A stretch of DNA of 30,530 nucleotides, taken from positions 1 through 30,530 of the IMG/VR virus record IMGVR_UViG_3300037041_001193. The stretch is one strand, 5' to 3'. Source of the stretch: a virus. The notes beneath the pieces were generated by a model. That model was not told where the DNA came from. It did not search any database and saw only the letters and a program-made list of their open reading frames with translations. Below are positions 1 to 30,530 of this stretch, piece after piece; the first letter of the stretch is position 1; the number at the start of each line of letters is the position of its first letter. The position numbers were made by a program, and so were the translations under genes.

Positions 1-327
1 CAGCGGTTCAAGCTGAAAGAACTCAAGGAGCTAGTGGTCAAGCTGAAGAAGGTCAACCTACGTGTTTGCTCAAGCTGCTTTGACCCAGACCACCCGCAGT
101 TGCAGCTAGGTATGTTCCCCGTTTCTGATCCGCAGGCCGTACGCAACCCAAGACCGGATACACTATATAATGTTTCTGGGGTCACCGTTAACGGAACACT
201 GGGCGGCGGGACTAGGATATTTGCATGGGGGTGGGCCCCTGTAGGCGGTGGTGTATCACTAAGTGATACACCAAACCCCTTGGCAACTAAGGTACGTTTA
301 GGTACAGTGACCGTGGTAACCACATAA
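1..327 (+). CDS. Phage protein with CxxC...HP zinc-ribbon-like motif (5' partial)
   Basis: The frame is open from base 1, so the gene starts before the window; a GTG at 34 is a possible internal start, but residues before it (QRFKLKELKEL) read as natural protein. The visible part has a C-S-S-C-F-D-P-D-H-P segment, which looks like a small zinc ribbon and occurs in hypothetical proteins of phage structural clusters. The C-terminal half is rich in Gly, Val and Thr and is probably beta-structured. It is the first gene of the plus-strand structural arm and ends 10 bases before the next start. The exact function is not recognised; a small virion or tail-associated role is inferred from position only. 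Confidence 0.6.
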   Translation, partial: QRFKLKELKELVVKLKKVNLRVCSSCFDPDHPQLQLGMFPVSDPQAVRNPRPDTLYNVSGVTVNGTLGGGTRIFAWGWAPVGGGVSLSDTPNPLATKVRLGTVTVVTT

Positions 328-337
328 GGAGCATTCA

Positions 338-499
338 ATGGCTACAAGCAACACCAAGACAGTGCCGACAAACGGCGGCGTGAAGTCAGGCAGCTACGGC
401 GGCGTGAAGTCAGGCAGCTACGGCGGCAAGACAACCGAACAAATGAAAAAGCTAGGTCGCACCGCCACGCGCTACGCGGCTCAAGGAAAGAAGGTTTAA
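338..499 (+). CDS. Small basic phage protein with internal tandem repeat (53 aa)
   Basis: An ATG at 338 is preceded by a good AAGGAG ribosome site at 326-331 with 6-base spacing, and the frame closes with TAA at 497-499. The protein is Gly/Lys-rich and contains two identical eight-residue units (GGVKSGSY), encoded by a perfect 24-base tandem duplication at 374-421, followed by a basic C-terminus (KKLGRTATRYAAQGKKV). Its first residues (MATSNTKTVP) closely match the N-terminus of the next gene (MATSKQPKTVP), so the two are probably related by duplication. Function unknown. The strong ribosome site and the tight spacing to the next ATG at 501 support it as a real gene. Confidence 0.65.
   Translation: MATSNTKTVPTNGGVKSGSYGGVKSGSYGGKTTEQMKKLGRTATRYAAQGKKV
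374..421 (+). repeat. 24-bp perfect tandem duplication
   Basis: Two head-to-tail copies of a 24-base unit (374-397 and 398-421) lie in frame in the small gene at 338-499 and encode GGVKSGSY twice. The perfect identity suggests a recent slippage duplication. Confidence 0.9.
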
Positions 500-500
500 T

Positions 501-701
501 ATGGCAACGTCCAAACAACCCAAGACCGTACCCAACGCGGACACAGGCACCGGCGCAGGAGCCAAGGCATTCAAGTCCCGCGTGGCTTGCGCAGGCAGTA
601 TCCGTACAGGCGACTACCCCGAGATGAAGACTTCGGGCATCAAAATTCGTGGTACGGGCGCGGCCACGAAGGGCACCACCGCAAGAGGGCCAATGGCCTA
701 A
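501..701 (+). CDS. Small conserved phage protein ending in RGPMA (66 aa)
   Basis: The ATG at 501 begins one base after the preceding TAA, so translation is probably coupled. The 66-residue product is basic and has the C-terminal pattern IRGTGAATKGTTARGPMA, a tail I recognise from small hypothetical proteins near adaptor and tail genes of many phages. There is no membrane segment or catalytic motif. The N-terminus resembles the preceding 53-residue protein. Function is unknown; its constant position next to the adaptor suggests a small virion or assembly role, which is inference. Confidence 0.75.
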   Translation: MATSKQPKTVPNADTGTGAGAKAFKSRVACAGSIRTGDYPEMKTSGIKIRGTGAATKGTTARGPMA

Positions 702-713
702 CAGGACACATAA

Positions 714-1379
714 GTGAACTACGCAGCGCTGGTATCAGCGGTCTCGGCTACACTGGAAACCACATTTCTGACAGCGGACATGAACCGCTTTATCCAGCAG
801 GCCGAGACGCGCGTATACAACGCTGTGTTGTTCCCTTCGCTTAGGCGTACGGCCACGAGTGCACTGACGATAAACGACCCCTACTTCGCGGCACCTACCG
901 ACTTCTTGGCCGTCTTCTCCTATGCCGTTATTGCCCCGGTGACCGGCGAATACACCTTCTTGTTGGACAAGGACACCAACTTCATCCGTGAAGCGTACCC
1001 CAGCCCGACAGCGACAGGCACCCCGAAGCACTACGCGCTTTTTGGCCCGACGGTAAATGGAGGCGGCACCCCCTTGCAGGAGCTACGGTTTATTTTGGGG
1101 CCGACGCCTGATGCGGCGTACGCCACGGAGCTGATGTACTTCTACTACCCCGAGTCCATTGTTACTGCCGGCAGTACGTGGTTGGGGGACAACTTCGACC
1201 CGGTGTTGCTGTACGGAACACTTGTGGAGGCGTACACCTTCCTTAAAGGCGAAGCGGACATGATGGCAAAATACGACCAGATGTATCGGGATGCGTTAGT
1301 CATGGCTATGCGGTTAGGAAACGGTTTAGAGCGCTCGGACGTGTACCGCAGCGGTCAAGTACGGCAGAAGGTGGCATAA
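714..1379 (+). CDS. Phage adaptor protein (head-to-tail connector, SU10 gp8-like)
   Basis: This 221-residue protein matches the phage adaptor family typified by phage SU10 gp8, which forms the ring joining the portal to the tail in podoviruses. Visible family features are an N-terminal helix with RFIQQAETRVYN (about residues 26-37), the PTDFLA segment, NFIREAYP (about 89-96), the FILGPTPDAAY segment, and a late helical stretch with WLGDNFDPVLLYGTLVEAYTFLKGE. Length is normal for the family. The start is a GTG at 714 with a weak AGGA upstream; no better start fits the conserved N-terminus. The next gene begins at the base after its stop. Family assignment is confident from pattern; the SU10 comparison is from general knowledge, not alignment. 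Confidence 0.88.
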   Translation: MNYAALVSAVSATLETTFLTADMNRFIQQAETRVYNAVLFPSLRRTATSALTINDPYFAAPTDFLAVFSYAVIAPVTGEYTFLLDKDTNFIREAYPSPTATGTPKHYALFGPTVNGGGTPLQELRFILGPTPDAAYATELMYFYYPESIVTAGSTWLGDNFDPVLLYGTLVEAYTFLKGEADMMAKYDQMYRDALVMAMRLGNGLERSDVYRSGQVRQKVA

Positions 1380-1793
1380 ATGGCGTTCCAAGGCAACAGC
1401 GTCTGCAACGCTTTCAAGCTGGCCCAGTGGGCGGGCACCATCAATTTTGCAACGGACACCTTCAAGATTGCGTTGTACACCAACTCAGCCGCATTGGGCG
1501 AGGCCACAGCCGCGTACACAAGCACGGGAGAGGTAGTTGCCTCTGGCTACCCCGCAGGCGGAGCCACCTTGGTGGTTAATACGCAGCCTACGGCATCCGG
1601 CACAGTGGTATATATGTCGTTTGCAAATGCTGTTTTTACCGCCGCCTTGACTGCGCGCGGCGCGCTGATCTACAAGAACGGGGGCCCGGCGGTATGCGTA
1701 CTAGACTTCGGGGCGGACAAGACCTCAACCACAACCTTCACCGTGCAGTTCCCGGCAGCGACATCAACAAGTGCTATTTTGCGTCTAGAGTAG
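1380..1793 (+). CDS. Small virion structural protein (137 aa), probably tail-associated
   Basis: The ATG immediately follows the TAA of the adaptor gene (TAA|ATG at 1377-1382), indicating translational coupling. The product is Ala/Thr/Gly-rich with a predicted all-beta pattern: FKIALYTNSAAL near the N-terminus, SGYPAGGATL in the middle, and an ALIYKNGGPAVCVLDFG strand pair toward the end. Proteins with this 'TDTFKIALYT...GYPAGG' layout are common next to adaptor and fibre genes in phages and are usually annotated as structural proteins. No enzymatic motif is visible. A short hairpin and a 58-base gap separate it from the fibre genes downstream. Confidence 0.75.
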   Translation: MAFQGNSVCNAFKLAQWAGTINFATDTFKIALYTNSAALGEATAAYTSTGEVVASGYPAGGATLVVNTQPTASGTVVYMSFANAVFTAALTARGALIYKNGGPAVCVLDFGADKTSTTTFTVQFPAATSTSAILRLE

Positions 1794-1811
1794 TTACAAC
1801 CGGGGGCAAGT

Positions 1812-1829
1812 GTGGCAAAATAGCGCCAC
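1812..1829 (+). terminator. Weak hairpin in intergenic gap before the fibre genes
   Basis: A 5-bp stem GTGGC/GCCAC with an 8-base loop is followed by TTTAC, in the 58-base gap between 1793 and 1852. The stem is short and the T-run is poor, so it could be a weak attenuator or chance. Confidence 0.25.
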
Positions 1830-1851
1830 TTTACTGAGCTAAGGATCGGGC

Positions 1852-2703
1852 ATGCCTTCATCGTATACAAACTTACTGGGGTTGGTGTTACCTACCACGG
1901 GTGAGCTCAACGGCACTTGGGGCGCGGTGGTCAACGCTAATCAGACGCAATTCGTAGAAGATGCCGTTGCAGGCTACGCTACAGCAAGTCTTGCCGGCGG
2001 CGATTGGACGCTCACTACTACAGGCGGCGGCACTACCAATCAAGCGCGCATGTCTACGTTGATAGCCACGGGAAACCCCGGCGTACCGCGCAGCATTTTT
2101 GCCCCCAAACTCAGCAAGATATATACCGTAATCAACAAGACCGACGCGGTGGTCACGATCAAAGGGGGCCCCAGCTCCCCAACCACGGGTGTTGCTGTGG
2201 CTGTAGGTAAGGCAGCTGTCGTTGTCTGGGACACGGTTACCGGGGACTTTATCGTGGCGGGCAGCGCCAGTTCTGGCGGTTCAGGCGGTGCTACTGGTGC
2301 CAATGGCGACACAATTTTCCAAGAAAACGCTACGCTCATGACCGCTAACTACGTCTTGGGCGATTCCGCTATGAGTGCGGGGGCTACGTTCACCAATGGC
2401 TCGGCCAACATAAGTTTCTCCAACAGCTTTATTGCAGGGCAGCCAGTGCGTTTTACAACCACCGGCACACTACCCACTAATTTTGCTACGTCCACGGTGT
2501 ACTACGTCATAGCTACGGGACTTACCGCAAGCAACATACAGGTCTCCGCAACCCTAGGGGGCGTGGCTATAACCGCAGGCTCCGCAGGTTCCGGTATAAA
2601 TTCGTGCGGTAAGGCGAACAACGCCTCCGTTGCAGGCCCACTGTCGATAGCCAGCGGCGTCGCGTTGACAATTCCTACGGGGCAGCGCCTCGTCATCCTT
2701 TAA
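1852..2703 (+). CDS. Tail fibre / virion structural protein (283 aa)
   Basis: The N-terminus (YTNLLGLVLPTTGELNGTWG followed by VVNANQTQFVEDAVAG) is a signature seen at the start of phage fibre-like structural proteins and probably anchors the protein in the virion. Residues about 138-150 form a Gly/Ser linker (SASSGGSGGATGANGD). After it comes a domain with TTGTLPTNFATSTVYYV, which is also found twice in the nozzle-like protein at 6803-9148. The C-terminal 40 residues (NNASVAGPLSIASGVALTI) resemble a short beta-helix or trimer tip. It is the first of three consecutive fibre-like genes and is followed 9 bases later by the next start. Role in host recognition is inferred. Confidence 0.75.
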   Translation: MPSSYTNLLGLVLPTTGELNGTWGAVVNANQTQFVEDAVAGYATASLAGGDWTLTTTGGGTTNQARMSTLIATGNPGVPRSIFAPKLSKIYTVINKTDAVVTIKGGPSSPTTGVAVAVGKAAVVVWDTVTGDFIVAGSASSGGSGGATGANGDTIFQENATLMTANYVLGDSAMSAGATFTNGSANISFSNSFIAGQPVRFTTTGTLPTNFATSTVYYVIATGLTASNIQVSATLGGVAITAGSAGSGINSCGKANNASVAGPLSIASGVALTIPTGQRLVIL

Positions 2704-2712
2704 GGACACACC

Positions 2713-3294
2713 ATGCCCAATCTAATCACAGCAGGCGGCGCATCCGACAGTCTAGCCATAGAAAGCAGCAACGACGGTGCGCTGACCCTAAGAACAGGGC
2801 CAAGCGGGGCAAAGGTGAATGCACTTGCATTTGCTAGTGACGGTACACCTACGTTCTTGAAGCAGCCTGTACTGCCCTTACCCAGTATGGTGAGACTCCA
2901 TACAGCGAACGGGTACGGCAGCACTAACACAGTCATACGCAGATTCACAACTACGGTACTTAACCAAGGCACGGACATTACTTATGCGGATAGTGCAACG
3001 CTGGGAGCTACGTTCACCATCAACACCAACGGGGTGTATGCGGTTAGTTACTCTGAAGTTTTCAACGCGACAGGCTATGCGGGCTTAAGTCTAAACACCA
3101 CCACCCCAACAACGAACATTCAGAGCATTGCAGCCGCTGAGATTTTGAGCTTGAGCTATGGGACAGGTGGTGCAGGGTCAACACCAAATGCACCGTGGAC
3201 GGGGTATCTGGCTGCGGGTGCAGTAATCCGGGCGCACACACAAGGCACGGCATCCGGTGGCGTGTGCCAATTCACCATCGTGAGGGTCGCATAA
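2713..3294 (+). CDS. Fibre-like structural protein with C1q/TNF-like C-terminal region (193 aa)
   Basis: The N-terminal 60 residues (SDSLAIESSNDGALTLRTGPSG) resemble the shaft or attachment segments of phage fibres. The remaining 130 residues alternate short strands with polar turns (TFTINTNGVYAVSYSE, then GYLAAGAVIRAHTQG, then CQFTIVRVA), a pattern typical of C1q/TNF-like jelly-roll tips in phage fibres. No enzyme motif is visible. The start lies 9 bases after the preceding stop, and the next gene begins 1 base after its own stop. The jelly-roll reading rests on strand spacing, not on a structural comparison. Confidence 0.7.
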   Translation: MPNLITAGGASDSLAIESSNDGALTLRTGPSGAKVNALAFASDGTPTFLKQPVLPLPSMVRLHTANGYGSTNTVIRRFTTTVLNQGTDITYADSATLGATFTINTNGVYAVSYSEVFNATGYAGLSLNTTTPTTNIQSIAAAEILSLSYGTGGAGSTPNAPWTGYLAAGAVIRAHTQGTASGGVCQFTIVRVA

Positions 3295-3295
3295 C

Positions 3296-4147
3296 ATGCC
3301 AGCCGATCTAATTCTTTCAAACGACGGTATTCAGTTTGCCAATGGCTCTGTGCAGGGCCGTGCGGTATTCCCCGTACCTGTTCGCCAAACCGTACTAAGT
3401 GGCCCTGTGGATACCAACGGGTTCTCCGCGTTCGGCGGCTCTACTGGTTCTACAACGGTCACAGCAACAGGGACGCTCCGGGCTACTGCTGCTAACGGAT
3501 TTGATGCTACGGGGCAACTTGACTACGAGGGCAACATCACCAACCCAAGCTGGACAAGCCTTAGCACCAACGGCACGATGTACCTTTACTTGGATATTGC
3601 CCTTAACGGCACTTGTACAACCGGCAGCACAACGCTTGCCCCTACCTACCGCTGGGGTGGTGCTGACGTAACCACAAATAACCAGTTCACTTTCAACATT
3701 CAAGAGATGGTCGGCAAGGTCGGTAACGGCTCTGTTGCCACGCAGACTTACCGCGTTTTTGTGGGTGAAGTAACTGTTGCTGGTGGTGTGACTACGGCAA
3801 TTACTTGGTATGCGCTTATGGGGCGGTATGTTTCAGCTTTATATGGACTTGCGTTGTCTACTGCCTACAACTTAAATCACAACATTGGTGTCACCCCAAT
3901 GTTTAATCGCACCGTTATGGTGTGTCAGACAGCGGAAGGTGGATATTTAGTCGGGGATGAAATTGACAACAACGGTATCAACACTAGCAACAATTCAAGC
4001 AATGGCTATTCTCCAGCGATGCGGAGAAACTCAATTCTTGTTAATGTAGGAGTAACTAACATTAGTGCTATCAACAGTACGTTTTTCGTTATCTATCTCA
4101 CCACAGCCAATTGGAAACTTAAAACTTATTCTCAAAGGGGGTGGTAA
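3296..4147 (+). CDS. Tail fibre protein, probable receptor-binding tip (283 aa)
   Basis: The start overlaps the previous stop region (stop 3292-3294, ATG 3296). The first 25 residues (LILSNDGIQFANGSVQ) are a common attachment motif of phage fibres. Residues 30-180 are Gly/Thr-rich beta structure. The last 100 residues are Asn/Ser-rich (DNNGINTSNNSSNGYSPAMR) and their DNA from about 3830 to 4147 is visibly more AT-rich than the rest of the structural arm, which fits a swapped host-specificity tip. It is followed by a gene resembling fibre assembly proteins, which supports its being the distal fibre. Receptor binding is inferred. Confidence 0.75.
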   Translation: MPADLILSNDGIQFANGSVQGRAVFPVPVRQTVLSGPVDTNGFSAFGGSTGSTTVTATGTLRATAANGFDATGQLDYEGNITNPSWTSLSTNGTMYLYLDIALNGTCTTGSTTLAPTYRWGGADVTTNNQFTFNIQEMVGKVGNGSVATQTYRVFVGEVTVAGGVTTAITWYALMGRYVSALYGLALSTAYNLNHNIGVTPMFNRTVMVCQTAEGGYLVGDEIDNNGINTSNNSSNGYSPAMRRNSILVNVGVTNISAINSTFFVIYLTTANWKLKTYSQRGW

Positions 4148-4150
4148 ATC

Positions 4151-4519
4151 ATGTACATTAATTCACAAAACCAACTGTATTTTGGCGACCTTGCTCAAGG
4201 TGACCGCGAAGCAACTCCCGAAGAAATAGCAGCTTGGGAACTATCGCGCTTGCCAAAGCCGCCCAGCCCATTAGAACAAATCCGCGCACTAGAGGCTGCT
4301 AAGGCTGACGACACGGCGAAGATCACTCGGCAGGCGCTGCTTATGCAGACTGTTGCCATTGCGCTGGCAGCACCAGAGGCCGAAGCGCTGACTGCTGGCA
4401 TGACCCCAGAGCAAGCAAAGGCTTCGGTTACTGCCTACCTAGTGCAGACCGATCCCGGATTCAAACTCTTGTTTGAGCTAGAGCAAGCCATTGAACCATT
4501 ACGGGCGCAGATGCCATGA
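4151..4519 (+). CDS. Tail-fibre-assembly-like protein (122 aa)
   Basis: Small acidic helical protein directly after the fibre gene. It begins MYINSQNQLYFGDL, followed by a PEEIAAWELSR helix and a later helical bundle with MTPEQAKASVTAYLV. Proteins with a short beta N-terminus followed by '..EEIAAWE..' and positioned after a fibre gene are commonly fibre assembly chaperones or related small tail proteins. No catalytic residues are visible. Its last codons overlap the next gene by 4 bases (ATGA at 4516). The chaperone role is inferred from position and overall layout; a plain hypothetical protein is the alternative. Confidence 0.65.
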   Translation: MYINSQNQLYFGDLAQGDREATPEEIAAWELSRLPKPPSPLEQIRALEAAKADDTAKITRQALLMQTVAIALAAPEAEALTAGMTPEQAKASVTAYLVQTDPGFKLLFELEQAIEPLRAQMP

Positions 4520-4842
4520 TCGACTTTCTCATCAAGCTACTGCCCTACATTGCCCCGGCGATTGTCTTCGCGGACAACTTCTACTGGCCGTGGCAGGCTA
4601 AAAACTGGAAGGCTCTTGTCGCATGGCCCTTCCTTGTCGCGTACACCTTGTTCGTTTGGATTGCAGACATGGCGATGGCACATACGCTCATGGTGCACAA
4701 GTTCGGCTTCCCCAAGCGCGGAGAGTGGACTATCAGCCACACCCTAGAGCGGCTTTACCGCGAAGAAAATTACGAGGCCATGCTGCTGGCGTGGGCTATC
4801 AATAACGTATCCCCCGGACACATCAAGGCAGCAGTGAAATGA
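4516..4842 (+). CDS. Small membrane protein of the lysis/envelope cluster (108 aa)
   Basis: The start codon overlaps the preceding stop by ATGA. Two hydrophobic segments are visible: residues about 3-22 (FLIKLLPYIAPAIVFADNF) and about 33-58 (ALVAWPFLVAYTLFVWIADMAM). A polar C-terminal tail with TLERLYREENYEAMLLAWAIN follows. It has no recognisable enzyme motif. It overlaps the hydrolase downstream by 4 bases, so the two are probably co-translated. The position between the fibre and lysis genes would fit an accessory holin or other envelope protein, but this is inference; I do not recognise a named family. Confidence 0.65.
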   Translation: MIDFLIKLLPYIAPAIVFADNFYWPWQAKNWKALVAWPFLVAYTLFVWIADMAMAHTLMVHKFGFPKRGEWTISHTLERLYREENYEAMLLAWAINNVSPGHIKAAVK

Positions 4843-5318
4843 GCACCATCACTATCCTGTTTGTTCGCCGTCCGTGGTGGTATGTCGTAGCGACTCTGAT
4901 TCGTTGGGCGCTGCCAGTCAGCCGGTTTAAGTGGGCGCGAGCCAGTCATTCGATAGTAATGCATGGTAACGATGCCTACCACGCAACAATGATTCACGGC
5001 GTAGTTCACGCCACGGCAGAAGATGCTTTACACGGGCAAGTGGTAGTTGCGCAACGTGACTTTGAAGTACCAGACCTAACAGCCGGGATTGAATGGGTAA
5101 AAACGCAGGTTGGCAAACCATACGACTTTAGAGGCGCTTTCGGCTTATCCCTATCACCTGATCGAATTTGGGGGTCTCAGGAGAGTTGGTTTTGCCATGA
5201 GTTGTGTGCAGCAACCCTTGAGGCGGCTGGGCGAAAACTATTTATTGACGCTGGTCATGTAAATGATTCATCTTTGTTACTGGTAGAGCCAAGATATGAC
5301 ACCAAAAAAGCCGCTTGA
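4839..5318 (+). CDS. Permuted NlpC/P60 (YiiX/YebB-like) cysteine hydrolase (159 aa)
   Basis: The product has the order expected for circularly permuted papain-like hydrolases: an early His (H37 in ARASHSIVMHGND) and a late Cys in a helix (C119 in SWFCHELCAATLEAAG), with the GKPYDFRGAFG turn between them at about residues 92-102. Members of this fold cleave amide or thioester bonds; in phages they are suspected to act on cell-wall peptides or to serve as tail or lysis enzymes. The start overlaps the preceding gene by ATGA. Its DNA becomes AT-richer from about 5100. The substrate cannot be read from sequence. Classification rests on motif order and the Cys-His-Glu context. Confidence 0.7.
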   Translation: MSTITILFVRRPWWYVVATLIRWALPVSRFKWARASHSIVMHGNDAYHATMIHGVVHATAEDALHGQVVVAQRDFEVPDLTAGIEWVKTQVGKPYDFRGAFGLSLSPDRIWGSQESWFCHELCAATLEAAGRKLFIDAGHVNDSSLLLVEPRYDTKKAA

Positions 5319-5655
5319 TTTTTCACAATCGCACCCCGTATGGTTTGCCATCAATGGATTGGCTATTAAAATCATACCGCCGCTGATGGTGGCGTGTGTG
5401 ATTGTCGTTACTAGCGGCGCATGGGCTACGTACAACAGCGTCAGCAAGCTCATCGACAAAACGTCCCAGCATGATATTGAACTTGCAGCTCTAAGGGCGG
5501 AAATTAAAGGCATAGATGCTGCATCGGTAAAGCGTCAAGAACTGCTAGATATTTTGAAGCGTGTAGAGCAACAAATGGAAATTGCCTTACTTCGCTCTGG
5601 CGTGAAGCTCCCCCCAAAAATGCTATCAAGCGAGTCTTCAAATGATAGACGTTGA
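5296..5655 (+). CDS. Single-TM coiled-coil protein, lysis cluster (119 aa)
   Basis: This gene overlaps the hydrolase by 23 bases. It encodes a cytoplasmic N-terminus (MTPKKPLDFSQSHPVW), one strong membrane segment (about residues 24-46, KIIPPLMVACVIVVTSGAW) and a periplasmic-type heptad region (about 50-100, including DIELAALRAEIKGIDAA and ELLDILKRVEQQM). This layout resembles an i-spanin or a small class III-type holin accessory. No paired lipoprotein (o-spanin) was seen, so the spanin reading is uncertain. It also overlaps the following 45-residue membrane peptide by 14 bases. Confidence 0.65.
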   Translation: MTPKKPLDFSQSHPVWFAINGLAIKIIPPLMVACVIVVTSGAWATYNSVSKLIDKTSQHDIELAALRAEIKGIDAASVKRQELLDILKRVEQQMEIALLRSGVKLPPKMLSSESSNDRR

Positions 5656-5779
5656 AGTCCTATCTCTCATGCAATTTGACTGGCCTATGGAGCTTTTTTG
5701 CCTAGGCGCGGCTGCTTTTGTGATTTGCGCATTGGTTGCGGTTGGTGTCCTGTGGCTAATAGAAAGGTTTGCCAAATGA
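5642..5779 (+). CDS. Small single-TM peptide (45 aa), lysis cluster
   Basis: An ATG at 5642 opens a 45-codon frame ending in TGA at 5777-5779. The peptide has a polar/acidic N-terminus (MIDVEVLSLMQFDWP), one hydrophobic stretch (LFCLGAAAFVICALVAVGVLWLI is too long to be chance in this region; core about residues 19-40) and a short basic tail (ERFAK). It overlaps the previous gene by 14 bases and the next by ATGA at 5776, the same tight coupling used throughout this cluster. Size and topology fit a small holin or holin regulator. No homologue is recognised by name. Confidence 0.6.
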   Translation: MIDVEVLSLMQFDWPMELFCLGAAAFVICALVAVGVLWLIERFAK

Positions 5780-6219
5780 AACTCACAATTAACCGTCGCC
5801 CCTCAGTAGGTGGGGTCACCATCGGCAAGCTCTACATAGATGGTGTGTATGCCTGCGCCACCTTAGAGGACGAAGTGCGAGAGATTGAAGGCGTGCCAGT
5901 GGCGGCATGGAAGATCAAAGGCGCGACGGCTATTCCCTCGGGTGAGTACCGGGTAACGCTTGAGCACTCAAACCGCTTTGGTGCTGACACCCTGACCATT
6001 CGCGATGTGCCGGGTTTTACATCTATTCGTATCCATGCAGGCAACACGGCTGCCGATACCGAAGGGTGCCCGTTGCTTGGTCTACAGGCAACCGAAGTGT
6101 CGCTTATAGCTGGCACATCACGCCCAGCCGTGGCGCTGGTTAAAGCCGAGGTGCAGCGCGCCATAGGCGCAGGCGAGGTGGTCACCATCGACATTAACAA
6201 CGCTGGGGCATTGGCATGA
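5776..6219 (+). CDS. DUF5675 family protein, candidate endolysin (147 aa)
   Basis: The start is the ATG at 5776 that overlaps the previous TGA. A longer frame back to 5698 exists, but its extra N-terminus is Cys-rich, out of character, and lies over the 45-residue membrane gene. The product starts MKLTINRRPS and carries the family's core: a CATLEDEVRE segment, AIPSGEYRVTLEHS, and the signature IRIHAGNTAADTEGC (about residues 76-90), with conserved His, Asn and Cys. DUF5675 proteins occur in lysis modules and T4-like and podoviral genomes, and a peptidoglycan-hydrolase role has been suspected. Adjacent membrane genes and the holin support this, but catalysis is not demonstrated by sequence alone. 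Confidence 0.8.
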   Translation: MKLTINRRPSVGGVTIGKLYIDGVYACATLEDEVREIEGVPVAAWKIKGATAIPSGEYRVTLEHSNRFGADTLTIRDVPGFTSIRIHAGNTAADTEGCPLLGLQATEVSLIAGTSRPAVALVKAEVQRAIGAGEVVTIDINNAGALA

Positions 6220-6308
6220 CCTGCACCCTATGCGGACGCACGGGCCACCATACGGCGGCCAAGTGTCCGTGGCTATCTTTTAGGAGCTACAAATATGGAA
6301 TGGCTTAA
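6216..6308 (+). CDS. Zinc-knuckle micropeptide (30 aa)
   Basis: An ATG at 6216 overlaps the DUF5675 stop (ATGA) and opens a 30-codon frame ending at 6308, 14 bases into the holin gene. The peptide carries CTLCGRTGHHTAAKCP, a CCHC zinc knuckle (Cys3, Cys6, His12, Cys17). Short zinc-knuckle peptides of this form (C-x2-C-G-R-x-G-H-x-A-x-x-CP) occur as small open frames in other phages. Translational coupling to both neighbours and the intact metal-binding pattern favour a real gene, although it is very short. A nucleic-acid-binding role is typical for knuckles but is inferred here. Confidence 0.55.
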   Translation: MTCTLCGRTGHHTAAKCPWLSFRSYKYGMA

Positions 6309-6801
6309 AACACTCGCCCCATTGCTAGGTACTGCCCTAGGTGGGCCTTTGGGCGGCGCTGCGGCATCGTTCATTGCTGACAAACTTGGCATAGAGTCAA
6401 AGACAATTGAAGCTGTGACTGACGTTCTCAACAGCGGGAAAATGTCACCCGAACAACTCGCCAGCATCAAACTCGCTGAGATCGACTTCCAAAAATTCCT
6501 CAAGGAAAACGACATAAAGCTGGAAGAGATCGCAGCAGGTGACCGCGACTCGGCACGCTCCATGCAGATCAATGTTCGGTCTAACGTCCCCGCATGGTTG
6601 ACGTTCTTCCTGACCGTAGGGTTCTTCTCGGTGCTGGGGTTGATGTTCTTTAAGCCAGAGGTCAAAGAATCGGCACCGTTGATGATTATGTTGGGCTCGC
6701 TCGCCACAGCATGGACGAGTTCTGTGGCTTTCTGGTTTGGCACCACTCACGGCAGTCAGGCAAAGAACAGCATGCTGGCCAACTCAACACCAAGTAAATA
6801 A
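6295..6801 (+). CDS. Holin of the GTA 3-TM type (168 aa)
   Basis: The protein has a Gly/Ala-rich amphipathic N-terminus (LAPLLGTALGGPLGGAAASFIADKLG), a charged helical middle (EIDFQKFLKENDIKLEEIAAGDRDSAR, about residues 61-87) and two strong membrane segments at about 98-118 (WLTFFLTVGFFSVLGLMFF) and 126-148 (LMIMLGSLATAWTSSVAFWF). This layout, including the 'DRDSARSMQ...P..L..' transition, matches the 3-TM holin family known from gene transfer agents and many phages. Holins time lysis by permeabilising the inner membrane. An AGGAGC ribosome site precedes the ATG. It is the last gene before the tail nozzle gene, whose GTG start lies one base past its stop. Confidence 0.8.
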   Translation: MEWLKTLAPLLGTALGGPLGGAAASFIADKLGIESKTIEAVTDVLNSGKMSPEQLASIKLAEIDFQKFLKENDIKLEEIAAGDRDSARSMQINVRSNVPAWLTFFLTVGFFSVLGLMFFKPEVKESAPLMIMLGSLATAWTSSVAFWFGTTHGSQAKNSMLANSTPSK

Positions 6802-6802
6802 C

Positions 6803-9148
6803 GTGCCAATACAAAAGTTCACCCCCAAAGCCGGAGTCAACCGCGAGAACACACGTCTCTTTAATGAAGGCGGTTGGTGGGACGCGGACAAAGTTCGCTT
6901 TCGGCAAGGTACACCAGAGCGTATCGGGGGCTGGGCGCGCATATCGGCGCAATCTTTTCTGGGTATTTGCCGCAGCGTATGGACGTGGGCCAATTTCAAT
7001 AGTACGGTACTCAACGCCGTAGGCACGCACCTCAAGACGTATATTGCAGCGGGCGGTGGATACAACGACATCACTCCCGCGCGTAGCTACGCGAAGTACA
7101 GCGGCCCTTTCGCGGCCACACCGGGGTCTAGCGTGGTGACGGTAACTGCAGCAGCGCACGGGGCGGCTACGGGGGATTTTGTTACTTTCTCTGGCGCACT
7201 GGCGCTCAGTACGCAAGTCTTTACTGTCACTATCGCTACTCCAGCCGTAGTAACCCTGACTGTTGCACTGGCCGAGAACACACCCGTAACGCTGCAGACA
7301 ACCGGGGCGCTACCTACGGGGCTGAGTGTCGGGCAGACGTACTACGCTGTCGGCGTATCGGGGCTCACCTGTCGCTTGGCTAACGTGCCTGCAGGGACAC
7401 AGATAGCGACTACCGGAGCTCAGTCCGGCGTGCACACGTTGGTTGTTTCTTCCGGGCTTACAGCGGCTGTACTGAACGCCAACTACCAGTTGACAGTGAC
7501 AACGATCAACGCATACACGGTTGACTTTGGTGTAGTTGCCAGTGTGTACGACACTGCCACGGGCGGGGCTACGGTGAACGCATGCTACGAGATAGGCATA
7601 GGTAATGCACTAGCGGTGTCTTCCTCTGGGTGGGGCGCGGGGGCGTGGGGGTCTGGTACTTGGGGTACGGGAGGTACGTCCACCAACCGCATGCGGATAT
7701 GGAATTTTGCCAATTTTGGGCAAGACCTTATCTACGGATGCCGTGGTTCTTCTCTGTACTATTGGAATGCATTACAAAACCTGTCTGCGCAGACAATAAC
7801 GGTAACGATAGCAACACCGGCAGTTGTTACGTGGCCTACCGCTTTGCTAGCCAACACGGCCGTAATCCTACAAACCACTGGAGCGCTCCCAACAGGGCTT
7901 ACTGCGGGCACGGTGTACTACGTCAAAAGCCCGACAGGGGTGACGAGCAATATATCGGCTACAGCGGGCGGCGCAGCCATAAACACGTCTGGTACGCAGT
8001 CGGGCGTCCATTCTTTGAGTCAGCGCGGCATAGCCCTGACTTCTCTCAGCGGCGCGTCGGATGTGCCGTTGCTACAAAATAACATAGTGGTATCGGACAC
8101 TAGCAGGTTTGTGATTGCGTTTGGCACTAATCCAATAGGCGACACCGTAATAGACCCAATGTTTATTCGGTGGTCTGACCAAGAATCGGCGGTCAACTGG
8201 ACACCGGCGGCGACAAACCAAGCCGGGGGCGTACGCCTGTCCAAAGGCTCCGCTATCGTAGCCACATTGCAGACACGCCAAGAGATCGTTGTTTGGACGG
8301 ACGCCGCCCTGTATTCGCTGCAGTATCTAGGCCCGCCGTATGTGTGGGGCACACAACTGTTAGGTGACAACACATCTATTATTGGCCCCAATGCGGTAAC
8401 CGTCGCGTCCGGCGTAGTCTATTGGATGGGTACCGACAAGTTTTACAAGTACGACGGACGCGTACAAACGCTCAGGTGCGACGTGCAGCGGTATGTTTTT
8501 GAAGACCTGAACCGAGCGCAGCAAGACCAGTTTTTTGCAGGCACCGTAGAGGGTTTTAACGAAGTGTGGTTTTTCTACTGCACCGAAGGCAGCGACACCG
8601 TTGATCGCTACGCCACTTACAACTATGGCGAGGACGTTTGGTGCCTTGGTCAGATGGCACGCACCGCGTGGATCGATTCGGGGTTGAATATGTACCCGCT
8701 AGCCGCGACATATAGCAACACGCTTGTGTTTCATGAATACGGGGTGGACGACAACACCACAGGCACTCCGGTAGCTATCGAATCTTTTATCCTGTCAACG
8801 GAGTTCGATATCGGTGATGGGAACAACTTCGGGTTTGTGTGGCGGCTGCTACCCGACCTGACTTTCAGGGGTTCCACTGCGGCCAGTCCTGCACTGACCA
8901 TAACGCTCAACACTCTACAAAACGCAGGTTCTGGATACAACACCCCGGCTTCTGTCGGGGGTAGTGCCGCAGGGACGACCGTGCGCTCCGCGACATACCC
9001 GGTAGAGCAGTTCACGGGGCAGCTTAACGTGCGCGTGCGGGGGCGGCAGATGTCTATGGAGGTGCGCTGTAATACTCTAGGTACCGTGTGGCAGCTAGGC
9101 GCTACGCGGATTGATGTACGTGTGGACGGTCGTGCCGGAGGAAGCTAG
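6803..9148 (+). CDS. Tail nozzle / packaged-DNA stabilization-like protein (781 aa)
   Basis: The start is taken as the GTG at 6803, directly after the holin stop at 6799-6801; an upstream in-frame ATG at 6737 would overlap 65 bases of the holin gene and add unrelated residues. The N-terminus (PIQKFTPKAGVNRENTRL, then EGGWWDADKVRFRQG-PERIGGW) is the hallmark of the phage protein family that forms the tail nozzle or DNA-retaining plug of short-tailed phages. Residues about 137-216 and 329-407 are two copies of a beta domain with the core TTGALPTGL...YYV. The C-terminal half has WSDQESAVNWTPAATNQAGG and later strands typical of beta-propeller-like tail tubes. The exact mapping to gp numbers of other phages is not attempted. 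Confidence 0.8.
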   Translation: MPIQKFTPKAGVNRENTRLFNEGGWWDADKVRFRQGTPERIGGWARISAQSFLGICRSVWTWANFNSTVLNAVGTHLKTYIAAGGGYNDITPARSYAKYSGPFAATPGSSVVTVTAAAHGAATGDFVTFSGALALSTQVFTVTIATPAVVTLTVALAENTPVTLQTTGALPTGLSVGQTYYAVGVSGLTCRLANVPAGTQIATTGAQSGVHTLVVSSGLTAAVLNANYQLTVTTINAYTVDFGVVASVYDTATGGATVNACYEIGIGNALAVSSSGWGAGAWGSGTWGTGGTSTNRMRIWNFANFGQDLIYGCRGSSLYYWNALQNLSAQTITVTIATPAVVTWPTALLANTAVILQTTGALPTGLTAGTVYYVKSPTGVTSNISATAGGAAINTSGTQSGVHSLSQRGIALTSLSGASDVPLLQNNIVVSDTSRFVIAFGTNPIGDTVIDPMFIRWSDQESAVNWTPAATNQAGGVRLSKGSAIVATLQTRQEIVVWTDAALYSLQYLGPPYVWGTQLLGDNTSIIGPNAVTVASGVVYWMGTDKFYKYDGRVQTLRCDVQRYVFEDLNRAQQDQFFAGTVEGFNEVWFFYCTEGSDTVDRYATYNYGEDVWCLGQMARTAWIDSGLNMYPLAATYSNTLVFHEYGVDDNTTGTPVAIESFILSTEFDIGDGNNFGFVWRLLPDLTFRGSTAASPALTITLNTLQNAGSGYNTPASVGGSAAGTTVRSATYPVEQFTGQLNVRVRGRQMSMEVRCNTLGTVWQLGATRIDVRVDGRAGGS

Positions 9149-9150
9149 GT

Positions 9151-9756
9151 ATGGGACAGATACGCCCCCCAGTGGCACCCAACTTACCCTTACCCCCGCA
9201 GGAGTACGAACGCGGGTACCACGACCGGCACGACAACACGCTACGGCTGTACTTCAATCAGGTCAGCAACAGCTTGCAACAGCTGCTTACGGGCTTCAAC
9301 CGGTACATAATATTGCTCAACACGGCGAGCATAACGGCCGCAGCGCCCAATACCGCGTACCCAATAGCGTACAACACCACGGTTGAGAGTTCGGGGATAA
9401 CACTTGCGGGCTCTCCCGCGTCTCGCATAACAGTGGCGGTGGCGGGCGTATACGTTTTCCTAGCCTCCATACAAATGGACAGCACTGGCGGAGCGGCACA
9501 TGCACACACATGGTTCCGCATCAACGGCGTGGACGTTGCAAATTCCGCAAACAAAGTCGTTGTAGGTTCCGGTACAGACGAGTCTATAGCTAGTAGAAAA
9601 CTAATGCTGACGCTGCAGCCCGGGGATTACGTGGAGCTAGTGTGGGCTGCATCGAACACCAACTTGTTTTTGGCAGCGGAGATTGCAGCGGCCCCCGTCC
9701 CAGCAGTACCTTCCGTACGCCTAAGTGTGTACTACCTCTTCCCTGACAACGCATAA
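9151..9756 (+). CDS. Fibre-like virion protein with jelly-roll-like C-terminus (201 aa)
   Basis: The start follows the nozzle gene by two bases. The first 50 residues are polar and helical (YERGYHDRHDNTLRLYFNQV, then LQQLLTGF), a segment I associate with virion attachment in phage fibre or head-fibre proteins. The remainder alternates strands: SRITVAVAGVYVFLASIQM, the HTWFRINGVDVANS segment, LMLTLQPGDYVELVWAAS and VRLSVYYLFPDNA. This is the classic layout of C1q/TNF-like trimeric tips. No catalytic motif is present. It could be an appendage on the nozzle or a head fibre; the position between nozzle and internal proteins does not decide this. Confidence 0.72.
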   Translation: MGQIRPPVAPNLPLPPQEYERGYHDRHDNTLRLYFNQVSNSLQQLLTGFNRYIILLNTASITAAAPNTAYPIAYNTTVESSGITLAGSPASRITVAVAGVYVFLASIQMDSTGGAAHAHTWFRINGVDVANSANKVVVGSGTDESIASRKLMLTLQPGDYVELVWAASNTNLFLAAEIAAAPVPAVPSVRLSVYYLFPDNA

Positions 9757-9798
9757 TACGGTACCATTGAGGCACCGGTCTTTATTGGAGGCACCCCC

Positions 9799-10974
9799 AT
9801 GCAGCACAAAAACACTTCTGGCGGCATCGCCGCACTAGCGGCTAAAGGTCGTAACGGCGACAGCACACTGGTGCACATGACGCACGAGGAAGTAGCTGCG
9901 TTGCAGCGCCTCGCCAAACAGAACGGCACCACGCTCACCATTAACCCCGACACAGGCTTGCCGGAGGCCTTCTCGCTCAAGAGTTTTCTGCCGATGGCCG
10001 CAGGTATTGCAGGCTCCTTTTTTGGAATCCCCCCTATGGTTACTGCCGGGGTGCTGGGTGGCGGCACCGCGCTCACTTCTGGCGATTTGAGCAAAGGGCT
10101 TATGGCCGGTCTGGGCGCATATGGGGGCGCTAATCTTGCGGGCGGGCTAGGTATTGGTGCCACAGAGGCGCTGCCCCCAAATATGCTACCTACCGAAGCA
10201 GCAGCGCTGAAAGAGATGGGCGGTGCGGCCGCAACACAGGCAGCGCCGGTAGGGCTTATGGACACTGCAGCGGCAAACTGGGACAGGGCAAAAACCGGTA
10301 TTGAGAGTCTGGGCACCGAAGCAGGGCGCGATGCGTATGTCGCAAACATGGACGGATACAAAGGACTAGCCAAGTCGGGGCTTATGGCCTTGTCGCCGGT
10401 ACTCATGGACGGTGCCGGAGGCGGACAGCAACAGCAGCAGGCCCCGGAAGACAAAGGGTACTTGCGCCCATACACCCTTGATCGCAGCCCCAACATGTCC
10501 GAGTATTCTGGCCGAGGGGAGCGCAGGTATTTCAACGACACGTGGACTCCCGGAACAGTAACGGCCTTAGCCGATGGCGGTGGAGTGCCTACATACACAC
10601 CCTCTACTAACGATCCTTACACGTCTTTGGCGGGGCAGCAGATGCAGGAATTGGCCCACGGGGGCATTGCCGCGCTTGCAAGCGGAGGTACTTTGGGCAG
10701 CTACTCGGATGGTGGGCAGGCACTGCGTGGCCCGGGCGATGGTGTGTCAGACAGCATCCCCGCCGTGATCGACGGGAAGCGACCAGCGAAACTGGCTTCA
10801 GGTGAGTTTGTGGTGCCTGCACGGGCCGTATCGGAACTCGGTAACGGGGATACTGCGGCAGGGACACGCCAACTTTACGCCATGCTGGAGCGCATTCAGA
10901 AGCAGCGCGGCAAAACCGTAGGTAAGGGTAAAGTGGCGGTGGACTCCAAAGCAACGCAACACTTACCCGCATGA
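9799..10974 (+). CDS. Virion-associated protein with conserved C-terminal GEFVVPA region (391 aa)
   Basis: A GGAGG ribosome site (9787-9791) precedes the ATG. The N-terminus carries VHMTHEEVAALQRLAKQNG, followed by a hydrophobic Gly/Ala-rich zone (about residues 60-130), a QQQQQ run near 215, and the C-terminal block GPGDGVSDSIPAVIDGKRPAKLASGEFVVPARAVSELGNG (split here for length: the SDSIPAVIDG and LASGEFVVPARAVSELGNG halves are both conserved across many phages). The repeated LADGGG / AHGGIAALASGG pieces recur in the next large protein too. It is likely ejected or structural in the short tail, with a membrane-active middle as a possibility. Function is inferred from family context. Confidence 0.72.
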   Translation: MQHKNTSGGIAALAAKGRNGDSTLVHMTHEEVAALQRLAKQNGTTLTINPDTGLPEAFSLKSFLPMAAGIAGSFFGIPPMVTAGVLGGGTALTSGDLSKGLMAGLGAYGGANLAGGLGIGATEALPPNMLPTEAAALKEMGGAAATQAAPVGLMDTAAANWDRAKTGIESLGTEAGRDAYVANMDGYKGLAKSGLMALSPVLMDGAGGGQQQQQAPEDKGYLRPYTLDRSPNMSEYSGRGERRYFNDTWTPGTVTALADGGGVPTYTPSTNDPYTSLAGQQMQELAHGGIAALASGGTLGSYSDGGQALRGPGDGVSDSIPAVIDGKRPAKLASGEFVVPARAVSELGNGDTAAGTRQLYAMLERIQKQRGKTVGKGKVAVDSKATQHLPA

Positions 10975-11411
10975 ATACCACCGCTGGAAAACTAGAGTGG
11001 TTTGGCGGAGACGAAGACGCGCTGAACATGTACCGTATGATGGTCGATCTGGCGCATCTGTGGGACGACCTCGTGGACAGAGACAAGCCTGCGACGGAGG
11101 CGGCGATCAACAACGCGTTCCTGATCTGCTTGGTGTACTTGCCAATCAATCCGTTCTACCAGCGCATTCAGCAGGCGGTGATGCCTATGTGGGTTACGGT
11201 AGTCTCGGCGTACGCTACGGCCAACACGTTTGAAAAAGACAAAGAGGCGCACGGGCTAGAGATAGCGCACACACTGCGCTATGCAGCGGGGAATATTGTG
11301 GCTTTTATGATACACACCTGTGTGGGCCCCGAGCGGGCGGCGGAGATTATGCCGGAAGTATGGAAGCATGTCGTCGCGGAGCGCTTCGACGACTATCTTA
11401 AGGAGCACTGA
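10971..11411 (+). CDS. Conserved phage protein of unknown function (146 aa, WDDLVD motif)
   Basis: The start overlaps the previous stop by ATGA. The protein is all-helical, with EWFGGDEDALNMYRMMVDLAHLWDDL near the N-terminus (split at 10-35), LICLVYLPINPFYQ in the middle, and a C-terminal block EIMPEVWKHVVAERFDDYL. This pattern is recognisable as a conserved hypothetical protein found between virion-protein genes of short-tailed phages. The acidic WDDLVDRDKP helix is its most conserved part by my recollection. No enzyme family can be named, and there is no membrane segment. A virion-assembly role is possible from context only. Confidence 0.68.
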   Translation: MNTTAGKLEWFGGDEDALNMYRMMVDLAHLWDDLVDRDKPATEAAINNAFLICLVYLPINPFYQRIQQAVMPMWVTVVSAYATANTFEKDKEAHGLEIAHTLRYAAGNIVAFMIHTCVGPERAAEIMPEVWKHVVAERFDDYLKEH

Positions 11412-11413
11412 TT

Positions 11414-13585
11414 ATGGACACGGGCGGCGGCGGCGGTGGTAACGCCCCAACAACCACAACAAACACTTCTAACGTACCGGAGTACGCACGTCCGTACATG
11501 GAACGGCTAATGGGGAAGGCGGAGGCGCTTACAAGCACTCCGTACCAGACATACCCCGGGCAGCGGACGGCAGACGCTACGGCGCTGCAGAAGCAGTCGT
11601 ACGACACAGTAGGCGGTATGAAGACGGGGCCCGAGGCCTTTGGCGCTGGTATTGGCGCATACATGTCCCCGTACCAACAACAGGTAACAGACATCCAAAA
11701 ACGGGAGGCGGCGCGCCAGTCCGACATTCAAGGGCAAGGCCAGCAGGCCAAGGCTACGCAAGCAGGCGCTTTTGGCGGGTACCGGGAGGCCATTGAACGC
11801 TCCGAGCGCGAACGTAATCTTGGCCAGCAGATGGACGACATCCAAGCCAAAGGCGCGCAGAGCGCTTTTGACCGCGCCACATCCCAATACAACACCGGCC
11901 AGCAGCAGACGCAGGACGTGGCACGTCTGCAGAATTCGATGGGCACGCAGCAACAGGCCAATGCCCAGCAGAACTTGAATCAGCAGTATCAAGACTTCCT
12001 AAACCAGAAGCAGCAGCCGTACAAAGACCTAGGTTTCATGAAGGACATTTTGTCCGGCAGCGGTTCGTCCTCGGCCCAAACACAGTACGGTGTATCCCCG
12101 AACAACAGCGCCCAGACAGCGGGGCTTATCACGGCAGGGTTAGGCGCATTGGGCAAGAAGGACGGCGGAACTATTGAGGGCTACGCTGAGGGGGGTATCG
12201 CGGGTGCGCCCAACGACATTGAACTACAGTCAATGCTGACAAAAATGTCAGACGAACAGTTGCAGCAGTTGGCCAAGTCCGGCAAGTACGATCCGCAGAT
12301 TATCCAACAGGAGCTACAGCGCCGGGCGCAGATACGCGCAGGCGGGTTGGCCTCGCTGCCCAGTGCACAGGAAGAGTACGCTGACGGCGGGATTATCGGG
12401 TTTGCAGACGAAGGTGCCGTACCTAAACCACAAGAGGACGAGTACGGGTACCTCCCCGGCGAGACTATAGGCGAGCGGCTAAAACGCCGGGGCTCCGGGA
12501 TCGGCGCCGCGCTTGCGTCGGGCGCTAGGTGGCTTGCAAACCCCGGGGCGCGTAATCAGGCCCCGGCAGGCATGGACTCGAAAGGGTTCCAAGCAAGCGA
12601 CAAAGACCGCACGCCCGTGGACACACCGACAGCAGCGGGCGCACCTATGCCAACCATGCAGGTAAGCGAGACAAAGGCACCTAGCATCGGGGCTGCGGAC
12701 GCTAAGCCAAACGCACGTACAAACAAGGCCGCTACACCCGGCCTTCCCGGCATCCTGAAGACCAAGGAAAGTGCTACGCCACCTATCGCGCCGCCCACGG
12801 CGGGTACCGGCTTTGTCGCGGACGACTACGAGAGCATAGTGCGGCGCAGGAACGAGCTAGCCAAAGAGGGTAACGCAGAGATTGACAGCGCATACAAAGA
12901 GCAGCAAGACCGCCTCAAAGCCGAGCGTGACGAGATAAGAGGCCGGGGCAAGCAAAACATCAACGAGGCGCTTATCCGCGCCGGATTAGGCATGATGGTC
13001 GCTGGCGGTCAAGGCAAGAGCACGCTTACCGCGCTGGGCGAAGGCGCAACGCAAGGTTTCGGGGCATACCAAGATGCCAAAAGGCTCGACCAAGCCGCAC
13101 TCAAAGCGAACCAGCAGGCCGAAGATACGCTCAGGCAAGCCAAGCGCGCGGAGCGCAGCGGCAACATGGACAGGACGACGGCACTGTACGCACAATACCG
13201 TAACGAAAAAACCACTGCAGCCCAGTTGGAAATGCAGGCGCAGCAGTTGGCTGCGCAGATCAAGCACCAAGAAGAGTCCCTGAAAGTGCAGCAGCAGCTA
13301 GCCAACCAACAGGGGCAGTACCAGCGCGGTATGTTGGCCAACAAGGCGAGCGCAGGGAACCCCGCCAAAATGGATTTAGCCACGCTAAAACAGCAGGCCG
13401 CTTTGATAGAGTCCGAACTGAAGAACACCACGCTGCAGTACACAGACCCAGACAGGTACGCCCTACTGCTACAGAACAAAGCTATGGTACAAGACGCGCT
13501 TGCGCGACAGCCCGGAGGCGTTACAATGACGGGAGCCTCACCCCCCGGCGCAACTAAGGGGGTTAAATTTCTAGGTTTTGAATAA
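11414..13585 (+). CDS. Large internal virion-like protein, Gln-rich coiled coil (723 aa)
   Basis: After a poly-Gly start (MDTGGGGGGNAP) comes YARPYMERLMGKAEALTSTPYQ and later AYMSPYQQQVTDIQKREAAR, a block common to large injected or internal proteins of short-tailed phages. Residues about 95-215 are Gln-rich with heptads. A Gly-rich segment repeats the phrases EGYAEGGIAG and EYADGGIIGFADEG (about residues 255-335), related to the 'ADGG' pieces of the gene at 9799. A second helical zone at about 475-660 contains YDAKRLDQAALKANQQAE-like heptads. The gene sits one codon ahead of the giant protein gene. Ejection into the cell envelope with the giant protein is inferred. Confidence 0.72.
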   Translation: MDTGGGGGGNAPTTTTNTSNVPEYARPYMERLMGKAEALTSTPYQTYPGQRTADATALQKQSYDTVGGMKTGPEAFGAGIGAYMSPYQQQVTDIQKREAARQSDIQGQGQQAKATQAGAFGGYREAIERSERERNLGQQMDDIQAKGAQSAFDRATSQYNTGQQQTQDVARLQNSMGTQQQANAQQNLNQQYQDFLNQKQQPYKDLGFMKDILSGSGSSSAQTQYGVSPNNSAQTAGLITAGLGALGKKDGGTIEGYAEGGIAGAPNDIELQSMLTKMSDEQLQQLAKSGKYDPQIIQQELQRRAQIRAGGLASLPSAQEEYADGGIIGFADEGAVPKPQEDEYGYLPGETIGERLKRRGSGIGAALASGARWLANPGARNQAPAGMDSKGFQASDKDRTPVDTPTAAGAPMPTMQVSETKAPSIGAADAKPNARTNKAATPGLPGILKTKESATPPIAPPTAGTGFVADDYESIVRRRNELAKEGNAEIDSAYKEQQDRLKAERDEIRGRGKQNINEALIRAGLGMMVAGGQGKSTLTALGEGATQGFGAYQDAKRLDQAALKANQQAEDTLRQAKRAERSGNMDRTTALYAQYRNEKTTAAQLEMQAQQLAAQIKHQEESLKVQQQLANQQGQYQRGMLANKASAGNPAKMDLATLKQQAALIESELKNTTLQYTDPDRYALLLQNKAMVQDALARQPGGVTMTGASPPGATKGVKFLGFE

Positions 13586-13587
13586 AC

Positions 13588-16500
13588 ATGCCAATCGCAC
13601 GCTTCCAAATGCCCGACGGGCGTATAGCCCGGTTTGAAGTCCCTGAAGGGACTAGCCCAGAAGAAGCGCAAAGATTGATGGAGGCGGCAGCGGGCGACAT
13701 ACCCGCCCCCAAAACAGCCCCTTTCTCCGCAGGAGATGTAGCCAAGAGTTTTGGGCAGGGTGTTCTTGGTGCGGGGAAGGCATTAACGGACGTTTTCGGG
13801 GCAGACAACAGTACGTCGCAATTCTTGGACGCAGGCTCGCAGGCGCTACAGGCGTCAAAAACACAAGCTACACGCGACGAAGCGTTGCGCCACCAGCAAC
13901 GCATGCAGGCCGCAGAGCGAACCGGCAGCGTAAAGGAAGAGGCGAAAGCAGCCCTTCAGAATTTCCTAGAGGCCCCCCTGCAGACAACTGCGCAAGGCGT
14001 GGGCTCCATAGCCCCCTTCTTGATACCTGTTGCCGGACAGAAGGCCCTCGCTCTACGCATAGGCGCTGCCCCCGCAGCAGCCGCAGTGCGGGCGGCACAA
14101 ACAGCCATTGGCGCCGGTATGGGCGCGGGCTCCGTCAAAGGTGCTATCTACGACGCGGTTTACGCGCAAGCCCTGAAAGACGGGGACAGCCCGGTTGTTG
14201 CAGAGCGCAAAGCCGCAGAGGCACAGACATACGCTAAAAACCCTGAGCAAATCGCATTAGGTACGGGTCTAGGCGCGGCAGCGGGCGCTACAGGTGTTGA
14301 GAAGTTACTTACGCGCGGCGGCGCAAAGAACCTAGCGCCCGGCATGGCGCGGCGTGTGGGCACGGCGGTGGCTACCGAGATGGGCCCGGAGATGCTGCAG
14401 GGTGGCCAAGAGCGCCTAGCCGCGAACTTAGCGCTGCAAAAAGAAGGATATGACACGCCTACATGGCAGGGTGTCGCTGGGCAGGCAGTACAGGAAGGCT
14501 TGACTGCGGGTGTTTCTGCCGCACCGATAGCCGCCGCACGCTCCCCTAGAGCATACTTGGCTGAACAAGAGCTGCAAAAACGCATACAAGACGCGAAAGC
14601 ACAGCAGGCCCAACAGGAACAAGAGGCCGCAGCACAGCAGGCCAAGCTACAAGACCCGGCGTACGCCGCACAAGTCGCTCAAGAATACCAAGCCGCCGAG
14701 GCGCAGTTCGCGCAGCTCAAAGCCGCTGCCAAGGTCGGCAAAGACGCCAGCATGGCGGACAAGCTGCAGGCCGAGCAGGCCCAAGCGCAGGTCAAGACTT
14801 TCGAGACCGAGGTGCTACGCCCCAAGGCCGAGGCGTACCTGCAGGTCAAGCCATTGCTGGACGCACAGCAAGCACAAGCCCAACAGGAACAAGAGGCCGC
14901 CGCTCAGAAAGCCCAACAGGAACAAGAGGCCGCCGCTCAGAAAGCCCGAGAAGACGCAATACCACGCGACTTACTAGGCGACACTGTACAGGAGCCCGTG
15001 GCGGCGGTAGCGCCGCCTATGGACACGGAGGCCGAGGCACGGACGCTGCGTGCGCACATTGAAAATTTCAACCGTAAAAGACTTGCTGCGGCAGCGCAGG
15101 GGGACGTTGCGGGTATTCGCGCAGCAGACGAGGCCATCAAGGGCGTAGAGCAACAACTTACCGAACTAGGTTTCGTGGAAGGCAAAGCCCCCCGCGCTAA
15201 CCAAGCCGCACTACTAGACAAGGTAAACGAGCTGAGAGAGGCACTGGCGGTTAATGCCGAAGACGGCGATCACGCCGCTATAACGCGCAATGCCAAGCAA
15301 CTAGAGAAGCTCCAAAAACAACTTGACGCGGGTATCCTTAGCGAACAGAACCTACGTCGAGAGGAGGCGGACAGTGCGCAGCGCACTGCGGAACTTGCGC
15401 AGGATATGGCGGGTGGGGTCGCCCCGGCACGAGAGCGTAGAGAACGTGTCGTCGCAGAAGAAGCGGCGCTACGCAGGATCGCGAGTGAAAAACCGAGGTA
15501 TGCTGGTGAGGCTCGACAAGAGCGTGTAACGCAGTTGGAAGTGGAGGGCATGGAGCGCGCGGCGCTGCCCTACGGCACAACCGAACAACGCACCCTATTT
15601 ACGGAAGAGCAGCCCGAAGGCGTACGCCCGGCAGAACAGACGAAGCAGGCCCAGCTACAGGCACTGGCGCTGCAGCTACAAGCCGCGCGGCGCGCGTATA
15701 AGGCTGACCCCAACAACACCCAAGCCCGCAAGCAGGTAGACTCGCTGATAGAGCAGATGCGCGCCATCAAGAGCAAGCCCGGTATGGACGAGGACAGGCC
15801 CGCACCAAAAGGTAAATTGACGGCCCCGGTGGCCACAGACCTTGCGGGCACGCGTCTTCCAGAAACTCTACCCACCGCCCAGAAGGCACCCGACACGGAG
15901 CGCACGCTAGCCCCGGGGCAGGCCACGGAGAAGTCGATCCGCGCCCAGATAGCACAGGCCAAGCAAACAGGCCGCGCACCGAGCATTCTGGCCCCTGTCG
16001 AAGAAAGTCTCGGCGCTCTCAGCAACGCCAAAGCACTCGGGGATGTTGCGGAATTACTACACCGTAACCGTATCGGGCAGGACTACTCCGAAGTCGAGAC
16101 GCGCATCAAAGAGAAGCTGGCTTCGTTGGAGCAAGGTAAACGTTCGGACGAGGTGCCACAAGGTGACATGTTTCCAGACACCGAACTGCAGGGCGTCATT
16201 TTTGACACGCCCGAAGCGTTTCAGCAGTTCCTAGCTAGCGATGCCCTCAACGAGTCCCGCAAGGCCGTAGGGCTGGCGCTGCAGACATCTGCCCGGGCGT
16301 ACAAGACAGTGGCCCCCCTAGAAGCCAAAGCCGCAGAGCTGCGGGAGTCTATCGGCACGCTGCAGACCATGCTGGCCGCGACGAAGCGCGTGGGGGCAGA
16401 GCGTGTGGAAGCCGCGATGGCGGCGCACGACAAGGCAGTTGAGCGTATCAAGGCGCAAGAGAAGGCGTTGGACGTACAGCTACAGCCGCTACAGGCGGCG

Positions 16501-19500
16501 TATATCAAGGCTCAGTTAGCGCTATCTAAAGCTGCGGACACGTTGGCCGGGGTGCTGAACAGTATTGCCAAAAATACCGCCAAGTTCAATAGTGACATAG
16601 ACCTTCAAACACTGGCCGCAGAAACTGCCCAAGCCCAAGATGCACACGCAGCTATGCTGCGCCGCGCCGCCAACGGCGGTAAAGTATCCAGCGAAGAGTC
16701 CGCCAAGCTATACAACGCCTCCGTCGCCGCCATAAACGCACACCGTAGCGGTCTGGAGCAATACCTGAAGACCGGCAACAAGATACAGGAGCGCAGCATT
16801 CTTGCGTTCCTCAACCGGGACATGGACTTTATGCTGCGCCTGCGCGACGCGGAGCAGTCCGTAGAGCGGGCCAACGAGGGGCTTAACACTGCTAGAGAGC
16901 AGCTAGACGCCGCAGACAAAGAGATACGCAACAGCGTGGACTATCTGGCGGAGCAGCGTGTCAATAAGCGCAACGAAGCAAACGCTCGGGGCGTCATAAC
17001 CCGCGCCAAGGCCACCGCAGCGCGCAACACAGACAGGGTTGGTACCGAACTACAGGCCCGTGACGACGAGCGCGCGGCGCTGGACACCGAGATTCGCAAC
17101 ACACTAGCCGAGGTTGAGAAAGCGCGCGACATCCGCATAGCAGCTCCGCTGGGGGAAACGCAAGCCCAAAGAGAAGCACAAGACGCGCAAGCGCGCATAG
17201 CAGAGCAGGAGCGTCTGGAACGTCTCCGAGCTATCCCCGGCACCGCAGTCTCTTTTGACGACATGCGCAAAGCTATGGACTTGGTGGAGCGCATGCCCGA
17301 GCGCATTCGCACACTGGACGCCGCAGCCAAAGACGAGACGCTTTCCGCGCCAGCGCGCAACAAAGCCAAGTACGAGGCCCGCGCAATGCGCGAAGAAGCC
17401 AAGGTAGCTTTTGGCCTGCTGTCGCGTGACGGTGCGCTCAACGCCGGGGCCAAGGAGGAGTTGGCAGCGCGTATCTCCGAGGTGGAGCAGAAGATAGGCG
17501 ACAAACAAAAAGCCGTACTGGAGCCGGGCAAGTCCAAGAGCACTATTGCGTCTCGCCGCAAAGAACTTACCGATCTGCGCTCCGCGCGCAGGGAGCTGCT
17601 GCGCCTACAGGGCCTTACCCAACAACGCGCCAAGAAGACCGAGATACTGACCCCGGCGCAACGCGCGGAAGAAGCCCAAGACAACGAAAATCGCCTAACA
17701 CTGGAGCGCGGGATTAACGCCGAGACTATCGGCACCCAAGGCACGCTCCCACCCCGTAAGATAGGCCCGGTAATAAAGCCCGTGCTGGGCGGCAAGACGA
17801 CCCAAGGCGGCAAAGTGCGTGGTGTCTCTGGCCCGCAGGCTGTCAAATTGGCCAAGGCGGACACCGCACAAGAGCAGGCCATGCTGGAGCTGTCAAAGAT
17901 AGAAGACCTCCAAGAGAAAGCCCAAGCCAAGCTAGACGAGGCGGAGGCCAACGGGGACGAGGCGGGTATTGAAAAGTATACAGGTTTCATGGCGCGACTG
18001 GACAAGGCACACGCCGCTGCCGAGCGGGCGTTGGAGAAATCATCACGCACAGCGCGTGCAGTCACTGACGATAGCGCTCCATCCAAGGCGGACAGGGCTT
18101 TCCGCACCTCCACCGACATGACTCCCGAAGTGTCCGAAGCCGTGGCCGACGGGCGCATTCTTGACGCCGCAGACATGCTCATCAAGGCAGGGTACCCACT
18201 CGCCGCGAGTGTGCGCCCGCTGGTGTTGCGAACCAAAATATCGGTGAACCCGGACATACGCGACAACGCCGGTAACGAAGTGGCGGGCATGTATTTCCCA
18301 GAGACGAACGAAATTGTTATGCGCCCCGACGCGTACATGGAAGACGTGATGCACGAGCTGTACCATGCGGCTACCGACAGCGTGTTGCTGGCAGACCCCG
18401 CTACGCTTACCCCCGAGCAGGCCGCAGCGCGAAAAGGACTAGAGGGCATGCAGCGCCAAGTCGCTGCCAGTAAAGCCTTTGCTAACGAAGAGATACCCAA
18501 TGTGCGTGAGTTTGTAGCCGAGGCGCGTACTAACCCCGAGTTTCAGGCCAAGCTGGACAAGTACGGTCTATGGGACAAGCTAAAGAACTTCGTGCGCCGC
18601 ATGTTCGGCATGCCGCAAAAGCCCCCAACACCAACTTCCAAGCAGGTGGCTGACCTCGTTGACAAGATCATGATGCCCTCGCGCCGCATGCAAGGTTCCG
18701 GCACGCCCAGTGCGCAGCGTACAACCGGCTCTGCCAAAGACGTGGTAGACCGTATCGTGGCCAAGGACAAGCCTTGGTGGAGCGCGCTAAGAGAAAACCT
18801 TTCGGGCCTCGCTTTTGAGACACAGATGGTGGATCGCTTCGCCGGTTTCGAGCGTTTGTCCCGGGTAATGGAGCCGCTGAAAGGCTCCCAGATGATGTAC
18901 TACCTGCGCATGTATGACCAACGCCAGCACTTCCTGTCGGTGGCTGCGGCCAACGGCGTGCCCCAGCGCGTAGAAAAGACCCGGGCGGACGGCAAAAGAG
19001 AGTACATGATCGAGAGCGTCAAAGGCGCGAACCTCAAGGGTATCGCGGACACGCTGGCCAAGGCACCCATTGCCGACAAAGACTACGCTACCCGGTTGTT
19101 CACCGGCTACATGGCGGCTATCCGCGCCAAGAGTAAAGGCATCGAGACCCTGAACTTCGGCGGGAGCGTTACACAGGCCGATCTGGACATGATCGCTCAA
19201 GAGGTGCAGAGCACCCCGGGGCTAAAAGCTATTTTTGAAGACGCGCGCAGCCAGTACAACGAGTACAACCGCAACCTGATAAAGCTGTTGGAGCAGAGCG
19301 GTGCGGTGAGCAAAGACGTTGGCGCGAAGCTGGTTAAGGAAGACGACTACATCCCGTACTACCGGGATCGCAATGGCGTGGCCGAGCTGCTGATCGGCAG
19401 TGAGTCCCCTATCCGCATCGGTAACATGAAGGAGCAGCCGCACCTGCAAGAGCTGGTGGGCGGCGATAGGCCTATTTTGGATTTCACCACCAGCGCGGTG

Positions 19501-21243
19501 CAAAACACCAGCATGATTCTGGACATGGCCTTGAACAACATCGCTACCAAGAACGCGGCCTACGAACTGCAGAACATGGGCATGGCCGACATAGGTAGTG
19601 GGCACGATGTCAAGGGCAACACTATCGTCAAGTTCTATGACAACGGGGCAGAGAAGTTTGCCCGCGTGGACACGCCCGATAGCATCCCGGCCGACCTGTT
19701 GGTAAAGGGCATGGCAGGTATCCCGACACAGCTTTCTGGCGTGGTGCGCCTCTTGGCCATGCCCGCGCAGCTACTGCGCAAGGCCGTCACTATCAGTCCA
19801 GTGTACGCCGCTAGGCAGGTTTTCCGTGACTCTCTTGGCGCGGCGTTGGGCAGCGGAGCAAACATAGTCCCCGTGTACAGCGCGGTAAAAGAGATCAACG
19901 CCAAGAACAAAGAGATACTGAACAACCGAGGCATCACTGGCGGGCAGGTGTTCACAGGCACCTCTGAGGATATGTCGATGGTGTTGCGCGATGTCACGGC
20001 CGGTAAGTCCGGCTGGCTGAACGCGCTCGGTAAGCTAGAAGCCATGTCGATGGGGGCCGACGCCCTCACCCGGCGCGCGCAGTACGGGAGCTACATCAAG
20101 CAAGGCCTGTCCGAGATGGAGGCCACTCTGCAGACGTTGGAGTCCATGAACTTCAGCAAGCGCGGCGCGTCGCCTAGCATCCACATGGCCAACGCCATGA
20201 TCCCCTTCTTTAACGCGCAGATTCAGTCCCTCAATGTGCTGTACAAGTCCTTCACCGGCAACATGCCCAAAGACGAGCGCCTGAACATCAAGGGCAAATT
20301 GATTGCCCGTGGCACGCTTCTAGCTGCCGCCAGCTTGGCGTACGCAGCGGCTATGGAGGACGACGAAGCCTATAAGAACGCACTGCCCGAGCAGAAGTAC
20401 GGTAACTGGTTTGTACGCGTGCCGGGATTGGAAGAGTCCGTGCGTGTACCGGTTCCGTTCGAGCTGGGATACATCTTCAAGGCTGTGCCCGAGGCGCTGT
20501 ATCGGAGCATGACCGACAAGCACGGTAGCGACGAGGCCGTCAAGGCTTTCAGCACCATCCTACGCAACACCATCCCCGGCGGTAGCAGCTACGGCTTGCC
20601 ACAGGCTATTAAACCGTTGATCGAAGTCGGCACCGGCAAGTCCTTGTTTACGGGCCGAGACATCCTGTCCCGTTCCGAGCAGAGCATGGAAAAGCCGTTT
20701 CAGTTCCGCGAGAACACAACGCAACTAGCTAGGGAAGCGGGCCAGCTTACCGGGCAGTCTCCCATCATGCTGGAGCAGATACTTAATGGGTACACCGGCG
20801 GCGTGGGGATGTTTGTGCTGGCTACGGTGGATTCGCTCATGCCCAGCAACGATAGTCCAGAAAAGGCGGCGCGGCGGTTGTCCTCACGCCCAATGATCGG
20901 CGGTATCTTCCAGCCAAACGACGCTGGCGGAATCATTAACGACACCTACGAGAAAATGGGCGAGTTCACCGCGTTCAAGAAAACGGTTGATGGGCTCTTA
21001 GAAAAGGGCGAGCGGGCGCAGGCCATGCAGCTTCTGGAAGCGCGCGCTAAAGAGTACGCTGCAGCGGATGTGGCGGGGGCTTTCACACAGAAAATGGGGC
21101 AGCTATCGAAGGCCGAGACCGCTATCCGGGCGTCCAACAGAACCCCCGAAGAGAAACGCCGCATGCTGGACAACATACGCCAGTACAAAATCCAGACTGC
21201 GGCGGCGTTCCGCGAGGTGTATGGGAAAGTCAAAGGCGAGTGA
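13588..21243 (+). CDS. Giant internal virion / polyvalent-like protein with HExxH peptidase motif (2551 aa)
   Basis: The largest gene in the window. The N-terminus (ARFQMPDGRIARFEVPEGTSPEEAQ) is a short beta motif seen in phage internal proteins. A hydrophobic Ala/Gly-rich zone at about 120-220 may insert in membranes. Residues about 330-460 and 880-1500 are long charged coiled coils with repeats of QQEQEAAAQ. Around residue 1589 is MEDVMHELYHAATDS, an HExxH zinc metallopeptidase signature (H1589, E1590, H1593) preceded by a typical edge strand (GMYFPETNEIVMRPD). The C-terminal 700 residues have DDYIPYYRDR (about 1918) and GNWFVRVPG-EESVRVPVPFELGYIFK (about 2272-2297), resembling domains of polyvalent phage/plasmid proteins (LPD38-like). 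A multi-functional ejected protein is inferred. Confidence 0.8.
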   Translation: MPIARFQMPDGRIARFEVPEGTSPEEAQRLMEAAAGDIPAPKTAPFSAGDVAKSFGQGVLGAGKALTDVFGADNSTSQFLDAGSQALQASKTQATRDEALRHQQRMQAAERTGSVKEEAKAALQNFLEAPLQTTAQGVGSIAPFLIPVAGQKALALRIGAAPAAAAVRAAQTAIGAGMGAGSVKGAIYDAVYAQALKDGDSPVVAERKAAEAQTYAKNPEQIALGTGLGAAAGATGVEKLLTRGGAKNLAPGMARRVGTAVATEMGPEMLQGGQERLAANLALQKEGYDTPTWQGVAGQAVQEGLTAGVSAAPIAAARSPRAYLAEQELQKRIQDAKAQQAQQEQEAAAQQAKLQDPAYAAQVAQEYQAAEAQFAQLKAAAKVGKDASMADKLQAEQAQAQVKTFETEVLRPKAEAYLQVKPLLDAQQAQAQQEQEAAAQKAQQEQEAAAQKAREDAIPRDLLGDTVQEPVAAVAPPMDTEAEARTLRAHIENFNRKRLAAAAQGDVAGIRAADEAIKGVEQQLTELGFVEGKAPRANQAALLDKVNELREALAVNAEDGDHAAITRNAKQLEKLQKQLDAGILSEQNLRREEADSAQRTAELAQDMAGGVAPARERRERVVAEEAALRRIASEKPRYAGEARQERVTQLEVEGMERAALPYGTTEQRTLFTEEQPEGVRPAEQTKQAQLQALALQLQAARRAYKADPNNTQARKQVDSLIEQMRAIKSKPGMDEDRPAPKGKLTAPVATDLAGTRLPETLPTAQKAPDTERTLAPGQATEKSIRAQIAQAKQTGRAPSILAPVEESLGALSNAKALGDVAELLHRNRIGQDYSEVETRIKEKLASLEQGKRSDEVPQGDMFPDTELQGVIFDTPEAFQQFLASDALNESRKAVGLALQTSARAYKTVAPLEAKAAELRESIGTLQTMLAATKRVGAERVEAAMAAHDKAVERIKAQEKALDVQLQPLQAAYIKAQLALSKAADTLAGVLNSIAKNTAKFNSDIDLQTLAAETAQAQDAHAAMLRRAANGGKVSSEESAKLYNASVAAINAHRSGLEQYLKTGNKIQERSILAFLNRDMDFMLRLRDAEQSVERANEGLNTAREQLDAADKEIRNSVDYLAEQRVNKRNEANARGVITRAKATAARNTDRVGTELQARDDERAALDTEIRNTLAEVEKARDIRIAAPLGETQAQREAQDAQARIAEQERLERLRAIPGTAVSFDDMRKAMDLVERMPERIRTLDAAAKDETLSAPARNKAKYEARAMREEAKVAFGLLSRDGALNAGAKEELAARISEVEQKIGDKQKAVLEPGKSKSTIASRRKELTDLRSARRELLRLQGLTQQRAKKTEILTPAQRAEEAQDNENRLTLERGINAETIGTQGTLPPRKIGPVIKPVLGGKTTQGGKVRGVSGPQAVKLAKADTAQEQAMLELSKIEDLQEKAQAKLDEAEANGDEAGIEKYTGFMARLDKAHAAAERALEKSSRTARAVTDDSAPSKADRAFRTSTDMTPEVSEAVADGRILDAADMLIKAGYPLAASVRPLVLRTKISVNPDIRDNAGNEVAGMYFPETNEIVMRPDAYMEDVMHELYHAATDSVLLADPATLTPEQAAARKGLEGMQRQVAASKAFANEEIPNVREFVAEARTNPEFQAKLDKYGLWDKLKNFVRRMFGMPQKPPTPTSKQVADLVDKIMMPSRRMQGSGTPSAQRTTGSAKDVVDRIVAKDKPWWSALRENLSGLAFETQMVDRFAGFERLSRVMEPLKGSQMMYYLRMYDQRQHFLSVAAANGVPQRVEKTRADGKREYMIESVKGANLKGIADTLAKAPIADKDYATRLFTGYMAAIRAKSKGIETLNFGGSVTQADLDMIAQEVQSTPGLKAIFEDARSQYNEYNRNLIKLLEQSGAVSKDVGAKLVKEDDYIPYYRDRNGVAELLIGSESPIRIGNMKEQPHLQELVGGDRPILDFTTSAVQNTSMILDMALNNIATKNAAYELQNMGMADIGSGHDVKGNTIVKFYDNGAEKFARVDTPDSIPADLLVKGMAGIPTQLSGVVRLLAMPAQLLRKAVTISPVYAARQVFRDSLGAALGSGANIVPVYSAVKEINAKNKEILNNRGITGGQVFTGTSEDMSMVLRDVTAGKSGWLNALGKLEAMSMGADALTRRAQYGSYIKQGLSEMEATLQTLESMNFSKRGASPSIHMANAMIPFFNAQIQSLNVLYKSFTGNMPKDERLNIKGKLIARGTLLAAASLAYAAAMEDDEAYKNALPEQKYGNWFVRVPGLEESVRVPVPFELGYIFKAVPEALYRSMTDKHGSDEAVKAFSTILRNTIPGGSSYGLPQAIKPLIEVGTGKSLFTGRDILSRSEQSMEKPFQFRENTTQLAREAGQLTGQSPIMLEQILNGYTGGVGMFVLATVDSLMPSNDSPEKAARRLSSRPMIGGIFQPNDAGGIINDTYEKMGEFTAFKKTVDGLLEKGERAQAMQLLEARAKEYAAADVAGAFTQKMGQLSKAETAIRASNRTPEEKRRMLDNIRQYKIQTAAAFREVYGKVKGE
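14608..14943 (+). repeat. In-frame 33-bp coiled-coil repeats (three copies)
   Basis: Two adjacent identical 33-base units at 14878-14910 and 14911-14943 encode AQQEQEAAAQK twice. A diverged copy at 14608-14640 encodes AQQEQEAAAQQ. All are in the frame of the giant protein, so this is a coiled-coil expansion and not an array. Confidence 0.85.
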
Positions 21244-21244
21244 A

Positions 21245-21445
21245 CTACCGGGGTACCGTGAAGAGTACCCCGAGCAATCCCTTGTAGACGCCCACCTTAT
21301 ACCGGGCAGTCCCGCCCGGGCGCAGCCCCCGCTGCTTTGCTGCCGCCCTAACCCCCGCCAGCGCGGTGCGGTAGGGGTCTAGGCTAGGTACAAAGAAGGA
21401 CTCACCTGCCTTGTAGCGCAGCCAGTGGAACTCCTCAGAGGCCAT
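21245..21445 (-). CDS. Small conserved-looking phage protein (66 aa)
   Basis: The ATG at 21445 overlaps the end of the primase-helicase gene and has a GAGGAG sequence 4 bases upstream; an ATG at 21475 would add an Arg-rich, unlikely extension and a larger overlap. The peptide is basic and contains WLRYKAGESFFVPSLDPY near the N-terminus, a central AAAKQRGL helix and KVGVYKGLLGVLFTV at the end. The 'GESFFVP...GVLF' frame resembles small hypothetical proteins at the ends of phage replication operons. It is the last gene of the minus arm and has no recognisable catalytic motif. Function unknown. Confidence 0.6.
   Translation of the reverse strand: MASEEFHWLRYKAGESFFVPSLDPYRTALAGVRAAAKQRGLRPGGTARYKVGVYKGLLGVLFTVPR
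21249..21272. terminator. Perfect 8-bp hairpin at the convergence of the two arms
   Basis: CGGGGTAC (21249-21256) pairs perfectly with GTACCCCG (21265-21272) around an 8-base loop. It begins 6 bases after the stop of the giant gene and lies over the last codons of the opposing minus-strand gene. There is no T-run on either side, so it may slow or pause transcription from both directions rather than being a classical intrinsic terminator. Confidence 0.5.
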
Positions 21446-24338
21446 ACGCCTCCTCGGTAGCCTCCACATCGGCAATCGTCTTCGTTATCTTCAGGCAAGG
21501 CACGCGCATCTCGGGGCCTTTTGTACCGGCCAACAGATTTTTGCGTACCGTGTCCACGGTCAGGTTGTCCTGTAACTGGTTCACAAACGCCTCATACCCT
21601 AGGCCGCTGTCCGCGCAGTGCAGCTTCAGCAGGCGCATCTCGATATAGAAGTCCACATGGCCGGGAGTCACGTTGTACTCCACACGCCCGCGCACGTTCG
21701 CCTTCGCGCTGCTCGGTTGGATAGCTGCGCCACCAACGAGGTGCTGCATGACCTGACTGCCTTCCGTCTTGATGAAGTTGCCCATGTACTCCGCGATGTA
21801 TGCGTTGAGCGTGTCTGTAGCGGACTTCTGGTTGCTGGCAATGATCCGGCGCTGGCGCACCACAAGCTTCAAAAAGAACTCAAAAATGGGCGTAGCGGGG
21901 ATGTCCACGATGTTCGCGTACTTGCGCCCGGCCAGCACATAGCCAGAAACCACCGACACCACCATAGCCGTCCAGAAGCGCTCGTCATCCCGCGCGCCGG
22001 ATATTTTCTTCCAGTGCTCCAGCACTTGCTGCATAACGTGATGCACTTTGTTCATGTTGCGCGCGCACCACTTGGCAAACAGGGGCCCGGCTATACCAGT
22101 GTTGTGTTCTAGCAACGAACGTATCTCGTTCTCTTCAGGCGTCCACTTGAGCTCGTACCCTGCAGGGGTCTGCCACTCCAGATGCCGCCGCGCCTCGCCC
22201 TCGGAGGTGTGTTTGCGCGCGCCCATCATGGCCTCAAGCCCGGGGGTGTTGGACGATATGAACGCAATGGCGCTCCACAGTAGTTCCTGCGCCACCTCCG
22301 AATTGCTCGACGCACTGCCCTTGATCTTATGCATACCGGCGGCGTAGTCGAAGATGAAGCTGGGCAACCACTCCATAGCCAAAGAGCGATTCTTGCTGGT
22401 GATCTCGTCTACGCCCAACATCAAACTACCCAGCATACCGGCGCGCTGCATCATGGTCTTCTCAGAGGTGGACGGGGCCACCATGTACCGTCCGTTCTCG
22501 CCCCACACCGACACCGCCATAGACTGCGCGAAGGTCTTACCGGCACCAGAACCCGGGCTGCACGCGTGGAATACCCCTGCGCGCGAGCCGTGGGGCGTGA
22601 ACTGCATGAGGATGGTACCGAAGCCGATACCGGCGGCGGCAAGGTGCCCCCACACAACGGGGTCTGTGGCCGCTTTGCGGCGCATCATCTCGTACACGCT
22701 GCGCCAGTTCTCCAAGGAACCGTTCGGCTTTGTCGCGTTGATTACGTTGTGCAGTCGGTCTGACGCAAACTTGAAGTCTTTGTCGTCCGCGATAGGGCTG
22801 AACACGGTGTCGTGCACGGCGAAGCTGCCATCCGGTTGCCAGCCGAAGCGCTGGGGCACAACCACCTCTTCACCGTTCGCACTGGCGTTCTGAATACTCT
22901 GCCTAACGTACTGGTACAAGTAGGCATCTACGCCTGCGTTCGCGGCCATGACGTTGTTCTTGGCCAGCACCTTGAGGCACGAGCGCACTTCTACGACATC
23001 GGATGTCGGTACCGCAAAAGTGAAGTGGCGGTCGCCCTTCGTCACACGGAACTCTGCTTGGGTGCTGTCCATGTCCCGTATCATGCGCGTCATGTAGAAG
23101 TCAAACGGCACCAGCAACATCAACTTGTCTTGCTCGTCCTTGTCCGCAGGCTTGCGATAGTACACGCCGCTGGTGCGGCCGTACTCAAAGCCGTAGGGCG
23201 GCGTGGGCAGAGAACGTGTCTGGTCTTGTACCACTTCGTCGGCCGTCTCTACGGGGGCACTTGTCAGCGTCAGTACTTCGCGTCCCAGCGCCAGCGGGTT
23301 CGTTATCTTGCCCCAGTGGGGGCACTGTGTACATACCCCGGGGTTTTCGGAGTCCAGCTTGGAGCAGGGGTATGGGCCTTTTATCTCGGCCAGCTTGGCG
23401 TACATGCGGTCTTCGTCGTATGGGTGCAGGGCGGACAGCTTGCGCGCGGCTTTGTCGCCGTCTGCACAGGGCTTGGCCAGAGAGAGGAGCCCGCGCCATA
23501 GCGGCTCCATGCCATCTTGATCCGCATTGGTGATGTAGTGTGCGAGCTGCCCGCACCCGGTGCCCGCTGCGGTGCGCACCATTATGTTCTTGAAGTACGT
23601 TACGCTGTTACCCATTAGGGCTTGGGCCACGGGGGAGATGCTTGCTGCTTGGGGGCGCACCCCTGCTAGCGTGAGTGCTGTTGTTGGCGTTTGTAGCGAG
23701 GGTATTTTGAAAGGGGCTAACGTGTCTGCCAAGGCGCGCAGCGAGAAAACGGCACCGCGTTGCTTGAGCAGCACTGGTTTAGGCGGCTCGTACTTCCAAT
23801 TCAGTGTGCCGGGCATACGCAGTACACGCGCAGCATCGGCGGTTACGGTCATGTCAATAGGAAAACTATGGTGCGCTGCCGCACGCTTTAGTGCCTCGGC
23901 CACCGGCTTCCACTCTTCAACGGCAGCGTCTTGGGTCAGTGGCCAGTACACATGCACACCGCCGCCAGAGTCCACCAGCCACGGGGAGCCCAGCGTGCCA
24001 AGGTCTGTAGCTTCCGTGAACTCGGCTAGCGCTGCCACGGCAGCTTTCTTGCTGGCAAAGGCCTTTTGCTTGCCCGTCTTGGCGTCTACGCCGCAGTCTA
24101 GGTCAGCAAATAACGCGCGCACGTACTGTGCGTGTACGGCCTCCCGGGTGCCTTGGTCATCGAAAGTACTGAGGGCGTAGAAGGAGTTATTGCCGGACTC
24201 ACTTAGCGCTAAATTGGTGTCATATAGATTCTCCAGATCGTCAACAAAGATGTTCTTTCTGAGCGGCCCCTTCATTACAAAGGTGCAGTACTTTCCCTGT
24301 CGCGGCAGCACTGCCGAGAGGAAGTCATGTGAATCCAT
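21435..24338 (-). CDS. Primase-helicase: AEP-type primase domain fused to P-loop helicase (967 aa)
   Basis: The N-terminal domain has archaeo-eukaryotic primase features: the metal-binding DxD in ALFADLDCG (D79, D81), the S-x-H strand in VDSGGGVHVYWPL (S124, H129) and the ADAARVLRMPGTLNWK segment (about 167-182). A Cys cluster (PCSKLDSENPGVCTQCPHWG) follows at about residue 330. The C-terminal half has a Walker A loop, CSPGSGAGKTFAQ (about 590-603), and a Walker B-like LMLGVDEITSKNR, so it is an ATP-driven helicase of the DUF927/SF3-like kind. The protein would prime and unwind at the phage fork. It begins 9 bases after the HTH gene, with AGGGG as ribosome site. Fold assignment is from motifs only. 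Confidence 0.8.
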   Translation of the reverse strand: MDSHDFLSAVLPRQGKYCTFVMKGPLRKNIFVDDLENLYDTNLALSESGNNSFYALSTFDDQGTREAVHAQYVRALFADLDCGVDAKTGKQKAFASKKAAVAALAEFTEATDLGTLGSPWLVDSGGGVHVYWPLTQDAAVEEWKPVAEALKRAAAHHSFPIDMTVTADAARVLRMPGTLNWKYEPPKPVLLKQRGAVFSLRALADTLAPFKIPSLQTPTTALTLAGVRPQAASISPVAQALMGNSVTYFKNIMVRTAAGTGCGQLAHYITNADQDGMEPLWRGLLSLAKPCADGDKAARKLSALHPYDEDRMYAKLAEIKGPYPCSKLDSENPGVCTQCPHWGKITNPLALGREVLTLTSAPVETADEVVQDQTRSLPTPPYGFEYGRTSGVYYRKPADKDEQDKLMLLVPFDFYMTRMIRDMDSTQAEFRVTKGDRHFTFAVPTSDVVEVRSCLKVLAKNNVMAANAGVDAYLYQYVRQSIQNASANGEEVVVPQRFGWQPDGSFAVHDTVFSPIADDKDFKFASDRLHNVINATKPNGSLENWRSVYEMMRRKAATDPVVWGHLAAAGIGFGTILMQFTPHGSRAGVFHACSPGSGAGKTFAQSMAVSVWGENGRYMVAPSTSEKTMMQRAGMLGSLMLGVDEITSKNRSLAMEWLPSFIFDYAAGMHKIKGSASSNSEVAQELLWSAIAFISSNTPGLEAMMGARKHTSEGEARRHLEWQTPAGYELKWTPEENEIRSLLEHNTGIAGPLFAKWCARNMNKVHHVMQQVLEHWKKISGARDDERFWTAMVVSVVSGYVLAGRKYANIVDIPATPIFEFFLKLVVRQRRIIASNQKSATDTLNAYIAEYMGNFIKTEGSQVMQHLVGGAAIQPSSAKANVRGRVEYNVTPGHVDFYIEMRLLKLHCADSGLGYEAFVNQLQDNLTVDTVRKNLLAGTKGPEMRVPCLKITKTIADVEATEEAYGL

Positions 24339-24347
24339 TACTTGCCC

Positions 24348-24572
24348 CTATTCGGTTTGTAGAGCGGCTATTAGGTTTGTGACAATGGTGCTGTACGCAT
24401 TGGACACTGTGCCCCCAGCGAACCAGCTATACACTGTCGCCCTTGATGCCCCTGTGACCGCAGCAATGTCTTGTACGGATTTGTTCTTGCGAACGGCGAG
24501 CCTGCCAAGACGAACCCCCAGCGAACTGGGAGCTTGCTTTAGGGCTTTGCGGGTTTTGGTGTGGTATGTCAT
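24348..24572 (-). CDS. Small HTH DNA-binding protein, candidate regulator (74 aa)
   Basis: The ATG at 24572 gives 74 residues beginning MTYHTKTRKALKQAPS; a longer frame from 24653 would run through the hairpin terminator and adds a poor Arg/Gly-rich leader. Residues about 31-53 form a helix-turn-helix (KSVQDIAAVTGASRATVYSW), of the Cro/C1 or XRE-like kind, followed by a short helical tail (TIVTNLIAALQTE). The bases before the ATG (CCCCCTTTCTATTT) contain no Shine-Dalgarno sequence, and the strong hairpin at 24581-24626 lies 8 bases upstream. It sits between the SSB-like and primase genes, so it may regulate the replication operon, possibly through the dyad at 26088-26105. That link is inference. 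Confidence 0.7.
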   Translation of the reverse strand: MTYHTKTRKALKQAPSSLGVRLGRLAVRKNKSVQDIAAVTGASRATVYSWFAGGTVSNAYSTIVTNLIAALQTE

Positions 24573-24580
24573 AAATAGAA

Positions 24581-24626
24581 AGGGGGCGTGTTGCACGGCC
24601 CGGGAACCCCCAGACCCACGCCCCCT
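24581..24626 (-). terminator. Strong GC-rich hairpin terminator after the SSB-like gene
   Basis: Read on the minus strand, AGGGGGCGTG (24626 to 24617) pairs perfectly with CACGCCCCCT (24590 to 24581), giving a 10-bp stem, followed by TTCTATTTA. The loop of 26 bases holds further GC pairs. It starts 11 bases after the stop of the SSB-like gene and ends 8 bases before the ATG of the HTH gene. Confidence 0.75.
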
Positions 24627-24637
24627 AAACCTGTAAG

Positions 24638-25633
24638 TTACTCGTCGTCCCACGCAGCCAGTGTGGCGGCTAGGCCGGTGGCTGCAGGAGCTGCAGTCTT
24701 CGCAGCGGCAACTTTAGCGGGTTTCACTACAGGCTCGTCTTCCTCTGTCTCGGGCGGCAGCGGCGCGGGTGCTGCTTTGGCCTTCGCTTTCACCACTGGT
24801 GCAGGTGCTGGCGGCTCGTCGTCCTCTCCGTCTGCCTGTGGGGCAGGTGCGGCTTTGGTTGCTGCCTTGGGTGGTGTGCCCTCGAACGCAGCGGGTGCTG
24901 CTACGGTGCTACCGCCGTCTTGTGCGAACACCGACATGGTGATGGCCTTGATAGCGTCTTCGGACTCGCCCTTGGCTTTGGTCACAGCGTACTCGTCGTC
25001 GGTCAACCAGCGCATAGGCTTGAAGAACAGCTTGGGTACTGGGGCCTTGGTGTCGAACTTCAGGCGTGTAACCAGCATTGTGGGGTCAATGCCTTGCGCA
25101 GTGAGCCACTTTGCATGCGCGTTAAGCGGGCGGTTCTCGCCTTCGGCGTCTCCAAAAAGACTCGTCGCTGCTAACTGCAACTGCATTACGTCGCCTTCGA
25201 TGTCGTTGGCCAGCAACACCGCTAGCTTCTGGCTGTAGCGGCATGCTTTTGCGTCGCCTTGACCGGAGCCCTTGGCGTTCTTGGGGCAGTTAGCGCAGTT
25301 GTAAAACTGGGGGGTCTTAATAGAGGCATCGGGCTTGTCGCCGTCAGCGCTCCAGCAGTCTGGCGCGGCGGTTTTGTTTTCGTCGTACGTACCGGCGTAG
25401 AACGTACGCCCCACCTTCGGGGCGGCGTGGACAATAACCACATCCAGATAGCGCTCTTCTACAGCAGCGACTTCTTTGCCGTTGTCAATAAGGCGAAATA
25501 CACCGCCCTTGATGGAGATGCGTTTACCGGATGCGCCTGCGCTGCCTGCTAGGGCTTTGGCAGTTGCAGAGAGTTCTCCCTTTTTAGCAAAGGCAGGGAG
25601 TTGGCCGGGGTTGAATACAGCGATGTTGCTCAT
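24638..25633 (-). CDS. Single-stranded DNA-binding-like protein with acidic tail (331 aa)
   Basis: The core (residues 35-215) is beta-rich with a four-Cys cluster, C93...C113-x2-C116...C131 in CWSADGDKP, FYNCANCPKNAKGSG and KACRYSQKLAV. The last 120 residues are Ala/Pro/Lys/Glu-rich and disordered, ending in LAAWDDE, an acidic aromatic tip like the tails by which SSB proteins recruit replication partners. I recognise this layout from phage proteins annotated as putative SSBs encoded beside primase and polymerase. The start has AAGGAA 6-7 bases upstream. No OB-fold can be proved from sequence; an alternative is a general replication-associated zinc protein. Confidence 0.72.
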   Translation of the reverse strand: MSNIAVFNPGQLPAFAKKGELSATAKALAGSAGASGKRISIKGGVFRLIDNGKEVAAVEERYLDVVIVHAAPKVGRTFYAGTYDENKTAAPDCWSADGDKPDASIKTPQFYNCANCPKNAKGSGQGDAKACRYSQKLAVLLANDIEGDVMQLQLAATSLFGDAEGENRPLNAHAKWLTAQGIDPTMLVTRLKFDTKAPVPKLFFKPMRWLTDDEYAVTKAKGESEDAIKAITMSVFAQDGGSTVAAPAAFEGTPPKAATKAAPAPQADGEDDEPPAPAPVVKAKAKAAPAPLPPETEEDEPVVKPAKVAAAKTAAPAATGLAATLAAWDDE

Positions 25634-25655
25634 GATGGTTCCTTGGTTGAAAAAA

Positions 25656-26066
25656 TTACTTACGTGGTTTGGTTACAGAGATGGACAGCTCGGACATGGT
25701 GTTCAGGCCGGGAGGTACGTCGCCCGGGTTCTGTTCAAGGTAGTCCGACATGTTCTTTTGTGCGATGCGTTTCTCCAGTAGAAACGCGGCATCGCGCTCC
25801 ACGATGAAGCGATACATTGCTTCCCAGTCCTGTGCGTAGTAGCGGGTGCTGGTCTTCAATGTCACGGTGCCGTGGGAGGTGCTGATAGACTTTGCGCCAG
25901 TCGTCTGGATGATGTCCTTCATTGCAGCGCTTATCTCGGCCTGTTGGGCTTTGATAGCGGCCTCCGCCTCTTCATACTCACGGGTTAGCTGCGACAGCTT
26001 GTCCCGCATTTTGATGTACACTCTTGCGAGCCTGTCCATCGTTAGGTCTTCAGTTTCAGTGGTCAT
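25656..26066 (-). CDS. Coiled-coil phage replication-module protein (136 aa)
   Basis: The N-terminal half is a long charged helix (about residues 8-52, with RVYIKMRDKLSQLTREYEEA and AIKAQQAEISAAMKDI). The second half alternates strands and helices: STSHGTVTLKTSTRYYAQDW, FLLEKRIAQKNMSDYLEQNP and PGLNTMSELSISVTK. This pattern is common in phages as a conserved hypothetical protein in the replication cluster; a Gam-like or other nuclease-modulating role has been imagined for such proteins, but nothing in the sequence proves it. It is the first gene after the promoter at 26090-26117 and has the shared GGAGAAAGAA leader, so it is probably transcribed from that promoter together with the SSB-like gene. 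Confidence 0.7.
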   Translation of the reverse strand: MTTETEDLTMDRLARVYIKMRDKLSQLTREYEEAEAAIKAQQAEISAAMKDIIQTTGAKSISTSHGTVTLKTSTRYYAQDWEAMYRFIVERDAAFLLEKRIAQKNMSDYLEQNPGDVPPGLNTMSELSISVTKPRK

Positions 26067-26087
26067 TTCTTTCTCCGTTGTTTTGAT

Positions 26088-26105
26088 GAATCATACAGGT
26101 GATTC
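26088..26105. promoter_or_regulatory. Perfect dyad over the -10 box, candidate operator
   Basis: GAATCA (26088-26093) and TGATTC (26100-26105) form a perfect 6-bp inverted repeat with a 6-base spacer, covering most of the -10 hexamer of the promoter at 26090-26117. The symmetry fits binding of a dimeric HTH repressor. Confidence 0.5.
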
Positions 26106-26117
26106 GGCCTTTGTCAA
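26090..26117 (-). promoter_or_regulatory. Sigma70-type promoter of the late part of the replication arm
   Basis: On the minus strand TTGACA (26117 to 26112) is followed by a 16-base spacer and TATGAT (26095 to 26090). The -35 box is consensus and the -10 box has one mismatch. It lies in the 90-base gap between the helicase stop and the gene at 26066, 24 bases before that ATG. Confidence 0.7.
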
Positions 26118-26141
26118 GAACTGGACAAAAATAAATGTGTC

Positions 26142-26153
26142 AGGGTTTTCCCT
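26142..26153 (-). terminator. Short hairpin with T-rich tail after the helicase gene
   Basis: Minus-strand AGGG-AAAA-CCCT forms a 4-bp stem just after the helicase stop and is followed at a distance of 6 bases by TTTATTTTTG. The stem is short, so this is at best a weak terminator in front of the promoter at 26090-26117. Confidence 0.3.
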
Positions 26154-26156
26154 AGG

Positions 26157-27719
26157 TCATTTGTTCACCCCCAGTTCTTCGTCGAAGAGCTCAGTTAGAA
26201 GTGCGTGGTCACTAACCCGGGCGTCCATAGCAGCAAACATTTTCTTCTCGATGGGGCTACTCTGGATGTGCACCACAGTAACTTTGTCTGAGGTCTGCCC
26301 CTTGCGGTCAGCTCGGGCGATGGCTTGTTTGTAGAGCTCCACGCTCATTAAAGGGCCAAAGAACACTACAGTATCTGCCGAAGTCAGCGTAATTCCGTGG
26401 GCCGTAGCTTGCGGCTGCATGACCAGCAACTGCGGATCAGGCGTGTTTTGGAACTGGTTAATCAGTGCGCCTCGGTTCGTGGCGGTTACCCGCCCGTCGA
26501 TAACGCCGACCTTGTAGCCCTTCTTGGTCAGGAACGCCTCGATGGCGTCGATGCTAGAGCGGTACATGGCGAAGATGATTACCTTGCGGTCGGTCTCCTC
26601 CAAAATCTCCAGCAGCAGATTGAAGCGCGGTGTGGCATCGAACTCGACCACTTCCCCGTCTTCGCTGTACACGCTACCCGCGCTAACCTGCAATAGTTTG
26701 TTGACCACAGCGGCCTTATTCACGGCGCTGATCGTCTGCCCTGCAGCCACCACCAGCATGTCGTTTTTGATGCGCTCATAGTACTTGGCCTGCTGTGCGG
26801 TCATGGCCACCTCACGGGTCATCTTGATAACCGGCGGCAAGTCAAGGCACTGTTCCTTGGTGAAGCGGATAGCGGGCTGCAGTGCAGCGAACACTTTGTC
26901 CTTGGCGTCGTGCTTGGGGGCCCACTTGAACTGTGTGATCTTGTTCATCACCTTGTCGCGCCATGCCGTCATGTACGCTGGCACACCACTGGGGTTCACC
27001 AGCTTGGCCAAGCCAAACGCATTCACCGGGGACTGTGCGGCGGGGGTGCCGGTCATCATCCACAGGAACGTGTCGGACTTGAGTATCTTGGCCAGTGACT
27101 TCCAGCGCTGCGTCTGGGTGTTTGAGTAGCCATTCGCTTCGTCAACGATAACCAAGTCAAACCTGCCATCTGCGATGATCTCGTTGGCCACGAGGTTGAG
27201 CCCGTCGTAGTTGATGATGACGAACTCGTAGTCACCCTGAATGATCTCTACCCGGCGGGATGCTTTGGCGTGGTGGGCGATGGCCGCGCTACGGTGAATG
27301 ATGCTGTTGTTCAAGTCACCGAGCCAAGCGCTGTGCATGATAGACAAGGGGCAGATTATGAGACAGCGCCGAATCTCTTTGCGGGCCATAAGGTAGTCTG
27401 CGGCCCACAGTGCGGCCAGTGACTTTCCAGTGCCCGGGTCGTTGAACACGAAGGCTCTGCGGTGCAGCGTCAAGAACCCCGAGGTGGCTACTTGGTGTGA
27501 CATAGGGCGGTAGCGCCCGGGCCACTTGTAATCGCGCTCTACCGGGGAGGGCGCATTCTTTACGCCTAGGTTGCGCAGCACGCGCACCTCGTCCAAGCCC
27601 CAGAACAACGTCACCTCGTACCCACCGGGAATCTCCTGAACATGCCGCTTGGGGATGATGGCGAACTTGTCCGGGTTGCGCGTGCGGATCTGCAGCGCTT
27701 TGTTTTCAATGATCTTCAT
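26157..27719 (-). CDS. SNF2/SF2-type DNA helicase (520 aa)
   Basis: All main SF2 motifs are visible: Walker A NDPGTGKSLAAL (about residues 93-104), the DExx box as VDEANGYSN (D193-E-A-N196, where DEAH is more usual), MMTGTPAA (about 221-228), the motif V region QPQATAHGITLTSADTVVF and motif VI QAIARADRKGQT. The order and spacing fit SNF2-like translocases found in phage replication clusters, e.g. as DEAD-like helicases near nucleases. The ATG at 27719 was chosen because GGAG lies 7 bases upstream; the longer frame to 27860 runs through an intergenic hairpin. The protein likely remodels DNA during replication or recombination. Confidence 0.85.
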   Translation of the reverse strand: MKIIENKALQIRTRNPDKFAIIPKRHVQEIPGGYEVTLFWGLDEVRVLRNLGVKNAPSPVERDYKWPGRYRPMSHQVATSGFLTLHRRAFVFNDPGTGKSLAALWAADYLMARKEIRRCLIICPLSIMHSAWLGDLNNSIIHRSAAIAHHAKASRRVEIIQGDYEFVIINYDGLNLVANEIIADGRFDLVIVDEANGYSNTQTQRWKSLAKILKSDTFLWMMTGTPAAQSPVNAFGLAKLVNPSGVPAYMTAWRDKVMNKITQFKWAPKHDAKDKVFAALQPAIRFTKEQCLDLPPVIKMTREVAMTAQQAKYYERIKNDMLVVAAGQTISAVNKAAVVNKLLQVSAGSVYSEDGEVVEFDATPRFNLLLEILEETDRKVIIFAMYRSSIDAIEAFLTKKGYKVGVIDGRVTATNRGALINQFQNTPDPQLLVMQPQATAHGITLTSADTVVFFGPLMSVELYKQAIARADRKGQTSDKVTVVHIQSSPIEKKMFAAMDARVSDHALLTELFDEELGVNK

Positions 27720-27800
27720 TTTCTTTCTCCAAAAGCAGTACGCGACGAGGGCCTTGTTTAAGGGCCGTTCGTCGAACAGAGAACCTACTATACACCAACT

Positions 27801-27812
27801 GCGCCGAAGCGC
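27801..27812 (-). terminator. UUCG tetraloop hairpin after the HNH gene
   Basis: On the minus strand GCGC-TTCG-GCGC lies five bases after the HNH stop codon. A C(UUCG)G loop is exceptionally stable, but the stem is only 4 bp and no T-run follows, so it may stabilise an mRNA end or separate translation units rather than terminate. Confidence 0.35.
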
Positions 27813-27817
27813 GAGAA

Positions 27818-28087
27818 CTACTTTGCGTTGGGCACCTTGTACCCGGAAGCCTTGCGCCAACCACGGTTTTTCTTGGCGCTCTCGACCTTTAGGTTCTTGG
27901 GGTCGGTTGAGCCCCCGTTGTCCAAGGCCTTGATGTGGGCTACGTCCTTGCCGTCGCCCCTCTTCACTTTGCCTGCGCGCATCATCTGCGCCCGAGCTAG
28001 GTTGTTGTCTTCGCGTCGGTTCACGATGTCTGGGCGGGCGTTGTAGGCCTTCTGATAGGCCAGCTTGGCCGGGGATGATTTAGGCAT
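27818..28087 (-). CDS. Small HNH endonuclease-like protein (89 aa)
   Basis: After a basic N-terminus (KLAYQKAYNARPDIVNRRED) comes RAGKVKRGDGKDVAHIKALDNGGS and PKNLKVESAKKNRG, the beta-beta-alpha-metal arrangement of small phage HNH nucleases: H50-51 region His, then Asn in GGSTDPKNL and a closing KKNRG. The first His is preceded by Ala (VAH) where Asp-His is common, which may lower or alter activity. It begins two bases after the stop of the Cas4-like gene and is in line with the replication operon. Such proteins nick or cut DNA; a packaging or recombination role is possible. It is distinct from the HNH gene inside the intein. Confidence 0.78.
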   Translation of the reverse strand: MPKSSPAKLAYQKAYNARPDIVNRREDNNLARAQMMRAGKVKRGDGKDVAHIKALDNGGSTDPKNLKVESAKKNRGWRKASGYKVPNAK

Positions 28088-28089
28088 GC

Positions 28090-28752
28090 TTAACTTCTTC
28101 CATTAAAACTGCACGTCAGTACTTCGCAGTGTTTTCGGCAAAGGCCCGATTGCTTGGGGTTCCACACGTTGTGGTATATCGAGGCGTCTAGTTTAGCAAT
28201 TCTTTCACGCCAGCGCCACCACAACTGCGCTTCTTGATCGCGCTCCACTTTGTACTTCTGCACCGTGCCCTTAAGCACGAACAGCAGGCCCCCGGTAATG
28301 GTGCGTACGTGGGGGAAGTGTTTGAAGATCATGAGCGACATGAGCATGAGCTGGTCGGTGTCGGGGTACTTGTCGCTGCCGCTCTTGTAGTCGAACACCC
28401 GGGCGGTGAAGTTGTCGTCGTCCACAATCACCAAGTCCGCGATACCGTGGCACCAGTAGTCCGGGTCTTTGAAGTCGCATGGCTCAAGCGTTTCCTTCAC
28501 GCCCATCTCCAGCTCGCAGAACTTACGTCCGGGCATGGCGACTAGGTTGTCTAGCATCGGCTTTAGGAACTCGAAACCCTTGTCCAGCGCCTTGCCATCT
28601 CGGATATATAACTCCGCCTGCTCGTGCAGTTGGGTACCGTACAGCGTAGCGGTGGTGTCTTCCCGGGGCCACAGCTTGAGTATCTTGGTCTCGTGGTACT
28701 TGCGCCCGCAGTTTTCGTACGTCTTGATAGCTGAGTATGAGTGCTGTGCCAT
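28090..28752 (-). CDS. Cas4/RecB-like PD-(D/E)XK nuclease, possible Fe-S protein (220 aa)
   Basis: The nuclease core is visible: His43 in LYGTQLHEQAE, Glu80/82 in KFCELEMGV, Asp106 in HGIADLVIV and D121-x-K123 in VFDYKSGSDKYP, followed by QLMLMSLMIF. One Cys near the start (C15 in YENCGRKYH) and three near the end (C205, C209, C214 in LCRKHCEVLTC) match the split four-Cys iron-sulfur pattern of Cas4 and AddB nucleases. Cas4-like enzymes of this kind resect DNA ends and are common in phage replication modules. The gene begins in a TAATG overlap with the small HExxH gene, so the two are coupled. Family call is from motifs. Confidence 0.82.
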   Translation of the reverse strand: MAQHSYSAIKTYENCGRKYHETKILKLWPREDTTATLYGTQLHEQAELYIRDGKALDKGFEFLKPMLDNLVAMPGRKFCELEMGVKETLEPCDFKDPDYWCHGIADLVIVDDDNFTARVFDYKSGSDKYPDTDQLMLMSLMIFKHFPHVRTITGGLLFVLKGTVQKYKVERDQEAQLWWRWRERIAKLDASIYHNVWNPKQSGLCRKHCEVLTCSFNGRS

Positions 28753-29027
28753 TAAAACTCCGCTGTGTAAATGACTTGGGTAAGCCGTTTGCTGAATGAT
28801 GTGACGAACTCCTCGTCGGCCCAGCGCGGGTCTTTCATGTCGTACAGTATGCCGTGGGTGACCTCGTGCCAGAAACTCTCGGTCATGTCTTTGGGGGCAC
28901 GCACCTCTATGCGGATAGTCTCATACCGTGGATAGCACATCCCGTAAGTCCCTTTAGGTAGATTGAAGTTGTCTATTACCACCCTCCATGCACGCTCACC
29001 TATCTTAAAGCTCTTTGGTATTTCCAT
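28752..29027 (-). CDS. Small HExxH metallopeptidase-like protein (91 aa)
   Basis: The sequence has a short N-terminal sheet (FKIGERAWRVVID), a central ETIRIEVRAP strand and the helix FWHEVTHGILYDM carrying HExxH (H54, E55, H58); Glu/Asp residues around 71-74 (ADEEF) could be the third metal ligand. Similar small proteins occur widely in phages as predicted zinc peptidases without known substrate. It shares the GGAGAAAGAAA leader with two other genes of the arm and is the first gene after the polymerase. At under 100 residues it is short for an active protease, so a binding or processing role on another phage protein is possible but unproven. Confidence 0.72.
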   Translation of the reverse strand: MEIPKSFKIGERAWRVVIDNFNLPKGTYGMCYPRYETIRIEVRAPKDMTESFWHEVTHGILYDMKDPRWADEEFVTSFSKRLTQVIYTAEF

Positions 29028-29042
29028 TTTCTTTCTCCTTGG

Positions 29043-30530
29043 TTAGTTCTTCGCAAGCCCGTAACGCTTGTGCACTCCGCCGTCTGCATTGAGCGGGATA
29101 CCCGGCATCCATTTGGGCACCACCACCATCTGCTGCAGCATCCACTTGTACGCGGGCTGCGCTTCTGGCTCCGGTACTAGACTGATACCCTCGTCGTGCA
29201 CTGTACCCAGCACCCGGTACTCTTTGTCGATACGCAGCAGGCCGTCCGACATGACGATACGCGCGGTACCCTGTGTGCAGTTGTGGACTGCAAATGTACC
29301 GGACACACCGCGAACAATGAAACGATTACGGGGGCCGCAGTCTACGATGTCGTATACAGCTTTTTCTTTCCGTTCCCCAAATCCGGTTTCATTTTCAGCT
29401 TGGACACCGGCCATCCGTGCTGTAGTCTGTAGTAGATCGTCGAACGACTTATACCCGTCTGTTCGGCAAGCTTCGGGACGTTCACCGCGCGTATTGTGTT
29501 GCGCGTGTTTTGTGCCTGCTCCGTACATGTGGCCCAGTGACAGTTGTTCGGAGAATACCCCCGGTCGTTGTTGCGCCGCTCCAGTGTCAACCCCGGCGCG
29601 TAGGTAGATTGCATGTCTGCCGAAAAGTTCTCGAAACTGTCGCGCCATCGTACGCACACTGTTATGCCCCTTGCCCCGTAGTTCTTGTATGCAGGCTCCC
29701 ATTCTTTGTAGCAGCGGTTGCGCATGTTTCGCCAAACTATGTATAGTGGATGTCCCGACATTCCGTGCGTCGTATTGGCCTGTCCGATAAGCTGTCGCGT
29801 TAGGCATCCGCAGTTCTGCATACGGCCTTTCTTCGCTTCCTTCTGTAAGTCGGACGTTTGCTTGGCGCAGGATTTTCCACAATCGCACAGCATCAGCCAC
29901 CGCCAATTGCCTTTCACAGACTGCAAGGGCTTCACTGCTGTCAAAATACCGTACCTTTTCCCGGTTATGTCCTTGAAGTTGTGATGCGTTTTTCCAGCCT
30001 GCATAAGTAAGTACCTCGTGATCTGGTGTCATATAAACACCGTCTACTGTAACACATGTTTGAACTCCGTTAAATGATAAACCTGCATGTGCTACAAAAT
30101 CTACGCCATCAAAAATGGCCATTTCTTTCGACACCTGTTCTATAGGTACCCACCCCGCAGAAGTAAGTACATCGGTTCCTTCGGCTATACAGTTGTTGCA
30201 TATTTTACCGGGGTACAGCTTCACACGTTTCTTGCCGTCAGCGTAGGTATACACGACACGTTTCTTCTTGTCCTCGGGGTCGATGTGCGCCTTCAGGTCA
30301 GGGTATCGCAGCGCCATGCCGTTGGTCATGATGATCTCGCCCTTGCGGAACAGCAGCACGTCCTTGTGGTTGTACTCCTCGCCGCCCACCAAGCTACGCT
30401 CCAGCAGGCTACCCAGCAAAGACCAGAAGTCTGTCACGGGGCTCGCTGCACTGCGGTACTTCTCGATGATGGCCTTGGCCGCTAGGCAGTGCAGTAACAG
30501 CTCCTCTTCGGTGCATGTATGCGGTATCTC
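29043..30530 (-). CDS. Family A DNA polymerase, C-terminal part, interrupted by an intein (5' partial)
   Basis: The frame is open to the end of the window (upstream residues EIPHTCTEEELLLHCLAAKA), so the gene continues outside; the GTG at 30437 is not the true start. After removing the intein, the extein reads PGKICNN|CTQGTARIVMSDGLLRI, which aligns with the N-x-x-x-QGTAA helix of bacterial Pol I, followed by the catalytic motif C GTVHDEGISLVPE and the family ending (PKWMPGIPLNADGG and HKRYGLA). This is the replicative polymerase of the phage. It can be active only after protein splicing because the intein splits the palm/fingers helix. The exonuclease domain, if any, lies outside the window. 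Confidence 0.9.
   Translation of the reverse strand, partial: EIPHTCTEEELLLHCLAAKAIIEKYRSAASPVTDFWSLLGSLLERSLVGGEEYNHKDVLLFRKGEIIMTNGMALRYPDLKAHIDPEDKKKRVVYTYADGKKRVKLYPGKICNNCIAEGTDVLTSAGWVPIEQVSKEMAIFDGVDFVAHAGLSFNGVQTCVTVDGVYMTPDHEVLTYAGWKNASQLQGHNREKVRYFDSSEALAVCERQLAVADAVRLWKILRQANVRLTEGSEERPYAELRMPNATAYRTGQYDARNVGTSTIHSLAKHAQPLLQRMGACIQELRGKGHNSVRTMARQFRELFGRHAIYLRAGVDTGAAQQRPGVFSEQLSLGHMYGAGTKHAQHNTRGERPEACRTDGYKSFDDLLQTTARMAGVQAENETGFGERKEKAVYDIVDCGPRNRFIVRGVSGTFAVHNCTQGTARIVMSDGLLRIDKEYRVLGTVHDEGISLVPEPEAQPAYKWMLQQMVVVPKWMPGIPLNADGGVHKRYGLAKN
29342..30004 (-). CDS. HNH homing-endonuclease-like gene nested out of frame in the intein (220 aa)
   Basis: The gene is on the same strand as the polymerase but in the +1 frame, wholly inside the intein. 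The N-terminus has DITGKRYGILTAVKP and two CxC pairs (C40/C42 in LMLCDCGKSC, C65/C67 in QNCGCL), a zinc-like domain common in phage HNH proteins. Residues 79-131 (THGMSGHPLYIVWRNMRNRC, YGARGITVCVRW) and 139-159 (LTLERRNNDRGYSPNNCHWAT) match the phage homing HNH family usually written SLDRIDNDGNY.P.NCRWA. The C-terminus is a helix-turn-helix (PKLAEQTGISRSTIYYRL). GAGG lies 9 bases before the ATG. It probably cuts intein-free polymerase genes and drives homing; that role is inferred. Confidence 0.88.
   Translation of the reverse strand: MQAGKTHHNFKDITGKRYGILTAVKPLQSVKGNWRWLMLCDCGKSCAKQTSDLQKEAKKGRMQNCGCLTRQLIGQANTTHGMSGHPLYIVWRNMRNRCYKEWEPAYKNYGARGITVCVRWRDSFENFSADMQSTYAPGLTLERRNNDRGYSPNNCHWATCTEQAQNTRNTIRAVNVPKLAEQTGISRSTIYYRLQHGWPVSKLKMKPDLGNGKKKLYTTS
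30014..30017 (-). promoter_or_regulatory. Ribosome binding site of the nested HNH gene
   Basis: GAGG, 9 bases before the ATG at 30004, is formed by the Glu and Val codons of intein block B (His-Glu-Val-Leu-Thr-Tyr), so a splicing motif and a translation signal share the same bases. Confidence 0.6.

What the first reader, a model, noticed from the sequence alone, without database searches (positions are those of the whole stretch)
29342..30004. Homing endonuclease gene overprinted in a second frame inside an intein
The polymerase intein (29280-30191) has no endonuclease in its own frame. The same DNA carries a complete 220-codon HNH gene in the +1 frame of the same strand. Both frames stay open for 663 bases. 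The HNH frame has strong family motifs (CxC...CxC, LERRNNDRGYSPNNCHWA, an HTH tail) and its own ATG with GAGG. Normally inteins carry their endonuclease as an in-frame domain; here the splicing protein and mobility enzyme would be two products of overlapping frames, so the endonuclease need not be spliced out or made at polymerase levels. I know of no described system of this kind but cannot search the literature.
Basis: partly seen in the sequence, partly recalled or inferred. Interest (0 to 1): 0.95.

Follow-up and report, generated by a model that had tools for sequence, protein, structure and literature searches.

The report
Intein with overprinted homing-endonuclease gene
Inside a phage DNA-polymerase gene, one stretch of DNA is read in two frames, one giving a self-splicing protein insert and the other a DNA-cutting enzyme that probably spreads the insert; the same double use recurs in more than 150 other phage and bacterial sequences.

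Summary
A class-1-type intein (30191-29280, minus strand) sits in a family A polymerase gene. Over 663 of its bases a complete 220-codon HNH gene (30004-29342) runs in the +1 frame. It is not an error or chance. 157 of 158 loci with HNH framed by the two splicing blocks in that frame have the intein frame stop-free; 79 of 79 HNH loci without blocks do not. In 95 distinct cases 0 stops are seen where synonymous shuffling predicts 617. The HNH frame is under purifying selection (omega 0.22-0.30). The intein reading of the same DNA is neutral (0.96), apart from staying open, and is modelled as disordered. The splicing blocks are conserved (0.22-0.27). HNH start, stop and Shine-Dalgarno site lie inside splicing blocks B and F. 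A 91%-identical empty-site allele exists, and the window's intein is far more similar to that of L002 than the flanking gene is, as homing predicts. The layout arose more than once (other frame, other HNH subtypes, a helicase) and has HNH-less and fractured derivatives. Prior work covers out-of-frame HNH without splicing (ShiLan domain) and one passing remark on a terminase. Expression, cleavage and splicing are untested.

The parts
30192..30530 (-). N-extein: family A DNA polymerase, cut by the window end
   Evidence: open frame; full-length 989-aa homologue in L002; PHROG polymerase hits on the C-extein
29982..30191 (-). Intein N-terminal splicing part, blocks A and B (Cys1, TPDH); residues 1-70
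   Evidence: pLDDT above 90; block conservation; dN/dS 0.27 in homologue pairs
30013..30017 (-). GAGGT Shine-Dalgarno-like site of the HNH gene, embedded in block B (codons of DHEVLT)
   Evidence: sequence; across 61 loci stronger than synonymous expectation, p 1.6e-5
29342..30004 (-). HNH endonuclease gene, 220 codons, +1 relative to the intein frame; start in block B, TAG stop in block F
   Evidence: omega 0.22-0.30
29804..29887 (-). CxCG...CGC region of the HNH protein (residues 40-67), probably zinc-binding
   Evidence: invariant cysteines in 45 homologues; zinc binding is inference
29525..29767 (-). HNH-type nuclease core (residues 80-160; HGMS ... YGARGITVC ... LERRNNDRGYSPNNCHW)
   Evidence: invariant columns; weak sequence match of residues 133-186 to I-HmuI 1u3e
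29420..29479 (-). Helix-turn-helix tail of the HNH protein (residues 176-195)
   Evidence: Pfam HTH matches below cut-off; helices in the model
29379..29909 (-). Intein-frame reading of the HNH DNA (residues 95-271): linker polypeptide, modelled as disordered
   Evidence: pLDDT below 50; neutral omega 0.96; 0 stops
29280..29369 (-). Intein C-terminal splicing part, blocks F and G, ending His-Asn | Cys+1
   Evidence: pLDDT 79-92; dN/dS 0.22; structural matches to inteins
29043..29279 (-). C-extein: polymerase motif (HDE) and C-terminus
   Evidence: empty-site homologue L255 reads KICNN|VTQGTSRIV

Best explanation
This is a mobile intein whose homing endonuclease is encoded not as an in-frame domain but as a separate, overprinted gene. 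An HNH gene occupies the usual place of an endonuclease (between splicing blocks B and F) but in the +1 frame. Ribosomes on the polymerase mRNA make (a) a polymerase precursor with a two-part Hint splicing fold bridged by a ~180-residue meaningless linker, which is spliced out, and (b), by internal initiation at an ATG or GTG placed within block B behind a Shine-Dalgarno site, a free HNH endonuclease. The HNH protein cuts intein-free polymerase alleles, and repair copies in the intein with the HNH gene. Shown here by computation: the architecture, its conservation, selection on both parts, the neutral stop-free linker, an empty-site allele and horizontal movement of the intein. Inferred: splicing, internal initiation, target cleavage.
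For: Same architecture and same +1 offset in 157 loci classified by block HMMs irrespective of stops. 0 versus 616.6 expected stops in 95 distinct nested genes, with no depletion in the third frame (11.5 versus 11.1) and little in 78 free-standing HNH genes (1129 versus 1250). HNH omega 0.30 (bootstrap 0.26-0.34), linker omega 0.96 (0.77-1.24), splicing blocks 0.27 and 0.22. Intein model folded at residues 1-70 and 275-304 and disordered at 95-271; its PDB matches are inteins. HNH model mean pLDDT 82. In one scan long linkers always hold a long other-frame ORF while the short-linker inteins lack the HNH. SD signal. Empty site in L255; window versus L002 fourfold sites differ at 2/47 in the splicing blocks but 38/86 in flanking extein, p 3.5e-7. 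HNH loss with intein retained: L011, L176, L208.
Against: No expression, splicing or cleavage data. The SD signal is modest and partly dictated by the conserved block B peptide, and loci are related. Foldseek gave no significant PDB match for the HNH model, and I-HmuI similarity is weak by sequence. The homing signature rests on one pair plus one empty allele; loss of the intein from L255 by recombination would leave a similar downstream patch.
Confidence: 0.85

Rival explanations
1. The HNH frame is produced as a fusion to the N-intein by +1 ribosomal frameshifting within block B rather than by internal initiation.
For: In-phase +1 offset and a junction right at block B; no expression data exclude it.
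Against: 61 of the 65 distinct loci examined keep an ATG, GTG or TTG at the HNH start, with SD-like sites stronger than synonymous expectation; the start position shifts among lineages together with its own SD. No slippery site was sought systematically.
Confidence: 0.08
2. Sequencing or assembly frameshifts put an ordinary in-frame HNH domain out of frame.
For: The window is a single metagenomic virus record.
Against: Same layout in over 150 independent contigs and in cultured phages; two compensating errors would be needed at the same places each time.
Confidence: 0.005
3. The HNH ORF is a chance or decaying by-product and the intein-frame polypeptide is the functional product.
For: The intein frame is always open.
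Against: HNH frame omega 0.22-0.30, linker omega about 1; linker disordered; HNH homologous to free-standing endonucleases.
Confidence: 0.01
4. The insertion is removed as RNA (a self-splicing intron carrying an HNH gene) and the intein blocks are decoys.
For: Phage HNH genes are common in group I introns (general knowledge).
Against: No Rfam match in 28700-30530; polymerase frame open throughout; splicing-block residues and fold conserved.
Confidence: 0.01
5. The HNH is a past resident that no longer homes; the overlap persists by descent and the HNH now has another role.
For: HNH-broken copies exist (L124, L198), as do deletion derivatives.
Against: Strong purifying selection on HNH in recent pairs and recent transfer between the window and L002 lineages.
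Confidence: 0.07

Closest known systems
Canonical full-length inteins with in-frame LAGLIDADG or HNH endonuclease domain (e.g. PI-SceI)
   Same: Hint splicing blocks A, B, F, G; endonuclease information between blocks B and F; homing logic
   Different: The endonuclease is a separate gene product in another frame; the in-frame linker is a non-conserved disordered by-product
ShiLan domain and Pacc40 insertion (PMC11855218, 2025)
   Same: Out-of-frame HNH gene in a phage gene whose own frame stays open
   Different: No intein or intron splicing domain and no detectable RBS there; here true splicing blocks are present and the RBS lies in block B
Brucellaphage terminase insertion (PMC4422536, 2015)
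   Same: Authors call it a putative intein-encoded HNH located out of frame in the large terminase gene
   Different: One sentence without analysis of splicing blocks, selection or distribution; the sequence could not be retrieved here
Fractured genes: split inteins with a free-standing endonuclease gene between the halves (Dassa et al. 2009, known to me by recall and as a reference in PMC3653736)
   Same: Endonuclease as its own gene within an intein; L083 and the first inteins of L003 and L005 look like this
   Different: There the host gene is broken into two ORFs and needs trans-splicing; here host and intein remain one ORF
Hamiltonella phage APSE-1 P45/P46
   Same: Same family: polymerase intein with overlapping HNH ORF, already annotated as two CDS
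   Different: Annotation only, with P46 called shorter than the open HNH frame

Membership tests
Intein (class-1-like) | Splicing residues: Cys/Ser at position 1, block B TxxH, penultimate His, terminal Asn, +1 Cys/Ser/Thr | tested here: met
   Cys1, T55-H58, H303, N304, +1 Cys; these intein residues invariant in 45 homologues
Intein (class-1-like) | Hint fold | tested here: met
   Model splicing parts match solved inteins, probability about 1.0, though Foldseek E-values are 0.0016 or larger; profile match to PI-MtuI E 3.5e-6
Intein (class-1-like) | Protein splicing activity | not testable with these tools
   needs experiment
HNH endonuclease | Homology to HNH endonucleases | tested here: met
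   phrog_374, 3377, 2081 and 953 in all 45 members
HNH endonuclease | Curated Pfam HNH domain or structural match to a solved HNH enzyme | tested here: inconclusive
   No Pfam HNH domain; I-HmuI E 0.016; no Foldseek match
Homing endonuclease | Empty target alleles and horizontal movement | tested here: met
   Empty site L255; intein more similar than flanks
Homing endonuclease | Cleavage of the empty site | not testable with these tools
   needs experiment
Full-length intein with in-frame endonuclease domain | Endonuclease domain in the intein reading frame | tested here: not met
   No domain found in the intein frame of 45 homologues; the HNH is in +1
ShiLan-type element | No splicing domain | tested here: not met
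   Splicing blocks present
Fractured gene (split intein) | Host gene in two ORFs | tested here: not met
   Single open frame in the window and in 157 loci; met only in L083 and the first inteins of L003 and L005

The most novel reading that the evidence does not exclude
Overprinted inteins are a general, recurrent class of mobile element. Mini-inteins have repeatedly captured HNH genes out of frame, which uncouples endonuclease dosage and folding from host-protein splicing. The splicing blocks double as the endonuclease's start and stop signals, and the class is an intermediate on the path to fractured, split-intein genes.
Probability: 0.6. Interest if true: 0.85.

Novelty: new variant of a known kind. 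Interest (0 to 1): 0.8.

Why it matters
Inteins are taught as splicing domain plus in-frame endonuclease domain. Here one stretch of DNA encodes both as two overlapping genes, and this is apparently usual among these phage polymerase inteins: in one scan 67 of 79 measurable loci have it, and 3 more have a long other-frame ORF in place of it. It accounts for a set of inteins with large linkers of no recognisable domain, affects annotation of well-known phages (APSE, Jerseyvirus), offers a route from mini-inteins to split inteins, and gives a natural measuring device: a polypeptide selected only to contain no stop codons.

Tried and rejected
Group I intron or other RNA (no Rfam match). Assembly error (excluded by independent loci). 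A functional linker protein (neutral omega, disordered model). Pfam names for intein or HNH (nothing above cut-offs). Foldseek of the HNH model (no significant match). Two attempts to fetch the brucellaphage terminase locus failed (no record; one search returned Burkholderia phage KL1). The careful HNH tree did not finish; only the quick tree is used. Treating every 0-stop locus as nested would be circular, so loci were reclassified by block HMMs. An early pair list contained duplicate contigs; the deduplicated set is. A Jerseyvirus dN/dS run kept only one usable pair because of start-codon length differences.

Full report
OBSERVATION. On the minus strand the polymerase frame is open from 30530 to 29043 and contains a 304-aa intein (30191-29280) with all splicing motifs: Cys1, TPDH in block B, block F VYDIVDCGPRNRFIV, terminal His-Asn and +1 Cys. 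The HNH ORF is 30004-29342, 220 aa, one base on from the intein frame. GAGGT lies 8 nt before its ATG and is part of the codons for the conserved peptide DHEVLT; the TAG stop lies within the DNA of block F. The HNH protein matches phage HNH families (phrog_374, E 2.6e-55). The intein frame matches only the short splicing stretch of an endonuclease family (phrog_93) and a second family of unknown function (phrog_26005); 45 intein-frame homologues have no Pfam domain.

IT RECURS. A search with the intein finds ten relatives in viral contigs, nine of them full-length and mostly 35-41% identical, L002 at 89%. Cultured phages carry the same thing: Hamiltonella phages APSE-1 to -7 (P45/P46), Shewanella phage SFCi1 and Caulobacter phages RW, RLK, KcrB and GB2A. 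Scans with the HNH and splicing-block alignments give 240 loci with an HNH homologue. Splicing blocks were detected by HMMs independently of stops. 159 loci have both blocks around or next to the HNH; of 158 with the blocks in frame -1 to the HNH, 157 have no stop in that frame. The exception is L083. The remaining locus, L176, has the blocks in the other frame, which is then the open one. Two further stop-free loci were cut off or matched one block only. All 79 loci without blocks have stops in frame -1. The locus counts include some repeated fetches of one contig; the distinct-gene counts below do not.

NOT CHANCE. Shuffling synonymous codons within each HNH gene predicts 616.6 stops in the intein frame over 95 distinct nested genes; 0 are observed. 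The third frame shows no depletion (11.5 observed, 11.1 expected per gene). In 78 free-standing genes 1129 are observed against 1250 expected. Caveat: related loci are not independent, but the genes compared are mostly deeply diverged.

SELECTION. Over 18 close pairs, changes were sorted by effect in each frame. HNH omega is 0.30 (bootstrap 0.26-0.34) where the intein codon changes and 0.22 where it does not. The intein-frame linker has omega 0.96 (0.77-1.24) where HNH is unchanged. The splicing blocks on either side have dN/dS 0.27 and 0.22 in the intein frame. So the HNH and the splicing parts are constrained, while the linker reading is free apart from stops. In the window/L002 pair alone, 28.5 of 40 changes are silent in HNH but not in the linker.

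STRUCTURE. The intein model (45-sequence alignment) is confident at residues 1-70 and 275-304 and below pLDDT 50 from 95 to 271, almost exactly the overprinted part. Its best PDB matches are inteins (Mtu RecA, Ssp DnaB, gp41-1, Npu DnaE), at probability about 1.0 but E-values of 0.0016 or larger. The HNH model is good locally (mean pLDDT 82, pTM 0.49) without a significant PDB match; only weak similarity to I-HmuI was found by sequence.

EXPRESSION SIGNALS. In 61 distinct loci the anti-SD pairing energy before the HNH start averages -7.3 against -5.8 kcal/mol for synonymous recodings of the intein (Wilcoxon p 1.6e-5). Four further loci have no start in the window examined. Lineages use different start positions, each with its own nearby SD drawn from a different conserved peptide. 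This supports internal initiation but is modest and does not prove it.

MOBILITY. L255 is a 91%-identical polymerase without the intein, reading KICNN|VTQGTSRIV where the window reads KICNN|C...HN|CTQGTARIV. Along the gene the window is mostly nearer to L255 than to L002, except just downstream of the insertion (about 140 nt, and again around 260-380 nt), where it is nearer to L002. At fourfold sites the window and L002 differ at 2 of 47 in the splicing blocks but 38 of 86 in the flanking extein (p 3.5e-7). The intein therefore moved between these lineages more recently than the polymerases diverged. A patch brought into L255 by intein loss could mimic the downstream signal.

VARIANTS. Of 79 measurable inteins in one scan, 67 carry the HNH homologue, 3 more have a long linker with another long other-frame ORF (L236, L237, L241), and 9 have short linkers and no HNH. 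L011, L176 (second intein) and L208 look like deletion derivatives; L176 keeps an 83-codon remnant of the HNH ends. L124 and L198 have a stop in HNH with the intein frame open. L083, inside the nested clade on the quick tree, is fractured: N-intein ORF, HNH, C-intein ORF, with 22 stops in the former intein frame. This suggests overprinted inteins can turn into fractured ones. The +1 polymerase family forms one group on the quick tree, support 82. Apparently independent inventions: Jerseyvirus, Pseudomonas MR14, Vibrio 97.13 and the first L176 intein have the HNH in the other frame (+2); Gardnerella AB1 and Streptococcus Javan255 carry another HNH subtype in +1; L236 has a 345-codon HNH frame over a helicase intein. 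About 163 records, nearly all Salmonella phages, have the Jerseyvirus HNH at 80% identity or more; the overlap itself was checked in seven.

LITERATURE. Ten full-text searches found: the ShiLan domain (PMC11855218), an out-of-frame HNH insertion in phage methylases with no splicing domain and no RBS; a genome announcement that repeats it (PMC12613952); and one sentence on a brucellaphage terminase (PMC4422536). The held library lacks most subscription papers, so a description elsewhere cannot be excluded. Dassa et al. 2009 on fractured genes is known to me by recall and could not be read.

VERDICT. I file it as a new variant of a known kind: a mobile intein with an overprinted endonuclease gene. 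Splicing, translation start and cleavage remain inferred.

Noticed in passing
L003:1-1093 and L005:1250-2300: A second polymerase intein, upstream of the overprinted one, is split in two ORFs with a different HNH gene between the halves (fractured-gene layout) in the same polymerase; L004 lacks it.
   Followed up: partly
L083:2700-3932: A member of the overprinted clade whose polymerase is fractured into two ORFs around the HNH gene, with 22 stops in the former intein frame.
   Followed up: partly
L236:3001-4776: Helicase intein with a 345-codon HNH reading frame (repeated HTH-like C-terminal units) overlapping in +1.
   Followed up: partly
L247-L250, L335-L339 and first intein of L176: Jerseyvirus, Pseudomonas MR14, Vibrio 97.13 and L176 polymerase inteins at another site carry an overprinted HNH in the other (+2) frame.
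   Followed up: partly
L029, L047, L058, L037 and others: The intein family sits at several insertion points within a few codons of each other in the polymerase (GGK|C, GGKL|C, EN|C, ENV|C), with the same HNH frame offset.
   Followed up: no
window 27818-28087 (-): Small ORF (89 aa) resembling a free-standing HNH protein (DVAHIKALDNGGSTDPKNL), judged by eye.
   Followed up: no
L237 (IMGVR_UViG_3300049927_000029): One contig appears to carry two overprinted inteins.
   Followed up: no
window 13588-21243 (+): Very long phage ORF (2551 aa), a possible polyvalent or internal virion protein, judged by eye only.
   Followed up: no
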